From positions 62,001 through 126,000 of the forward strand of contig NZ_PVUF01000007.1 in assembly GCF_003003215.1 (NCBI RefSeq): a DNA stretch of 64,000 nt. Direction: 5' to 3'. Below the pieces are notes generated by a model. It saw only the letters and a program-made list of their open reading frames with translations, did no database searches and was not told the DNA's origin. Positions 1 to 64,000 of the stretch are shown piece by piece. Source of the stretch: Tritonibacter scottomollicae (GTDB taxonomy: Bacteria; Pseudomonadota; Alphaproteobacteria; Rhodobacterales; Rhodobacteraceae). Each line of letters starts with the position of its first letter. The stretch's first letter is position 1. Position numbers and translations under genes: made by a program.

Positions 1-1
1 G

Positions 2-616
2 GTGATGAGTGCCGCCAGACAAGTATCAATGATTGCAGCCATAATTCTGTGCGCTTCGATCATCATCGGTGTGCTTGCGATCACGGGCCTTGGCGTCAAG
101 ATCACCTCCCTTATCCTCGAAGGATCGGGTGGCCTGCTTTGGCCGTCACTGCTTCTGACAGCGCTCGCATGCCTTCTGCTTGGGATGGAGGTGCCAACGA
201 CCGCAGCCTACGTCATTTGCGTTTCTGTTGCGGGTCCAGCACTGATCCAACTGGGGCTGGAACCCTTGCAGGCACATCTATTCGTCTTCTGGTTCGCTTT
301 GCTATCGACGATAACGCCACCCGTCTGCGGTGCGGTATTTATCGCTGCTGGCATGATCGGGGAGAATTGGTTGAAAGTCGCCCTGACTGCCATGGCTCTT
401 GGCGTCGGGCTCTATCTCATACCTCTGGGTATGATCGCTAACCCTGATATAATCCGACTGGCTCAAAATCCTGTTCTCGCGATCATAGCAATGCTGCGGC
501 TCGCTTTCGGGTTGGCCCTCGTATCCTACGGTCTGATTAGTGCACGTAAGATTTTCAAGACAGCGGTGCTCGTCGGTGCCGGGTTGGCGGTTATCTTCTC
601 TGGTATCTATATCTGA
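2..616 (+). CDS. TRAP transporter fused permease, C-terminal part (partial)
   Basis: This is the C-terminal 204 residues of a very hydrophobic protein with at least five membrane helices. The stretch LLLGMEVPTTAAYV followed by STITPPVCGAVFIAAGMI is typical of the DctM-like half of fused 4TM/12TM TRAP transporter permeases, which use a periplasmic binding protein and an ion gradient to import organic acids or related solutes. The frame is open to the left edge, so the GTG/ATG at the edge is probably internal and the gene starts outside the window. The substrate cannot be told from this fragment. Confidence 0.8.
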   Translation: MMSAARQVSMIAAIILCASIIIGVLAITGLGVKITSLILEGSGGLLWPSLLLTALACLLLGMEVPTTAAYVICVSVAGPALIQLGLEPLQAHLFVFWFALLSTITPPVCGAVFIAAGMIGENWLKVALTAMALGVGLYLIPLGMIANPDIIRLAQNPVLAIIAMLRLAFGLALVSYGLISARKIFKTAVLVGAGLAVIFSGIYI

Positions 617-820
617 AGTCATTGCCTTGGTGCAGCTTCACGCTTACGTGGTTCCGGTTCAGTCAAAGCTGAAACGGCAAGTAGGCAATTTCTTGAAAGC
701 TGTCGTTTGATCGAGCCGCAGCAGCCGTAGTTCTGGGCTCGAAGCGGTCCTTGGCGCCATGGCGGTCGGTTGTGACGCGCTTCTTGCGGTGATGGGAATG
801 CATGCCCCCACACATATGGC
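617..820. other. intergenic, no gene seen
   Basis: About 200 bases between the convergent TRAP permease and the recombinase remnant. I see no convincing coding signal or strong terminator. A short leftward open frame here has no recognisable domain and unconvincing codon use. Confidence 0.5.
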
Positions 821-1530
821 TTACGCCCAGTGATCGGGCACTGGCATCATGAAACTTAAAGCAAGCTCCTGCCTCTGAGCCAAGTCCATCGCGTCGCCAT
901 AATCCGGAGAGCCGCGGATCACCTTGACGCTATGCCCCATCATTTCTCTGCCGACGTCCATTCGCTTAGTCACATCCAATATCCGACTTTCCCAGGTGTG
1001 GCGCACACCACCGATCATGTGCTGAACAGAGGACAGCAGGTCATTGCTTCGCAGGTAAGTGGTCATGGTGCCTGAATAGTTGTTTTTGCCTCGATGTCGC
1101 GGAAATTCATCCGCATGGCGCTTGGCAGCTGCAAGTGTGACACCAACCAGAGGAACCACGCACACGGATGCGCTGTTCTTGATCTCTCTGCGGGTTTCCC
1201 CTTCCTCAGAAGCCAGTTGCAGGTGCGGGACTGGATGATCGAGCACAATGGCACTGGCAGGGAGGGCGTGATTTTCGGACTGACGGCACCCCGTTTCGGT
1301 CGAGATCAATAGAATGTCTCGTGCTTCTGTGTTCGTCGCGTCAAAGGCCCGAGGCACAAACCACTTGTCGGTGATCGAATCCAGCGGAATTTCCAGCTTC
1401 CACGCGGTCTAGGATATCATCCAACGGCGCATCAAGCAGGTCTGAAATCGCGCAGGCGATAAGCGAAGCCTCTCGCCTGCGCGATTTTCTGGGCGGCGCG
1501 GCCATGTTGTTGCTCTGTCGTCAAAACGTC
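821..1530 (-). pseudogene. decayed tyrosine recombinase (integrase) remnant
   Basis: The leftward frame at 821-1357 reads as a C-terminal catalytic domain of a phage-type tyrosine recombinase. It has the first-Arg box TGCRQSE, an RHTWESR box matching the usual RHSFEDR, MGHSVKVIRG for the GH box, and a Tyr in PDYG for the nucleophile. The protein would lack its N-terminal half. Upstream on the same strand, about 1360-1530, short pieces read QKIAQARGFAYR and then, in a shifted frame, LLDAPLDDILDRVEA. Both resemble the N-terminal part of roseobacterial integrases. The gene therefore appears broken by a frameshift and a large internal deletion, and probably marks a former island or prophage end. 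The family call is from memory of motifs. Confidence 0.65.
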
Positions 1531-1614
1531 ATGAAACCAATGGCGACTTTCGCGTGAAGTTCCCTCCGCAACCGGCTAAGACCGTCGGGAGACGCGGACA
1601 GGGAGCGGATGCAC

Positions 1615-2442
1615 ATGCGGCTGGATCAGGATATCGAAGAGGCCCTCATCACCATGGTGCGGGCGGCGGCGCGGGCAGAGATCATGCCTCGCTTTCGTAA
1701 CCTTTCAGCCGGGGCGATCACCGCGAAATCCTCCGCCATCGATCTGGTTACAGTCGCCGATGTGGCTGCCGAAGCGCATATGACCCGCGCCGTGGCTCAG
1801 ATCCTGCCCGGCGCCGTGGTCATCGGCGAGGAGGCCGTCAGCAAGGATGCGTCGGTGCTGGCACGGCTGCCAGACGCCGAAGTTGCGGTGATCCTCGATC
1901 CCATTGATGGCACCTGGAATTTTGCCAATGGCCTGGCGGTCTTTGGTGTCATCCTGTCGGTGGTGGTGCGGGGGCAGACCGTGTTCGGGCTGCTTTATGA
2001 TCCGGTGATGGATGACTGGGTGCAGGCGAGCCTTGGCGGCGGCGCGTGGTTCGCAGCGCCAGACCGCACGCCAGAGCGATTGCAGGTCGCACCAGAGCGC
2101 CCCTTTGCCGAGGCGACCGGGTTCTTGCCGCATTACGTGTTCCCGCAGGCCGAGCAACCCCGTCTGGCCCAAGGCATGATCCGCGCGCGGCGGGTCAACT
2201 CGCTGTTCTGCTCCTGCCATGAATACCGCATGATGGCGCAGGGCAACGCGGATTTTGTGCAGAATGAGAGTCTGAATTGCTGGGATCACGCCGCCGGTGT
2301 TCTGGCGGTGCTGGAGGCCGGCGGCCATGCGCAGCTGGTCGACGGGCGTGACTACGCTCCGGCGATCTCTGAGGGACGGCTGACGGTCTCCACGGGCGCG
2401 CGCATGCGCAATGAGGTGATACAGGCCTTTGGTCTCGGCTGA
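1615..2442 (+). CDS. inositol monophosphatase family protein
   Basis: This is a Mg-dependent sugar-phosphate phosphatase of the IMPase/HisN/CysQ superfamily, 275 residues, the usual length. The metal-binding motifs are present in order: GEEAVSKD, then DPIDGTWNFANG (DPxDGT), then WDHAAGVLAVLEAGG (WDxAAG). Members hydrolyse inositol phosphate, histidinol phosphate or 3'-phosphoadenosine phosphate, and the sequence alone does not say which. I prefer the ATG at 1615, which lies nine bases after GGGAG at 1601-1605. The ATG at 1609 is only three bases from it. The stop overlaps the start of the next small gene (TGATG), so the two are probably translated together. Confidence 0.85.
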   Translation: MRLDQDIEEALITMVRAAARAEIMPRFRNLSAGAITAKSSAIDLVTVADVAAEAHMTRAVAQILPGAVVIGEEAVSKDASVLARLPDAEVAVILDPIDGTWNFANGLAVFGVILSVVVRGQTVFGLLYDPVMDDWVQASLGGGAWFAAPDRTPERLQVAPERPFAEATGFLPHYVFPQAEQPRLAQGMIRARRVNSLFCSCHEYRMMAQGNADFVQNESLNCWDHAAGVLAVLEAGGHAQLVDGRDYAPAISEGRLTVSTGARMRNEVIQAFGLG

Positions 2443-2636
2443 TGGCAGCGCCTCTTGGCCCGCAGGACTGCCGATACATCCCCGCAGCGGTCAAGATCGG
2501 CAAGGCGGTATTCTATGCGCAGGCGCAGATGTCGCTGGACGAAGCCTATGTCGGGGAAGTGATGGCGTGGGATGCCGAGGCGGGCATCGGGGCGTTTATC
2601 GCCAAATCCGAGATGCAGGAGTGGACGGGCAAGTGA
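2442..2636 (+). CDS. small hypothetical protein coupled to the phosphatase
   Basis: A 64-residue protein whose ATG overlaps the phosphatase stop codon in a TGATG arrangement, a sign of translational coupling. It is mildly acidic with no signal peptide or membrane helix, and contains the segment YIPAAVKIGKAVFY followed by a YVGEVMAWDAEAGIGAF stretch. I do not recognise a domain. The overlap and G+C-rich third positions support it as a real gene. A role linked to the phosphatase is inference only. Confidence 0.55.
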   Translation: MAAPLGPQDCRYIPAAVKIGKAVFYAQAQMSLDEAYVGEVMAWDAEAGIGAFIAKSEMQEWTGK

Positions 2637-3134
2637 CGCGCTAAGAGGCGACTATTGTTGCGCGTTTCGGCTTTGTAGCCCCGCCATCACCACGTGTGAC
2701 TCGCAATACCGTGCAAAATACCGTGATGATTCGGTATCTGGTTCGCTGACAGAGCGAAACAAACGCAAGATGCACCGCTTGTTTGTCCGCTCCGAGCCAA
2801 CAATGCGCTTATGAGACAAATGGGCACTGCGATCTCAGCGTAAAACCGCCATGACGTCGCGGGGTTTCGCCTGTGGAAACAATCGACAATGTCAAAACGG
2901 GCATTTGGATAGTTTGATGTGAATTTGAGCCAAATTTACGTGATCTGTCGGGCAACCATCACCGGTGCGCGTGCGCAAATGTCGAAACAATAGATTGCTC
3001 CGCGGGGCGCCCTCGGGCGGTTGGCCTCTGGGTGCGAGGTCTATGCGCAATTTTAACTGTCTTTTAGACTATGTGTGCGGGGGCGGCCTCGTTATCCCTG
3101 ACTTCCACCATGATGCGGCTCGGAGGTGATCTCA
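2637..3134. other. about 500-base intergenic region
   Basis: This gap between the small ORF and the Hint gene is more A+T-rich than its surroundings. It carries the ATACCG repeat cluster listed separately and the GGAGGTGAT ribosome-binding site at its right end. The rightward open frames inside it are short and show no family signature. I see no tRNA or clear terminator. Confidence 0.45.
2705..2737. repeat. ATACCG direct repeats with an inverted copy
   Basis: AATACCGTG occurs twice, 12 bases apart (2705 and 2717), followed by the inverted half CGGTAT at 2732-2737. Such spaced ATACCG/CGGTAT half-sites look like an operator, but no regulator can be named. Confidence 0.35.
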
Positions 3135-3866
3135 GTGTCGCGAGGGATAGATCGTCGAGTGTTCGGCGAGATCGAAGGAGAGCGCGGCATGGCCAGAGAT
3201 TCAGATACCCGAGATCCAGAGACCGCGCCATGCAACGGGATGAACTGGCGCGATAGGGACCGAGGACAGGCGCGGATCTCGCCCTGCTTTACCCCTGGCA
3301 CGTTGATTGCAACACCGCGTGGAGAGCGATTGGTCGAGAATTTGCAAGTCGGCGACCGAGTTATCACCCGCGACAACGGCATCCAGCAGATCCGCTGGAT
3401 TGGCCACAACGCGATGGGGCGAGAGGGGCTGGCGCGGGCTTCCTATCTGCAGCCGATCCTGATCCGACAAGGTGCGCTTGGCAACGGTCTGCCCGAGCGC
3501 GACATGATGGTCAGTCCAAACCACCGGGTATTGGTGGCCAACGACAAGACCGCGCTTTATTTCGAGGACCGCGAGGTTCTGGTCGCCGCAAAGCACCTGA
3601 CGGGCCTGATCGGTATTGATGCGGTTGAGACCACCGCGGTGACCTATATTCATTTCATGTTCACGCAGCATGAAGTTGTGCTGTCGGATGGCGCATGGAC
3701 CGAGAGTTTTCAGCCCGGTGACCAGTCGCTGCGCGGATTGGACAATGCGCAGCGCAACGAGATATTCGAGCTCTTTCCCGACCTGCGACATGCTGAAGGT
3801 CAAGAGGCCTATCCCTCCGCCCGTCGGACCCTGAGGAAGCGCGAAGCCAAGATGCTGTTGCACTGA
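3135..3866 (+). CDS. stand-alone Hint (Hedgehog/intein) domain protein
   Basis: The protein carries a Hint fold of the Hint_2 type. Cys opens the motif CFTPGTLIATPRGERLVE and is followed by GDRVITRDNGIQQIRWIG. Further on come MMVSPNHRVLV and the HFMFTQHEVVLSDGAWTESFQPGD block. Such domains self-cleave in inteins and hedgehog proteins. In roseobacters they often sit at the C-terminus of secreted calcium-binding proteins, but here the domain is almost alone behind a short polar N-terminus. Two starts are plausible: GTG 3135 eight bases after a near-perfect GGAGGTGAT, or ATG 3189 eight bases after AAGGAG. It converges on the MobA-like gene with 19 bases between. Whether it still cleaves is unknown. 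Confidence 0.8.
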   Translation: MSRGIDRRVFGEIEGERGMARDSDTRDPETAPCNGMNWRDRDRGQARISPCFTPGTLIATPRGERLVENLQVGDRVITRDNGIQQIRWIGHNAMGREGLARASYLQPILIRQGALGNGLPERDMMVSPNHRVLVANDKTALYFEDREVLVAAKHLTGLIGIDAVETTAVTYIHFMFTQHEVVLSDGAWTESFQPGDQSLRGLDNAQRNEIFELFPDLRHAEGQEAYPSARRTLRKREAKMLLH

Positions 3867-3885
3867 GTTACGGCATGCCCTCTGG

Positions 3886-4491
3886 TTATGTCTGTGTCCT
3901 GCCAGCGCGCCAGGCAGACCAGGCGTCCGGCGTATCCAGATCAATGAGCGCATGTTGCCCGGGCAGCGCGATCTCCGTCACGGTTTCACCTAGCAGCACG
4001 TGGCGCGCCCCTTCGTCGCCCTTCAGGGTTTGTAATGCGGAGAAGCAACGACGCGGGAACAGCACCGGGTGACCTGGGCGGGGGGCGCCTGAGTTATCCT
4101 GACCCGTTGCACGCAGGATCGGTCCGTCTGGCCCGCTGAAGTGGCGTGCAAGCTGCCGGAGGTCCGCCGTCGTCAGCTCTGGCATGTCAGCAGGCAGGAT
4201 CATCACTCCGTCGATCATTGCGGGTAGCGCCCTGATCGCGGTGCGAATGGAGGCGCCCATGCCCTCGGCCGCGTCAGGCACCGGAATGCACTGAGCCGGG
4301 TCAATCAGCGCGGCGCGCGGATGGGTTAGGGCGGGAACCGTCACCCGGACGTCAAAACCAGTCGCCTGCGCTTGCTGCAGCAGATGAGACAGGAGCGGCT
4401 GGCCGGCGACCGTTTCCAGCAGCTTGTCACCACCCCGCATCCGGGAGGAGGCCCCGGCAGCGAGGAGGAGAATGGTGAGAGCGTGAGGCAT
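3886..4491 (-). CDS. MobA-like nucleotidyltransferase family protein
   Basis: A 201-residue NTP transferase of the MobA/MocA type. The N-terminal loop LLLAAGASSRMRGGDKLL is the signature that binds the nucleotide, and LPADMPELT carries the metal-binding Asp. Relatives attach CMP or GMP to the molybdenum cofactor, or activate sugar alcohols. MocA-like cytidylyltransferases serving xanthine dehydrogenase-type enzymes are the closest match in length. No molybdoenzyme gene lies nearby, so the substrate is left open. Confidence 0.75.
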   Translation of the reverse strand: MPHALTILLLAAGASSRMRGGDKLLETVAGQPLLSHLLQQAQATGFDVRVTVPALTHPRAALIDPAQCIPVPDAAEGMGASIRTAIRALPAMIDGVMILPADMPELTTADLRQLARHFSGPDGPILRATGQDNSGAPRPGHPVLFPRRCFSALQTLKGDEGARHVLLGETVTEIALPGQHALIDLDTPDAWSAWRAGRTQT

Positions 4492-4525
4492 GTATCGCGC
4501 ACCTTGTGTTGAGCGGCGCCGGTCG

Positions 4526-4560
4526 GAGCCTCCGGCGGAGGTATTTTGGAAAAGATGAAG
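4526..4560. repeat. intergenic hairpin plus TATTTTGGAAAAGATGAAG tail
   Basis: A short hairpin (CCTCC-GGC-GGAGG) is followed by TATTTTGGAAAAGATGAAG. From memory, very similar elements recur between genes throughout roseobacter genomes, often just upstream or downstream of genes. It may act as a terminator or as a REP-like element. Confidence 0.45.
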
Positions 4561-4644
4561 CGGGATGCCAAGGGGGTTGGTCAGCCTTTATGACCTATTG
4601 TTTCGCACGCGAAACATTGGGGCAGGGAGAGTTACCATAAAGTT

Positions 4645-4669
4645 GCACGCGCCCCGGGGGAGCGCGTGC
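4645..4669 (-). terminator. candidate terminator of the dehydrogenase gene
   Basis: Perfect 8-bp stem GCACGCGC / GCGCGTGC with a nine-base loop, about 60 bases beyond the stop of the leftward dehydrogenase gene. On the minus strand it is followed by AACTTTAT, a weak U-tract. Confidence 0.5.
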
Positions 4670-4725
4670 GGTGGTCCGGCAACAGGGGGCGAGACAGGTC
4701 AGTCCTGTTGACCTGTTTTAAGGTT

Positions 4726-7140
4726 TCAGCCGCGCATACGGGCGCCATCGGCGTCAAACAGCGGCTCGGTAATCAGCCGTGCGGCGTGTTTCTGGCCGAG
4801 GATCTCAATCTCGACCTGCAGCCCGTCGGTGGCGCGCTCAACGGGGACAAACCCCAGCGCGATGGATTTCTGCGCATGGTGGCTGTAGCCACCCGAGGTG
4901 CAAAACCCCACCACTGCGCCGTCGAGCCAGATCGGCTCATAGGCCACAACATCGGCGTCATCGGCCTCGACCTCAAAGGCGCACAGCTTGCGCGCTGTAC
5001 CTGCGTCCTGCTCAACCTCTGCAGCGGATCGCCCAATGAAATCAACTGGTTTCTTGAAGGATATAAAGCGGTCCAACCCGGTTTCCGCCGCCGTGTAGTC
5101 GGGAGAGAATTCCGATAACCAGGAGCCGAAGAACTTGTCCAGCCGCAGCGACATCATGGCGCGCATGCCGAAGGGTTTCATGCCGTGGGTTTGGCCCTCG
5201 CCCCAGAGCGTGTCCCACAGGGATCGCTGGCTCGGCAGGTCGCAATAGATTTCATAGCCAAGATCGCCCGTGTAGCTGACCCGTTGCACGACGCAATCCA
5301 CCTTGCCAATGGTCATGCGGCGCACATCGAGGAACTTCAGGTCTACGGCATCGCGGGTGACGGCGGCGAGCACGTCCCTGGCGCGGGGGCCAGCGATCTG
5401 GAAGCCGTTGACCTGATCCGAGACATTGTCGACCGTCACGCCCTCGTCCAGGTTCTGCAGGAACCAGCGCATGTGATAGGCCTGCGCGCCATAGGAGGCG
5501 GTGAGCTGGAAGTCCTCCTCGCCGAGGCACGAAATGGTGAAATCCCCGATCAGGCGTCCCTTGGGCGAGAGCATCGGCGTCAGGCTGAGCCGACCCTGTT
5601 TTGGCACCCGGCCCGCCATGATGCGATCCAGCCAGGCGCGGGCACCGGCGCCTTTGACACGGTATTTGCCAAAGTTGTGAATCTCATTGATGCCAACGGC
5701 TTCGCGGACGGTCTTCACTTCGCGTGCGGTGGCCTCGAAGGCGTTGGAGCGCCGGAAGGAGGGGATCTCGTATCGCTCTTCTCCTTCGGCGGCAAAGTAG
5801 TTCGGGATCTCCATGCCGTAGTAGTGGCCCCAGACGGCGCCTAAGCCATCAAAGATGTCGTACATCGGCGTCGTTCGGAAAGGCCGTGCGGCCGGAAGCT
5901 CCTCGTTCGGATAGGCGATGGAGAAGCGTTTCTGATAGTTCTCGATCACCTTCGGGCGAGTGTAGCCGGGGGTGATCCAGTTGCCATAGCGGGCGACATC
6001 CATGGCGGCTGTGTCGCGTTCGCATTCGCCCTCGACCATCCACTGCGCCAGCATCAGCCCGACGCCACCGCCTTGAGAGAAGCCCGCCATCACGGCGCAG
6101 GCGGACCAGTAGTTGCGCACGCCGGGCACTGGGCCCACCAGCGGGTTGCCATCGGGGGCAAAGGTGAAGGGGCCGTGGATTACTGATTTGACACCGGCCT
6201 CGGCCAGGGCCGGGAAACGTTTGTAAGCAAATTCAATGCTCTCTTCGATCTTGTCAAAGTCGTCTGGCAGAAGTTCGTGACCAAAATCCCAGGGCGTGCC
6301 ATCGACCGCCCATGGCCGGCAGGGTTGTTCGTAAAACCCGATGCAGAGGCCGCGACCTTCCTGTCGCAAGTAGCTTTCGCCCGCCGGGTCCATTACATGC
6401 GGATGCTCGCCGCCGCCGTCGATAATCTCGGCAATCATCGGCACCTCGTCGGTGACGATGTATTGGTGCTCCATCGGGTGCAGCGGAAAGTAGATCCCGG
6501 CCATCGCGCCCACTTCGCGGGCCCAGAGACCGCCTGCGTTGACGATATGCTCGGCGTGAACGGTGCCCTTGTCGGTGACCACATCCCAGCTTCCGTCGGG
6601 GCGCTGGTTGGTCTCGATCACCTTGCAATGGGTCTCGATGGTGGCACCGCCCATGCGTGCGGCCTTGGCGTAGGCGTGGGTGGTGCCAGAGGGGTCGAGG
6701 TGGCCATCCAGCGGATCGTAGAGCCCGCCTATGATGCCGTCGATATTGGTGACAGGGGCGATTTTCTTTATTTCTTCTGGGCTTACGATCTCTGTCTCAA
6801 GTCCCATGAAGCGATGCTTGGCGCGCTCCGCCTTCAGCATGTCGAAGCGTTCCTTGTTGTCCGCAAGGGTGACGCCGCCGACATGGTGCAGCCCGCAGGA
6901 CATGCCGGTGATCTCCTCCAGCTCCTTGTAGAGCTTGATGGTATAGCCCTGAAGGGCGGCCATGTTGGTGTCGCCGTTCAGGGTGTGAAAGCCCCCGGCT
7001 GCATGCCAGGTGGAACCGGAGGTCAACTCGGAGCGCTCAATCAGCATCACGTCGGACCAGCCGAGCTTGGTCAGGTGGTAGAGGACGGAGCAGCCGACGA
7101 CGCCGCCGCCGATGACGGCCACACGGGTGGTGGTTTTCAT
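4726..7140 (-). CDS. FAD-dependent dimethylglycine/sarcosine dehydrogenase-like protein with GcvT domains
   Basis: 804 residues. The N-terminal half is a DAO-type FAD oxidoreductase: VAVIGGGVVGCSVLYHL binds the dinucleotide, and the motif SGSTWHAAGG contains the His that carries covalent FAD in dimethylglycine and sarcosine dehydrogenases. The C-terminal half (about residue 430 onward) matches the folate-binding GcvT aminomethyltransferase fold, including LGYEIYCDLPSQRSLWDTLW and FGMRAMMSLRLDKFFGSW. Together they would oxidise an N-methyl group and pass the one-carbon unit to tetrahydrofolate, as in glycine betaine breakdown. The start at 7140 follows GGGAG by nine bases; a longer frame upstream lacks support. 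It stands alone, with a hairpin-rich stretch before it. The exact substrate (dimethylglycine, sarcosine or another methylamine) is not settled. Confidence 0.85.
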   Translation of the reverse strand: MKTTTRVAVIGGGVVGCSVLYHLTKLGWSDVMLIERSELTSGSTWHAAGGFHTLNGDTNMAALQGYTIKLYKELEEITGMSCGLHHVGGVTLADNKERFDMLKAERAKHRFMGLETEIVSPEEIKKIAPVTNIDGIIGGLYDPLDGHLDPSGTTHAYAKAARMGGATIETHCKVIETNQRPDGSWDVVTDKGTVHAEHIVNAGGLWAREVGAMAGIYFPLHPMEHQYIVTDEVPMIAEIIDGGGEHPHVMDPAGESYLRQEGRGLCIGFYEQPCRPWAVDGTPWDFGHELLPDDFDKIEESIEFAYKRFPALAEAGVKSVIHGPFTFAPDGNPLVGPVPGVRNYWSACAVMAGFSQGGGVGLMLAQWMVEGECERDTAAMDVARYGNWITPGYTRPKVIENYQKRFSIAYPNEELPAARPFRTTPMYDIFDGLGAVWGHYYGMEIPNYFAAEGEERYEIPSFRRSNAFEATAREVKTVREAVGINEIHNFGKYRVKGAGARAWLDRIMAGRVPKQGRLSLTPMLSPKGRLIGDFTISCLGEEDFQLTASYGAQAYHMRWFLQNLDEGVTVDNVSDQVNGFQIAGPRARDVLAAVTRDAVDLKFLDVRRMTIGKVDCVVQRVSYTGDLGYEIYCDLPSQRSLWDTLWGEGQTHGMKPFGMRAMMSLRLDKFFGSWLSEFSPDYTAAETGLDRFISFKKPVDFIGRSAAEVEQDAGTARKLCAFEVEADDADVVAYEPIWLDGAVVGFCTSGGYSHHAQKSIALGFVPVERATDGLQVEIEILGQKHAARLITEPLFDADGARMRG

Positions 7141-7302
7141 GAAGTCTGTCTCCCTGTCAGGTTCGCGATTTGCATCATTCTGGACACTTGTGCCCAGTAG
7201 TCCAGTCAAAATGCGACAGGGGATGTCGGAGGTGGGATGCAAACCGGGTGATCTCCCGCCCGCTTGTCCAGCCCCAACGGGATTGGCCCTCCGGTTGGGC
7301 GG

Positions 7303-7371
7303 AGCGCGGCGCGCGCCGCGCTGGTCGCTTCGGGCAAAGCCCGAAGCGAAACCCCTCTTTCGCGGGGTTTT
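7303..7371. repeat. stacked palindromes / terminator cluster
   Basis: Three perfect inverted repeats lie in 70 bases. They are a 20-bp palindrome AGCGCGGCGCGCGCCGCGCT (7303-7322), an 11-bp stem with AAA loop (TCGCTTCGGGC, 7325-7349) and a 7-bp stem AAACCCC/GGGGTTT (7349-7370). They sit just after the leftward CorC-like gene and before the dehydrogenase promoter, so at least one probably ends CorC transcription. Confidence 0.6.
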
Positions 7372-7387
7372 GGATGACAGACAGATA

Positions 7388-8701
7388 TCAGCTGTTCAGG
7401 GGGCGAATTTTCAGACCCGTGACGCGGTTGCCTTCACGCGCGGTGACTTCGAAACGGAAGCCATGAAAGGAAAACACCTGTCCCACTGTCGGGATCATCT
7501 GCGCCTCGTGGATCACAAGGCCTGCAACGGTGTTGGCCTCTTCGTCGGGCAGGTTCCATTCCATGGCCCGATTGAGGTCCCGGATAGTGGTGGCGCCTTC
7601 GACGATGAAATTGCCATCCCCCGTCTTGCGGGCAAAGCTCTGTTCGGCAGGGTCGAATTCATCGGTGATCTCGCCGACGATCTCCTCGAGAATGTCTTCG
7701 AGGGTGATCAGCCCTTGCAGGGAGCCATATTCATCCACCACCAGCGCGAAATGAGTGCGCATGCGCAGGAACTGGCGCATCTGATCGTCAAGCGTGGTGG
7801 TCTCTGGCACGAAATATGGCGGCTTGCTGACTTCGGTGATGTTGAAGTCACGCAGTGCGGAGGCGTCGCCATCCGGACCGCCGATCTTGGCATACATCTT
7901 GCGTAGCAGATCCTTCGCATGGACCACGCCGATGATGTTCTCCTGATTGGTGCGAAACAGCGGCAGACGGGTGTGTGAGGAGGTCAGGCATTGTTCCAGA
8001 ATGGCCTCGGGGTCGGCTTCGGCATCGATCATTTCGATTTTAGAGCGATGTAGCATGATTTCCTCAACCAAGCGGTCGGAGAGATCCAGCGCGCCAAGGA
8101 TACGATCGCGGTCTTCCTTTTCCACCACACCTTCGGAGTGGCCGATCTGCAGCGCACCGACGATTTCTTCGCGCACCGCCATGATGTGGCTGTCCGGGTC
8201 GATCTGCACCCCGAAGACGCGCAGCACACCGCGCACAAGCAGCCGCACCGCACCGACGATCGGTGCCAGGATCGTCACCAAGGTACCAATGACCGGCGCC
8301 ACGGCTGCGGCGGCCTTTTCGGAGTTTGTGATGGCGTAGGTCTTTGGCAGCACCTCGGCAAAGACCAGAACGAGCATTGTCATCACGATGGTTGCCAACG
8401 CGACGCCACTCTCACCGAAGATCTTGGTGAACAGGGCGGTCGCCAGAGAGGCCGCCAGGATGTTGACAAGGTTGTTGCCCAGCAGGACAGACCCGATCAG
8501 TCGCTCGCTGTCCTCGGTGATCTGCAGCGCGCGTTGTGCTCCGCGCGCGCCCTTGTCAGCCTGACTGCGCAGCTTGCCGCGTGAGGCGGCGGTGAGTGCA
8601 GTTTCGGAACCGGAGAAAAAACCGGACAAGATCAGCAGCAGCACAATGCCGCCGGAGGTGATCCAGAATGAGCTGTCGAGTACGGAAGTTGCGCTGTCCA
8701 T
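7388..8701 (-). CDS. CorC/HlyC (CNNM) family transporter-like protein
   Basis: 437 residues with the standard domain order. An N-terminal CNNM membrane domain of three to four helices includes the signature LSGFFSGSETALTAASR. Two CBS domains follow, with TRLPLFRTNQENIIGVVHAKDLL and LVVDEYGSLQGLITLEDILEEIVGEI. A C-terminal CorC_HlyC domain begins near DGNFIVEGATTIRDLN. Relatives are magnesium/cobalt efflux or resistance proteins in the inner membrane, once called hemolysins. It is full length, and xerD lies upstream on the same strand 124 bases away, so they may be cotranscribed. Confidence 0.88.
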   Translation of the reverse strand: MDSATSVLDSSFWITSGGIVLLLILSGFFSGSETALTAASRGKLRSQADKGARGAQRALQITEDSERLIGSVLLGNNLVNILAASLATALFTKIFGESGVALATIVMTMLVLVFAEVLPKTYAITNSEKAAAAVAPVIGTLVTILAPIVGAVRLLVRGVLRVFGVQIDPDSHIMAVREEIVGALQIGHSEGVVEKEDRDRILGALDLSDRLVEEIMLHRSKIEMIDAEADPEAILEQCLTSSHTRLPLFRTNQENIIGVVHAKDLLRKMYAKIGGPDGDASALRDFNITEVSKPPYFVPETTTLDDQMRQFLRMRTHFALVVDEYGSLQGLITLEDILEEIVGEITDEFDPAEQSFARKTGDGNFIVEGATTIRDLNRAMEWNLPDEEANTVAGLVIHEAQMIPTVGQVFSFHGFRFEVTAREGNRVTGLKIRPLNS

Positions 8702-8825
8702 TGGGGTCCTGAGGGTCCTTCATTTTTGATGGTTATGCTGTGCGAGCGACGTTGGATCAAGCAGTCTGGGGTCGAAACCGGCATTTGCCTGCGCCGGAAG
8801 CGCCGGTTTGGGGCCTCGGCACCTG

Positions 8826-9779
8826 TCAGTCCGTGTCCGACGCTTTCTGTGCGAGCGGATGGTGTTGGTGCACCAGTTCTGCCAGTCGGGCATCGAGAAC
8901 ATGGGTGTAGATCTCGGTTGTTGCAATATCCGCATGGCCCAGAAGTGCCTGAATCGCACGCAAATCCGCACCATTGGCCAGCAGGTGTGTCGCAAAGGCA
9001 TGGCGCAGCGTGTGCGGGGTCACTTTTTCGGGCGAGACGCCACCGGCCACTGCCAATTCCTTGATCAGAAGGTAGAAGCGATGCCGCGTCAGATGCCCGT
9101 CCTTACTCCGGGAGGGGAACAGGAAACGAGAGGGTTTGTGGCCTTCGGTTTCGCGTTTGTCCTCGATCCCGTCGCGGGTGCTGAGCCAGACAGCCAGGGC
9201 CGTGCGCGCCGGTGGTGACAGGGGCACCATGCGCTCCTTGCCGCCCTTGCCCAGAATCAGCAGCATGTTGGGATCACCACGTGCGGCCGACACCGGCAGC
9301 GAGACCAGTTCACTCACCCGCATGCCGGTGGCGTAGAGCAGCTCCATCAGGCAGGTGTTGCGCAACCGGTCGGCCTCTGTGCGCCCGGTCACACGGGCCG
9401 CTTGTAAAAGCAGGTCGACCTCCGCGATCTCAAGGGTCTTGGGCAGGGATTTGGCGCGGCCCGGGCCTTTGATTTGCAACGCGGGATTGTCCTCGCGCCA
9501 GCCTTCTTCAAAGGCAAACCGATAGATCTGCTTGACCGCAGAGAGGCGCCGGGCGCGGGTGGCGCGGCTCAGCCCTTCGGCGTCGCAGGAGATCAGGTAG
9601 GTCTCCACGTCGCCTTGCTGCATTCGGCTGAAATTCAGACCTTGCCCGGCCATCCATTGCGCCAGATTGCGCAGATCGCGCCCGTAGGCGAGCAGCGTAT
9701 TGCGCGCCGCGCCCAACTCGGCGGCCTGAGCATCCAAGAAAGTGGAAATCCATTGGACGTCATCATCTGGTGCGCGCAT
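8826..9779 (-). CDS. xerD: site-specific tyrosine recombinase XerD
   Basis: 317 residues, normal for XerC/XerD, which resolve chromosome dimers at dif during division. The N-terminal SAM-like DNA-binding domain begins WISTFLDAQAAELGAARNTL. The catalytic residues are all visible: Arg in TGMRVSELVSLP, Lys in GKGGKERMVPL, His and Arg in HTLRHAFATHLL, His in LLGHADIATTEIYTH, and the nucleophile Tyr in the same block. XerD is preferred over XerC from the LGHADIATTEIYTHV ending and the neighbourhood (next to aroK/aroB in this group), but the two are close. It starts seven bases after the stop of the exported protein gene upstream, suggesting an operon. Confidence 0.88.
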   Translation of the reverse strand: MRAPDDDVQWISTFLDAQAAELGAARNTLLAYGRDLRNLAQWMAGQGLNFSRMQQGDVETYLISCDAEGLSRATRARRLSAVKQIYRFAFEEGWREDNPALQIKGPGRAKSLPKTLEIAEVDLLLQAARVTGRTEADRLRNTCLMELLYATGMRVSELVSLPVSAARGDPNMLLILGKGGKERMVPLSPPARTALAVWLSTRDGIEDKRETEGHKPSRFLFPSRSKDGHLTRHRFYLLIKELAVAGGVSPEKVTPHTLRHAFATHLLANGADLRAIQALLGHADIATTEIYTHVLDARLAELVHQHHPLAQKASDTD

Positions 9780-9785
9780 CTGTTG

Positions 9786-11315
9786 TCACCCGCGCGGTAG
9801 AAGCAGGAGTTGGAGCGCGGCACGGCGTGCCGTGTCCTCAAGCCCCATATGGCGGAACGCGGCCAGAGACTGGGTCGCAGCCTCCAGATTGCCGTCGGCC
9901 CCATGCGAGAAGCTTTTCATCGTCACAAGGATGGCCTCGCCAAGACGACCCTGGTCGAGCAGCAGTTTCTGTGCCGCGGGCAGCGTGCTGTCAGAGGCAA
10001 AGCCGGTGGCGATGGCCTGTTCCTGCGACGTGTTGGCGAGTTCCGCCGCCGGCTGCCCTTCGGCCAGAGAGGCAAGGAAGCGGCTGTGCCTGCTGTCATT
10101 CGGGGGCGTGGCTGCGGCTGTTTCATAATCCGCAGAAAGCAGGCGCAGGCGCCAGGCGATCATGGCGGCCTTGCCGTCCAGTTTGATGTCCGCCAATCGC
10201 GGCGCAAAGAGATCGGCCATCGCCATTTCCAGCCCTGCAGCCTGAGCGGCGGCCCAGAAGGCCGGCAGCGTCTTTCGCACCGCGTCGGCGCTGCCGGTGG
10301 ACAGGGCGGTGTCAAACCGCTGCACCGCGGCGACCCGGTCCCAGATACCGCCAGAGGCGGCCGGACGACGCGCGGTGAACAGTCCCAGCAACTGGTTCGG
10401 GTTCATCGCCCGGCTACGGGTCAGGCGTTCTGCGGCCTCAAGCTGGGCCTTCCATCCGGCGATGTCGCGCAGATCCGCGCTGGCAAAGGCGCGGGGCAGG
10501 GACCGTGTTGGCATCGGCTCTCCGATCGCCTCGAACATGCGAAATTCGAGCGGCGTCGGGGCGGAAGGGGACGGCAGCGGCGGCATGCCCTCATAGAGGT
10601 CCGGATTGAGGAAACGGTCCAGCAAGGCAATCTGTGTCTTGCCGAGCAAGGCCAGCGCATGGGCCGTTTCCAGCATCAGCGCAGCAGTGGGCCAGTCTCC
10701 GCGACGGGCGGCGCAGAAGATGCGCGCTGCATAGTCCTGCATCAGATAGGGATCCGCCGTGAGCGCGGCGCAGCTGCGCTCCTCATCGCCGTTCAGCAGC
10801 GTTACATCGAACCAACGGTCGAACCTTTGCGCATTCTCGGTCGGACCGGCCTCTTGCACCAGCGCCTGAGCCGGGTCCGTGGCGCCGATCTCACGCAGCC
10901 GGTCGAGGCGTGCAAGCAGGATCTGGTCGTCGTCACGAAAGGGCGGGCGCGCTTCGGTCAGAAGCAGTGTCATCAGCAGCGATTGCATCGCGGGCAGGTC
11001 GGAGACCGGAACCTCCCGGATCAGCGTCGCCAGCTGTTCCGGTGGGCTGCCTTGCCACAGGGTTGCCGGAAGTCCGGTGCGCGATTCCGGCACCAGCCCA
11101 ATGGGCGGCAGCAACCGCTCCAGCGGGGTGACGGTGATGTCGGGGCCATGCGCGCTTTGCGCGACCGGGGGTTCCTGCAAGAGCGTCGGCGGAATATTGG
11201 CCACCGGAGGAGCAGCTTTCAGCCAGTCAATTGCGGTCAGCGGATCGCGTGCCAAAACCGGAGATGTCGTCAGCAGAAGACCGCCAAGGACCAATGCGGC
11301 AGTTTTAGTCGGCAT
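9786..11315 (-). CDS. exported hypothetical protein
   Basis: A 509-residue protein with a clear signal peptide (MPTKTAALVLGGLLLTTSPVLA, cut near residue 22) and no membrane helix after it. The mature part is rich in Ala, Leu and Arg and mainly helical, with repeat-like helix pairs as in TPR/HEAT-like periplasmic proteins. I recognise no catalytic motif. The ATG at 11315 lies inside the end of a 49-residue membrane ORF (11-base overlap), so I chose it over a longer frame. It is followed directly by xerD. Its conservation next to xerD and aroK in this group suggests a cell envelope or division role, which is inference. Confidence 0.75.
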   Translation of the reverse strand: MPTKTAALVLGGLLLTTSPVLARDPLTAIDWLKAAPPVANIPPTLLQEPPVAQSAHGPDITVTPLERLLPPIGLVPESRTGLPATLWQGSPPEQLATLIREVPVSDLPAMQSLLMTLLLTEARPPFRDDDQILLARLDRLREIGATDPAQALVQEAGPTENAQRFDRWFDVTLLNGDEERSCAALTADPYLMQDYAARIFCAARRGDWPTAALMLETAHALALLGKTQIALLDRFLNPDLYEGMPPLPSPSAPTPLEFRMFEAIGEPMPTRSLPRAFASADLRDIAGWKAQLEAAERLTRSRAMNPNQLLGLFTARRPAASGGIWDRVAAVQRFDTALSTGSADAVRKTLPAFWAAAQAAGLEMAMADLFAPRLADIKLDGKAAMIAWRLRLLSADYETAAATPPNDSRHSRFLASLAEGQPAAELANTSQEQAIATGFASDSTLPAAQKLLLDQGRLGEAILVTMKSFSHGADGNLEAATQSLAAFRHMGLEDTARRAALQLLLLPRG

Positions 11316-11454
11316 TGAGCACCACGGGTTTGCGCACTTCTTCTGACGGAGCCGAAAAATCCGCACCAAACCAAGGGCCTACATAGGCGTATGCCACCAG
11401 CCCGATTGCCGCCAAAATGAGGAGGAAAGCCAAGTATTTTACCAAACGTGCCAT
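11305..11454 (-). CDS. 49-residue single-pass membrane protein
   Basis: A short leftward frame encodes MARLVKYLAFLLILAAIG... with one strong membrane helix (about residues 6-27). A short polar tail ends in KPVVLNAD. Its stop overlaps the start of the exported protein gene by 11 bases, and its start is 83 bases from the divergent aroK. The overlap, the positive-inside Arg/Lys pattern and normal codon use support it as a real gene. Function unknown; coupling suggests it works with the exported protein. Confidence 0.6.
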   Translation of the reverse strand: MARLVKYLAFLLILAAIGLVAYAYVGPWFGADFSAPSEEVRKPVVLNAD

Positions 11455-11537
11455 GGGTGTCCCGGTGCCTGCTTCTTTGTCTGTTTTGAGAGTTTTATAT
11501 ATGGCCTTTTTGCCAATATCACGTCATTCACTGAAGA

Positions 11538-12128
11538 ATGAGCGAAAAAGACCAAATCACCGATGCGACGGCAGAAAGTTGCGCGCCGGGAAAGTTGAAG
11601 AAGACCATCGTGCTGGTCGGGATGATGGGAGCCGGAAAGACCGCGGTCGGGCGGGCGCTGGCTGCACGGCTTGACGTGCCCTTCCTCGACAGTGATCACG
11701 AAATCGAATTTGCCGCCAATATGTCGATCCCGGAAATCTTTGCCCGCGATGGTGAACCGTTCTTCCGCGAGAAGGAATATCAGGTCATCTCCCGGCTTTT
11801 GCAGGAAGAATGCGGCGTGTTGTCCACCGGCGGCGGTGCCTTTCTGGCGGAGCGAAATCGGCGGGTCATGTCCGAATCCGGTGTCTCGATCTGTTTGCAG
11901 GCGGATCTGGATGTGCTGTGGAAACGGGTGAAGGGGCGCGACACGCGGCCCTTGCTGCGCTCGGCGGACCCGTATCAGACGCTCTCCGACCTCTATCATG
12001 CGCGCGTGCCGGTCTATGCACAGGCGGATCTGACGGTGAGTTCGGATGGGCAGGTCTCGATCGACAATATGGTGAGCCGGGTGCTGGAGGCCTTGAAGGC
12101 GCGCCCCGATGTGCTGGAGTTTGACTGA
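11538..12128 (+). CDS. aroK: shikimate kinase
   Basis: Phosphorylates shikimate with ATP in the pathway to aromatic amino acids. The P-loop reads VGMMGAGKTAVGRALA, the shikimate-binding FLDSDHEIE follows, then IPEIFARDGEPFFREKE and STGGGAFL, and R132-type KGRDTRPLL in the lid region. 196 residues, with a slightly long N-terminus typical of alphaproteobacteria. The stop codon overlaps the aroB start (TGATG), the classic aroK-aroB pair. It is divergent from the small membrane ORF, so the 83-base gap must hold both promoters. Confidence 0.95.
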   Translation: MSEKDQITDATAESCAPGKLKKTIVLVGMMGAGKTAVGRALAARLDVPFLDSDHEIEFAANMSIPEIFARDGEPFFREKEYQVISRLLQEECGVLSTGGGAFLAERNRRVMSESGVSICLQADLDVLWKRVKGRDTRPLLRSADPYQTLSDLYHARVPVYAQADLTVSSDGQVSIDNMVSRVLEALKARPDVLEFD

Positions 12129-13243
12129 TGGAAAAGATCGTTCACGTACCTTTGGACACCCGCGCCTATGACGTGGTGATCGGCCCCGATCTGGTGGCCG
12201 AGGTTGGCAAGCGTTTGGCGCCCCTGCTGACACGTCCAAAGGTTGCTGTGCTGACCGATGAGACCGTCGCGGCACTGCATCTTGAGGCTCTGCGCGCCGG
12301 GTTGGCTGCCGAAGGCATCGAGATGGAGGCGCTGGCTTTGCCGCCGGGCGAGGCCACCAAAGGCTGGCCGCAATTCTCCCGTGCGGTGGAGTGGCTGCTT
12401 GAGAAGAAGGTCGAACGCGGTGACATCGTGATCGCCTTTGGCGGTGGCGTGATCGGCGATCTGGCGGGCTTTGCGGCCGCGGTGTTGCGCCGGGGCGTGC
12501 GTTTTGTGCAGATCCCGACCTCCCTGCTGGCACAGGTGGACAGTTCGGTGGGGGGTAAGACCGGCATCAACGCGCCGCAGGGCAAGAACCTGATCGGCGC
12601 GTTCCATCAGCCGGCGATGGTGCTGGCCGATACCGCGATCCTCGGCACGCTGACCAAGCGCGATTTCCTCGCCGGTTATGGCGAGGTGGTGAAATACGGC
12701 CTGCTGGGCGATGCGGAGTTTTTTGACTGGTTGGAGGCCAATGCGCCCGCCATGGCTGAAGGTGACATGGCGCTGCGGGTCGAGGCTGTGGCGCGTTCAG
12801 TGCATATGAAGGCTGATATCGTGGTGCGTGATGAGACCGAGCAGGGGGACCGCGCGCTGTTGAACCTCGGTCACACGTTCTGCCACGCGCTGGAGGCGGC
12901 GACCGGCTACAGTGATCGGCTGATGCATGGCGAGGGTGTGGCGATCGGATGCGCGCTGGCGTTTGAGCTGTCCGCCCGTCTGGGACTGTGCAGCCAGGAA
13001 GACCCCAGCCGGGTGCGCGCGCATCTCAAGGCGATGGGCATGAAGACCGATCTGGCGGATATCCCCGGCGAACTGCCCTCTGCCGAAGAGCTGGTTGAGC
13101 TGATGGGGCAGGACAAGAAGGTCGTTGATGGTCAGCTGCGGTTCATCCTTGCCCGCGGCATTGGCGATGCCTTTGTGACGTCCGATGTGCCCGAGGACAA
13201 AGTTCTCGCGGTGCTGCAGGATGCATTGCGTCAGCGCGCATAA
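12128..13243 (+). CDS. aroB: 3-dehydroquinate synthase
   Basis: Converts DAHP to 3-dehydroquinate, using NAD and a metal ion. The NAD-binding GGGVIGDLAGFAAAVLRRG motif, the substrate loop PTSLLAQVDSSVGGKTGIN and the metal ligands in the LNLGHTFCHALE and MHGEGVAIG stretches are all present. 371 residues is normal length. It overlaps aroK by one base and is followed by a strong bidirectional terminator shared with ssb. Confidence 0.96.
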   Translation: MEKIVHVPLDTRAYDVVIGPDLVAEVGKRLAPLLTRPKVAVLTDETVAALHLEALRAGLAAEGIEMEALALPPGEATKGWPQFSRAVEWLLEKKVERGDIVIAFGGGVIGDLAGFAAAVLRRGVRFVQIPTSLLAQVDSSVGGKTGINAPQGKNLIGAFHQPAMVLADTAILGTLTKRDFLAGYGEVVKYGLLGDAEFFDWLEANAPAMAEGDMALRVEAVARSVHMKADIVVRDETEQGDRALLNLGHTFCHALEAATGYSDRLMHGEGVAIGCALAFELSARLGLCSQEDPSRVRAHLKAMGMKTDLADIPGELPSAEELVELMGQDKKVVDGQLRFILARGIGDAFVTSDVPEDKVLAVLQDALRQRA

Positions 13244-13322
13244 AGCGCAGCGGGGACGGCCAAAGCCTCTCTTGTGGCGAAGGCGGCTGAGGCGCGCCGG
13301 TCATGCAACCGAATGATGACAT

Positions 13323-13357
13323 AAAAACACCCGGAGCGGTTCGCTCCGGGTGTTTTT
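13323..13357. terminator. bidirectional terminator between aroB and ssb
   Basis: Perfect 15-bp stem AAAAACACCCGGAGC / GCTCCGGGTGTTTTT with a GGTTC loop. It gives a U-tract on both strands, between two convergent genes. Confidence 0.93.
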
Positions 13358-13380
13358 GCTTTGCGCGCTGAGGGCTGACC

Positions 13381-13911
13381 TCAGAACGGGATTTCGTCGT
13401 CGTCGATGTTTTGCGAGGGGCCGCCCTGACCGCCGCCAAAGCCGCCGCCCTGGTTGCCGCCACCACCATAGCCGCCACCGCCGCCACCGTAGTCGCCGCC
13501 GCCCTGGCCGCCGCCACCGCCGCCAAAGCTGCCGCCACCTCCACCGCCGCCGCCTTCACCGCGACCGTCGAGCATGGTCAGCGTGCCGCCGATGCCCTGC
13601 AGAACAATCTCGGTCGAATAGCGGTCCTGGCCGTTCTGGTCCTGCCACTTGCGGGTTTGCAGCTGGCCTTCCACGAAGACTTTGGAGCCCTTGCGCAGAT
13701 ATTGCTCACACACGCGCACGAGGCCTTCGCTGAAGATGGCAACAGAGTGCCATTCGGTCTTTTCGCGGCGCTCGCCGGTGTTGCGGTCTTTCCAGGTCTC
13801 CGAGGTCGCGATGCGGAGGTTGCACACCTTGCCGCCATTCTGGAAGCTGCGCACTTCCGGATCGCGGCCAAGATTGCCGATGAGCATTACTTTGTTCAGG
13901 GATCCAGCCAT
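13381..13911 (-). CDS. ssb: single-stranded DNA-binding protein
   Basis: 176 residues. The N-terminal OB fold (about residues 1-110) starts [21 protein letters not shown] and includes [18 protein letters not shown] and [20 protein letters not shown] long Gly-rich linker follows (about 115-165). The acidic tail DDDEIPF is the conserved site that recruits partner proteins to single-stranded DNA. The linker is coded by simple GGN repeats, which produce spurious open frames on the other strand. Divergent from the lytic transglycosylase gene. Confidence 0.96.
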
Positions 13912-14169
13912 GAGGGTCCTGTCCTTTGTTTCTTATCTGTTCAAGAGCGATTGCGACGGGTCGCCTGAACGGGATGTCGAATCCCGTCCGTTGCCTGCCG
14001 GCAAGAGTAACGACCCTATTCGCGCGATGAAAGGGCAGGAGCGCGTCTGGAGCGCCCGGAGCGCCTGCAAATTGCGCCTGACAGGGCAGTAAGATGTGGA
14101 TATCTTCCATTTGGCCAAAAGTTGGCTATATTGCTCACAGCAAAAATTGACGAGTTCTCGAAACATCCC

Positions 14170-14745
14170 ATGCGACGCATTTCGACTGCTGCCCTGATCC
14201 TGTCCGTCTTCGCCACGCAAGCGGTGGCCGCTGATCTGTTCAAGAGCAAGACCAAGCGCAAGATGTTTGCGGCGCAGACCAACTTCCTCGATACCCGTGG
14301 CGCCAGCCAGTACCGTGGTTCGGAGCGGTTGAAGCCCGACAGCCTGAAGGATGATGTGCTGCCAATCTACAGCGGCAGTTACCGTGGCGAATACCTAGAA
14401 GTGGCCCGCAGCGCTGCCCGTGATCACGGTGTTCCGGAAGATTTGTTCCTGCGTCTGGTACAGCAGGAGAGCAACTGGAATCCGGGGGCCGAATCTCACA
14501 AGGGCGCTCTGGGGCTTGCGCAGCTGATGCCGCAGACCGCGCGGCTGCTTGGGGTCGATCCGCTGATTCCGGCGGAGAATTTGCGCGGCGGTGCGCGCTA
14601 TCTTGCGCAGCAATATCGCAAGTTCGGGTCCTGGCGACTGGCACTTGCGGCCTATAATGCCGGTCCCGACGCGGTGAAACGGCATGGCGGGGTGCCGCCC
14701 TACAAGGAAACCCAGAACTACGTGCGCAAGATTCTCGGCAGTTGA
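14170..14745 (+). CDS. lytic transglycosylase (SLT family)
   Basis: A 191-residue secreted peptidoglycan-cleaving enzyme. The signal peptide runs [21 protein letters not shown]. The catalytic Glu is in [20 protein letters not shown], followed by [14 protein letters not shown] and the terminal [22 protein letters not shown] block, all standard for soluble lytic transglycosylases. I chose the start at 14170 because the signal peptide begins there. A longer frame from 14122 adds an unconvincing prefix. The 258-base gap to ssb should hold two divergent promoters. Confidence 0.88.
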
Positions 14746-14819
14746 GCCGGTTTCCGCCGGTTCGGCCACTGCCAGCGGCGACTTCCAGCCGCCGTTAACC
14801 ATTTGCCCCGCCACCTTCG

Positions 14820-14834
14820 TTAACGGGTCATTAA
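14820..14834 (+). promoter_or_regulatory. CtrA-type box TTAA-N7-TTAA
   Basis: TTAA-CGGGTCA-TTAA matches the CtrA consensus TTAA-N7-TTAA exactly, 50 bases before the next gene. A TTAACCAT half-site lies about 25 bases upstream, and a second TTAA-N6-TTAA overlaps on the right. Confidence 0.6.
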
Positions 14835-14884
14835 TCTGCCTTAATCAGACGTGAATTTCTCTCTCAACACGGAGGGACGTAAAA

Positions 14885-15259
14885 GTGAGTGGGAAGACGT
14901 TTGAAGGACAGGTGGCGCGCATGGGCTGGGAACCCGGCGCACAGCCCCGTCCTGAGCTGGTGGATCAGATCCTAGACTACCACGGCCGCGGGATGCGGCG
15001 CGAGATCGGGCCGACGCTTTGGGGTGTGGCCTGTGGCGCCCTGATCGGCGTGTTGCTGAAGGGGATCGCCCTGGAGACTGCGCCGTGGGGGCCGGGCACC
15101 GGCACGATTGGCGCCGTGATCGCCGCATTGGCACAGGCTGGGTTTGCCGGAACACTGACGGTGGCGTTCTGGGGCGCATGGCGGGCCAGAACACGGCCTG
15201 AGATCCTGCAATTTGGCTCAATCAACCTGTTGACCTTGCTGGTGGTTTTCCTGGTCTGA
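14885..15259 (+). CDS. small two-helix membrane protein, hypothetical
   Basis: 124 residues starting at GTG, preceded by GGAGG at a suitable distance. A polar N-terminus (about 45 residues) is followed by a membrane helix near TLWGVACGALIGVLL, a glycine-rich hairpin around GTIGAVIAALAQAGFAG and a final hydrophobic segment LLTLLVVFLV. No domain recognised. The CtrA-type box upstream suggests cell-cycle or motility-linked control, which is inference. Confidence 0.65.
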   Translation: MSGKTFEGQVARMGWEPGAQPRPELVDQILDYHGRGMRREIGPTLWGVACGALIGVLLKGIALETAPWGPGTGTIGAVIAALAQAGFAGTLTVAFWGAWRARTRPEILQFGSINLLTLLVVFLV

Positions 15260-15410
15260 CGATCAGCGATCTGCTGCAAACAGAATACCCGCGGGTGGGA
15301 CTGTGGGAGAGAGGAAAGGGCGTGGTCCAGAACAGGGCTGCGTCCTTTCTGCATCTGGAAATTGCGTGGTGACTGCGCTAGGCGGTGGGGGAAGAACCCG
15401 GAGAATATGA

Positions 15411-16556
15411 ATGATGGTTTCGCGCTTTGTCGTCCGTCCTGCGGCCTGTCTGCTTCTTGCCACCGCCCCGGTGGCGGCGCAGCCCTATGCCACGCCAGAA
15501 GCGCTTGGCGAGGCCTTGTTCTTCGAAACCGACTTGTCGCTGAACCGCACCCAGTCCTGTGCCAGCTGCCACGAGCCCAATGCGGGTTTTGCTGACCCGC
15601 GTCGTGACGCGGAGGGGGCGTTTTCGCGGGGCGATGATGGCCTGTCGCTCGGTGCGCGCCACGCCCCCACGGCGGCCTATGCGATCCTGTCGCCTGCCTT
15701 TCATCAGAACGCTGACGGCGAATGGGTCGGTGGCCAGTTCTGGGACGGGCGCGCGTCGGATCTCGCGGCGCAGGCCGGGGGGCCAATTCTGAACCCGATC
15801 GAGCTGGGGCTGGCGCGTGAAGCGGATGCCATTGCCCGGCTGGCCGAGCATGAGGACTATGTGACCGCCTTTCGCGCCCTTTATAACGTGGATATCGCCA
15901 CCGATGTCGATGCGGGATTTGAGGCCCTGACGAAAGCGCTCGCCGCGTTTGAGAGCAGCGAAGCGTTCCAGCCCTTTGACAGCAAGTATGACCGCTATCT
16001 GCGCGGCGAGGTCGAGCTGACCCAGACCGAAGAGCTGGGGCGGCTGTTGTTCTTTTCGCAGCAATTCACCAATTGCAATCAATGCCACCAGCTGCGCCGT
16101 AGCGCCATCGACCCGGCCGAGCCGTTTACGGACTTCAAGTATCACAATATCGGCGTGCCGGCGAACCTGCCGGGCCGTGAGGAAAACGGCGTAGACGCGG
16201 AGTGGGTAGACAATGGATTGCTGGACAATCCGCTGGTCGACGATCCGGCCCAGCGCGGCAAGTTCAAGACACCGACCCTGCGCAATGTCGCAGTGACCGG
16301 TCCATATATGCACAATGGGGTGTTTCAGGATCTGCGGACCGTTGTTGCGTTCTATAACAAGTACAACAGCAAGGCGGAGGCCGCGCAGACCAATCCGGAA
16401 ACCGGAGCCCGCTGGGGGGCAGCGCCGGTGCCCGAAACCCTGTCGACCGAAGAGCTGACCCATGGGCCCGCATTGGATGACCGTCGGATAGATGCGCTTG
16501 TTGCCTTCCTCGAGACGCTGACCGATGCACGCTACGAGCCACTGCTCGAAGACTGA
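15411..16556 (+). CDS. di-haem cytochrome c peroxidase / MauG family protein
   Basis: A 381-residue periplasmic protein with a signal peptide (residues 1-23, ending PVAAQ). It has two c-type haem sites: CASCH at 50-54 and CNQCH at 222-226. The TGPYMHNGVF loop supplies the likely Met ligand near residue 300, as in bacterial cytochrome c peroxidases and MauG-like enzymes. It would reduce hydrogen peroxide with electrons from small cytochromes, or act on a protein substrate. The start at 15411 follows GGAGA by six bases. It stands alone, with 128 bases to the next gene. Confidence 0.85.
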   Translation: MMVSRFVVRPAACLLLATAPVAAQPYATPEALGEALFFETDLSLNRTQSCASCHEPNAGFADPRRDAEGAFSRGDDGLSLGARHAPTAAYAILSPAFHQNADGEWVGGQFWDGRASDLAAQAGGPILNPIELGLAREADAIARLAEHEDYVTAFRALYNVDIATDVDAGFEALTKALAAFESSEAFQPFDSKYDRYLRGEVELTQTEELGRLLFFSQQFTNCNQCHQLRRSAIDPAEPFTDFKYHNIGVPANLPGREENGVDAEWVDNGLLDNPLVDDPAQRGKFKTPTLRNVAVTGPYMHNGVFQDLRTVVAFYNKYNSKAEAAQTNPETGARWGAAPVPETLSTEELTHGPALDDRRIDALVAFLETLTDARYEPLLED

Positions 16557-16684
16557 TCGGCAGCCTATGTGGCAGTGCCGCGTTAAATTCCAAGAAAAAG
16601 CCACAAATTCGAACCAAGTGCTTTACCGCTGATTCACTTCTCTGACGCACATTCAGCCCATCGTTACAGAAGGGCGAACAACAC

Positions 16685-18100
16685 ATGCTGGTAGAAAACA
16701 GCCACACTCCCGATGCCTTGACCGAGGCATTCGCAACCGTCGACGGCCTTATGGCCACGGGCAAATTTGCGCGCTCTCTCAGCGTGATGCTGCCCTTTGT
16801 ACAATCTGGTGAGCTGGATCTTGGCCTGCTGGAACGTACCGCAGACTGCTTTTTCGAGATGCGCGACTATGACAATGCGATCAAGGTCATGCGCCATGTG
16901 GTCGAAAGCTACCCCGAGGATGCGGCGGCCTGGGGCAAGCTGGGCCTCATGCTCCAAAGCAAGGGAGACCTGTCGGGCGCGACGCAGGCCTTTGAGGAGG
17001 TCCTGAAACGCACCCCCAATTCGGTGCCCGCTCTGACGGCCCTCAATGGGATTGAGACCTTCTCTGTCGACAGCCTTTATGCACAGAGAATTCTGGCGCT
17101 GTCCGAACGCGACGATCTGGACAGCAAACACCGTGCCCTGATCCATAACGCGCTGGCCCAGATCGCGCATGCCTCTGGCGAGGCGGACGTTGCGTTCACG
17201 CTGTTCCAGTCGGCCCGTCAGGAAGTGGCAGGCCCGTTTGCACCGGCGATCTTTGACGAAATGGTCGCCGAACAGGAGCAAATGTTCGAGCCGCGCCCGC
17301 CCTCTGAGGATGGCTCGATGCTGCCGAAATTCGTCTTTGTTGGCGGTATGCCGATGGCCGGAACCGGTCTGGTAGAGCGTATCCTGGCAAAGCATCCGGG
17401 CGTGTTCAGCGTTGGCGAGAACTCTGCGATGTCGCGCACCCATGGTGCCATTCGCATGCATCTGGCGAAGACGAACCGCCCGTGCAACTACTGGGACTGG
17501 ATGGACCAGCTGAGCGCAGAAGAAATCGACATCTTCCGCCAGTATTACCTGGAGCGTGCTCTGGGTGGTCAGGTTGCCGGTGGCAAGACGATCGTGGATG
17601 CACATCCGCTGGGCTGTCTTGAGTTTGCGCTGGCACAGTTCCTGTTCCCGGAGGCAAAGTTCATCTTCATGTCGCGTCATCCGATGGATACGGCACTGGC
17701 CAATATCGCCTCGAACGTGCTGAACGGCAACGCGCTGGCCTCGCGTCCGGAGTGGATCGCCAATGTGATGCGCACGGTTTATGCGTCTGCCACCAACTAT
17801 GCGGCAACGCTTGGTGATGCGATGCGCATGCAGTCCTACGCCGCGCTGGTCGAGGACCCCAAAGCGCAGATCAGCACGCTGCTGGAACATGCAGGTCTTG
17901 ATTTCCAAGAAGCGTGCCTGTCGCCTGTCGCGCTCTGTGACCTTGATACCATTGGCAAAAAGCTTGGTCAGGAAGAACTGTCGCCGGATACGCAAGGTCA
18001 ATGGCACGCCTATGAGGAGCACCTTCAGCCTGTGCTCGACGCGCTCGGCGGTGAACGTTGGGTTGAAGCTTGGGAAAGCTTTGACGCAACCCTGCGCTGA
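16685..18100 (+). CDS. TPR protein with a degenerate sulfotransferase domain
   Basis: 471 residues. The first 200 are helical TPR-like repeats (for example VVESYPEDAAAWGKLGLMLQ). The rest aligns by eye with TPR-linked sulfotransferases: FVGGMPMAGTGLVERIL at 218-234 sits where the PAPS 5'-phosphosulfate loop should be, and FMSRHPMDTALAN near 328-340 matches the 3'-phosphate site. The usual loop is PRSGTTL; here Arg-Ser are replaced by Met-Ala and the second Thr by Gly. The later DKMPxNF block reads VDAHPLGCL, without the Lys and Asn. It may therefore not transfer sulfate. Ends at a strong bidirectional terminator. Confidence 0.75.
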   Translation: MLVENSHTPDALTEAFATVDGLMATGKFARSLSVMLPFVQSGELDLGLLERTADCFFEMRDYDNAIKVMRHVVESYPEDAAAWGKLGLMLQSKGDLSGATQAFEEVLKRTPNSVPALTALNGIETFSVDSLYAQRILALSERDDLDSKHRALIHNALAQIAHASGEADVAFTLFQSARQEVAGPFAPAIFDEMVAEQEQMFEPRPPSEDGSMLPKFVFVGGMPMAGTGLVERILAKHPGVFSVGENSAMSRTHGAIRMHLAKTNRPCNYWDWMDQLSAEEIDIFRQYYLERALGGQVAGGKTIVDAHPLGCLEFALAQFLFPEAKFIFMSRHPMDTALANIASNVLNGNALASRPEWIANVMRTVYASATNYAATLGDAMRMQSYAALVEDPKAQISTLLEHAGLDFQEACLSPVALCDLDTIGKKLGQEELSPDTQGQWHAYEEHLQPVLDALGGERWVEAWESFDATLR

Positions 18101-18165
18101 ACGGCTCAGGACCATGCGTGGCGGAAGAATCCCCGCGCATGATCCGATGCGGATCGGCCATATGG

Positions 18166-18197
18166 AAAGGCCTCACCCGAGATGGGTGAGGCCTTTT
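18166..18197. terminator. bidirectional terminator
   Basis: GGCCTCACCC / GGGTGAGGCC stem with a GAGAT loop, flanked by AAA and TTTT. It lies between the rightward TPR-sulfotransferase gene and the end of the leftward ABC operon. Confidence 0.92.
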
Positions 18198-18245
18198 GTT
18201 TCGAAGCTCAGTTGCCTGCGCCGCGTCGCCGCGGCGTTCGAGACA

Positions 18246-20333
18246 TTATTCGGCTGCAATCTTGATGACGGGCTCCATGCTCTCGAGGATATCGTCGCTG
18301 AGGTGACATTTGATCTGATGCCCGCCCGCCAGCGTGCGGATCGGCGGCACCTCCTTGTCACAGAGCCCGTTTGGAACCTGAGACTTCCAGCGACAACGGG
18401 TCTGGAACGGACAGCCTGACGGCGGGTCCATCGCCGAAGGAATGTCCCCCTCCAGCACGATATGCGTTTTCTTGATCGAGGTGTCGGCAATCGGAACCGC
18501 CGACAACAAGGCTTCGGTATAGGGATGATAGGGGGGCGAGAATACCTGATCGGTATCGCCCAGCTCGACCACATGGCCGAGGTACATCACCATCACCCGG
18601 TCCGACAGGTAGCGCACGATCGACAGATCATGGGAAATGAACAAGAGAGTGGTCTTCTCATTGCGCTGGATTTCCATCAGCAGATCGGTCACCGCCGCCT
18701 GCACGGACACATCGAGCGCCGAGACGGGCTCATCCGCCACCACGATGCGTGCGCCACCGGCAAAGGCGCGGGCGATGCCCACCCGCTGTTTCTGACCGCC
18801 AGACAGCTGCCGCGGCATGCGATCTGCAAAGGCGCGGGGCAGTTTTACCAGATCCAGCAGTTCAAGCATGCGCTGTTTGCGCGCGCCATCGCTGTCGCCG
18901 ATGCCAAATATCTCCAGCGCCCGAATGATCTGACGGCCCACGCTCATCGACGGGTTCAGCGTGTCAAAGGGGTTCTGGAATACCATCTGCACGTCGGCAA
19001 TGGTGCTGGCATCACGGTTCTGGATCGGGATCTGTTCGATGTTGTGATTGTCCAACAGGATCTCGCCTTCGGTGGCCGTCTCCAGCCCCATCAGCACCTT
19101 GGCGAAGGTGGATTTGCCACAGCCTGACTCGCCGACGATGGCAAGGGTCTCGGATTCGCGGGCCTCAAAGCTCAGCGTTTCATTGGCCTTGACCACCTTC
19201 TTGGCACCACCACCAAACAGCGCGTTGGCGGCCACCTCGTAGTATTTCTTGAGGTTGTCCATCTTCAGAACGACCCGGCCCGGCTCGGTCTTGGCCTTTT
19301 GTTCACCCACGTCGATGGGGGCGTTCCAGTCGATTTCCTGAAACTTCAGACAGCGGGTGTGGTGGCGTTCGTTGTCCGGTACCGGCTCCATCAGAATGTC
19401 ACCTGCATCACAGCGCCCGGCCTCGAAGTAATCGCAGCGTGGACCGAAGTTGCAGCCTGTGGGGCGTTCATGGGGCAGGGGGAAATTGCCAGGAATCGCC
19501 ACCAGTGGGCGCGCGTTCTTGTCGGCACCGGGCAGCGGGATCGAGCGGAACAGCGCCTGCGTGTAGGGGTGACGCATGTCATCGAACACATCCTCGATCG
19601 AGCCACGCTCCACCGCCTCGCCGGAATACATCACGCAAATCCGGTCGCAAGTCTCCAGTACCAGGCCGAGGTTATGCGAGATGAACAGCATCGATGTGCC
19701 GTATTTCTTGCCCAGATCCTTGACCAGTTCGACCACGGCGGCCTCCACGGTCACGTCAAGCGCTGTGGTGGGCTCGTCGAGGATCAGCAACGACGGCTTC
19801 GACATCAAGGCCATGGCGATGACGATGCGTTGCTGCTGACCACCCGAGAGCTGATGCGGATAGGAGTTCAGCATCCGCTTGGGGTCAGGCAATTTCACAT
19901 CTGTCACGACCTCAAGCGCCCGGGCATGGGCGTCTTTCTCGCTCAGGCCTTCGTGGATCATCGGCACTTCCATCAGCTGTTTGCCGATCTTCATCGCCGG
20001 GTTCAGGGAGGCCATTGGCTCCTGGTAGATCATCGCGATCTCATTGCCCCGCACGTCGCGCAGCTCTTCCGTACTCATCTCCGACAGATCACGACCCTTG
20101 AACTTGATCGACCCACCAACCACGCGTCCGTTCTTGCCCAGATCCTGCATCACGCCCAGCGCCACGGTGGATTTGCCACAGCCGGATTCGCCGACCAGAC
20201 CCACCGCCTCTCCGGGTTGCACGGCGACAGAGAAATCCATCACAGCGGGAATTTCACGCAGGCGGGTGAAGAAGGAGATCGACAGCTTGTCAATCTCGAG
20301 GATCGGACCGTCATACTCTGCAAGTTTGCTCAT
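18246..20333 (-). CDS. fused double ATP-binding protein of a peptide/opine-type ABC importer
   Basis: 695 residues holding two complete ABC ATPases, equivalent to DppD plus DppF. The first has Walker A GESGCGKSTVAL, signature LSGGQQQRIVIAMAL and Walker B LLILDEPTTALD. The second has GESGCGKSTFAK, LSGGQKQRVGIARAF and IVVADEPVSALD. Each ends with a Cys-containing oligopeptide-transporter C-terminal region (GCNFGPRCDYF and GCPFQTRCRW). It would power uptake through the two permeases just upstream. Last gene of the operon; a hairpin sits in the 95-base gap to the permease. Confidence 0.93.
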   Translation of the reverse strand: MSKLAEYDGPILEIDKLSISFFTRLREIPAVMDFSVAVQPGEAVGLVGESGCGKSTVALGVMQDLGKNGRVVGGSIKFKGRDLSEMSTEELRDVRGNEIAMIYQEPMASLNPAMKIGKQLMEVPMIHEGLSEKDAHARALEVVTDVKLPDPKRMLNSYPHQLSGGQQQRIVIAMALMSKPSLLILDEPTTALDVTVEAAVVELVKDLGKKYGTSMLFISHNLGLVLETCDRICVMYSGEAVERGSIEDVFDDMRHPYTQALFRSIPLPGADKNARPLVAIPGNFPLPHERPTGCNFGPRCDYFEAGRCDAGDILMEPVPDNERHHTRCLKFQEIDWNAPIDVGEQKAKTEPGRVVLKMDNLKKYYEVAANALFGGGAKKVVKANETLSFEARESETLAIVGESGCGKSTFAKVLMGLETATEGEILLDNHNIEQIPIQNRDASTIADVQMVFQNPFDTLNPSMSVGRQIIRALEIFGIGDSDGARKQRMLELLDLVKLPRAFADRMPRQLSGGQKQRVGIARAFAGGARIVVADEPVSALDVSVQAAVTDLLMEIQRNEKTTLLFISHDLSIVRYLSDRVMVMYLGHVVELGDTDQVFSPPYHPYTEALLSAVPIADTSIKKTHIVLEGDIPSAMDPPSGCPFQTRCRWKSQVPNGLCDKEVPPIRTLAGGHQIKCHLSDDILESMEPVIKIAAE

Positions 20334-20398
20334 CTTGGTCTCCCTGGTGGGCCGGTCGAAGTCTCACGTGCTTCTTTTTGCCCAATATATCTCGGGGT

Positions 20399-20417
20399 CC
20401 GGGGGCAGCGCCCCCGG
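20399..20417. repeat. G+C-rich intraoperon hairpin
   Basis: CCGGGGGC-AGC-GCCCCCGG, preceded by ATATATCTCGGGGT. From memory, this hairpin with its CTCGGGGTC lead is a dispersed intergenic element in roseobacter genomes. Within the operon it may tune expression of the ATPase gene. Confidence 0.55.
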
Positions 20418-20428
20418 CTATGATTGTC

Positions 20429-21865
20429 TCAGTCCTTGAGGCTTTCTTCGCGCAGGCCATCGGCCAGCAGGTTCAGCCCCAGCACCAGGCTCATCAGCGC
20501 CACAGCGGGCGGCAGGGCCGGATGCAGGTAGATCGACAACAGCTTGCGCCCATCATTGATGGTCGACCCCCAGTCAGGGCTTTCTGGCGGCAGGCCGAGG
20601 CCGAAAAAGCCGAGCGTACCCAACAGGATCGTGGTGTAGCCGATGCGCAGGCAGAAATCGACGATCAGCGGGCCGCGCACGTTGGGCAGGATCTCCCACA
20701 ACATGATGTACCAGGCGCGCTCGCCGCGGGTCTGCGCGGCCGCCACATAGTCGCGGGTCTTGATGTCCATGGCGAGCCCCCGGACAATCCGGAACACGGT
20801 GGGCGAGTTCACGAAGACCACCGAGACAAACACCACCAGCACACCGCCGGGAATGTCAAAGAAGTCGAGCGGCCAGAAGTCGATCTTGCTGCCATTTTCA
20901 TTGATCAACGACATATACAGCAGGAAGATCGGTACCAGTACGATCGCCAGCCACATGTAATCCTTGCCGGGCTGAGTGCGGAACCGCGAGTGGATCAGCA
21001 CGCCGCAGAACACCATCGGGAAGGCAAAGAGCACCACGGCCATGAACTGCGGCAACCCCGTTGCCACGATTTCGGGTGTCACCAGCAGGTAGAACAGCAG
21101 GATCACCGGGAATGCGAGGATGAGGTTGGCGAGAAAGGACAGCAGCGTGTCGAGGCGACCGCCGTAATAGCCCGCCGGCAGACCGAGTGTGATCCCTACC
21201 ATGAAGGCAAAAAGCGTGGCGAGCGGGGCGTATTTCAGCACCTCCCAGGCGCCCTTGACCATGCGAGAGAACACGTCGCGTGCCAGGTTGTCGCCGCCGA
21301 GCAGGTACCAGGCATATTCGCCTTCCTCGGCTCCGCGCAGGGGCGTGCCGGGCACCTTGTTCTTCATACCCGAGGCCTGTCCCAGCGGATCATGGGTGGC
21401 GATCAGGTCCATGGCGCCAAAGATGCCGGTGAATACCCAGAACATCACCAATCCAAAGCCGATCATCCCGATTGGGCTGTCGAAGAGTTTGCCATAAAGG
21501 CCAAGCCGCCGCTTGAATGTGATCGAAAGGGCGAAAAGCACCACCAGCGCAGTCCATGTGGGCAGCATCTGCCGCGACATGGCACCGACGATACCTGCGT
21601 TTGTGCCCAGGATCAGTCCAAGCAGCAAATAGGCAAGGGACAGGATGGCGACCACCAGAAAGGTAAGTTTGACGCCGAGGTTCGCCATTGCTTGCGGATT
21701 GCCCGCGAGGGTGAAGGAGCCATCAGCGTTGGCCACCTGCCGGGTGCCGGCACTGATGACGGATGTGATGATCCAGATTGCCAGCGCTGCGACCAGCAGC
21801 ACGAGCGTGATCTGGTAGATCGGGTTAAGGAAGGCAAGAGCGCCAGTCCAGGTCAAGGGATCCAT
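20429..21865 (-). CDS. ABC transporter permease, DppC-like with extended N-terminus
   Basis: 478 residues, much longer than a usual DppC (about 300). The C-terminal third holds the inner-membrane permease signature: SPTVFRIVRGLAMDIKTRDYVAAAQ carries the EAA-type loop that contacts the ATPase, followed by GLPPESPDWGSTINDGR and the usual final helix. The first 200 residues carry four or five extra membrane helices (for example TLVLLVAALAIWIITSVI). It starts 15 bases after the DppB-like permease. Probably one half of a heterodimeric channel. Confidence 0.88.
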   Translation of the reverse strand: MDPLTWTGALAFLNPIYQITLVLLVAALAIWIITSVISAGTRQVANADGSFTLAGNPQAMANLGVKLTFLVVAILSLAYLLLGLILGTNAGIVGAMSRQMLPTWTALVVLFALSITFKRRLGLYGKLFDSPIGMIGFGLVMFWVFTGIFGAMDLIATHDPLGQASGMKNKVPGTPLRGAEEGEYAWYLLGGDNLARDVFSRMVKGAWEVLKYAPLATLFAFMVGITLGLPAGYYGGRLDTLLSFLANLILAFPVILLFYLLVTPEIVATGLPQFMAVVLFAFPMVFCGVLIHSRFRTQPGKDYMWLAIVLVPIFLLYMSLINENGSKIDFWPLDFFDIPGGVLVVFVSVVFVNSPTVFRIVRGLAMDIKTRDYVAAAQTRGERAWYIMLWEILPNVRGPLIVDFCLRIGYTTILLGTLGFFGLGLPPESPDWGSTINDGRKLLSIYLHPALPPAVALMSLVLGLNLLADGLREESLKD

Positions 21866-21880
21866 GAAATGCCTCCTGCC

Positions 21881-22933
21881 TTATGAGATACGAATGCGTG
21901 GGTTCAGGAACACATAGCCGATATCGGAAATCAGCTGCGTCAGCAGAACCACCACGACGGAAACAACAGAGACGGCGAGCAGCAGCTCGATGTCATTGTT
22001 GCTTGCGGCCTCGACCAATGCCCAGCCAAAGCCCTTGTAGTTAAACAGGCTTTCCACAATCACCACGCCGTTCAGCAGCCAGGGAAATTGCAGCATGATG
22101 ACGGTGAAGGGGGCGATCAGCGCATTGCGCAGGGCGTGTTTCAGAACGATGTTGGGAAAGCTCACGCCCTTCAGTCGCGCGGTGCGGATGTATTGGGCTG
22201 TCATCACCTCGGTCATCGAGGCCCGGGTCATCCGCGCGATGTAGCCCATGCCGTAGAGCGCGATTGTCAGCACCGGCAGGAAGAAGTTCTCGAACGTGGG
22301 ATTCTCCATCGCCGCCGTTGCGGTGCCCTTGAACCATTTCAGCCCCACGGTGGAGGAGGCAAAGACCGCGATGAAAATCACCCCGGAGACATATTCCGGC
22401 GTTGCGGTGGTCATGATCGAGAGCGTCGACAGCGACCGGTCAGTGGCAGAGCCTTCGCGCATGCCCGCAAGAACGCCAATGATCAGCGCCGAGGGGACCA
22501 TCAGGATCAGCACCCACATCATCAGGTACCCGGTGTTGCCAAGCCTGGTTTCGATGATGTCACCGACACCTGTCTTGAAGCGGGTGGAATATCCCCAGTC
22601 ACCCTGGATGATGCCACAATAGCGTGGTGCGGTGGCGGCCTCGTCCGGTGTTGCGGTGCCATCAATACATCGTCCGGTGACCTCACCGTCAGCTGTGCGG
22701 GTCCATCCGGGCATGACGCCAAGCCATTGGCCGTACTTCACGACAACAGGTTGCGCATAGCCATTTTTCTCCAGCCAGCTTGCGACGGCCTCGTCCGACA
22801 TGCGGAAGTTGCCTTCGGTCTTGGCGAGCTTTTCAAGGTTTGGATAGAGATTTGTCAGAAAGAACACGATGAACGTCAGGCACAACGCCGTAATGATCAT
22901 CACGCCTGAACGACGTAATATGAATAGTCCCAT
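21881..22933 (-). CDS. ABC transporter permease, DppB-like
   Basis: 350-residue inner-membrane permease. The N-terminal helix LFILRRSGVMIITALCLTFI is typical of DppB/OppB. The conserved GDWGYSTRFKTGVGDII and the loop YIRTARLKGVSFPNIVLKHALRNA (ATPase contact) are present, and the protein ends in a helix and FLNPRIRIS. A periplasmic insertion around residues 60-110 holds two Cys and is longer than in many homologues. Between the binding-protein gene and the second permease gene on the same strand. Confidence 0.92.
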   Translation of the reverse strand: MGLFILRRSGVMIITALCLTFIVFFLTNLYPNLEKLAKTEGNFRMSDEAVASWLEKNGYAQPVVVKYGQWLGVMPGWTRTADGEVTGRCIDGTATPDEAATAPRYCGIIQGDWGYSTRFKTGVGDIIETRLGNTGYLMMWVLILMVPSALIIGVLAGMREGSATDRSLSTLSIMTTATPEYVSGVIFIAVFASSTVGLKWFKGTATAAMENPTFENFFLPVLTIALYGMGYIARMTRASMTEVMTAQYIRTARLKGVSFPNIVLKHALRNALIAPFTVIMLQFPWLLNGVVIVESLFNYKGFGWALVEAASNNDIELLLAVSVVSVVVVLLTQLISDIGYVFLNPRIRIS

Positions 22934-23041
22934 TTGATCCCCTGCAGACTGGCGGTCAGCTGGCCCTGATGCGTGCCGGAACTGGGTCTTCCGGATCGGG
23001 GGGGCCGTCTTATTGTTTGGTCTTATCGTTGATAGCTGGCC

Positions 23042-23065
23042 GCCCCCGGCACAGAGGTCGGGGGC
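23042..23065 (-). promoter_or_regulatory. intercistronic stem-loop after the binding-protein gene
   Basis: GCCCCCG / CGGGGGC stem with a ten-base loop in the 160-base gap between the binding protein and permease genes. In many importer operons such stems stabilise the upstream mRNA so the binding protein is made in excess; that role here is inference. Confidence 0.55.
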
Positions 23066-23093
23066 AAGCCAAGAGGATGTGGCCGATCAGAGA

Positions 23094-24758
23094 TCAGGCC
23101 GCCCAGCCCCATTTGTAGTGGTGATGCTCGTAGGAGATGTGCATGTCCGCACCGGTGACGCCTTCGCGCATGTGGCGGAACAGCGATTTCCAGTAAGGCT
23201 GAATGGTCACGCCTTCGTCCTGGATCAACTTTTCAGCCTTGGCGACGACTTCGCGACGCTTGTCGACATCGGCAATCGCCAACGCATCGGCCAGAAGCGC
23301 GTCGAACTCTTCGTTGGCCCAGCCGAACTCGTTCCAGGCCTCGCCGGAGCGGTAGGCCAGAGCCCAGATCTGCACGCCAAGCGGACGGTGGTTCCAGTTG
23401 GTGGAGCTGAACGGATACTTGGTCCAGTCGTTCCAGAAGGTGGAGCCGGGCAGAACAGTGCGCTTCACCTTGAAACCCGCGTCGCGCAGCTGCGCGGCCA
23501 CGGCGTCGGTGGTATTCTTGCGCCAGTCGTCGTCGATGGAGATGATCTCGTGCTCGAAATCCATCATGCCGGCTTCTTCCATCAGGGCGCGGGCGCCTTC
23601 GACATCGACTTCCTGCTTGGGCAGTTCAGCATATTCCGGGTGCGCCGGGCCGACATGGTGGTGTTCGGCGACAACACCGCGGTTGCCATAGCCCAGTTCC
23701 AGGCAGACATCATTGTCGATCGCCATCTGCAAGGCCTTGCGCACGCGCTGATCGGCATAGGGCTTCTTGCCATCGATCTCGGCCAGCTGGTTGGGACGGA
23801 TCACGATGGTGGACATGGTTACAACTTCGGACTTCACAAAACCCAGCGAGTCCATCACGTCGATGAATTCACCAACGGATTCGTAGAGCATGTCCACTTC
23901 TTCCGCTTCCAGCGCGGAGAGCCAAGAGGACGGGTCGGTGCCGAAGTCGATGTATTCGATGCTGTCCAATGCGGGACGACCAAAGACCTCTTCGCCCCAC
24001 CAGGTATGGTCCTCGTTGCGGGTCAGGGTGCATTTTACGCCGACCTCGAGTTCGGAGATCAGATAGGGGCCGGTGCCGACCGCGTTCTGTGCATCATCCG
24101 CGCTAAAGCTGGCATGGGTGATCGCCGCCGGGTAGTCCGCCATGCCCGGAATGATCGAGATGTCGGAGTTTGGCAGCTTCAGCTTCACGGTGTGGCTGTC
24201 GACCACCTCGATCGCGCCCTCGATCGCTTGGTTGGTGTCGGGGTCGATCAGGGTGCCGAAACGACCGGCCATGGAGTTGCCTTCCATGCCCTTATCGCAC
24301 CATCCGGCGATGTTGCGCGCGACGTCCTCGGCGGTGAAGTCATCGCCGTTGTTCCACTTCACGCCCTTGCGGACATTCAGGGTGTATTCATCGGCGCTGT
24401 CGTTGACTTCCCAGCTTTCCAGCAGCATCGGGGTGAAAGAGCCGTCGTTGTTGTACTCAACCAGATATTCCAGCGTGCCGCGGCTCTCGTTGCCGATTTC
24501 GGACCAGTCATAGGTGCGCGGATCCTTCAGGCCGCGGACGTTCATCTGCACCCGGATGGTGCCGCCTTCCTGCATGTCGCCCGCAGCGCGCGCGGGGGCG
24601 GTCAGGCCGATCATCCCATAAGCGGCTACAGCCGAGACGCCCAGAGCGGTGGCACGGGTCAGGAATTCACGCCGGGACAGCTTGCCAGACTTAAGTTCCT
24701 GCGCGTGCATCTCTGCCGCCCAATGGGTGGTCGAGCTCTTGAGTGTGGTGGTGGTCAT
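23094..24758 (-). CDS. ABC transporter substrate-binding protein, family 5, with Tat signal
   Basis: A 554-residue periplasmic solute-binding protein of the DppA/OppA type. The N-terminus has a twin-arginine motif [13 protein letters not shown] followed by a hydrophobic stretch ending in APARAAG. The mature region contains [22 protein letters not shown], the family 5 signature, then AVGTGPYLI and [17 protein letters not shown]. It would bind peptides, opines or similar solutes and deliver them to the permeases. First structural gene of the operon, followed by a stem-loop. The substrate cannot be read from sequence. Confidence 0.92.
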
Positions 24759-24931
24759 CGATGTCTCCCTGTTCTAGACATGTGTTGGGCGGGCGTCCGC
24801 GCGAGTGTGGCCCCCATGCGCCGGCAATGCTGTGTCGTGCTGAGGTGTTTGAATTGTCACAATGTTTCTCCAACCCCTCTATACGGCATCAGTTGAGCCA
24901 TGAGGTCAATGCACAGTATCGGCACTCAAGA

Positions 24932-24965
24932 GCAAAAATGCGACATTTTCTACGTCGTTTTTGTG
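24932..24965 (-). terminator. possible terminator of the araC-type gene
   Basis: CAAAAA-tg-CGAC ... GTCG-TTTTTG pairs with one bulge and gives a U-run on the minus strand, 45 bases beyond the regulator stop. The rest of this 250-base gap should carry the ABC operon promoter. Confidence 0.4.
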
Positions 24966-25008
24966 AAATCGACAGGACTGTACAGCGCGCGGGTTAAGCG
25001 GCGAGATT

Positions 25009-25839
25009 TCAGTGACGCATGGCCTGAGGGCCGGGGTCCTTCCGCGCAAGCTTGCGCAGGGTGCTAGGCGTTTCGCCGGTGTGCTGAGTGATGAAGCGCG
25101 TGAAATATGCAGCGCTCCCAAAGCCCAAACTCTGTGCAATGTCGCGCATTGGCAATGTGGTCCGGATCAGCAAACTACGTGCGGCGTGCAATTGGCGTTC
25201 CGTCAACAGCGCCGCAGCGGTCTTGCCGGTTTCCTGTCGGCAGACGCGGGTCAGATGCGTTGGCGTCACGTCAAGCTCGGCCGCGTGTCCGGCCATGTTG
25301 AAGGCCCCTTCGGCATCCTGAGCCAGCCTGGCGCAGAACGCTCGGCACAGACGACGTGCAGCATGCGCCCTGTTGTTTTCGGGCGCCTTCGCCCAGAGCC
25401 GCTGTAGCTGGATGCCGACAAGATCTGCGTAGCTGCAAATCGCGCGTGCGGCATGATCGTCATCAAGCTGCTGTTCGCGCAGCATTGCGTCGAAAAACGC
25501 AGTAAGGCGCGCTTGCTCTTGCATGTCATTTATGCGGATCTGCATTGGCGTTTCGGGCAACCCGCAGGGCATGGTCTCGTCGATGCGCAACACCTGACCA
25601 AAGCTCTGACGACCAATTTCAAGAGAGAACAAGGTGCGAGCGGGTATACAAAGCACCGTGTGCGATCCGAAACCGCGACAGTGTCCATCCAGCAATGCAC
25701 GCCCCTGACCGCGTGTGACCCACACCAGCAGGTGACAGTCGCGCTCATGCGCCAGTTCGATCTGCCATGCGCCGCCGGACAGAAGCCGTAGCAGAGGGCT
25801 GACGTCCAGTGGACCAGAAGCGTTTGGGTCAAAAGGCAT
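25009..25839 (-). CDS. AraC family transcriptional regulator
   Basis: 276 residues. The first 160 form a cupin-like sensor (LLVWVTRGQGRALLDG, then FSLEIGRQSFGQVL). The last 100 are two helix-turn-helix motifs, with AGHAAELDVTPTHLTRVCRQETGKTAAALL and MRDIAQSLGFGSAAYFTRFITQHTGETPS. It lies directly upstream of, and in the same direction as, the ABC importer, and is probably its activator in response to the transported solute (inference). Confidence 0.88.
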   Translation of the reverse strand: MPFDPNASGPLDVSPLLRLLSGGAWQIELAHERDCHLLVWVTRGQGRALLDGHCRGFGSHTVLCIPARTLFSLEIGRQSFGQVLRIDETMPCGLPETPMQIRINDMQEQARLTAFFDAMLREQQLDDDHAARAICSYADLVGIQLQRLWAKAPENNRAHAARRLCRAFCARLAQDAEGAFNMAGHAAELDVTPTHLTRVCRQETGKTAAALLTERQLHAARSLLIRTTLPMRDIAQSLGFGSAAYFTRFITQHTGETPSTLRKLARKDPGPQAMRH

Positions 25840-25973
25840 GGCGGAGCTGACTGTACTTTTTGCGTAGTTGATCAGACGACAGTGACTCGCGCCGATGATT
25901 CGATCAATTTTATTGCAAGGTTTACCGGCATTCCGGCGGTGGCCCTCCGTTTTGTGGGATTTTAGACCCGTTT

Positions 25974-26837
25974 TTACGATTCAGGGCTGACTTTTGCCCA
26001 TTTCGACATGCGTGACCGAAACCAACTGCGCTGCCGTTTGGCGTATTGCCGGGTGGCGATCGAGGCTTGCTCCTCGGCCTCCGACAGGCTGAGCGTGCCA
26101 GAGAGATAGGCCATCAGCTCCGGCACGCCGATCGCCTTGCAGGAGGGAAGCGCCGGATCGTAGCGGTCCAGCATCGCGCGCGCTTCATCCAGCGCCCCCT
26201 GATCGAGCATCTGGGCGAAACGGCGACGGATGCGCGCTTCGAGCCACTCCTTGTCTGTCTCCATCACCAGTCCGGTGCAGGCGGTACGCGGCAGCAGGGG
26301 CGGCGGCGTATCATCCTGCCAGTCGGCGAGAGGACGGCCCGTGGCCCGCAACACTTCCCAAGCCCGCTGCACACGGGCGCGGTTTTGCATGTCGATGCGG
26401 TCAGCGGTCCTCGGGTCCAGGTCCTTGCTCAGGTCCTCAAGGCTTAGGCGATCCCCTTCGGTGCGGATCTGCGGTGGGGTGGCGGGGATCTCCGCCAGTC
26501 CTTCGGTCAGCGCGAGAAAGTAAAGACCGGTCCCCCCGACGATAATGGGGCGCTTGGGGCCCGTTAAGAGCGGGGCCACCTCACGGAGCCAATGTCCGGC
26601 AGAGTAGGGGGCATCATAGGCCAGATGGCCATATAGCATGTGCGGTGCCCGGGATTCGTCCGCCGGCGACGGGCGTGCGGTCACCACGCGCCAACAGTCG
26701 TAGATCTGACTGGCATCCGCATTGATGATCACCCCGCCATCCCGTTCGGCGATCTCAAGCGCCAGTGCGGATTTGCCCGATGCGGTGGGACCGGCAATCA
26801 GCACAGGTAATTCGCTGGAGATTTTATCTAGGTCCAT
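25974..26837 (-). CDS. miaA: tRNA dimethylallyltransferase
   Basis: Adds a dimethylallyl group to A37 of tRNAs that read UNN codons. 287 residues. It has the P-loop [15 protein letters not shown], the INADASQIY Asp loop, the [14 protein letters not shown] motif that binds dimethylallyl diphosphate, and [22 protein letters not shown]. The ATG at 26837 is preferred over the in-frame TTG one codon upstream. Divergent from pyrH with 142 bases between. Confidence 0.94.
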
Positions 26838-26881
26838 CAATGTCTTCCGCTGCGTAGTTGGTTCGGGGCAGGGCCGCCAGA

Positions 26882-26905
26882 GGCCGGATCGGCAATAATC
26901 CGGCC
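26882..26905. promoter_or_regulatory. hairpin in the miaA-pyrH divergent gap
   Basis: Perfect 8-bp inverted repeat GGCCGGAT / ATCCGGCC with an eight-base loop, without a U-tract. It could be an operator or a leader structure of either gene. Confidence 0.4.
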
Positions 26906-26979
26906 GTTCGGATTGATCCTTGGCCGCTTTTGCTTCATTTTGCCGCGAGATTTAACCCCGACATATTGCGGAGCGCAAC

Positions 26980-27729
26980 ATGCCCCAGAGCTCAGATCAA
27001 CCGGACGTCTCGACGGCCGCAGGCTATAACCGTGTGATGTTGAAGATTTCCGGCGAGGCCCTCATGGGGACGCAGGGCTTCGGCCTGCATCCGCCAACCG
27101 TGCGCAGAATCGCCCAGGAAGTGAAATCCGTGCATGATCTCGGCGTCGAGATCTGCATGGTCATCGGCGGCGGCAACATCTTCCGCGGCCTGTCCGGGTC
27201 GGCGCAGGGGATGGAGCGTACCACTGCAGACTACATGGGAATGCTGGCCACCGTGATGAACGCGCTGGGGATGCAGTCGGCGCTGGAGGATGAAGGTGTC
27301 TTCACCCGTGTCATCTCGGCCATTCGGATGGATGAGGTTGCAGAACCCTACATTCGCCGCCGTGCCGTGCGCCACCTGGAGAAAAAGCGGGTCTGCATCT
27401 TTGCCGCAGGCACGGGCAATCCCTATTTCACCACCGACACCGCCGCGACTCTGCGTGCCAACGAGATGAACTGCGAAGCCATCTTCATGGGCAAGAACGG
27501 TGTTGATGGTGTCTATGACATGGACCCCAAGACCAACCCGGAAGCCAAACGCTACGACAGCATCAGCTATGATGATGTGCTCGCCAAACGGCTCAAGGTC
27601 ATGGATGCCTCGGCCATCGCGCTGGCGCGGGACAACAGCCTGCCGCTGATCGTCTTTAGCCTTGATGAACCGGGCGGGTTTCGCGGCGTTTTGGCCGGAG
27701 AAGGCACCTATACCAAGGTTCACGGCTGA
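26980..27729 (+). CDS. pyrH: UMP kinase
   Basis: Phosphorylates UMP to UDP. 249 residues of the amino-acid kinase fold: [15 protein letters not shown] at the start, [10 protein letters not shown] for phosphate binding, [15 protein letters not shown] for UMP, and [19 protein letters not shown] near the end. A 20-residue N-terminal extension precedes the conserved core, common in this group. GGAG sits six bases before the ATG. First gene of the pyrH-frr-uppS-cdsA-dxr-rseP block. Confidence 0.96.
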
Positions 27730-27905
27730 ACCGCGTGAGGGGCTTTGGGGCAGGGCGCGGGTCGGTGTTGCGATGCGCGTTCTGCCTGCAAAATTGCGTT
27801 CAACTGCCGGTTTCGCGGGTATTTACCCACTGAGATCGCTATACAATACACATATGATGGCGTAATAGCCGTCCTCAAGACCGCCTCAAGCAAGGGGAGA
27901 GCAGC

Positions 27906-28469
27906 ATGTCTGAAAACTTCGAACTCGACACCGACGATCTGAAGCGCCGCATGGACGGTGCCCTGGCCAACCTGAAAACCGAATTTGCATCTTTGCGGAC
28001 CGGGCGCGCCTCTGGTTCCATGCTGGAACCGGTGATGGTGGATGCCTATGGCTCGATGACACCGATCAACCAGGTGGGCACCGTGAACGTGCCGGAACCT
28101 CGCATGGTCACCATCAACGTCTGGGACAAAGGCCTGGTCAACAAGGTGGAAAAAGCGATCCGCGAAAGCGGGCTTGGCATTAATCCGCAGCTCAATGGCA
28201 CCATCATCATGCTGCCGATTCCGGAGCTGAACGAGGAACGTCGCCGTGAACTGACCAAGGTGGCGGGCCAGTATACCGAACACGCCCGTGTGTCGATCCG
28301 CAACGTGCGCCGCGACGGCATGGATCAGATCAAGAAAGCCAAAGCCGATGGCATGTCCGAGGATGACCAGAAGTTCTGGGAGGCCGAGGTGCAGGAACTG
28401 ACCGACAAGATGATCAAGGTCATCGACGACGCGTTGGAAACCAAACAAGCCGAAATCATGCAGGTCTGA
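27906..28469 (+). CDS. frr: ribosome recycling factor
   Basis: Splits post-termination ribosomes with EF-G. 187 residues, normal. It carries the family features [27 protein letters not shown], the [15 protein letters not shown] hinge and [19 protein letters not shown] in the last helix. It starts after a 176-base gap from pyrH that contains a TATACAAT -10-like element near 27839-27846, so it may also have its own promoter. GGGGAG lies seven bases before the ATG. Confidence 0.96.
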
Positions 28470-28478
28470 TCAGCCATT

Positions 28479-29249
28479 ATGTCACTCGGGACGAACCGCG
28501 GAGCCCCGGCCAAGGCCGGAACAGACACAGCGTCACCGGGCTCCGGTGGCGGCCCGAGGCATGTGGCGATCATCATGGATGGCAATGGCCGTTGGGCGCA
28601 GATGCGCGGGCGGCCACGGTTGTTCGGCCACCACGCAGGCGCCCGACGGGTGCGCGAGGTTGTCGAGTGCTGCCCGGGCCTTGGCGTCAAGTACCTGACG
28701 ATATTTGCCTTCTCGACCGAGAACTGGAAACGCACACAGGTGGAGGTCGCGGGCCTCATGAGCCTGTTTCGCCGCTATATCTCCAAGGAGATGAAAGCGC
28801 TGGCCGCCAAAAATGTCAGGGTGCGGTTTATTGGTGACCGGGTCAAACTCGATGCCAAGCTGATCCAGCTGATGGATGCGCTGGAACGAGAGACCGCGGG
28901 CAACGATGGCACGCACCTGACCATCGCCCTGAACTACGGTGGACGCGACGAGGTCGCCCGCGCCACCAAACGGCTGGCGCAGGATGTGGCGAGCGGCAAG
29001 CTGGATCCCGAAAGCGTGGATCAGGAAACCCTGCCGCGGTACCTTGACACCCATGTGCTGCCGGACCCCGATTTGGTGATCCGGACCTCGGGCGAGGCGC
29101 GGATCTCGAATTTCCTGCTGTGGCAGTCTGCCTATGCCGAGTATGAGTTCATCGATACGCTCTGGCCCGATTTCACTGCCGAGGAACTGGGGCGGTTGTG
29201 CAGCAGTTATGGCCGTCGGGACCGTCGGTTCGGCGCGGTCAAGACATGA
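28479..29249 (+). CDS. uppS: polyprenyl diphosphate synthase (undecaprenyl)
   Basis: Builds undecaprenyl diphosphate from isopentenyl units for cell-wall carriers. 256 residues with a longer N-terminus than E. coli UppS. The core has IIMDGNGRWAQMRGRPR, with the catalytic Asp, then HHAGARRVREVVE, FAFSTENWKR and the C-terminal IRTSGEARISNFLLWQ plus EYEFIDTLWPDF. Begins nine bases after frr, and its stop overlaps the cdsA start. Confidence 0.95.
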   Translation: MSLGTNRGAPAKAGTDTASPGSGGGPRHVAIIMDGNGRWAQMRGRPRLFGHHAGARRVREVVECCPGLGVKYLTIFAFSTENWKRTQVEVAGLMSLFRRYISKEMKALAAKNVRVRFIGDRVKLDAKLIQLMDALERETAGNDGTHLTIALNYGGRDEVARATKRLAQDVASGKLDPESVDQETLPRYLDTHVLPDPDLVIRTSGEARISNFLLWQSAYAEYEFIDTLWPDFTAEELGRLCSSYGRRDRRFGAVKT

Positions 29250-30043
29250 GCGCTCAGGGCTCTTCGCCAGGTCCCAAAGCGGGGCGCTGGTCCGATCTCG
29301 GCGCACGCACGCTCTCTGCCATAGTGTTGCTTGGCTTGGGGGGCGCATCCATTCATTTTGGTGGCGTGGCCTTTGCGGTCTTCGTCTCTGTCGCTGTTGG
29401 GGCAGTGTTCTGGGAAATGCTGCGGATGTACGACGCTGACCTGTCGCTCTCCGCCATCGGTTGCGGGGCGGTTGCCGCGCTGACGGTGTTCGTATCCTCC
29501 TTTCTGCCGCTTGTGGTGACGCCTCTTGTTCTGGCCTTTCCGCTGGTGTTTGGCGCCTGGATACTCGAACGCCAGCGTCGGTCCTTTCTGGCAATGGCGG
29601 GGTGGGTGCTGTTTGGCGGGTTTGGCCTGATCTGGCTACGAGAGGCTTACGGTGTCAGCTGGACCTTCTGGCTCATCTGCGTGGTGGTTGCGACGGATGT
29701 GGCGGGATACTTCGTTGGCAAGCATTTTGGCGGGCGCAAGTTCTGGCCTGCCGTCAGCCCTAAGAAAACATGGTCCGGTACAGCGGGGGGCTGGGCCGCT
29801 GCTGCGGTGGTCGGGCTGCTGTTTGCGCTTCTGGCGGGACTGCCTGCAAACCTCATCTGGATCTCCGCCGGTGTTGCCATGGCGAGCCAGGCCGGCGATA
29901 TCGCCGAAAGCGCGCTGAAGCGACGTTTGAATGTCAAGGACTCCAGTCAGCTCATTCCAGGACATGGCGGCGTCTTTGATCGCTTTGACGGTATGCTGGG
30001 CGCGGGCGCCCTGTGTTTCCTGATCGCCATCACCTGGGGGTGA
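29246..30043 (+). CDS. cdsA: phosphatidate cytidylyltransferase
   Basis: Makes CDP-diacylglycerol, the precursor of all phospholipids. 265 residues with about seven membrane helices. The C-terminal signature is present, from SQAGDIAESALKRRLNVKD through LIPGHGGVFDRFDGML. The start at 29246 overlaps the uppS stop by four bases (ATGA), so I prefer it to the longer upstream frame. Confidence 0.94.
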   Translation: MSAQGSSPGPKAGRWSDLGARTLSAIVLLGLGGASIHFGGVAFAVFVSVAVGAVFWEMLRMYDADLSLSAIGCGAVAALTVFVSSFLPLVVTPLVLAFPLVFGAWILERQRRSFLAMAGWVLFGGFGLIWLREAYGVSWTFWLICVVVATDVAGYFVGKHFGGRKFWPAVSPKKTWSGTAGGWAAAAVVGLLFALLAGLPANLIWISAGVAMASQAGDIAESALKRRLNVKDSSQLIPGHGGVFDRFDGMLGAGALCFLIAITWG

Positions 30044-30091
30044 CCCCCTGATCGCGTCCAGCGCGTTGGACGGATGAAAAACGAGTTTCTG

Positions 30092-31264
30092 ATGCGAAAA
30101 ATATCTATTTTCGGGGCAACCGGCTCCATCGGGCAGAACACCATTGATCTGATCCGACGTGATCCCGAGGCCTATGACATCGTGGCACTGAGCGGCGGGC
30201 ACAATATTGCGCAGCTTGCGCGCGATGCTATTGAGCTACGCGCCGAGGTTGCCATTACCGCGCACGACCACCGGTTGCCAGAGCTGCGCGCGGCGCTTGC
30301 GGGCAGTGATGTCGAAGCGGCGGCCGGCGCAGATTCGCTGGTGGAGGCCGCAAGCCGTCCCGCCGACTGGATCATGTCGGCGATCGTCGGGGCGGCCGGG
30401 CTTGCACCGGGGCTACGGGCGCTGGAACAGGGCAGCACGCTGGCGCTCGCCAACAAGGAATCACTGGTGTGTGCCGGACGGCTGTTGATGAAAACCGCAG
30501 AAGCGCACGGTGCCCGTATCCTTCCCGTCGACAGCGAGCATTCCGCAGTGTTTCAGGCGCTTGTCGGCGAGCGGATCGACGAGGTCGAGCGGATCATCAT
30601 CACCGCTTCCGGTGGCGCATTCCGAGACTGGCCGCTTGCAGATCTGAGGACCGCGACACTGGCGCAGGCGTCGTCCCACCCCAATTGGGACATGGGGCAA
30701 CGGATCACCGTGGACAGTGCATCCATGTTCAACAAGGCGCTGGAAGTCATTGAAACGAGAGAGTTCTTTGGCGTAGCGCCTGAGCAGATCGAGGTGCTGG
30801 TGCATCCGCAATCACTGGTGCATGCGCTGGTCGGTTTCCGAGATGGCGCCTTGATGAGCCATCTTGGTGCCCCCGACATGCGGCATGCCATCGGGTATGC
30901 GCTGCATTGGCCTGAGCGCCGGTCACTGCCCGTGGCCCGGCTGGATCTGGCCTCCATCGGCAAGCTGGAGTTTCGCGCGCCGGATCTGGCGCGGTATCCG
31001 GCGCTGCGTCTGGCGCAGGAGGTGATGCGGCGCGGTGGTCTGTGCGGTGCGGCCTTCAATGGCGCCAAAGAACGCGCGCTTGATCACTTTATCGCGGGTC
31101 ACATTGGCTTTCTGGACATGGCCGACATAACTGAGCAGGTATTGGCGTCGCTGGAGGCCGAGGCGGGTCTTATTGACGCCTCAATGACACTTGAAAACGT
31201 CACCCGAGTTGATGGTTTGTCGCGTGATGCGGTGGATCAGGTTGTGACGCAACGAACAGGATAG
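30092..31264 (+). CDS. dxr: 1-deoxy-D-xylulose 5-phosphate reductoisomerase
   Basis: Second step of the MEP isoprenoid pathway, NADPH and metal dependent. The NADPH site is ISIFGATGSIGQNTIDLI. The metal and substrate sites include LPVDSEHSAVFQAL and ITASGGAFRDWPLADL, followed by NWDMGQRITVDSASMFNKALE and VLVHPQSLVHALV. I chose the ATG at 30092, next to the conserved core; an in-frame ATG at 30074 adds six residues. 390 residues, normal. Confidence 0.95.
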   Translation: MRKISIFGATGSIGQNTIDLIRRDPEAYDIVALSGGHNIAQLARDAIELRAEVAITAHDHRLPELRAALAGSDVEAAAGADSLVEAASRPADWIMSAIVGAAGLAPGLRALEQGSTLALANKESLVCAGRLLMKTAEAHGARILPVDSEHSAVFQALVGERIDEVERIIITASGGAFRDWPLADLRTATLAQASSHPNWDMGQRITVDSASMFNKALEVIETREFFGVAPEQIEVLVHPQSLVHALVGFRDGALMSHLGAPDMRHAIGYALHWPERRSLPVARLDLASIGKLEFRAPDLARYPALRLAQEVMRRGGLCGAAFNGAKERALDHFIAGHIGFLDMADITEQVLASLEAEAGLIDASMTLENVTRVDGLSRDAVDQVVTQRTG

Positions 31265-31268
31265 AGTT

Positions 31269-32621
31269 TTGGACGCAGTATCTCTGGTCTCGCAACTGGG
31301 CGGGTTCCTCTACACGGTCGGCAGTTTCGTCGTGGTGCTTTCGATCATTGTGGCCGTGCACGAATATGGCCATTACATCGTCGGGCGTTGGTGCGGCATC
31401 CATCCGGAGGTGTTCTCACTTGGCTTTGGTCCGGTGCTGGCCAGCCGTGTCGATAAACGTGGCACCCGCTGGCAGTTGGCCGCGTTCCCACTTGGCGGGT
31501 TTGTGAAGTTCCTCGGGGATGCGGATGCCGCCTCGGGTAAGGATGCGGGAGCGATTTCCGCAGCCGAGACCGATCCGGAATTGCTGCGCAAGACCATGCA
31601 TGGTGCCCCGCTCTGGGCGCGGGCTGCGACAGTGGCGGCAGGGCCGATCTTTAACTTCATTCTGGCGATTGTCATCTTTACCGGCGTGAACCTCAGCCGA
31701 GGTCAGATGCAGGAACCGCTTGCCGTGGGGTCGATCAAGGATCTTCCGGCAGAGGGCTATACGCTTGAGCCCGGAGACGAAATCCTGGCGGTCGCTGGCA
31801 TCGAGACGCCGGATTTTTCGGACGGTGTGGCATGGCGCGCGTTTGAGGGCAGCGTGCCTGTTGAAAAGATACTGGATTATCGCGTGGCGCGCGATGGCAA
31901 CGAGATGGTGGCGCGCGGCCCTTATCTGATGCCGAGCATCGTGACCGGTGTGGCCCCACGCAGCGCCGCATCTGATGCAGGTCTGCGCGAAGGCGACGTT
32001 ATTGTCGCCGTGGATGACGGGGAAATCTTCGCGTTCTCGCAACTGAAGGAACGGGTCGAGGAGGGTGAAGGCGCGCCGCTGTCTCTCACGGTCTGGAACG
32101 CAGGTGAGACGCGGGAGCTGATCCTCAGCCCGCGCCGCACGGACGAGCCAACCGCAGACGGTGGTTTTCAGACCAATTGGCGGATCGGCATTGCCGGTGG
32201 GCTGGCGTTTGAACCGGCCCGCGAATCCGTGTCGCCTTGGTTGGCGGTCGGGCAGGGGGCGGCTCAGGTCTGGCGCATGATCGAGCAATCTCTGTCCGGG
32301 TTGAAGCATATGATCACTGGTCAGATCAGCACCTGCAACCTCTCCGGCCCGGTTGCCATCGCCGAGATGTCGGGCACGTTGGCGAGCCAGGGCGCGGTGA
32401 ACTTCATCTGGCTCATCGCGGCACTGTCTACGGGGATTGGTCTCTTGAACCTGTTTCCGGTTCCGGTGCTAGACGGCGGACATCTGGTGTTCTTCGCCTA
32501 TGAGGCCATCACGGGCCGCCCGCCCAATGACCGGGCCATGCAGGTTCTGATGATGATCGGTCTGACGATGATCCTTGGGTTGATGTTGTTCTCCGTCAGC
32601 AACGATCTGCTGTTCTGCTGA
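31269..32621 (+). CDS. rseP: RIP zinc metalloprotease RseP
   Basis: Intramembrane site-2 protease that cleaves anti-sigma factors and signal peptides. 450 residues. The zinc site HEYGH lies in the first helix, two PDZ-like regions follow (for example ASDAGLREGDVIVAVDD), and NLFPVPVLDGGHLVFFAYE supplies the third ligand. The only good start is a TTG four bases after dxr. Alternative ATG codons would remove the active site. Confidence 0.93.
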   Translation: MDAVSLVSQLGGFLYTVGSFVVVLSIIVAVHEYGHYIVGRWCGIHPEVFSLGFGPVLASRVDKRGTRWQLAAFPLGGFVKFLGDADAASGKDAGAISAAETDPELLRKTMHGAPLWARAATVAAGPIFNFILAIVIFTGVNLSRGQMQEPLAVGSIKDLPAEGYTLEPGDEILAVAGIETPDFSDGVAWRAFEGSVPVEKILDYRVARDGNEMVARGPYLMPSIVTGVAPRSAASDAGLREGDVIVAVDDGEIFAFSQLKERVEEGEGAPLSLTVWNAGETRELILSPRRTDEPTADGGFQTNWRIGIAGGLAFEPARESVSPWLAVGQGAAQVWRMIEQSLSGLKHMITGQISTCNLSGPVAIAEMSGTLASQGAVNFIWLIAALSTGIGLLNLFPVPVLDGGHLVFFAYEAITGRPPNDRAMQVLMMIGLTMILGLMLFSVSNDLLFC

Positions 32622-32763
32622 GCGCGCAAATGATCAGGCAGGGGGGCATGTGGATGGCGCATCTGCCCCTTTGCTGCCCCGATCTTGCCACAAATCCGAA
32701 CTAGCATTGGATCGTGAGTGATTCCGGCCCGCGGGTCGGAGGATTGAGCGATGGGGAACAATC

Positions 32764-32892
32764 ATGCAAACGCTACAGCAGTCCTGTGCCGGGCTTGGCC
32801 TGTTGGCCCGCCTCAATGCAGACCGGGTCTTGTTCATCGGGGCCATCTCCGCTGCGATGGCGGTTGGAACGTGGATCGCCTCTGTTTTTTGA
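32764..32892 (+). CDS. 42-residue single-pass membrane protein
   Basis: A short frame encodes MQTLQQSCAGLGLLARL, a polar NADR and one hydrophobic helix, roughly VLFIGAISAAMAVGTWIASV. GGGGAA lies about seven bases before the ATG. It lies between rseP and a strong terminator, so it may have its own transcript or be the last gene of the rseP operon. I do not recognise the family, though I think similar small ORFs occur before bamA in relatives (memory, not checked). Confidence 0.6.
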   Translation: MQTLQQSCAGLGLLARLNADRVLFIGAISAAMAVGTWIASVF

Positions 32893-32945
32893 GACGGTAG
32901 GAAACGCGACATATTTTCCGGGGCTTACATGGCCTCCTTGTGTGA

Positions 32946-32982
32946 GAAAAGCAGCGGTCGTCGCCCCGCTGCTTTTCTTGTT
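32946..32982 (+). terminator. strong terminator before bamA
   Basis: Perfect 12-bp stem GAAAAGCAGCGG / CCGCTGCTTTTC with an eight-base loop, followed by TTGTTTTTG. It ends the pyrH-rseP-small ORF unit. Confidence 0.92.
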
Positions 32983-33022
32983 TTTGACAACCGCGTGTAA
33001 ACCCGGTACGCACTTTTCAAGC

Positions 33023-33031
33023 TGCTATAAT
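33023..33031 (+). promoter_or_regulatory. extended -10 promoter of bamA
   Basis: TGCTATAAT is an extended -10 element (TGnTATAAT) about 70 bases before the bamA ATG and just after the terminator. No good -35 at the right distance, as is common for extended -10 promoters. Confidence 0.6.
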
Positions 33032-33101
33032 AATTGGGTTTAAACTGATGATCTGGGGGAAAAACGCGGCATCTGCCCGTGATGCGCGCCGGGAGAGTGA
33101 A

Positions 33102-35438
33102 ATGTCCGTTTCTAATAAAGGTTTTCTCGGGTCCACCGCACTTTCCGCGGTACTTGCCTTCGGGATTGGCTTGGCGCCAATGTCCCTGCAGGCTCAGGAC
33201 TATCGGTTCACGAATGTTCGTGTCGAAGGCAACCAGCGAATACAAAGCTCGACCATCGTTGCCTATACGGGCCTTGGTCGCGGCGAAACGGTCAGCGCCG
33301 GTGCCTTGAATGATGCCTATCGAGGCGTGTTTGACAGTGGTCTGTTCGAGGCGGTGGAGCTTGTCCCCCGCGGCAACACTCTGGTCATCAAGGTGGTGGA
33401 ATATCCGACCATCAGCCGGATCAATTTCGAAGGCAACAAGCGCCTGAAAGACGATGCGCTGTCCGAGGTGATTGAATCCTCGCCGCGTCGTGTGTTCAGC
33501 GCCGATCAGGCCGAGCGGGACGCCGGAGCGATCGCTGACCTGTACCGCGCTCAGGGGCGTTTGGCCTCCAGAGTGACACCGCGCATCATCCGCCGGAACG
33601 ACAACCGCGTCGACCTGGTGTTCGAGATTTCCGAAGGCGATACCGTCGAGGTGGAGCGCGTCTCCTTCGTGGGCAACCGCGCCTTCTCTGACCGGCGTTT
33701 GCGTCGAGTTCTGGAGACCAAGCAGGCGACCTTCCTGCGCGCTCTCATCAACCGTGACACGCTGATCGAAGACCGGATCCAGTTTGACCGTCAGGTGCTG
33801 ACCGATTTCTACCGGTCGCGTGGTTATGTCGATTTCCAGGTCAACAGCGTCAACGCTGAGGTGACGAAGGAACGCGATGCGGCCTTCCTTGTTGTGGACG
33901 TGACCGAAGGGCAAAAGTTCGAGTTCGGCGACATCACCGTGACCAGCGAGTTTGCCAATGCCGATCCGGATGTCTATCGCAGCAAGCTGCGCCTGAAGCG
34001 TGGGGTAACATACTCGCCTCTGGTGATCGAGAATGCCATCGAAACGCTCGAACAATTGGCCGTGCGCCAAGGGATCGACTTCCTGCGGGTCGAGCCGCGC
34101 GTCACCCGCAATGACCGCGACCTGACGCTGGATGTGGAGTTTGCGATGGTGCGAGGCCCACGGATCTTTGTCGAACGCATCGACATTGAGGGCAATACAA
34201 CCACGCTTGACCGGGTGATCCGTCGTCAGTTCAAAATCGTCGAGGGCGATCCTCTCAATCAACGTGAGATCCGCAACAGTGCGGAGCGTATCCGTGCGCT
34301 TGGGTTCTTTGCTCAATCCGAAGTGGACGTGCGGCAGGGCAGCACACCGAATGATGTCATCGTGGATGTCGACGTTGAAGAGCAGCCTACTGGGTCGTTC
34401 ACGCTGGGCGGGTCCTACTCGGTGGATGATGGTATCGGGGTCGCGATTGGGATATCCGAGAAGAACTTCCTCGGTCGAGGTCAGCAGCTGTCATTCAATA
34501 TTTCCACAGCTCAGGATACCGAAGAGTATAAGTTGCGGTTCGTAGAGCCGAAGCTTTTGGGCCGGGATCTGCAATTCGCTATTGATCTGGGTCTGAGCGA
34601 AACGGAATCCAGCTACTCGGAATACGACACATCCTCTGTGATTTTCCGTCCCTCGATTACCTTTGATGCCAGTGATACGACGTCGCTGCAGCTGCGCTAT
34701 GCGCTTGACCTCGACGAGATGGAATCGCGTGGCCTCGATAGCAACGGCAATGATCGGGCGGGTCCGGTGCTGCAAGCTGACATCGCAGAAGGCAAACGCA
34801 CCACCAGCTCTATCGGTGCGACGTTTACCTATGATAGCCGCCGCACCGGTTTGAACCCGACAGCGGGATTCCTGATCGAAAGTGGCCTCGACTATGCCGG
34901 CCTCGGCGGGGATAACGAGTATATCCGTGCGACCAGCAAGATTGTCGCGCAGAAATTGGTGTTCAACGAAGAAATCACCCTGCGTGCCACCGTTGAGACC
35001 GGATATCTCGGTTGGCTTGGCGACAACAAGAGCCGGACCATCGACCGTTTCCTGCTGTCATCGGACACGCTGCGTGGCTTTGAGCCGGGCGGGGTTGGCC
35101 CTCGGGATATGTCTGGAAGCTATGACGATGCGCTTGGGGGGAACCTCTACGCTGTTGCACGCTTCGATGCCGAGTTCCCCTTGGGTCTGCCTGAAGAGCT
35201 GGGGATCCGTGGTGGTCTATTCTATGACGTTGGCAACCTCTGGGGGCTTGATGACTCGAACGCCGCAGCCGGTAGCAATGTCGTTGGGCGCGGTGGATCG
35301 TTCCGTCATGTGGTCGGGTTCTCGGTATTGTGGACAACTGGTCTGGGGCCACTCCGGTTCAACTTCTCCAAGGCGCTGTCCAAGGAAGAGTTCGACAAAG
35401 AGCGGAATTTCGACCTGACCATTCAGGCACGGTTCTGA
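33102..35438 (+). CDS. bamA: outer membrane protein assembly factor BamA
   Basis: Core of the machine that folds outer-membrane beta barrels. 778 residues. The signal peptide (to about residue 32, ending LQAQ) is followed by five POTRA repeats, starting FTNVRVEGNQRIQSSTIVAY, and then a C-terminal barrel. The barrel includes LRGFEPGGVGPRD, the conserved (V/I)RGF-type lock loop, and ends FDLTIQARF with the terminal aromatic. GGGAG lies seven bases before ATG 33102; an upstream in-frame ATG at 33048 would spoil the signal peptide. Confidence 0.95.
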   Translation: MSVSNKGFLGSTALSAVLAFGIGLAPMSLQAQDYRFTNVRVEGNQRIQSSTIVAYTGLGRGETVSAGALNDAYRGVFDSGLFEAVELVPRGNTLVIKVVEYPTISRINFEGNKRLKDDALSEVIESSPRRVFSADQAERDAGAIADLYRAQGRLASRVTPRIIRRNDNRVDLVFEISEGDTVEVERVSFVGNRAFSDRRLRRVLETKQATFLRALINRDTLIEDRIQFDRQVLTDFYRSRGYVDFQVNSVNAEVTKERDAAFLVVDVTEGQKFEFGDITVTSEFANADPDVYRSKLRLKRGVTYSPLVIENAIETLEQLAVRQGIDFLRVEPRVTRNDRDLTLDVEFAMVRGPRIFVERIDIEGNTTTLDRVIRRQFKIVEGDPLNQREIRNSAERIRALGFFAQSEVDVRQGSTPNDVIVDVDVEEQPTGSFTLGGSYSVDDGIGVAIGISEKNFLGRGQQLSFNISTAQDTEEYKLRFVEPKLLGRDLQFAIDLGLSETESSYSEYDTSSVIFRPSITFDASDTTSLQLRYALDLDEMESRGLDSNGNDRAGPVLQADIAEGKRTTSSIGATFTYDSRRTGLNPTAGFLIESGLDYAGLGGDNEYIRATSKIVAQKLVFNEEITLRATVETGYLGWLGDNKSRTIDRFLLSSDTLRGFEPGGVGPRDMSGSYDDALGGNLYAVARFDAEFPLGLPEELGIRGGLFYDVGNLWGLDDSNAAAGSNVVGRGGSFRHVVGFSVLWTTGLGPLRFNFSKALSKEEFDKERNFDLTIQARF

Positions 35439-35442
35439 CACC

Positions 35443-36069
35443 TTGCGACGGACCCTCGTAGTTCGAATGTTCTGGGCAGCCGGGCTTATGGCCGGGCTGT
35501 CCTTTTCCGTCGGGGCATCGGCGCAGAGTTTGACGCCCGGCATTGGACTTGGTGGCTTTTCTCCGGAACAGAACCTCGGCATTCCAAGCAGTCTGTTGTT
35601 GACCATCCACTCTGATCGGTTGTTCTCCGAAAGTGCGTATGGCCAGCGCATCGCGCGGGAGATGGAAGGTCAAAGTGCGGTGCTGATGGCCGAAAACCGC
35701 CGGATCGAAGCCGAGCTGCGCGCCGAAGAACTGGACCTGACAGAACGCCGGTCCACCACCGACCCTGATGCCTTTCGTGCGTTGGCCAAAGCCTTTGATG
35801 AGAAGGTGCAGGAGACCCGCCGAACCCAGGAGGCCAAGTTTCTGGAGATCACGACGTCGCGCGAAGAGGCGCGACGAGAGTTCCGCGAAACCTCTATCCC
35901 CATTCTGGAACAAATCATGACGGAAACCGGCGCAGCGGCCATTCTGGAGCAATCCAGTGTGCTGCTCAGCGCGGAGGCCATCGACGTGACAGACCTGGCG
36001 ATCGCGCGTGTCGACGCTATCCTTGGCGAAGGGGACGACGCGGAGGCCACCGGGACCAACCCGCCCTAA
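35443..36069 (+). CDS. OmpH/Skp family periplasmic chaperone
   Basis: 208-residue exported protein of the Skp family that holds unfolded outer-membrane proteins on their way to BamA. A signal peptide ends near ASAQ. The centre is a long charged coiled coil (from MEGQSAVLMAENRRIEAEL to EEARREFRETS), and the C-terminus has IDVTDLAIARVDAIL. The start is a TTG four bases after bamA, giving the charged MRRTLVVR prefix. An ATG at 35467 would start without positive charges. Cotranscribed with bamA. Confidence 0.83.
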   Translation: MRRTLVVRMFWAAGLMAGLSFSVGASAQSLTPGIGLGGFSPEQNLGIPSSLLLTIHSDRLFSESAYGQRIAREMEGQSAVLMAENRRIEAELRAEELDLTERRSTTDPDAFRALAKAFDEKVQETRRTQEAKFLEITTSREEARREFRETSIPILEQIMTETGAAAILEQSSVLLSAEAIDVTDLAIARVDAILGEGDDAEATGTNPP

Positions 36070-36092
36070 GCTTGCCCCGTTCGGGCAGGCTT
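36068..36092 (+). promoter_or_regulatory. hairpin between ompH and fabZ
   Basis: AAGCTTGCCC / GGGCAGGCTT with one G-T pair and a five-base loop, beginning at the ompH stop. Without a U-tract it is more likely an attenuator or RNA-stability element than a full terminator. Confidence 0.4.
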
Positions 36093-36132
36093 GCTAGGAC
36101 AAATATCTGAAAAAACCAATGGAAGCTGACCC

Positions 36133-36615
36133 ATGAGTGCTGACGCAAATCCCGACCTCAAGAGCGCCGACATCGGCCTGATCCAACAGATCCTGCCGCA
36201 TCGCTATCCGTTCCTGCTGGTGGACAAGGTCGTCGATATCGACGGGTATCAGTCAGCGCGCGGCATCAAAAACGTCACGATGAACGAACCGCATTTCCAG
36301 GGCCACTTCCCGGGAACGCCGATCATGCCAGGTGTCACCATTGTCGAGGCGATGGCACAGACCTCCGGTGTGATGCTGGGCGTGGGGATGGATCAGATCG
36401 GCAGCGATATGCTGATCTATTTCATGAACATCGACAAATGCAAATTCCGCCGCAAGGTTGTACCCGGTGATGTGCTGGAAATGCACGTGGAAACCCTGCG
36501 CGGCAAGCCCGGCGGCAAGATCTTCAAATTCTCGGGTCGCGCGACCGTTGAGGGTGAGCTGGCTGCCGAAGCCGAGTTCACAGCCATGGTTGACCGCGAC
36601 GGAAAGGACGGCTGA
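36133..36615 (+). CDS. fabZ: 3-hydroxyacyl-ACP dehydratase FabZ
   Basis: Dehydrates 3-hydroxyacyl-ACP in fatty acid synthesis. 160 residues, hot-dog fold. The His in [15 protein letters not shown] and the Glu in [10 protein letters not shown] are the catalytic pair. [14 protein letters not shown] at the start is the family signature. The stop overlaps the lpxA start. Confidence 0.95.
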
Positions 36616-37400
36616 TGACCACTATCCACCCCAGCGCCATTATCGAGGATGGTGCCACTGTCGGCGAAGGCTGCGAAATCGGCCCCTTCTGCATCGTCGG
36701 CGCTGAGGTGGTACTGGGCGACCGCGTGGTTCTGAAGTCCCATGTGGTGATCACCGGCGACACCGAAATCGGCGAGGACACCGTGGTGTTCTCCTTCTCG
36801 GTGTTGGGGGAGATCCCGCAGGATCTGAAGTTCAAGGGCGAGAAATGCCGCACCGTGATCGGCAAACGCAACCGCTTCCGCGAGCATGTGACCGTGAATG
36901 CCGGCACCGACGGCGGCGGCGGTGTGACCCGGATCGGGGATGACGGGCTGTTCATGGCGGGCTGTCACATCGCCCATGACGCGCAGGTCGGCGACCGGGT
37001 GATCGTGGTGAACTCCGCTGCGGTGGCGGGCCATTGCGTGCTTGAAGACGACGTGATCATCGGCGGTCTGTCCGGCATCCATCAATTTGTGCGGATCGGA
37101 CGCGGCGCCATCATCGGCGCGGTCACCATGGTGACCAATGATGTCATTCCCTACGGGCTTGTTCAGGCCTCGCGCGGCGAGCTGGACGGGCTGAACCTTG
37201 TGGGGCTGAAACGCCGGGGCGTCAACCGGGCGGATATCACCGCGCTGCGCGCCGCGTTCCAGATGCTGGCGCAGGGCGAGGGCACCTTCTCCGAGCGTGC
37301 ACGCCGCCTGGGCGAAGAGAACGACAGCGAATATGTGCAGGAAATCGTCGCCTTCATCACCGGTGAGAGCGACCGTCATTTCCTGACCCCCGGCGGCTGA
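36615..37400 (+). CDS. lpxA: UDP-N-acetylglucosamine acyltransferase
   Basis: First step of lipid A synthesis. 261 residues built from hexapeptide repeats of a left-handed helix (ATVGEGCEIGPFCIVGAEVVLGD). The catalytic His lies in GCHIAHDAQVGDR, and the C-terminal helical part reads FQMLAQGEGTFSERARRLG. Overlaps fabZ by one base. Confidence 0.94.
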   Translation: MTTIHPSAIIEDGATVGEGCEIGPFCIVGAEVVLGDRVVLKSHVVITGDTEIGEDTVVFSFSVLGEIPQDLKFKGEKCRTVIGKRNRFREHVTVNAGTDGGGGVTRIGDDGLFMAGCHIAHDAQVGDRVIVVNSAAVAGHCVLEDDVIIGGLSGIHQFVRIGRGAIIGAVTMVTNDVIPYGLVQASRGELDGLNLVGLKRRGVNRADITALRAAFQMLAQGEGTFSERARRLGEENDSEYVQEIVAFITGESDRHFLTPGG

Positions 37401-37414
37401 GAGAGGCACCAACC

Positions 37415-38203
37415 ATGATTGCACTGATTGCCGGTCGCGGGGCATTGCCCGCGGAACTGATTGCACGTCTGCCGGAGCGCCCTCTGATTTGCGCCATGGC
37501 GGGATCGGAACCTGACACGGTGGAGGCGGAGATTACCTTTCGCCTCGAACAGCTGGGCAGTTTTCTGGAACAGTTGAAGGCGGAAAACGTCACGGAGATC
37601 TGCCTTGCGGGCGCGGTGACGCGGCCCCAGATCGACCCGTCGGCGATTGATGCGGCAACCCTGCCGCTGGTACCAGTGCTGCAGGCGGCGATTGCCGCCG
37701 GTGACGATGGCGCGCTGCGGGCGGTGATCGCCATCCTCGAAGAGAGCGGTTTTGCCGTGAAGGGCGCGCATGAGATCGCACCGGACCTGCTGATGGACGA
37801 AGGCGTCCCCACGCAGGTCAAGCCCGGCGAGATCGACAAGGCCGACGCCGAGCGTGCCTCGGTGATTGCCTTTGGCCTCAGCGCCGCTGATATCGGACAG
37901 GCCTGCGCGGTGCGCGCCGGTCAGGCCATCGCCATCGAGACGCTGTTTGGCACCGACTGGATGCTGGCCAGCCTCGCGACGCGACCGGACGGGCAGGGTG
38001 GTTTGTTCTACAAGGCCCCGAAGGCCGGGCAGGACCGCCGTGCAGATCTGCCGACCATTGGCCCGGCGACGGTGGAGGGCGCCGCCATGGCTGGCCTCAA
38101 CGGTATCGTTCTGGAGGCGGAAGGCGTCATCGTCCTCGACCGCGAGGAGGTGATTGCCGCCTGTGACCGCCGGGGCATGTTCCTCTGGCTGCGGCAGGTC
38201 TGA
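37415..38203 (+). CDS. lpxI: UDP-2,3-diacylglucosamine pyrophosphatase LpxI
   Basis: Cleaves UDP-2,3-diacylglucosamine to lipid X, replacing LpxH in most alphaproteobacteria. 262 residues. The start MIALIAGRGALPAEL, the middle ICLAGAVTRPQIDPSAID and the C-terminal GFDLSA-like block AFGLSAADIGQACAVRAGQAIAIE, then DLPTIGPATVEGAAMAGLNGIVL, match the family (DUF1009). It lies between lpxA and lpxB, as usual for this group. Confidence 0.93.
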   Translation: MIALIAGRGALPAELIARLPERPLICAMAGSEPDTVEAEITFRLEQLGSFLEQLKAENVTEICLAGAVTRPQIDPSAIDAATLPLVPVLQAAIAAGDDGALRAVIAILEESGFAVKGAHEIAPDLLMDEGVPTQVKPGEIDKADAERASVIAFGLSAADIGQACAVRAGQAIAIETLFGTDWMLASLATRPDGQGGLFYKAPKAGQDRRADLPTIGPATVEGAAMAGLNGIVLEAEGVIVLDREEVIAACDRRGMFLWLRQV

Positions 38204-38207
38204 TCAC

Positions 38208-39371
38208 ATGAGCCTGCGGGTGTTCATCCTCGCCGGGGAACCCTCTGGCGACAGGTTGGGCGCGGCGCTCATGCGCGGGCTTAAGGAACTGGCGCCGGGG
38301 GTGACATTTGAAGGCGTCGGCGGCAGCCAGATGCAGGCCGAGGGGCTCCGCTCGCAGTTCCCGATGGAAGAACTCTCCGTCATGGGCATTGCCGAGGTGC
38401 TGCCGAAGTATTTCGACCTCAAACGTCGCATTCAGGAGACCGCCGATGCGGTGGTCGCACTGCGGCCGGATGTGATGATCACCATCGACAGCCCGGATTT
38501 TTCCCTGCGCGTTGCAAAGCTGGTGAAAGACGCAAGCGACATCCGTACCGTGCACTACGTTGCGCCTTCCGTCTGGGCCTGGCGTCCGGGGCGCGCGGCG
38601 AAGATGGCGAAGGTCATCGACCATGTGCTCGCGCTGCTGCCGTTCGAGCCACCCTTTATGGAAGCCGCGGGGATGGAGTGCGATTTTGTCGGCCATCCGG
38701 TGGTGGCGGAGCCAAAGGCGACTGAAGCGGAGATCGCGGATTTTCGCGCCGCGCATGATCTTGGCGATGCGCCGGTGCTGCTGGCCCTGCCGGGATCGCG
38801 CCGCTCCGAGGTGGGGCGGTTGGCGGATGTATTTGGCACTGCCTTGCAGCAGTTTCACGCCTCCCACCCGGACCATAGGATCGTGGTGCCTGCGGCGGCG
38901 CATGTGGCGCCCTTGGTGCGTGAAAAACTTGCCGATTGGCCTGCTGGCTGCCTCGTGCTGGACCCTGCAGCATATACCACAGAGGAGTTTGCCGCCCACA
39001 AACGCGCCGCCTTTGCCACTGCAGGGTTGGCGCTAGCGGCCTCGGGCACGGTTTCGCTGGAACTGGCGGCGGCCCGCACGCCGATGGTTATCGCCTACCG
39101 TTTCAACTGGCTGACCTGGCAGATCATGAAGCGCATGGCGCTGATCGACACTGTGACGCTCGTCAATCTGGTCAGTGACACCCGCGTGGTACCGGAATGC
39201 CTCGGGCCCGACTGCACAGCAGAGAAGATCGCCACCCAGCTGGACGCCGTGCTTGCGGCGCCTGAGGCGCAGTTCGACGCCATGCGCCTCACGATGGAGA
39301 GGGTCGGTGAAGGCGGCGATGCGCCCGGTGTGCGGGCCGCCCGTGCTGTGCTGGCCCGGCTGCCGGGCTAA
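38208..39371 (+). CDS. lpxB: lipid-A-disaccharide synthase
   Basis: Joins UDP-diacylglucosamine and lipid X. 387 residues. The N-terminal FILAGEPSGDRLGAALM loop, the IDSPDFSLRVAK, YVAPSVWAWRPGRAAKM and LLPFEPPF blocks and the C-terminal ALAASGTVSLELAAARTPMVIAYR block are conserved. The start at 38208 is four bases after lpxI; a longer upstream frame overlaps lpxI without need. Last gene of the bamA-lpxB unit. Confidence 0.94.
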   Translation: MSLRVFILAGEPSGDRLGAALMRGLKELAPGVTFEGVGGSQMQAEGLRSQFPMEELSVMGIAEVLPKYFDLKRRIQETADAVVALRPDVMITIDSPDFSLRVAKLVKDASDIRTVHYVAPSVWAWRPGRAAKMAKVIDHVLALLPFEPPFMEAAGMECDFVGHPVVAEPKATEAEIADFRAAHDLGDAPVLLALPGSRRSEVGRLADVFGTALQQFHASHPDHRIVVPAAAHVAPLVREKLADWPAGCLVLDPAAYTTEEFAAHKRAAFATAGLALAASGTVSLELAAARTPMVIAYRFNWLTWQIMKRMALIDTVTLVNLVSDTRVVPECLGPDCTAEKIATQLDAVLAAPEAQFDAMRLTMERVGEGGDAPGVRAARAVLARLPG

Positions 39372-39416
39372 GCCGCGTCACGCGCCCCTATCAGGTGAAT
39401 TCCCGCAAGATTGATC

Positions 39417-39440
39417 CGCCCGCGACGTGGATCGCGGGCG
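39417..39440. terminator. stem-loop between convergent lpxB and mnmA
   Basis: Perfect 9-bp stem CGCCCGCGA / TCGCGGGCG with a CGTGGA loop, no U-tract. Its place between convergent genes suggests a terminator. Confidence 0.5.
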
Positions 39441-39452
39441 TGAACAGGGGCT

Positions 39453-40598
39453 TCAGGCGCCGCGCCAGATCCAGCCGCCGCCGAAGATGCGGCTGCCATT
39501 GGGATCATAGAACACGCAGGCCTGACCGGGCGAAATGCCTTCCTCGGCGGCGAAGAGTTCCACCTCCGCCTCGGTCTCCGAGATCGGTCGGATGATCGCA
39601 TCGCGCGGTGGGCGGGTCGACCTGACCTTGACGCTCAGATGCCATTCGTCGCGACTTGTGAAGGGCTCATCGCCCAGCCAGTTGATCTCACGTACGGGCA
39701 CGCGGCGGGTCGCCAGCATCTCCTTGGGGCCAACGATGACCTGCTTTTGGTCCACATCCAGCTTCACCACATAAAGCGGCTCGCTCAAGCCGCCGATGCC
39801 AAGGCCGCGGCGCTGGCCGATAGTGTAGTGGATGACGCCATTGTGCTCGCCCAGTACACGACCATCTGCATGCACGATTTGCCCGGGCTCCGCCGCGCCG
39901 GGGCGCAATTTCTCGATCACCGAGGCATAGTCGCCGTTGGGCACAAAGCAGATGTCCTGGCTGTCCGGCTTGTCGGCCACCGACAGACCGTATTGCGCCG
40001 CCATCTCGCGGGTGGCGTCCTTGGAGGGCAGGTGTCCCAGCGGAAAGCGCAGGAAATCCAGCTGCTCCGGCGTGGTGGAGAACAGGAAATAGCTCTGATC
40101 CCGGTTGGCATCCGCGGCGGAGTGCAGCTCCGGCCCGTTGGCGCCCGTCTTGCGCTGGATATAGTGACCGGTGGCCATGCAGTCGGCCTCCAGATCCTTG
40201 GCGGTTTCCAACAGATCCTTGAACTTCACGCGCTCATTGCAGCGGATGCAGGGCACCGGCGTCGCGCCGGCCAGATAGCTGTCGGCGAACTCGTCGATCA
40301 CTGCATCCTTAAAAATGTTCTCATAATCGAGCACGTAATGCGGAAAGCCACGTTCCTCCGCCACGCGGCGGGCGTCGTGAATATCGATTCCCGCGCAGCA
40401 GGCGCCTTTCTTGGCCAGCGCTGCCCCGTGATCATAAAGCTGCAGCGTCACACCGACCACATCATAGCCCTGTTCGGACAGGTAGGCCGCCACCACGGAG
40501 CTGTCGACACCGCCTGACATGGCGACAACGACGCGGGTGTCCGCGGGCGATTTTGCAAAACCTAGCGAGTTCACTGGGGTCTCGTTGTCCAGTGCCAT
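39453..40598 (-). CDS. mnmA: tRNA 2-thiouridine(34) synthase MnmA
   Basis: Thiolates U34 of Lys, Glu and Gln tRNAs. 381 residues. The PP-loop [18 protein letters not shown] binds ATP. Cys in [15 protein letters not shown] and Cys in [16 protein letters not shown] form the sulfur-relay pair. The start at 40598 has AAGGAG six bases before it, so I prefer it to a longer upstream frame. Divergent from sciP. Confidence 0.95.
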
Positions 40599-40755
40599 GA
40601 TGTGCTCCTTAAGGGGTTCGGGTGCGGATCGGGAAAGCATCGAAGAATATATGAAAATGCTACGTATTCTCAAGGGGCGCATTTCACTCATCGTTAAGAG
40701 CTGCCCGCCATTTTGCACATATAAGCAGAATACGCATCCTAGTAAGGGCATAGCG

Positions 40756-41034
40756 ATGTTTTTAAAGAAAGTTGATGGCCCCCGTGCGGTCACATTACCG
40801 GACGGCACCGTCATGACACGGGCGGACTTGCCGCCTCAAACCACAAAACGCTGGGTGGCATCGCGCAAGGCTGCGGTCGTACGCGGGGTTTTGTACGGAT
40901 TGATTCCCCAGACCGAAGCACTACGTCTTTACAATCTAAGCGAGGATGAATTCCGAAGCTGGGTTGCTGCGGTTGCAGACCACGGGGAAGAGGCCCTGAA
41001 AACCACCCGACTGAAGGAGTATCGTGACCCCTGA
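40756..41034 (+). CDS. sciP: CtrA inhibitor SciP (DUF1153)
   Basis: 92 residues with a helix-turn-helix fold: [21 protein letters not shown] and [22 protein letters not shown]. In Caulobacter, SciP binds CtrA and blocks its activation of G1-phase promoters. The gene sits 125 bases before ctrA in the same direction, an arrangement found in this group. Start at the first Met of the conserved core. Confidence 0.9.
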
Positions 41035-41085
41035 GTCGCAAACCGCCGTGTTAACTTTAAGGTTTTGCGGAAATTAACCATCATG

Positions 41086-41101
41086 GTAACGGGACATTAA
41101 C
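41086..41101 (+). promoter_or_regulatory. CtrA-type boxes in the ctrA upstream region
   Basis: GTAA-CGGGACA-TTAAC (41086-41101) is one mismatch from TTAA-N7-TTAAC. TTAACCAT half-sites lie at 41074, and further TTAA blocks at 41051, 41057 and 41117. This is consistent with CtrA autoregulation. The N7 (CGGGACA) is nearly the same as in the box at 14820. Confidence 0.6.
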
Positions 41102-41159
41102 CTTTTCCCAGCAAGGTTAACGCAACCTGAGGACAACAGAGTACAGGCGGAGACCCAAT

Positions 41160-41879
41160 ATGCGCATTCTTCTGGTCGAGGATGATCCCACGACAGCGAA
41201 AAGCATCGAGCTGATGCTGACTCATGCAAACCTAAATGTTTACACGACTGACCTCGGCGAAGAGGGCATCGATCTGGCAAAGCTATACGACTATGACCTG
41301 ATCCTGCTGGATCTGGGCCTGCCGGACATGAACGGTCATGAGGTTCTGCGTCAGCTGCGCTTGTCGCGCATTGAGACCCCGATCCTGATCCTCTCCGGCG
41401 CGGATGACACGGAAAACAAGATCAAGGGTTTTGGCTTTGGTGCGGATGATTATCTGACCAAACCGTTCCATCGCGAGGAACTGGTTGCGCGGATCCACGC
41501 GATTATCCGCCGCTCGAAAGGGCATTCCCAGTCCATTATCAAGACCGGGAAGATCTCCGTTAACCTTGATGCCAAGACCGTGGACGTGGAAGGCAAATCT
41601 GTCCATCTCACTGGTAAGGAATACCAGATGCTGGAGCTTTTGTCGCTTCGCAAAGGCACGACCCTCACCAAGGAGATGTTCCTGAACCATCTCTATGGCG
41701 GTATGGATGAGCCAGAACTGAAGATCATCGACGTGTTCATCTGCAAACTGCGCAAGAAGCTCAGCACGGCGACAGACGGCGAAAATTATATCGAAACCGT
41801 CTGGGGGCGCGGCTATGTGCTGCGCGATCCGCAAGAGGATCTGTCCACCGGTGGTCCGAGGATCGCGATCGGCGCCTGA
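41160..41879 (+). CDS. ctrA: cell-cycle response regulator CtrA
   Basis: 239-residue OmpR-type regulator. The receiver domain has [15 protein letters not shown], the phosphorylation Asp at residue 51 ([10 protein letters not shown]) and a Lys in DDYLTKPF. The winged-helix DNA-binding domain ends [22 protein letters not shown]. It controls motility, the cell cycle and phage-like gene transfer agents in roseobacters and relatives. Adjacent to its inhibitor sciP and followed by a terminator. Confidence 0.97.
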
Positions 41880-41914
41880 GCACGGCACGGCACTTAACGC
41901 ACAACAGTTTCTAG

Positions 41915-44269
<2,355 letters not shown>

Positions 44270-44282
44270 GCGTGAGCAGAAC

Positions 44283-46373
44283 ATGAGCGGTCGTCCGGAA
44301 CAGCTGTTCCCCCTTTTTGCGGAATTGGAGACATTGCAAGGTGTCGGTCCCAAAACGGCTGAGCATTTTGCACAACTGCGGATCTCCGCACCGCGGGATC
44401 TGCTGTACACTTTGCCCTATAGCGTGGTGGATCGACGGCGGCGTGAAAGCATCCGGGGGCTCGAGCTGCCAACAACGGCCACGGTCGAGGTGACAGTTGG
44501 TCGTCACCGCCCCGCGCGCAACAAGGGGGGCGCCTATCGGATCGACGTGACGGATCAGGACACCGAGTTTCAGCTGGTGTTTTTCCATGGCCGAAGCCGG
44601 TATCTGACGGCGCAACTGCCGGAAGGGTCGCGCCGCGTGGTCTCTGGCAAGCTGGAACTGTTCGACGGCATGGCGCAGCTGGTCCACCCGGACCACATGC
44701 TGCCCGTGGAGGAGGCGGGGGAGATTCCGGATTTCGAACCGGTCTATCCGCTGACTCATGGGATCACCCAGAAGACCATGTTCAAGGCGGTTCAGAGTGC
44801 GATGTCGCGCATGCCGGAGCTGCCGGAATGGATGGATGGTGGCTACAAGGCGAAACAGGGCTGGGAGCACTGGCATGCAGCGGTTGCCGCGGCGCATACA
44901 CCGGGTGGCGCGGAGGACCTTGAACCGGTTGCCCCCGCCCGGGCGCGCCTGGCCTATGACGAGCTGTTTGCGCATCAATTGACGCTGGCGATCGCCCGCT
45001 CCGTGGAGCGGGAGCAGCCGGGGCGTAGCTCCGTCCCCACCGGGAGACTGCAAAGCAAGGTGCTCTCGGCGCTACCCTACAGGCCCACGGGCGCACAGGG
45101 GCGCGCCATCGAGGAAATCACGGCGGATATGGCCTCCGCCCGGCGCATGAACCGGTTGCTGCAGGGCGATGTGGGCGCGGGCAAGACACTGGTGGCCTTC
45201 ATGGCGCTTCTGGTTGCGGTCGAGGCCGGCGGGCAAGGCGTGATGATGGCGCCGACGGAAATCCTTGCGCGTCAACATCTTGAGGGGTTGCAACCGCTTG
45301 CCAATGACGCAGGCGTAGTGCTGGAAATCCTCACGGGACGGGACAAGGGCAAGGACCGCCGCGCCAAGGTCGAGGCCTTGCAACGGGGCGACATTCAGAT
45401 CCTGGTGGGAACCCATGCGGTGTTCCAGCAGGATGTCGGTTTTGCCGATCTGAGGCTGGTGGTCGTTGACGAACAACACCGCTTTGGCGTGCGGCAACGG
45501 ATGGAGCTGGCGGAGAAGGGCAAGCGCGCTGATGTGCTGGTGATGACCGCAACGCCGATCCCGCGCTCGCTGGCGTTGACCCAATACGGCGATATGGAAG
45601 TTTCCATCCTCGACGAGAAACCGCCGGGGCGCAAACCGATCAAGACCGCGATCCTGAGCACCGAACGCATGTCCGAGGTGGTCGATCACCTACGCCGCGC
45701 CATTGCCGAGGGGCGGCAGTGTTACTGGGTCTGCCCCTTGGTCGAGGAATCCGAGGTGATGGATCTGACCGCAGCGGATGAGCGGTTCAAACACCTGCGC
45801 GCTGTGCTGGGCGAGGATGTGGTGGGGCTGGTGCATGGGCAGATGCCCCCGGCAGAAAAGGATGCTGCCATGGCGGCCTTTCAGGAGGGCCGCACGCGGG
45901 TTCTGGTCGCAACCACTGTAATTGAGGTCGGGGTCAACGTGCCCAATGCCTCCATCATGGTGATCGAGCGGGCCGAGATCTTTGGTCTGGCGCAGTTGCA
46001 CCAGCTGCGCGGCCGCGTGGGCCGTGGCACCGCCGAGTCCACATGTCTTTTGATGTATCAGCCGCCGCTCACCGAGGGCGGGCGCAAACGGTTGGAGGTC
46101 CTGCGCCAGAGCGAGGACGGATTTGTCATCGCCGAAACCGATTTGCAGATGCGCGGGGCGGGGGATGTCATCGGCACTGCTCAATCTGGTCTGCCGAGGT
46201 TCCGCATTGCGGATCTGGAGCGGCAAGCGGATCTGATGGCGGTCGCCCAGAGCGATGCCCGTGCCCTGATGACCTCCGATCCTGATCTGACCAGCGACCG
46301 CGGGCGTGCGGCGCGGACCCTGCTGTGGCTGTTGCGGCAGGATGAAGCTATCCGCCTGATTTCCGTGGGTTAA
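44283..46373 (+). CDS. recG: ATP-dependent DNA helicase RecG
   Basis: Reverses stalled forks and branched DNA. 696 residues. It has an N-terminal wedge domain, Walker A LLQGDVGAGKTLVAF, DEQHRFGVRQR (Walker B), ATPIPRSLAL (motif III) and the SF2 motif VI block QLHQLRGRVGRG, as in the family. Begins 14 bases after ligA, so the two DNA-maintenance genes are probably cotranscribed. Followed by an SOS-box region. Confidence 0.95.
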   Translation: MSGRPEQLFPLFAELETLQGVGPKTAEHFAQLRISAPRDLLYTLPYSVVDRRRRESIRGLELPTTATVEVTVGRHRPARNKGGAYRIDVTDQDTEFQLVFFHGRSRYLTAQLPEGSRRVVSGKLELFDGMAQLVHPDHMLPVEEAGEIPDFEPVYPLTHGITQKTMFKAVQSAMSRMPELPEWMDGGYKAKQGWEHWHAAVAAAHTPGGAEDLEPVAPARARLAYDELFAHQLTLAIARSVEREQPGRSSVPTGRLQSKVLSALPYRPTGAQGRAIEEITADMASARRMNRLLQGDVGAGKTLVAFMALLVAVEAGGQGVMMAPTEILARQHLEGLQPLANDAGVVLEILTGRDKGKDRRAKVEALQRGDIQILVGTHAVFQQDVGFADLRLVVVDEQHRFGVRQRMELAEKGKRADVLVMTATPIPRSLALTQYGDMEVSILDEKPPGRKPIKTAILSTERMSEVVDHLRRAIAEGRQCYWVCPLVEESEVMDLTAADERFKHLRAVLGEDVVGLVHGQMPPAEKDAAMAAFQEGRTRVLVATTVIEVGVNVPNASIMVIERAEIFGLAQLHQLRGRVGRGTAESTCLLMYQPPLTEGGRKRLEVLRQSEDGFVIAETDLQMRGAGDVIGTAQSGLPRFRIADLERQADLMAVAQSDARALMTSDPDLTSDRGRAARTLLWLLRQDEAIRLISVG

Positions 46374-46424
46374 TTCCTGCCATCAGCGGCTTGTTCTCTT
46401 GTGTGTTCCACTTTGTTCGCAAAT

Positions 46425-46439
46425 GTTCTCAAAAAGTTC
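46425..46439 (+). promoter_or_regulatory. SOS box (LexA site) GTTC-N7-GTTC
   Basis: GTTC-TCAAAAA-GTTC fits the alphaproteobacterial LexA consensus GTTC-N7-GTTC exactly. Three further GTTC half-sites precede it in 35 bases (46393, 46405, 46415). It lies 81 bases before a 40-residue membrane ORF. Confidence 0.7.
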
Positions 46440-46519
46440 TTTACACGACTCGCGTGAAATGGGAACAAAGGAGCAACAAAGGCGTCGTGAACGCAGACAG
46501 AGGTCGAGGAGGTTTCCAG

Positions 46520-46642
46520 ATGGTCACACAGTTCAAATCCGCATTGCGCAATTCCCAGTCTACCCTGTTGCAGGATGCTCTGGGGGCCGCGTCGCTGGTT
46601 GTGATGTTGGTTGTCGGGCTTCACCTGCCTGGTCTGATCTGA
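46520..46642 (+). CDS. 40-residue SOS-box membrane protein, possible division inhibitor
   Basis: A short frame starting at an ATG seven bases after GAGGAGG, an excellent ribosome-binding site. The polar N-terminus MVTQFKSALRNSQSTLLQ is followed by one membrane helix (LGAASLVVMLVVGLHLPGLI). It begins 81 bases after the SOS box and its transcript would end at the terminator at 46812. A longer frame from 46391 crosses the box and has no convincing N-terminus. Caulobacter SidA is a 29-residue SOS-induced inner-membrane inhibitor of division; size, topology and control match, but sequence likeness was not tested. Confidence 0.65.
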   Translation: MVTQFKSALRNSQSTLLQDALGAASLVVMLVVGLHLPGLI

Positions 46643-46811
46643 ACCACGCCTTTCTTGTTTTTGTAGCTATTTCTCTGTTTTTGCCTGTGCTTTCATGCCG
46701 GGCGCACCAGCCTCAAGTCTTGCAAAGGCCGACTGCCTGTTCGGTCCGCACTAGAGTGTGAACTCCGGTGCTTGGTGTGTCCCGGGTCCCGCATGAAAGC
46801 GCTATGACTTG

Positions 46812-46848
46812 CCGCCGCCATCTGCCCGGATGTGCGGCGGTTTTTTTT
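46812..46848 (+). terminator. rightward terminator after the SOS ORF
   Basis: CCGCCGC-CATC ... GATG-T-GCGGCGG stem with a bulged T, followed by eight T. The 170 bases between the ORF and this stem could also be a 3' UTR or carry a small RNA. Confidence 0.85.
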
Positions 46849-46920
46849 GTCTCGGACAGATGATCAGGATGGCGCAATTGCAGTTTCTGCTCCGGAGGGA
46901 GCAAAAACCGCGGGCTGAAA

Positions 46921-47373
46921 TCAGGCGCAGTTGGCCTTCTGCGCTGTTTGCATCGCTTCCAACGTAGCCTCGAGCGCCAGCATGATCGAAGCATGGCGGT
47001 TCTTGAACTCCCGCGCCGGGATCAGCACCTCCAACCCCTCAAAGGGTGCCTCGGGGGCAGGGCCGGTCTCGGTGAGCATGGCTTTCAGCTGATCGCGGGC
47101 GGTTTCGACCTCATCCCGGCTGCGGCCGATGATGGCCTGACCAACCACGGACGCAGCAGCCTGTCCCAGCGCGCAGGCTTTGACGTCCTGGGCAAAGCGC
47201 GCAATCTTGCCATCGTCGAGCGCCACATCCACCGTCACGGTTGAGCCACACAGCGGAGAGCGGCGTTTGACCGTGGCATCGGGATCATCCAGCCGCCCCT
47301 GATGCGGGATCTCTGCCGCCAGGGCGAGGATCTTGGTTGAATAAAGCTTGATCAGGTCGGTTTCGCCGGACAT
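46921..47373 (-). CDS. IscU/NifU-like iron-sulfur scaffold protein
   Basis: 150 residues of the IscU/SufU fold. Cys in RRSPLCGSTVTVD and Cys in VKACALGQAAASVVG are two of the three usual cluster ligands. A further Cys is the penultimate residue (KANCA), where the third ligand of SufU-type scaffolds is not expected. This probably acts in Fe-S cluster assembly or sulfur relay. The start at 47373 avoids a low-quality N-terminal extension. Divergent from hisI. Confidence 0.78.
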   Translation of the reverse strand: MSGETDLIKLYSTKILALAAEIPHQGRLDDPDATVKRRSPLCGSTVTVDVALDDGKIARFAQDVKACALGQAAASVVGQAIIGRSRDEVETARDQLKAMLTETGPAPEAPFEGLEVLIPAREFKNRHASIMLALEATLEAMQTAQKANCA

Positions 47374-47450
47374 GTGCAGTTCCTGGGTTTCCCTAAGGCC
47401 GTGTTCCCCATACATAGGGTCGCGCCCCTGAGATGCAAAAGGTTTTTGAC

Positions 47451-47822
47451 ATGCAAGATCCGGTGAAATTTTCGCCCGAAACACTGACATTTAATGAGGC
47501 CGGCCTGCTGCCGTGCATCGCACAGGATGTCGAGAGCGGCGAGATTCTGATGATGGCCTGGATGAATGCGGAGAGCGTGGAAAAAACGCTTGAGACCGGC
47601 CGTGTCACCTATTGGTCGCGGTCGCGCCAATCATTCTGGATCAAGGGCGAGAGCTCCGGCCATGTGCAGGAACTGGTGGAGCTGCGGGTGGACTGTGATC
47701 GTGATGCATTGCTGGCGCTTGTCCGCCAAACCGGACCGGCGTGCCACACCAACCGCCGCAGCTGTTTTTACACCGCCGTACGGGATGGGGATGAGGTTGA
47801 GATCATGACGCCAATGGCCTGA
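47451..47822 (+). CDS. hisI: phosphoribosyl-AMP cyclohydrolase
   Basis: Opens the ring of phosphoribosyl-AMP in histidine synthesis. 123 residues. It carries MMAWMNAESVEKTLETGRVTYWSRSR, the metal ligands DCDRDA and CHTNRRSCFY, all conserved. I prefer the ATG at 47451, eight bases after AAAGG; another in-frame ATG at 47433 is possible. Ends five bases before the convergent gluQRS. Confidence 0.95.
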   Translation: MQDPVKFSPETLTFNEAGLLPCIAQDVESGEILMMAWMNAESVEKTLETGRVTYWSRSRQSFWIKGESSGHVQELVELRVDCDRDALLALVRQTGPACHTNRRSCFYTAVRDGDEVEIMTPMA

Positions 47823-47827
47823 GAAGG

Positions 47828-48685
47828 CTAGGGTTTTGGTGTCAGCCCAAGGCGAGCGCGAATGTCCTGCGGGCTGGCGCCATCCTCGCGATACTTGGCA
47901 ATAGCGCGGGCATCGTCGCGTTTTGCCAGGCGTTTGCCCGCGTCGTCGCGGATCAGGCGATGATGGTGATAGCGCGGCACAGGCAGGTTCAGCAGCGCCT
48001 GCAGAACCACATGGATCTGGGTGCTTTCAAACAGATCGGCGCCGCGCACAACATCTGTGATTTCCTGGTCGGCATCATCCACCACCACTGACAAGTGATA
48101 GGAACTGCCCATGTGGCGGCGCACCAGAATGATGTCGCCGACGGCAGTGACCAGATGCTCTGGGTCAAGTGAGATTTGCCCCCCAAGCTCTTCTGATGTT
48201 TCGGTAAATCCAAGTTTTGGCAGGTGCTTCAACGCGGCCTTCATATCGAGGCGGATCACGTCGTCCGGAGTGGATTCCGACATGCTGCGATCACGGCAGC
48301 GGCCCGGGTAGATCCGCCCGTCGGGACCAAATTGCGGCACGCCTTCCTGTGGCGCACCGGCGGCGGCCTCGATATCGGCACGGTTGCAGCGGCAAGGATA
48401 GGTGACACCAAGCGCGGAGAGCTGCGCCAGCGCCGCGCGATACCGCGGCAATCTATCAGACTGCCGCATCACGGCGTGCGACCAGCTGAGACCGAGCCAG
48501 GACAGATCTTCATAGATCTTCTGTTCCCAAACGATGCGCGCGCGGGACTGGTCGATATCCTCGATCCGAAGCAGGAAACGCCCGTCGTGCCGCGCCGCCA
48601 AGTCAGCCGCCAAGAGGGCGGAATAGGCATGTCCCAGATGGAGTGGCCCGGTTGGAGATGGGGCAAAGCGGGTTGTGAATGTCAC
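47828..48685 (-). CDS. gluQ: glutamyl-Q tRNA(Asp) synthetase
   Basis: A truncated GluRS paralogue that attaches Glu to queuosine in tRNA(Asp). 285 residues with the class I signature SPTGPLHLGHAYSALLA and the second motif KRLAKRDDARAI. A Zn-binding Cys cluster (YPCRCNRADI and GRCRDRS) is present, and no anticodon domain. It starts with GTG, and its first bases overlap the end of a gene remnant (GTGA). Confidence 0.92.
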   Translation of the reverse strand: MTFTTRFAPSPTGPLHLGHAYSALLAADLAARHDGRFLLRIEDIDQSRARIVWEQKIYEDLSWLGLSWSHAVMRQSDRLPRYRAALAQLSALGVTYPCRCNRADIEAAAGAPQEGVPQFGPDGRIYPGRCRDRSMSESTPDDVIRLDMKAALKHLPKLGFTETSEELGGQISLDPEHLVTAVGDIILVRRHMGSSYHLSVVVDDADQEITDVVRGADLFESTQIHVVLQALLNLPVPRYHHHRLIRDDAGKRLAKRDDARAIAKYREDGASPQDIRARLGLTPKP

Positions 48686-48860
48686 GATTTCTCAATCACA
48701 TAGACGTAGGCGTTCAAGTTTAGCCCCGTCAGGCGCGGGCCGTATTCCTTGAATAGCAACTGCGCCGTGCGTCAATCAAGCCATTCGTTCATTGCGCCTA
48801 TGTCGCTCGGGTCCGCAAGCGCGTGGTCGCGCAGCGAACCCGGTGCAATGCCGGGACCAT
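48682..48860 (-). pseudogene. 3' remnant of a gene upstream of gluQ
   Basis: In one frame the minus strand reads GIAPGSLRDHALADPSDIG and ...AMNEWLD, then an in-frame TGA (48772-48774), then RTAQLLFKEYGPRLTGL and ...NLNAYVYVIEKS before a stop that overlaps the gluQ GTG. Codon use is normal for the genome and the overlap suggests former coupling. The 5' part is missing because trmFO follows. The tail resembles the C-terminus of some SAM methyltransferases, but this is a weak recollection. Confidence 0.4.
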
Positions 48861-48871
48861 GAGGTCGTCTA

Positions 48872-50212
48872 TCAAAAGGTGTTGAGCCAGTCCTGCCACG
48901 CGGCTTTGGCGCGGTCGGTATAGGCCTTGTAGCGATCCTTGCGGCCGCGACGCCCGCCTTTCAATCCGTCCACGGGGCGAAACAGGCCGAAGTTCACATT
49001 CATCGGCTGAAAGGTCTTGGCCTCGGCGCCACCTGTGATGTGGTGGATCAGCGCGCCCATGGCGCTGTCCTGCGGCACCTGCGGCACTTCCTGGCCGAGG
49101 ATTTCCGCTGCAGCGAGACGCCCGGCGAGCAGCCCCATAGCGGCGCTTTCCACATAGCCCTCGACCCCGGTCACCTGACCGGCAAAGCGGATATTCGGTT
49201 TGGACTTCAGGCGCATCTCGTGATCGAGCAACGTCGGGGAGTTCAGGAATGTATTGCGGTGGATGCCGCCAAGACGCGCAAAACTGGCATTCTCCAAGCC
49301 GGGAATCATCCGGAAAACATCCGCTTGCGCGCCGTATTTCATCTTGGTCTGGAAGCCGACGATATTGAACAGAGTCCCCAGTGCATTGTCGCGACGCAGC
49401 TGTACAACCGCATGTGCCTTGATCTCCGGCTGATGCGGATTGGTCAGGCCCACGGGCTTCATCGGGCCATGGCGCAGGGTCTCGCGACCGCGTTCGGCCA
49501 TCACCTCGATCGGCAGGCAGCCGTCAAAGTACCCGGCGGTCTCGCCTTCATGGAACTCGGTCTTGTCGGCGGCCAGCAGCGCGTCGATGAAGGCTTCGTA
49601 TTGGTCCTTGTCCATCGGGCAGTTGAGGTAGGCGGTGCGCTCTTCCTCGGTCTCGCCCTTGTCATAGCGCGATTGCATCCAGGCCTTCGACATGTCGATG
49701 CTCTCAGCGTAGATGATCGGCGCAATGGCATCAAAGAAAGCCAGACGCTCGGCACCGGTCTCTTGCTGGATGGCCTCTCCGAGGGTGGGTGAGGTTAGCG
49801 GGCCGGTGGCAAAGATCCAGTGCCCTTCGGCGGGCAGCTCGGTGATTTCGTCGTAAGAGACGCGCACATTGGGCAGGGCTTTGAGCTTTGCTGTCACGGT
49901 TTCGGCAAAGGGATCGCGGTCCACGGCCAGCGCGCCACCAGCGGGCAGGCGGTGTTCCTCTGCCGTGGCCATGATCAGGCCATTGGCCGCGCGCATTTCC
50001 CAATGCAACAGCCCGACGGCGTTCTGTTCGTCATCGTCCGAGCGGAAGGAGTTGGAACAGACCATCTCGCCCAGATTGCCTGTCTGATGGGCAAAGGTTT
50101 CGACCTTGGGACGCATCTCGTGGATCACCACGTTGATGCCCATGTGCGCCGCCTGCCAGGCAGCCTCGGATCCGGCCATTCCGCCGCCGACGATGTGAAG
50201 CTCTTGTGTCAT
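48872..50212 (-). CDS. trmFO: methylenetetrahydrofolate-tRNA uracil-54 methyltransferase TrmFO
   Basis: FAD and folate dependent enzyme making ribothymidine at U54 of tRNA. 446 residues. The N-terminal dinucleotide site is [21 protein letters not shown], with [25 protein letters not shown] and the Cys-containing [14 protein letters not shown] downstream. The C-terminal [23 protein letters not shown] block is conserved. The start at 50212 puts the dinucleotide site at the N-terminus. Confidence 0.93.
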
Positions 50213-50616
50213 GGGATGGCAAATAGGGCAGCTTACCTGCGGGCGCAATATCAGCTGTTGGTGTTCGAGGCGCGGAGGCAGAAATAATTAGGGCCGCAGC
50301 TTCGTGGACGTCATATCCGGGTGAGAGATCCGGTAGGAGGGACGGTCCGAAGCAGCGGCCCAAATTGCGGCAAGCGCGTTGGCTTGCCCAACTCTTGCCA
50401 CTTTCTTGCCTTCATTAGAAGCCTCAACACGGAAACAATAAACCGCAGTTCGTAAACAAAGGCTGAATTTTCCGAAAATTTTAGGAAAAAGCGTTCTTTG
50501 CGCCCCCCCCTGACGGCCAGCCCGACGCTCTGAGTGCCGCGGCGTTCTAAGAAAATCCGCTTGTGAGGAGGCCCGCTGCGTGCACAGTGACGAGAAGACA
50601 GAGGGGAGACGCGCGG
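50213..50616. other. 404-base divergent gap between trmFO and a thioesterase
   Basis: The gap is partly A+T-rich. It contains the inverted repeat TTTTCC-N10-GGAAAA (50468-50489), which could be an operator. Open frames on either strand are short and lack a family signature. No RNA gene recognised. Confidence 0.4.
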
Positions 50617-51039
50617 ATGCAGCTGGTTTTTGAGACACCGCAACTGATGACCTATCTGGAGGAGGTGTTTCCGCAGATCAACGGCGAGTTCAGCGTTGAT
50701 GCACTGCGCCCGGGTGAGATCACCATGCGGCTGAATGTGCAGGAGCGGCATCTGCGTCCCGGGGGCACGGTGTCGGGCCCGTCGATGTTCGCGCTGGCGG
50801 ATGTCGCGGTTTATGCGCTGGTGCTGGCGCATTTGGGCGGCGAGGCGCTGGCGGTGACGACCAATGCCTCGTTCGATTTCATGCGCAAGCCGGAGGGCGG
50901 TCGCGATCTGCTGGGCCAGGCGCGGCTTTTGAAGCTGGGGCGCACCCTGGCGGTGGGGGATGTGCTGCTGTTTTCCGAAGGCAAGGCCGAACCTGTGGCG
51001 CGTTCCACCATGACCTATTCGATACCGCCAAAACGATAA
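50617..51039 (+). CDS. PaaI-type hot-dog thioesterase
   Basis: 140 residues of the hot-dog fold. The central helix block GGTVSGPSMFALADVAVYALV and the strand AVTTNASFDFMRKPEGG match PaaI/YdiI-type acyl-CoA thioesterases; GEALAVTTNASFDFM is the usual core. Substrate unknown. The start at 50617 follows GGGGAG. Shares a terminator with convergent speE. Confidence 0.82.
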   Translation: MQLVFETPQLMTYLEEVFPQINGEFSVDALRPGEITMRLNVQERHLRPGGTVSGPSMFALADVAVYALVLAHLGGEALAVTTNASFDFMRKPEGGRDLLGQARLLKLGRTLAVGDVLLFSEGKAEPVARSTMTYSIPPKR

Positions 51040-51070
51040 AGCGCCCGCGGATCTCTCCGAGGGCGCTTTA
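51038..51070. terminator. bidirectional terminator between thioesterase gene and speE
   Basis: A 14-bp stem from AAAGCGCCCGCGGA to TCCGAGGGCGCTTT with one mismatch and a four-base loop, between convergent genes. Confidence 0.75.
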
Positions 51071-51090
51071 ATGTCATGGCTCAGGTCGTT

Positions 51091-51945
51091 CTAAGGAATG
51101 AGCTTTTTCACATATCCGGGTAGGGCAAAGGCGGCCTTGTGCACCTCTGGCGTGTAGTAGTCCGGCACGAGGTCCGCCGCAGTAAACCGGCTCTCCAGCG
51201 TGGCCAGATCAACCGCCCGAGCCTTGGTTGAGTGACTGCCCCAACCCAGCGCCATCGGCCCGCCCACATAAGTCGGGATGGTGGCAAGATAGCAGGTCGC
51301 ATCGGCAAACAGTGCCTGAAAGGCCCGCATGGTATTGGTCAGCTCGTCGCCCTGCATGAAGGGCACGCCATTCTGGGTCACGATGATGCCGTCCTCGGTC
51401 AGGGCGCGCGCGGCGTGGCCATAGAAGGTGTCGGTGAACAACACTTCGCCGGGGCCGATCGGATCCGTGGAATCGACGATGATGACGTCGAACTTGTACT
51501 CGGTCTCCTTCATGAAGACCGCGCCATCATTGATCACCAGATCGAGCCGGGCATCGTCAAAGGCGCCCTGGCTCAGCATCGGCAGGTATTCCTTTGAAAA
51601 GTCGACAACACCTGCATCGATTTCCACCATGGTGACATGCTCGACCGAGGCGTGTTTCAACACCTCGCGCGCAATCCCGCCATCGCCGCCGCCGATGATC
51701 AGCACGCGTTTGGCGGCCCCATGCGCCAGGATCGGCACATGGGTCAGCATTTCATGATAGATGAAATTGTCGCCCTCGGTGGTCTGAACAACGTCGTCCA
51801 GTGTCAGAATGCGCCCGAAGGTGCCGTTCTGAAAAACCTTGAGCCGCTGATGCTCGGTCTTGCTGTCATAATACATCTCGCTCACCCGCAGGGACTGGGC
51901 AAAATGATCGTGTAGCCGTTCGGTGTTCCAGACCTCATCCGTCAT
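51091..51945 (-). CDS. speE: polyamine aminopropyltransferase (spermidine synthase)
   Basis: Transfers aminopropyl from decarboxylated SAM to putrescine. 284 residues. VLIIGGGDGGIAREVLKHA binds the donor, then MVEIDAGVVDFSKEYLP, and VDSTDPIGPGEVLFTDTFY supplies the catalytic Asp. GGAGG sits seven bases before the ATG, which overlaps the speD stop by four bases. Confidence 0.94.
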   Translation of the reverse strand: MTDEVWNTERLHDHFAQSLRVSEMYYDSKTEHQRLKVFQNGTFGRILTLDDVVQTTEGDNFIYHEMLTHVPILAHGAAKRVLIIGGGDGGIAREVLKHASVEHVTMVEIDAGVVDFSKEYLPMLSQGAFDDARLDLVINDGAVFMKETEYKFDVIIVDSTDPIGPGEVLFTDTFYGHAARALTEDGIIVTQNGVPFMQGDELTNTMRAFQALFADATCYLATIPTYVGGPMALGWGSHSTKARAVDLATLESRFTAADLVPDYYTPEVHKAAFALPGYVKKLIP

Positions 51946-52448
51946 GCGGCGACCTCCTTGGCGACGATTTCCTCGCCGCGCAGCAGTTCGCGCACCTCGA
52001 CCATGTTGGTCTCGAAGGCAGATTTCAGCACGTCGACGGCTTTCCATGGCTCGGCATCGCCGCACATAAAGACGTCGAACGCGCCGTAGCCAATTTCGGG
52101 CCATGTGTGCACGGAGATATGGCTCTCGGCGAGCACGGCCACGCCGGACACGCCCTGCGGCGAGAACTTATGCGTATGGATATGCAGCAGGGTTGCGCCG
52201 CAGACATCGACCATCTTGCGAAAGGCGTCCTCGATCCGGGTCTGACAGTCCAGACCGGTGCCTTTCATCACTTCGATGATCAGATGCGTGCCAGCAAAAA
52301 CCTTGCCGTCGCGGCGAATGAAGTGATCCTCGCGGTCGGCGTCGACCAAAGAGTTCACAATAGCGGTGTGTACACCGCTGGCGGTATCTTCCTCATGGGC
52401 GCCTGTCTCCAGACCGATCCCCAGTTGGAAGAGGTTGGCGTCGGTCAT
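51942..52448 (-). CDS. speD: S-adenosylmethionine decarboxylase proenzyme
   Basis: Makes the aminopropyl donor for SpeE. 168 residues, the small bacterial form. Self-cleavage at the Ser in AESHISVHTWPE creates the pyruvoyl group. HIHTHKFSPQGVSGVAVLAE is the usual upstream block. The start at 52448 follows AAGGGG by six bases. Coupled to speE through an ATGA overlap. Confidence 0.93.
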   Translation of the reverse strand: MTDANLFQLGIGLETGAHEEDTASGVHTAIVNSLVDADREDHFIRRDGKVFAGTHLIIEVMKGTGLDCQTRIEDAFRKMVDVCGATLLHIHTHKFSPQGVSGVAVLAESHISVHTWPEIGYGAFDVFMCGDAEPWKAVDVLKSAFETNMVEVRELLRGEEIVAKEVAA

Positions 52449-52610
52449 GACACGCCCCTTCGTTCCAGTAGATGACAATCCAGACGGTCCTTAGCGCCCC
52501 CCCGAATAAGAGTTCAGGGTTGGGATCGGTACCGAAAGTCAGGCGCAGATAGGAGGGCGGAGAGATTCGATCAAGGTAAAAATTTATGAACGCCGACCGG
52601 TATCGCTCAC

Positions 52611-52640
52611 AAAAAAAGGCCGGAGACGAAGCTCCGGCCT
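52611..52640 (-). terminator. terminator of the DUF1127 gene
   Basis: AGGCCGGAG / CTCCGGCCT stem with an ACGAAG loop, followed on the minus strand by a run of seven T, 26 bases past the stop. Confidence 0.9.
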
Positions 52641-52665
52641 GCCAGTTGGTTCTGTGCCCCGGGGA

Positions 52666-52896
52666 TCAGGGTCTCCAGAACGGAAGAGTTCCTTCGCGCA
52701 TGGCGTCCTCGCGTTGCAGGCCGATGTCACGCAGTTGCTGCTGAGTAAGTCGGCTCAACTGACGACGGCTGCGGCTGCGGACCGACCATTTTGTGGCCAG
52801 AACCGCAAAACCAATGGCCACTTCTGCAATCATCGGCAGCGCCGCACGATTGGTCAGATAGGAAAGGTGTGTCGGGTGTTCTGTCACATTTGTCAT
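52666..52896 (-). CDS. DUF1127 domain small protein
   Basis: 76 residues. The C-terminal SRRQLSRLTQQQLRDIGLQREDA is the DUF1127 motif, an Arg-rich helix that in relatives binds RNA and affects phosphate or polyamine-linked and stress metabolism. The N-terminus is mildly hydrophobic (PMIAEVAIGFAVLATKW). Divergent from the MocR regulator and followed by a good terminator, so it is its likely target. Confidence 0.85.
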   Translation of the reverse strand: MTNVTEHPTHLSYLTNRAALPMIAEVAIGFAVLATKWSVRSRSRRQLSRLTQQQLRDIGLQREDAMREGTLPFWRP

Positions 52897-52910
52897 GGTC
52901 AGTCTCACAT

Positions 52911-52956
52911 TTTGTATTGATGCAATTTGAATGTACTGGCATGTAAGGCGTACAAA
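52911..52956. promoter_or_regulatory. candidate MocR operator (TTTGTA / TACAAA)
   Basis: In the 92-base divergent gap, TTTGTA (52911) and TACAAA (52951) form an inverted pair, with TGTAC (52932) and GTACA (52950) overlapping the right side. Such spaced half-sites fit a dimeric GntR/MocR regulator. Confidence 0.45.
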
Positions 52957-52988
52957 GAGCGGCGCGGATTGTCTAATCGGAGATTGTT

Positions 52989-54404
52989 ATGGGTACAATT
53001 TGGCCCTCCACTTTGACTGGATCGCTGGCAGAGCGGCCGGGTCCAAAGTACAAACGCGTGGCCGATACGATACGGTTGGCAATCGAAAGTGGTACATTGC
53101 AGGTGGGGGCAAAACTTCCCCCAGTACGGGAATTGGCCTATCAGTTGAATATCACGCCCGGGACCGTGGCGCGGGCCTATACAATTCTCACAGATGAAGG
53201 GCTATTGCAGGCCGAAGTGGGCCGGGGCACCTTTGTCGCTGAGCGCGAAACCGTGGTCATGGACGATGTCTGGTCGCGTCAATTGCACCTGCTGGAGGGA
53301 GCAAACCCCAATCACGTGAGCCTGTTCAGCCCCAGGCTGGTGGATGTCGGTCAGGTCAAGCTGATCCGCGAGGCGTTGCGCAAGGCCGCTGATTGTGACC
53401 GTCTGGCGCTGCTGAATTATCCGACACGTGACGCCTATCAACCGGTGCGACAGGCGGTGGTGGACTGGTTGTCCGACACACCGCTTGGCCCCTTGGGGGA
53501 GCGTGACATCGTGCTGACCCATGGCGGGCAGAACGCGGTCATGACGGTGCTGCAGGCGATCCTGAAGGACAGCAATCCAACGATCCTGGTCGAAGATCTG
53601 TCTTATGCGGGGTTTCGCCGCGCGGCGGAAATTCTGCGCGCAAAGGTTGTGGGGGTGGCAATCGACGAACATGGCGTCGTGCCGGAGGCTCTGGAAGCCG
53701 CGATCAAGAAATCCGGCGCATCGGTGCTTTGTACCAGTCCGGAAGTGCACAATCCGACCGGCACATTTACCCCGCTCGAACGTAGGAAGGAAATCCTGTC
53801 GGTGCTGCGCCGGCATGAGGTGCAAGTGATCGAGGACGATTGCTACCGGATGGGAGAGGCACGGGCGCCGACCTATCGGGCGCTGGCGCCGGATCTCAGT
53901 TGGCACGTCACATCTATTTCGAAATCACTGACGCCCGCGTTGCGGGTTGGTTTCGCCATTGCACCGGTCGGAAAATCGGCGGACCTGCGTCGGGTGGCCG
54001 AATACGGGTACTTCGGTCTGGCGCAGCCGCTCGCAGAGGTGACACGCATCCTACTGGCAGATCCGCGCAGCAAGAAGCTTGTTCAGACCGTCCGCGAGGA
54101 AATGGCGGATTATGTGCGGGTGGCGGTCAATGCACTTGGCGCATTTGAGCTGACCTGGGACGCGCAGGTGCCGTTCCTGTGGTTGCGGTTGCCGTCCGGC
54201 TGGCGGGCAGGGGCCTTTACCCGCGCGGCAGAGGCGCAGGGGGTGCAATTGCGCTCGGCGGATGAGTTCGCGCTGCGCGATGGCCGGGCGCCAAACGCGG
54301 TACGCATTGCCATCAATGGGCATGTCACACTGGCCCGGTTCGAGGACGCGATGCTGCGGTTGCGCATGCTGCTGGACAATCCACCGGAGCAAATCAGCGT
54401 CTAG
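52989..54404 (+). CDS. MocR-type regulator: GntR helix-turn-helix fused to an aminotransferase domain
   Basis: 471 residues. A winged helix (about residues 18-85, KYKRVADTIRLAIESGTLQVG and LAYQLNITPGTVARAYTIL) is joined to a fold type I PLP domain. NPTG (255-258), DDCY (283-286) and the PLP Lys 312 in SISKSLTPALRVGF are all conserved, so it probably binds PLP and senses an amino compound, as PdxR, GabR or TauR do. Divergent from the DUF1127 gene and probably controls it and itself. Confidence 0.88.
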   Translation: MGTIWPSTLTGSLAERPGPKYKRVADTIRLAIESGTLQVGAKLPPVRELAYQLNITPGTVARAYTILTDEGLLQAEVGRGTFVAERETVVMDDVWSRQLHLLEGANPNHVSLFSPRLVDVGQVKLIREALRKAADCDRLALLNYPTRDAYQPVRQAVVDWLSDTPLGPLGERDIVLTHGGQNAVMTVLQAILKDSNPTILVEDLSYAGFRRAAEILRAKVVGVAIDEHGVVPEALEAAIKKSGASVLCTSPEVHNPTGTFTPLERRKEILSVLRRHEVQVIEDDCYRMGEARAPTYRALAPDLSWHVTSISKSLTPALRVGFAIAPVGKSADLRRVAEYGYFGLAQPLAEVTRILLADPRSKKLVQTVREEMADYVRVAVNALGAFELTWDAQVPFLWLRLPSGWRAGAFTRAAEAQGVQLRSADEFALRDGRAPNAVRIAINGHVTLARFEDAMLRLRMLLDNPPEQISV

Positions 54405-54481
54405 GTCGTTTTTTAGTGGGGTATTATAGTACCTAATTTATAGTGCTTTGTTTTTAAACACTTTAATGTCGTTTGCCTGTG

Positions 54482-54510
54482 TTGACTGTTTTGTGACGCC
54501 ACCGTAAACC
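54482..54510 (+). promoter_or_regulatory. rplM promoter
   Basis: TTGACT (-35, 54482-54487) and TAAACC (-10, 54505-54510) with a 17-base spacer, 66 bases before the rplM start. Confidence 0.5.
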
Positions 54511-54576
54511 CCGTCTATCGAATTCAGATGGAGTCGTCCGCGGCCCCATTGTCACGACAAACAGGACTGACCTGAC

Positions 54577-55035
54577 ATGAAAACCTTCTCTGCTACCCCG
54601 GCAGATATCGAGAAGAAGTGGATCATCATCGACGCCGAAGGCGTGGTGCTGGGCCGTCTCGCATCGATCATTGCCACTCGCCTTCGCGGCAAGCATAAAC
54701 CGTCGTTCACCCCCCACATGGACATGGGTGACAACGTGATCGTCATCAACGCTGACAAGATCCAGATGACCGGCAAGAAGCGCGACGAGCACTTCTACTG
54801 GCACACTGGCCACCCGGGCGGCATCAAATCCCGCACCAAACAGCAGATCCTCGAGGGTGCACACCCCGAGCGCGTGGTCTTCCAGGCCGTCAAGCGTATG
54901 CTGCCGGGCAACCGCCTGTCCCGCCAGCAGATGACCAACCTGCGCATCTATGCAAGTGCCGAGCACCCGCATGAAGCCCAGAGCCCCGAAGTTCTGGATG
55001 TCAAATCCATGAACAAGAAAAACACCCGGAGCTAA
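54577..55035 (+). CDS. rplM: 50S ribosomal protein L13
   Basis: 152 residues, slightly longer than E. coli L13. [43 protein letters not shown] and [20 protein letters not shown] are conserved. Its stop overlaps the rpsI start region. Confidence 0.97.
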
Positions 55036-55040
55036 TGACG

Positions 55041-55526
55041 ATGGCTGATCAGATCACAACTCTCGAAGAGCTTGGCGCCGTCGCAGGCGTCGAAACCGCA
55101 GCCGAAGAACTGGCACCGCGCGAACCCGTTCGTGACGAACTGGGCCGTGCCTATGCCACCGGCAAGCGTAAAGACGCTGTTGCCCGCGTCTGGATCAAGC
55201 CGGGTTCCGGCAAGGTTCAGGTCAATGGTCTCGAGCTGAACAAATACTTCGCCCGTCCGGTTCTGCAGATGATCCTGCGTCAACCGTTCACCGTGGCCGG
55301 TGTTGAAGACCAGTTCGACGTCTATGCAACCGTCAAGGGCGGTGGCCTCTCCGGTCAGGCCGGCGCGGTCAAGCACGGGATCTCCAAAGCACTGCAGCTT
55401 TATGATCCCGCGCTGCGTGGCGCACTGAAAGCCGCAGGCTTCCTGACCCGCGACAGCCGTGTTGTTGAGCGTAAGAAGTTCGGTCGCCGCAAAGCGCGTC
55501 GTTCGTTCCAGTTCTCCAAGCGCTAA
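55041..55526 (+). CDS. rpsI: 30S ribosomal protein S9
   Basis: 161 residues with an N-terminal extension ([19 protein letters not shown]) common in this group, then [40 protein letters not shown] and the terminal [16 protein letters not shown] that reaches the ribosomal P site. Two in-frame ATG codons (55035 and 55041) are possible. Translated with rplM. Confidence 0.96.
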
Positions 55527-55559
55527 GTTCGACCCGTCGAACCTACGATACAAAACAAA

Positions 55560-55586
55560 GGGTTGCGTCATTCGCAGCCCTTTTTT
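55560..55586 (+). terminator. rplM-rpsI terminator, then a gap to the methyltransferase
   Basis: GGGTTGCG / CGCAGCCC stem with one G-T pair, followed by six T. The remaining 300 bases to 55892 hold no recognisable gene and become more A+T-rich toward the methyltransferase. Confidence 0.88.
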
Positions 55587-55892
55587 CATGGGAAAACTCC
55601 AATTCGCATTGCGTTGGGGCTGTCGCGCTAATCCAGGCTAGCGCTCGAGTTCGCCGCGTACGTTCCCTCATTTATTGAGCAGCACGGACATTCTGTCGGC
55701 CTTCCGCAGCGAAACACGCGAAGACTTAACCTGTTTTCAACGCAATTAGGCGAAATTTGTCTTGTTGTTTGCTTTGCGCAGCAACGTCGAATGAGTGCTG
55801 CCAGCATGGATGGTACTTGAGTTCTGGTCGTTGATTGTCAAAAACGCTGAAATTGAGCGGCGTGATAGCACTGACGGAAAACTGGAGGAATT

Positions 55893-56669
55893 GTGCAGGT
55901 AAGAATACCCTACGAAAAATGCCCACTTTGTGAATCAAAGCATATTGTCAAGTCGGCGACAGGTAATTGCAGCAAGCACCCGCTCTATGATCCAGTTGTC
56001 CCGCCGGTGATGCAATGGATGGATTGTGAGACATGCAAACATCAATTTGTTGATGGCTATTTCACAGACGAGGCATTGTCGGTTGTTTTCAGAAACACGA
56101 ATGATCATCAAAAAGTTGGACATAAGCTCGAGGAGCAGAGAAGCGTATCATCGATGATGATCGAAAAAGTGCTTCCATACAAGTCTGCTGGGGCTTGGCT
56201 CGATGTCGGCTTTGGGAATGGATCTCTGCTGTTTACCGCAGAAGAATACGGCTTCCATCCAATCGGTGTTGATCTGAGGGAAGACAATGTAAGCGCGATG
56301 AAAAGCTTGGGTTTCGAAGCCTATTGTGACTTGGTTCAGGATATTGAGTTCAAGAATAAACTGTCAGTTGTAAGCATGATGGACGTGCTTGAGCACATTC
56401 CGTACCCGAAAGAGGTGCTGAGTTCCCTTCATTCTAACATGGAAGAGGGAGGCTGCCTCTTAATTTCAATGCCAAACACGGAGAATATCATCTGGAAATT
56501 GCTGACCAACAATAATGCAAACCCATTTTTGGGGGAGCTTGAGCACTACCATAACTTTAGCAGAACGCGGCTTTTCTCTTTACTGAAAGAATGTGGTTTC
56601 GATGCGGTCAGATACGGGATCAGTCAACGCTACCGGGTCTGCATGGAAGTTGTCGCTCTGAAGGCATAG
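55893..56669 (+). CDS. SAM-dependent methyltransferase with a zinc-finger-like N-terminus, A+T-rich
   Basis: 258 residues starting at GTG just after GGAGGA. The first 50 carry CPLC ... CETCKH, a two-pair Cys cluster as in many methyltransferases of sugar or polyketide clusters. The SAM-binding fold follows (AWLDVGFGNGSLLFTAEEYG, GVDLRED, MMDVLEHIPYP). Its codons are clearly richer in A/T than all neighbours, which suggests recent transfer. The substrate is unknown; methyltransferases of this kind act on cell-surface sugars or small molecules. Confidence 0.82.
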   Translation: MQVRIPYEKCPLCESKHIVKSATGNCSKHPLYDPVVPPVMQWMDCETCKHQFVDGYFTDEALSVVFRNTNDHQKVGHKLEEQRSVSSMMIEKVLPYKSAGAWLDVGFGNGSLLFTAEEYGFHPIGVDLREDNVSAMKSLGFEAYCDLVQDIEFKNKLSVVSMMDVLEHIPYPKEVLSSLHSNMEEGGCLLISMPNTENIIWKLLTNNNANPFLGELEHYHNFSRTRLFSLLKECGFDAVRYGISQRYRVCMEVVALKA

Positions 56670-56870
56670 CGGACAGCGCTCTGTCGAAAAGTCGCGTCAT
56701 TATCTTGACGCGCGAGTGTTGGTGTCGCTTGCGGTTTGCAGGAGTGAAGCGCAAGACAACGAACCTCGTGAGGGCCGTGACTTTTCCAAAGCCCGTGCTC
56801 ACGTGATGTGTCTATCGCGCGGTGATGTGCTGCAGGGCACCGCCTCTCAGGCCTCCTGGGGAAGTTGGTT

Positions 56871-57488
56871 TCAGTCGTCAGGATCGATCAGACCGAGTCC
56901 CCTCAGGTACACACCAATTCCTGTTTCCAGCAGGTCTTCGGGTGCATAGGGGGAGGCGGTGCCGGGCGCGTTTCGTGCGAACAGTTCAACCACGCCGTGG
57001 CTCATCGCCATGATATGGGCTGAGAACATAGACGCGGGCGGGCGTTTTTCCGCCGGAATATGTTGGCTCAGCTCTGCCGCAGCGCGTTCCAGAACCCCGC
57101 GCGCGCGGTTGGCGGCATCGGCCAATTCCGGGGTGCGATTTGCAGAAATACCGCTTTCAAACATCGCGATGTAATGGCCGGGATGTTTGCGCGCAAAAGC
57201 CAGGTAGGCGCGCCCTGTCGCCTCAAACGCGGCGAGGGCGGAAGGCTGATACTTGTCATAGGCGTGTTGCATCAGGTCGGCGAACATCAGAAAGCCCTGC
57301 CGCGCGGCCTCGGCGATCAGATCCTCGCGCCCCTCAAAGTGGCGATAGACGGCTGCGGGTGTGACGCCCGCCTGCTTGGCCGCCTCGGACAGTGTAAAAC
57401 CGGTCGGCCCCTTGATTTCGATCAGGCGCAGGGCAGCCTCGACCAGCGCCTGACGTAAATTGCCGTGATGATAGCCGCGTTTAGGCAT
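56871..57488 (-). CDS. TetR family transcriptional regulator
   Basis: 205 residues. The HTH is at the N-terminus: [23 protein letters not shown], then [32 protein letters not shown]. The ligand domain is helical. The ATG at 57488 overlaps the end of ppk2 by eight bases and has the full HTH, so I prefer it to a longer frame. Probably controls ppk2 or nearby genes (inference). Confidence 0.87.
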
Positions 57489-58350
57489 CCCAAATGTCCG
57501 GGCCGCCACAAATCTGGGTGTCGGGGTCGCCGAGGGCCTCAAGATCCTTGTTGTCATAGTCAATCGCCAGCAGAACGTGGCGTATGGCTTCCAGCCGGGC
57601 ACGTTTCTTGTCGTCCGAGCGCACGATGGTCCAAGGCGCATGAGCACTCTGGCTGCGGTACAGAGTTTCGCGAATTGCCTTGGAGTAGGCGTCCCAGCGC
57701 TTCAGCCCTTCGACGTCGATCCAGCTGAGTTTCCATTGTTTCAGCGGGTCGTGTTCGCGGGCCAGAAAACGGCGCAGCTGTTCGGCGCGCCCGACATTCA
57801 GCCAGAGCTTGATGAGGTGAATGCCTTCATCCACCAGCATTTTCTCAAATTCTGTGACTTGAGTGAAGAAATGCTCCCGCTCCGCATCGCTGCAGAAATC
57901 GAACACTTTCTCGACAACGCCGCGATTGTACCAGCTGCGGTCGAAAAAGACGATCTCGCCGCCTGCGGGCAGCTGGGTGATGTAGCGCTGGAAGTACCAT
58001 TGCGTCGCTTCGGTTTCTGTCGGTTTGGACAGCGCCACGACACGGGCCCCCCGCGGGTTGAGGTTCTCGCGGAAGCGTTTGATCGTGCCGCCCTTGCCGG
58101 CGGCGTCACGACCTTCGAATACGATGGCAATGCGTTGGCCTGAGGATTTGACCCAGGCTTGCAGCTTCACCAGCTCGATTTGCAGGGCTTCGTAAGTATC
58201 TTTGTAGTCCTGCTTGGCGATCTCTTCATCGTAGGGGTATGTCGGGTTCAGGATGTCATCCTTATGGCCGGTCTTGATGGCCTTGCGGATGTCCTTGGGT
58301 GCGTCGTTTTCGAAGTACTGGCTGATCGCCCCGTCAAACGGCAAAGTCAT
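57481..58350 (-). CDS. ppk2: polyphosphate kinase 2
   Basis: 289 residues of the PPK2 family, which interconvert nucleotides and polyphosphate. Walker A is [18 protein letters not shown], Walker B is [19 protein letters not shown], and the lid block reads [20 protein letters not shown] class I, single-domain protein. Followed by and overlapping tetR. Confidence 0.93.
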
Positions 58351-58410
58351 GTCGCATCCGTCCTTTCTCGCCCACAGTGTCTGAAGCGATACTCTTCAAT
58401 GTTAACGCGC

Positions 58411-59376
58411 TTAACGCAAGTTTGCCCGCGTCGCCGCGCGGTGCACCGCGTCAACAACGGATTGCGTATGGGTCTGGTGCGGCATGTGTCCAACCCCATC
58501 CAGAGGGGTGAGGCGCGCGGTTGAGGTATCTGCCACAAGCCGTTCTGCGTGAATAGAAATCCCCACAGTTGTATCAGCCGTGCCATGCACGATCTCGATC
58601 GGCATCGCCAGATCGGGGTAGAGCGGCGCCATGGTTTCGATCTCGGATAGCAGATTGGCGCGTTGCTTGGCATTGGCCCGCAAGGAGGAGCGGCGCAGGC
58701 TCATTTCCAGCCCGAAGTGCTCGGCAAAGCCTTCGGGGACCTCTTGTGGGGCAAAGACCTCTGCCAGCGAATTGCGCACATAGCTCTTTGGCACAAAGGC
58801 CGCCAGCAGCGGCACGACCAATGCGCTGCCAAGTCGCGACGAGGTCACTTTGTAGAACGGCGAAAGGTCTGAGTCCCACGGGTGAGAGACACCGGAAACA
58901 TTGATCACCGCAGCCGTTTCGTCGGGGAATTGTGTCGCCCAGGCCAGCGCGACTGCGCCGCCGTAGCTCTGACCAAGCACCAGCGGCCGGGTCACCCCAA
59001 GCTGGGCACTTGCCTCCTTCAAGACGCGCGCCTGTGTCTGGATGCTTGTGCCGCGTGCTGACACCGGATCGGAGTACCCCAGACCGGGGCGGTCGAAGAT
59101 CAGGATGTGGTAGGCATCCTCAAGCGCCGGGGACAGGCGAAACGTCATGTCGCGGGTGCTGCCATTGGACCCATGGATCAGCACAAGATCCGGCGCGCTG
59201 CCGCGAGCTTGGCCGCGTTCAACCACATGGACCTTATGTCCATCAACGTCGAGAAACTGCCCTTGCGGCGGATGCGCCGCCATGGCGTTTTCCTCCCGCG
59301 TTGTGACGCGGGAGGACAGCATCGCGCAACCGGCCCCGAGGCCAAGCGCCAGCAGTAGAAGAGCGAGAGGAGCCAT
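58411..59376 (-). CDS. alpha/beta hydrolase lipoprotein
   Basis: 321 residues. The N-terminus is a lipoprotein signal (LALLLLALGLGAGC), so the mature protein is likely anchored by Cys. The hydrolase fold has the oxyanion HGSNGSTRD, nucleophile Ser in LGQSYGGAVAL, Asp in HGTADTTVG and His in DGVGHMPHQ. An upstream in-frame GTG (59382) is also possible. Begins ten bases after metA, so perhaps cotranscribed; substrate unknown. Confidence 0.82.
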   Translation of the reverse strand: MAPLALLLLALGLGAGCAMLSSRVTTREENAMAAHPPQGQFLDVDGHKVHVVERGQARGSAPDLVLIHGSNGSTRDMTFRLSPALEDAYHILIFDRPGLGYSDPVSARGTSIQTQARVLKEASAQLGVTRPLVLGQSYGGAVALAWATQFPDETAAVINVSGVSHPWDSDLSPFYKVTSSRLGSALVVPLLAAFVPKSYVRNSLAEVFAPQEVPEGFAEHFGLEMSLRRSSLRANAKQRANLLSEIETMAPLYPDLAMPIEIVHGTADTTVGISIHAERLVADTSTARLTPLDGVGHMPHQTHTQSVVDAVHRAATRANLR

Positions 59377-59385
59377 GCGCACCGA

Positions 59386-60324
59386 TCAGGCCCGCAGGTC
59401 GGTTGTTTCCAGACCGATGCGTTCCACGTCGAAAGGCGTGGTCTGGTAAAGCTCCGACACCCAGTTGCTATAGAGCAGTTGCGCATGGCTGCGCCAACGG
59501 TTCAGCGGTTTGCGGCTTGGGTCGTCATCGGGATAGTAGTTTAACGGAACATTGATCGCGGTTCCGCTTTCCACGTCGCGATCATATTCCTGCTTCAGCG
59601 TGTCACTGTCGTATTCAAAATGGTTGAAGATGTAGAGGGCGCGGTGGTCCTTATCCTCGATCAGGCAGGGGCCGACATCGTCGCTGCCAAGAAGCGTCGT
59701 CAGCCGCGGCGCTGCGTCGATTTCCGCCTGGCTCATTTCGGTCCAGCGCGACACCGGGATCACGAAGTCATCCGAAAACCCGCGCAGATAAGGCGAGGTC
59801 GGTTGCAGGTTCTGGTGCCGGAAGCAGCCAAAGGCCTTCTTCTCCAGCATGTGTTTTTGCACGCCGTGGAAATAGTTGATCATCGCCATGCCGCCCCAGC
59901 ACACCCCAAACGTGGAATGCACATTGGTTTGCGTCCAGTCAAAGACCTCGCAGAGTTCTTGCCAGTAGGTGACATCCTCAAAAGGCAGATGCTCGATCGG
60001 AGCGCCGGTGATGATCAGCCCGTCGAACTTTTGATCCTTCACCTCCTGAAAGGGGCGATAGAATTCCTCCATATGCGCGGCGGCGGTGTTCTTGGTCTGA
60101 TGCTCTGTCATGCGGATCAGCGACAGCTCGATCTGCAGCGGCGTTGCGGCGATCAGACGGGCAAACTGGTTTTCCGTCTGGATTTTCTTCGGCATCAGGT
60201 TCAGGAGCCCGATCTTGATCGGGCGGATGTCCTGACGGGCCGCGTGATCCGGCGACATGACCATGACGCCCTCGTCCGAAAGGACGGAGTAGGCGGGCAG
60301 GTCAGCGGGGATCTTGATAGGCAT
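59386..60324 (-). CDS. metA: homoserine O-acetyl/succinyltransferase MetA
   Basis: Activates homoserine for methionine synthesis. 312 residues. The catalytic Cys142 lies in [10 protein letters not shown], with His and Glu downstream in [15 protein letters not shown]. Residue 111 is Glu ([14 protein letters not shown]), the residue linked to acetyl-CoA use in MetA enzymes; E. coli, which uses succinyl-CoA, has Gly there. Followed ten bases later by the lipoprotein hydrolase gene. No riboswitch is evident in the short 5' gap. Confidence 0.92.
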
Positions 60325-60384
60325 GTCAGGTCCTTTGGAGAATGTGCCGAAGAGGCGGCAATGTGGAGTGTTTAGGTAAGTCTG

Positions 60385-61248
60385 TTACGTTCGAGCCTCA
60401 AGAGCAGATGAAATCAACTCCTCGAAATCGGAATTTGATTCCACTTGAGAAATCTGATCGGCAGTGACGGTCACGCCCCAGTTCTCCGCCATGGCTTCGT
60501 AGCGCGGCTGGCGATGGGCGAGTGCCTGCGCATAGGTCCAGCGCAGGAAGGCATGTGGATCAACATCAACGTCGGAGAGATTGTTTTCGCTCAGATATTC
60601 CTCCCAAACGCGGGTCAGGAACGCGGGTTGATAGGCCATCGGTTTTGGAGCTCGGTCAAAGCGGCGGATCAGTTCTTGCGTATGGGCGTCGGTGCCCTTG
60701 ATCCAGACTAGGAGCGTGTGCTCGCTCAGGTTCTTGAGCAACGGATCGTCCGGATCATTGGCATCGACCCATTCGCAGATCGAGCCACCGGAATCGCAGA
60801 TGAAATGCGGATACCCATAGATCCGTTCGGATCGGTTGATGAAGTAGCCCGTGTCCAGCAGCGCATCAATCTCAGCCCGGCGGAATTGGTCCTGGCGGGT
60901 GTGATACTCGGCAATGGGCAGCCCGCCCTTTGTCGGATCGCCCGGAACACCGAGATAGGCGGTGACCGCGCTCAGGTTCTCGAATGTGATGTTGGAGGAG
61001 ATATCGATGGAATCCGTCAGCAGAAGATCCCGCAGGAAAGGCACCTTCATCGCCTCGGCCTTGGCATTGTCGGCTATGTATTCACCCATGTAGCGGGTGC
61101 CGATGCGATAGTCGGCGGAATAGTGAAACCATTGGCCGGACCCGCGCAGCACATTGCTGACATAGGTCTTCCCGAGGCCGGACATGCCAAAGAAGAGAAC
61201 CCGTTTGGATGGCGCATCGCGCCAAGCCTGTGCTGAGGAGTAAAGCAT
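60385..61248 (-). CDS. P-loop ATPase, hypothetical
   Basis: 287 residues with a clear Walker A loop, RVLFFGMSGLGKTYVSNVL. Downstream is a cluster of aromatic and charged residues (SADYRIGTRYMGEYIADNAK) and FICDSGGSICEWVD. I do not recognise a wider family; cytosolic, no membrane helix. It lies upstream of metA on the same strand with 60 bases between. It could be a kinase or nucleotide-binding regulator, but nothing in the sequence says which. Confidence 0.72.
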   Translation of the reverse strand: MLYSSAQAWRDAPSKRVLFFGMSGLGKTYVSNVLRGSGQWFHYSADYRIGTRYMGEYIADNAKAEAMKVPFLRDLLLTDSIDISSNITFENLSAVTAYLGVPGDPTKGGLPIAEYHTRQDQFRRAEIDALLDTGYFINRSERIYGYPHFICDSGGSICEWVDANDPDDPLLKNLSEHTLLVWIKGTDAHTQELIRRFDRAPKPMAYQPAFLTRVWEEYLSENNLSDVDVDPHAFLRWTYAQALAHRQPRYEAMAENWGVTVTADQISQVESNSDFEELISSALEART

Positions 61249-61370
61249 GAAACTGCTGCCTTTTTCGCGGTCTGTGGAGCCTTGCTAGACAGGCCTGAGC
61301 GAGAGGTCAATTGCGCTTGGTGTGATGGAGCTATGCGTGGCGTCCGATGGACACGACACTTCACATGCAA

Positions 61371-61396
61371 AAGCCCCGCCACATTGGGCGGGGCTT
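61371..61396 (-). terminator. FadL-type gene terminator
   Basis: AAGCCCCGCC / GGCGGGGCTT perfect stem with a six-base loop; on the minus strand it is followed by TTTT. Between the leftward porin gene and the ATPase gene. Confidence 0.9.
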
Positions 61397-61421
61397 GGTT
61401 TTACAGTCCAATCCTAACCGA

Positions 61422-62525
61422 TCAGAAGTAGAAGCCGACCTTCACACCGAGGCTCAGAGCTTCGTTGTCATTGAAGTTGGTCACCGGATTTCCACCAGGT
61501 GATGCAATCGCGTCACCGAGTTTGGTGTAGCGCAGACCGGCTGCGATTTTCATCTTTTCGGTCTTATACTGCACGCCGAGACGGATCGCTTCCATGCCTT
61601 GCGTCGGGGCCAGCGGCGACACCAGATTGTCGCCATCCGCATCCTCGTAGATATAGGCAAGCGATGCGGACCAATTGTCATTGAAGCGGCGGCCCACACC
61701 GACGGTATAGGTGAAGGAGTCGTCCAGATCGATCAGATCACGCCCCAGAACCGTCGGCATCAGGTCGGTGACGCTGTGCTCTGCCCAGCGGACGTTCGCA
61801 AATGCGACGGTGTCCTTGGCGACGCCGGTCTGGAAATCGAGGTTCACCGACTGTGGAGTCTTGGTCTCTGTCGAGGTTGCGACTGTCGGGCTGTAGCTTT
61901 CGTTGGTTTCGAAATCATGGGTGATCTCGGAGTTGTAGGTCAATGCGGCGCGCAGGGCGATTTCCGGGATCTCATAAGCGACACCTGCGACCCAGCCGAA
62001 CGCGCCATCGCGGTTGACCTTCACGTTGTAGGTTCCGCCCGGGAGCGCGCCGTAGGCTGCACCGGCAAGATTGATCTCGCCGTCAATCTCTTGATAGCGC
62101 AGACCGCCATGAACGCTGAAGCGATCATTCAACTTGTAGCGCAGCAGTGCGGTGATCGCGTTGGAATCTGCCCGCGCCATGGTGCCACCCAGAAGGGCTG
62201 ATCCACCGACGGGGTAGTTGACGTCCACACCCCAAGGTTGATCGTAGATGATTGCCAGAGACAGCTCATCTGTGATGTCAGTCTTGTAGGCGCCGCCGAA
62301 CATGTTGAAGCTTTCGCCAACGTCACCGGTCGCCGAACCCAGCGGGTTCAGTGAGGTGCGGTCGTTGCCGGAGACATCCGCAGACGTCGTGGCAAAGGAA
62401 AACTCTGCGTAGTTGCCTTCCTCGAAGATGACGCCGATGGGCTGGCCGGTGCGGTCAAGACCACTTGCCATCGCCGTTGATGCCAACAGCGTCGTTGCAA
62501 CGGATGCCGCGATGTAATGTTTCAT
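61422..62525 (-). CDS. FadL/OmpP1 family outer-membrane transport protein
   Basis: 367 residues with a signal peptide (to about residue 20, ending AMAS). The mature part is a beta barrel of alternating polar and aromatic stretches ending in LGVKVGFYF, with a terminal Phe. Members import long-chain fatty acids or other hydrophobic compounds across the outer membrane. Control appears to be by the palindrome at 62549, which overlaps the -10. Confidence 0.85.
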   Translation of the reverse strand: MKHYIAASVATTLLASTAMASGLDRTGQPIGVIFEEGNYAEFSFATTSADVSGNDRTSLNPLGSATGDVGESFNMFGGAYKTDITDELSLAIIYDQPWGVDVNYPVGGSALLGGTMARADSNAITALLRYKLNDRFSVHGGLRYQEIDGEINLAGAAYGALPGGTYNVKVNRDGAFGWVAGVAYEIPEIALRAALTYNSEITHDFETNESYSPTVATSTETKTPQSVNLDFQTGVAKDTVAFANVRWAEHSVTDLMPTVLGRDLIDLDDSFTYTVGVGRRFNDNWSASLAYIYEDADGDNLVSPLAPTQGMEAIRLGVQYKTEKMKIAAGLRYTKLGDAIASPGGNPVTNFNDNEALSLGVKVGFYF

Positions 62526-62548
62526 TAGTATCCTCCCTCAAGCGCATG

Positions 62549-62565
62549 GCGAAATTATATTTCGC
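62549..62565 (-). promoter_or_regulatory. promoter -10 inside a palindrome upstream of the FadL-type gene
   Basis: GCGAAAT-ATA-ATTTCGC on the minus strand is a perfect 7-bp inverted repeat around TATAAT, 24 bases before the start codon. A regulator bound here would block RNA polymerase. Confidence 0.55.
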
Positions 62566-62656
62566 TCAGCGGTCCTCATTCACCCTAAGGGGTTTGTGTC
62601 AGTTCAGGCAATGTTGACGGAGCGGCAGTTTGCGTCAGTGCCCCATGGCGTCCAAG

Positions 62657-63550
62657 CTACTGTTGCCGGGAGGATACAATATTGATGAAATTTCCGGCGA
62701 GAATAAGTGACGCACCCACAAACAGCCAGATCTCGACCGACTCGCCATAAATCAGCCAGCCCAGCAGCGCGATGAAGGGCAGGCGGGCGAAGTCGATCGG
62801 CACAACCAGAGCGGCAGGCGCAAGAGACAGCGCATTGGTGATGCAAAAATGCGCGCTCAGGCCCGCACAGCCGATGATCAGCAAAAAGGGCAGGCTCTGC
62901 GCATCGGGCAGGGTGATATCCATGTCCCAGCCTGCAAAGATCACGCCAAGAACCAATTGCATGACGGTGAGCCAGAACATGATCGACCAGATGCTCTCAG
63001 TGCGGGTCAGCCGTTTTGTCGCGATATTTGTCAGGGCGAAGAACACCGCAGACCCAGCGGCGCAGGCCAGACCGATATTAAAGGTCGAGGGGCTCGGGCG
63101 GGCTACGATCAGGATGCCGATGAACCCGAGGCAGACGGCGAGCCCGCGCATCCGCGTGAGCTTTTCGCCCAGCAAGAGCGGTGCAAGCAGGATCACCCAG
63201 ATCGGCGAGGTGAATTCAAGCGCAAAGACCTGCGCAAGTGGAATCACGGAGACCGCGTAGAACCAAAGGTTCTGGCCAGTGAAATGTGCCATATTCCGCA
63301 GGCCATGCTGCTTTAGCATTGTGGTACTGACCTGCGGCCAGCGTCGCAGCACCGTGATCATGGCGGATACCACCAGAACCCCGACAAAACTGCGGTACAT
63401 CATGATCTCGAAGGTATCCAGAGACAGGCTTGCCTCACGGCCCGCGATGGCCATGGCCGAAAAGGACAGGATGGCACCGCCCATCCAGAGGGCGGCGCGC
63501 AACAAGATGGCGTCGCGTGCCGTATTTGGTTCGGCGATACTGTCCCGCAT
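62657..63550 (-). CDS. DMT superfamily transporter (EamA)
   Basis: 297 residues with ten predicted membrane helices in two EamA repeats (AVFFALTNIATKRL opens the second). The first repeat includes SIRQVFALEFTSPIWVILLAPLLLGEKLT-like VFALEFTSPIWVILLAPLL. Such proteins export amino acids or other metabolites. Substrate unknown. No obvious partner gene. Confidence 0.85.
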   Translation of the reverse strand: MRDSIAEPNTARDAILLRAALWMGGAILSFSAMAIAGREASLSLDTFEIMMYRSFVGVLVVSAMITVLRRWPQVSTTMLKQHGLRNMAHFTGQNLWFYAVSVIPLAQVFALEFTSPIWVILLAPLLLGEKLTRMRGLAVCLGFIGILIVARPSPSTFNIGLACAAGSAVFFALTNIATKRLTRTESIWSIMFWLTVMQLVLGVIFAGWDMDITLPDAQSLPFLLIIGCAGLSAHFCITNALSLAPAALVVPIDFARLPFIALLGWLIYGESVEIWLFVGASLILAGNFINIVSSRQQ

Positions 63551-63611
63551 GATGCCCCCTGATTGCTGCGTGAAGCAGATGGGGGGTAAAAGCTGTCGGG
63601 GTCAAGCCCGA

Positions 63612-64000
63612 TCAGGCCGCAGCACGCCGTTCTGCCATGTCGAGAGAACCACGCAGCGCGATATACTGGCTCACCAGGCTTTCGGGGTCGAACTGAGAGG
63701 TACGGATCACGGTGTCGATCTTTTCCACCAGTTCATCCGAGGACGCGACAGAGTTTGCATTCGTTTTTGGGGGCAGGATCGGTGTGCGGTCTACACCCAG
63801 ATCCGTAAGCAGCTGCTTGGCGCCTGCGGGTTGTGTCACTTCCTCAAGCTGGGCATTCACAAAGCGGATGCGGTCCCCATAGCAGCGCTCGTAGTAGGTT
63901 TGCCGACACTCCATCTCCAGCGCATACCAGATCGCGGCGCCCAACTGGCCCATTTTTAGAAACGGCTCTGCATTGACGATGCGATTGGGGTAGTCCGGCG
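63612..64000 (-). CDS. C-terminal part of a hypothetical protein, possibly a sulfotransferase (partial)
   Basis: The frame is open to the right edge, so the gene starts outside the window. At least 128 residues are seen: YPNRIVNAEPFLKMGQLGAA, then ALEMECRQTYYERCYGDRIRF, then the C-terminus. The layout (aromatic and Arg-rich middle, helical end) fits some roseobacter sulfotransferases, but I see no PAPS motif in this part. Low confidence in function. Confidence 0.55.
   Translation of the reverse strand, partial: PDYPNRIVNAEPFLKMGQLGAAIWYALEMECRQTYYERCYGDRIRFVNAQLEEVTQPAGAKQLLTDLGVDRTPILPPKTNANSVASSDELVEKIDTVIRTSQFDPESLVSQYIALRGSLDMAERRAAA

Follow-up and report, generated by a model that had tools for sequence, protein, structure and literature searches.

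A candidate LexA-repressed unit after recG in Rhodobacteraceae, with a predicted single-span peptide and a structured 3' UTR

SOS-induced small membrane proteins and RNAs derived from 3' UTRs are known kinds of genetic element, and their combination in one unit, as in the locus described here, appears to be new. TisB of Escherichia coli is an SOS-regulated single-span peptide and, together with DinQ, belongs to the type I toxins with antisense RNAs; in contrast, the present unit is near-universal at one site within one family. DinQ, from the same bacterium, is an SOS-regulated peptide alongside which tisB-istR is named (PMC3567139). SidA of Caulobacter crescentus is a LexA-controlled, single-span protein of 29 residues that blocks division via FtsW (PMC4211646). 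The locus resembles SidA in its SOS-type control, in its alphaproteobacterial host and in a very small product predicted to reside in the inner membrane, with both features of the SidA type, a LexA-type promoter and a short protein with a single predicted membrane span, being found; it differs in that SidA has 29 residues and FtsW as its reported target, whereas the unit encodes 40 residues, follows recG and carries a structured RNA.

In Klebsiella pneumoniae, DinR is a LexA-controlled RNA that is cut from the 3' part of the dinI mRNA and blocks the ribosome-binding site of ftsZ, and the segment of DinR engaged in this pairing is Klebsiella-specific (PMC10907235). Judged by sequence, the present locus also has a LexA-type promoter in front of a small-protein mRNA whose 3' part contains an RNA element, and complementarity to the ftsZ leader is likewise proposed; unlike DinR, this RNA has a structure and is shared by many genera of one family. 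In Rhodobacter sphaeroides, the RNAs CcsR1-4 originate from the mRNA of the small protein CcaF1 (PMC8625941), a further case of regulatory RNA in the 3' UTR of a small-protein mRNA. The CcsR RNAs are induced by oxidative stress and CcaF1 is an RNA-binding protein, whereas the unit has boxes of the LexA type, encodes a membrane peptide and differs in its loop motifs; no curated Pfam or NCBIfam family, of the CcaF1 kind or other, recognises its peptides. Another coding RNA of R. sphaeroides, Pos19, is stress-induced, RpoE-dependent and reported only in that species (PMC5036791), and it differs in its RpoE dependence from the unit with its LexA-type boxes.

recG itself appears to be LexA-regulated in some alphaproteobacteria (PMC3323433). 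The unit is unmentioned in the parts drawn on of the work on Dinoroseobacter LexA sites (PMC6473078), on Ruegeria sRNAs (PMC4809877), on 104 RNA motifs (PMC2864571) and on multi-chromosome LexA regulons (PMC3323433), and the open-access articles searched do not describe a conserved unit after recG that joins a LexA-type promoter with two operators to a 40-residue membrane peptide and a covarying RNA.

Layout and promoter of the unit

The locus belongs to a stretch of 64,000 nucleotides of Tritonibacter scottomollicae, here called the window, in which the 3' end of recG (44283-46373) is adjoined by a short unit with a 40-codon ORF, while the gene on the far side (47490-46921, minus strand) is convergent and encodes a NifU-like domain. 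The order within the unit is GTTC half-sites, box, Shine-Dalgarno sequence, ORF, long 3' UTR and terminator (Table 1), with the last extra half-site beginning 10 nt upstream of the box. The original prediction had described a GTTC-N7-GTTC box with extra half-sites, an excellent ribosome-binding site, a 40-residue ORF with one membrane helix and a U-run terminator, all placed directly after recG, and each of these elements is found; absent from it were the reversed LexA-like site and the structured RNA that fills the 3' UTR. The terminator, which a pattern scan of this strand did not list, has its stem present both in the fold and in the alignment of relatives (A1).

Table 1. Features of the unit, in window positions
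Feature	Position	Strand	Basis
Three extra GTTC half-sites (starts 46393, 46405, 46415)	46393-46418	+	sequence reading
LexA-type operator GTTCTCAAAAAGTTC, GTTC-N7-GTTC	46425-46439	+	matrix rank 1, 17.6 bits; kept in relatives
Probable -35 element TTTACA, abutting the operator	46440-46445	+	inferred from the conserved block GTTCTTTACA
Second LexA-like operator, weaker and reversed, GAACAAAGGAGCAAC	46463-46477	-	matrix rank 3, 13.3 bits
Shine-Dalgarno sequence GAGGAGG	46506-46512	+	sequence; SD-like in 46/48 relatives
ORF (ATG to stop) of the 40-aa peptide, predicted single-span, MVTQFKSALRNSQSTLLQDALGAASLVVMLVVGLHLPGLI	46520-46642	+	conservation, codon patterns, helix model
Structured RNA core in the 3' UTR, covariance model R1	46682-46809	+	R1 E 1.3e-7; covariation; folding z-score of the window's own UTR -3.83
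Intrinsic terminator, GC-rich hairpin and eight T	46811-46848	+	sequence, fold, alignment A1

Among the relatives, recG is directly upstream in 48/48 and the convergent NifU-like gene is present in 39/48, and recG is also seen upstream in 38 of 40 further loci that were picked for a similar ORF; among the peptides of named records, those of Epibacterium, Tritonibacter and Phaeobacter are closest. Taken at the level of sequence, this arrangement is very likely a stand-alone LexA-repressed transcription unit of Rhodobacteraceae.

The bare GTTC-N7-GTTC pattern is not above chance in the window (two occurrences versus 1.77 expected), and genome-wide it is found 128 times versus 129 for a reversed-pattern control; the case therefore rests on comparison, and the pattern alone was not used. 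A LexA matrix of 21 columns was derived only from recA and lexA boxes, 51 in number (24/30 recA loci and 27/27 lexA loci, taken from 31 family genomes each). With this matrix the forward operator ranks first among 127,960 window positions, and its 17.6 bits, compared with training boxes that span 13.3-29.4 bits with a median of 24.8, make it a moderate and not a consensus operator. The reversed site, whose GAAC begins 38 nt further on, follows at rank three; the rank-2 site, at window position 3648, appears inside coding sequence and was set aside as chance.

The forward box is kept in all 48 relatives, and the forward site scores at least 9.9 bits in 39 of the 40 further loci, which were picked by ORF similarity alone; values below the weakest training box (13.3) are limited to three of the 48 relatives and, besides locus L259, to five of the 40. 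The reversed site reaches medians of 15.2 and 11.9 bits in the 48-locus and 40-locus sets respectively, and it is weaker because one of its halves is usually GTTG and not GTTC. Box and downstream GAACA core occur together in 87/88 units, with a spacing of 38 nt in 80, and a third GTTC is located about 10 nt upstream of the box in 69/87; the consensus of the promoter is ttGTTC.CaaATGTTCTcAaAAAGTTCTTTACa(N11)aaaTGAGAACAAAggggCAACAaa. The -35 element, which reads TTTACA here and TTGACA in some relatives, would abut the first operator and the -10 element would lie inside the second, a sigma-70 consensus scan of this strand giving no match. L259 is the sole unit of the 88 without the forward LexA box; its ORF extends to 75 aa and its 3' UTR is still matched well by the RNA model R1 (E 2.7e-8).

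Distribution and features of the peptide

The 40-aa sequence used alone as the query gave a match at E <= 1 in 251 of 295 same-family genomes (294 genera), and the 48-row alignment A2 used as a profile matched 251/295 Rhodobacteraceae genomes at E <= 0.001, with one match each. The counts over the 48 relatives leave out L021, a 49th locus, and L023-L026, which are chance matches. The original prediction had recommended a search of relatives for the ORF and box downstream of recG; both are found, the box in 87 of 88 units. The first profile was also run on 385 genomes sampled across the class, not necessarily with Caulobacter among them, and matched seven, five of the same family and two others, 358 of the non-matching genomes being given without names; the two non-family matches, found among the other 380 genomes, cover the profile only in part and are of marginal significance (E 0.003), and one of them contains an internal stop. 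The broader profile A7 at E <= 1 gave matches, many of them weak, in 196/385 genomes of the class sample, and its best match outside the family (E 6.6e-4) is within a 486-aa frame. The exact GTTC-N7-GTTC box is absent from the 200 nt upstream of 19 non-family A7 regions and of one region of the own genome, which were chosen, among the matches listed, for frames of at most 120 aa, longer ones being left out. Relatives of the peptide are not convincingly found outside Rhodobacteraceae in the class sample. Plasmid- or phage-borne copies were rejected, the search of plasmids and phages giving no match at E <= 0.1, and no Pfam or NCBIfam family recognises the peptides, the divergent set described below yielding only single weak matches (E 0.055 to 0.095).

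A separate observation concerns an 85-aa ORF of the own genome (L310:648-905; G000 C4, about 158947-159204), which ends in WGDVLGAISLAIIFGGLLYAPLLWPH and is matched by the peptide profile at E 3.3e-4. It has no exact LexA box upstream and is preceded by a 100-aa ORF that is phage-like by eye; a mobile element may here imitate the membrane segment of the peptide.

The remaining 44/295 family genomes have no profile match; 15 of them were tested and 12 gave a recG locus, while the other three matched only part of the recG query, in frames longer than 1,100 aa that are probably Mfd. At 11 of these 12 divergent loci LexA-like boxes and a short ORF come after recG, and the hydrophobic-span test was passed by ten of the 11 short ORFs, the eleventh being judged by eye. 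Most of the tested genomes that seem to be without the unit thus appear, from their sequence, to have it. A complete reversed GTTC-N7-GTTC is present at 7/12 divergent loci, with 25.4 bits at L269, and the five loci in which both the forward and the reversed box are complete have spacings of 38, 38, 37, 36 and 28 nt; these complete reversed boxes are independent support for the reversed element as a LexA site. L276, of genome G050, is a family recG locus without any trace of the unit and a possible natural knockout.

The promoter could in principle belong to another regulator that reads GTTC, its likeness to a LexA box being convergent: an A precedes the second half-site, versus the usual T in the recA and lexA boxes, and the conserved block exceeds one LexA box in length. 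Such a regulator is very improbable given the matrix ranks of 1 and 3 in the window and the divergent units with complete forward and reversed boxes, 36-38 nt apart in four of the five and 28 nt in the fifth. LexA control of the unit, the SOS-type control that had been proposed for it, is supported by the matrix ranks and by conservation and is held with high confidence.

The start ATG has the same position in 46/48 relatives and the remaining two have an in-frame ATG two codons upstream, so that ORF and start codon, whose conservation the original prediction had left to be established, are both conserved. A longer in-frame reading (TTG at 46391, 83 aa) was rejected, since in many relatives this frame offers no start codon before the shared ATG. 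The mean entropy at codon positions 1, 2 and 3 is 0.94, 0.50 and 1.44, the closest ORF pairs carry almost purely synonymous differences (8:0, 10:2, 12:2), and the median dN/dS is 0.35 over 274 less-saturated pairs, the few pairs that reach about 1 being distant ones in which synonymous change is compressed. With such codon patterns the ORF is almost certainly a conserved translated gene.

Residues D19, G22, L26, L34 and P37 are invariant in A2, and D19, G22, L34 and P37 are still at least 90% conserved in the broader A7; the conserved D sits just before the span and a conserved L-H-x-P is located at the C-terminal end. AlphaFold2 returns a single helix from residue 2 to 39 (mean pLDDT 81, pTM 0.41), the best 19-residue hydropathy window of the window protein begins at residue 22, and the net charge of the first 18 residues is positive in 35/44 sequences, neutral in eight and negative in one. 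The product is therefore predicted to be a short protein with a single membrane span. The D before the span and the L-H-x-P end would also suit an accessory subunit of some other damage-response membrane complex (a transporter, protease or envelope regulator) that takes no direct part in division, a reading to which the lack of any role-naming match in Pfam, NCBIfam or Rfam is favourable; against it, no candidate partner gene adjoins the unit, whose neighbours are recG (48/48) and the NifU-like gene (39/48), and it is regarded as rather unlikely.

The RNA of the 3' UTR and its relation to ftsZ

Between the stop codon and the terminator the RNAs of the relatives have in common a closing helix, inner hairpins and a bulge on the 3' side, with CUGCCUG or CCUGUCC located in the leader and in the loops. 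In the window RNA the closing helix spans about 46687-46802, and TGCCTG is unpaired at 46682-46687 and in the hairpin loop 46734-46739. The two motifs occur 112 times in 48 UTRs, versus a mean of 7.4 and a maximum of 17 in base-shuffled sequences, and their mean unpaired probability is 0.66 versus 0.41 for other C, G and T. The folding z-score has a median of -2.3, with 29/46 UTRs below -2, where 46 of the 48 were used (L018 and L053 left out) and where the cores of L035 and L046, cut short by the terminator pattern, have z-scores that are not meaningful yet counted.

The covariance model R1, built from 11 sequences, found the RNA in the window together with one chance match elsewhere in it. 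At E <= 1 it recovered 44 of 49 ORF loci, including 33 of the 38 unused in its building, with 39/49 below 0.01; it also recovered 75/80 named loci, which partly repeat the same genomes, 29/40 further loci (19 of them below 0.01) and 1/12 divergent recG loci (E 0.094). Since R1 misses 5/49, 11/40 and 11/12 loci of the ORF, further and divergent sets, the RNA is not as widespread as the peptide. In 100 family genomes, searched with strict filters by which weak members are missed, 24 had one R1 match each and none had a second; 21 of these 24 adjoin a listed ORF position, the ORF position of the other three not being among those listed. The search of 289 class genomes gave five matches, and the two outside the family, L363 and L364, were rejected as units, there being no recG, ORF or box at those sites. 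Rfam returned no family at its curated cut-off and three matches all far below the gathering scores.

In the model-fitted alignment of the named loci two-sided changes are present in 23/23 pairs, none of 500 shuffles reaches any of five measures, and sliding the pair partners destroys the covariation signal; the other locus set, also model-fitted, has two-sided changes in 22/23 pairs. Model-fitted alignments lean towards the model, and in an unfitted MAFFT alignment two-sided changes are present in 15/22 predicted pairs. That a conserved RNA structure occupies the 3' UTR is, on this covariation and folding, almost certain; it probably has a function besides termination, and the structured RNA may be a product in its own right.

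Pairing of the RNA with its own 5' UTR was not supported, the own partner being stronger than foreign ones in only 22/46, and complements of the loop motif occur in the own 5' UTR in 0 to 3 of 46. These results bear on the possibility of a membrane-active SOS peptide of the TisB/DinQ kind, which would insert in the inner membrane, lower the membrane potential and slow growth, with its synthesis controlled by the RNA. Its size, single helix and LexA control fit DinQ (PMC3567139), and the structured RNA lies in the same transcript as the peptide; however, the 3' UTR pairs no better with the ribosome-binding region of its own mRNA than with foreign partners (22/46), and single matches in 251/295 genomes with conserved D, G, L and P suggest a specific partner more than a generic pore, which leaves a toxin of this kind an unlikely explanation.

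The mRNA of ftsZ was considered as a target following the DinR precedent, and for this reason the comparison was not blind. ACAGGC is found upstream of ftsZ in 21/28 family genomes, of recA in 2/29 and of lexA in 7/27, and the ftsZ leader contains CAGGCGG in 23/28 genomes and CAGGCGGA in 20; ACAGGCGG occurs in 0/600 first-start regions and, if any early start is allowed, in 1/600 genes (parts of two genomes). CUGCCUGU would pair with ACAGGCGG over 8 bp including one G-U, which is kept throughout rather than optimised and in this respect counts against the pairing. Genomes G056 and G063, which have the CAGGCGG of ftsZ and neither R1 nor CTGCCTG at their recG loci, also count against it. The ftsZ leader of G051, without CAGGCGG, reads GGACAGGCAG, the exact complement of CUGCCUGUCC as read in the RNA of other genomes; in G021 the ftsZ sequence and a detectable RNA are both absent.

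Pairing energies, ranked with gene starts from a crude ORF caller, were at least as strong as that of ftsZ in 2/322 first-start genes of G000 (10/322 with any early start), and in 53/278 and 128/278 genes respectively of G022, where ftsZ is unremarkable. Contiguous helices were compared in 15 genomes, each with an RNA that was read and an ftsZ start, G052 being among those left out; the background sites that equalled or exceeded ftsZ made up a median share of 0.073 of 600, with values below 0.05 in 5/15 genomes and above 0.3, corresponding to no useful pairing, in 3/15; the best helix uses the CAGGCGG/AGGCGGA site in only 7/15 and lies elsewhere in G022 and G057. The statistical support is mixed and the ftsZ complementarity is a lead, not a result, ftsZ being an unlikely target. 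Whatever its reason, the ftsZ leader of Rhodobacteraceae has an unusual and strongly conserved ACAGGCGGA before the start codon.

The covariation, the repeated unpaired motifs and the complementarity to ftsZ could also be taken to mean that the unit mainly serves to make the RNA, which would act by base pairing under LexA control and to which the peptide ORF would be ancillary, and several RNAs of R. sphaeroides, CcsR1-4 among them, derive from 3' UTRs (PMC8625941). Nevertheless, the ORF is conserved as a protein and is more widespread than the RNA, and the divergent units keep promoter and ORF with R1 in only 1/12 recG loci, so this is quite improbable.

Possible role in the SOS response

The reading of the original prediction, a possible SidA-like division inhibitor, has kept its LexA promoter, its translated single-span protein and its conservation after recG, whereas the structured RNA had been overlooked. 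In the mechanism proposed here, LexA would keep the unit off by binding two operators, one abutting the -35 element and a weaker one over the -10 element, and DNA damage would release a transcript of roughly 370 nt. From this transcript would be translated the 40-residue peptide, with a mostly positive N-terminal segment and one membrane helix in the predicted topology, while the remaining part would form the conserved multibranched RNA with its repeated unpaired CUGCCUG/CCUGUCC motifs. The most likely role would be a delay of division during DNA repair, in which the peptide would act on a membrane partner, for example the FtsW/FtsI/FtsN complex, like SidA in Caulobacter, and the RNA would be a 3' UTR-derived regulator of translation with ftsZ as the best candidate so far.

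SidA is the obvious parallel for a probably LexA-repressed, single-span peptide with near-universal occurrence in a family of alphaproteobacteria, and that it works like SidA is a reasonable guess drawn from the descriptions of the two. By this analogy, an action of the peptide or of the unit in division control is the best guess, held at somewhat short of even confidence. Decidedly unlikely is a two-armed division checkpoint issuing from one LexA-controlled transcript, in which the peptide would stop septal wall synthesis, the RNA loops would cover the ftsZ ribosome-binding site and ftsZ would have kept its unusual complementary Shine-Dalgarno sequence for pairing with the RNA.

Rhodobacteraceae are abundant marine and model bacteria, and no SOS division inhibitor is described for them in the literature searched; a candidate is offered by this near-universal locus, whose small size would make it easy to miss. 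The RNA joined to the ORF covaries strongly, is without a match in Rfam and lies behind a promoter of the LexA type. If its pairing with ftsZ were true, a LexA-controlled RNA against ftsZ would have arisen independently in two bacterial classes.
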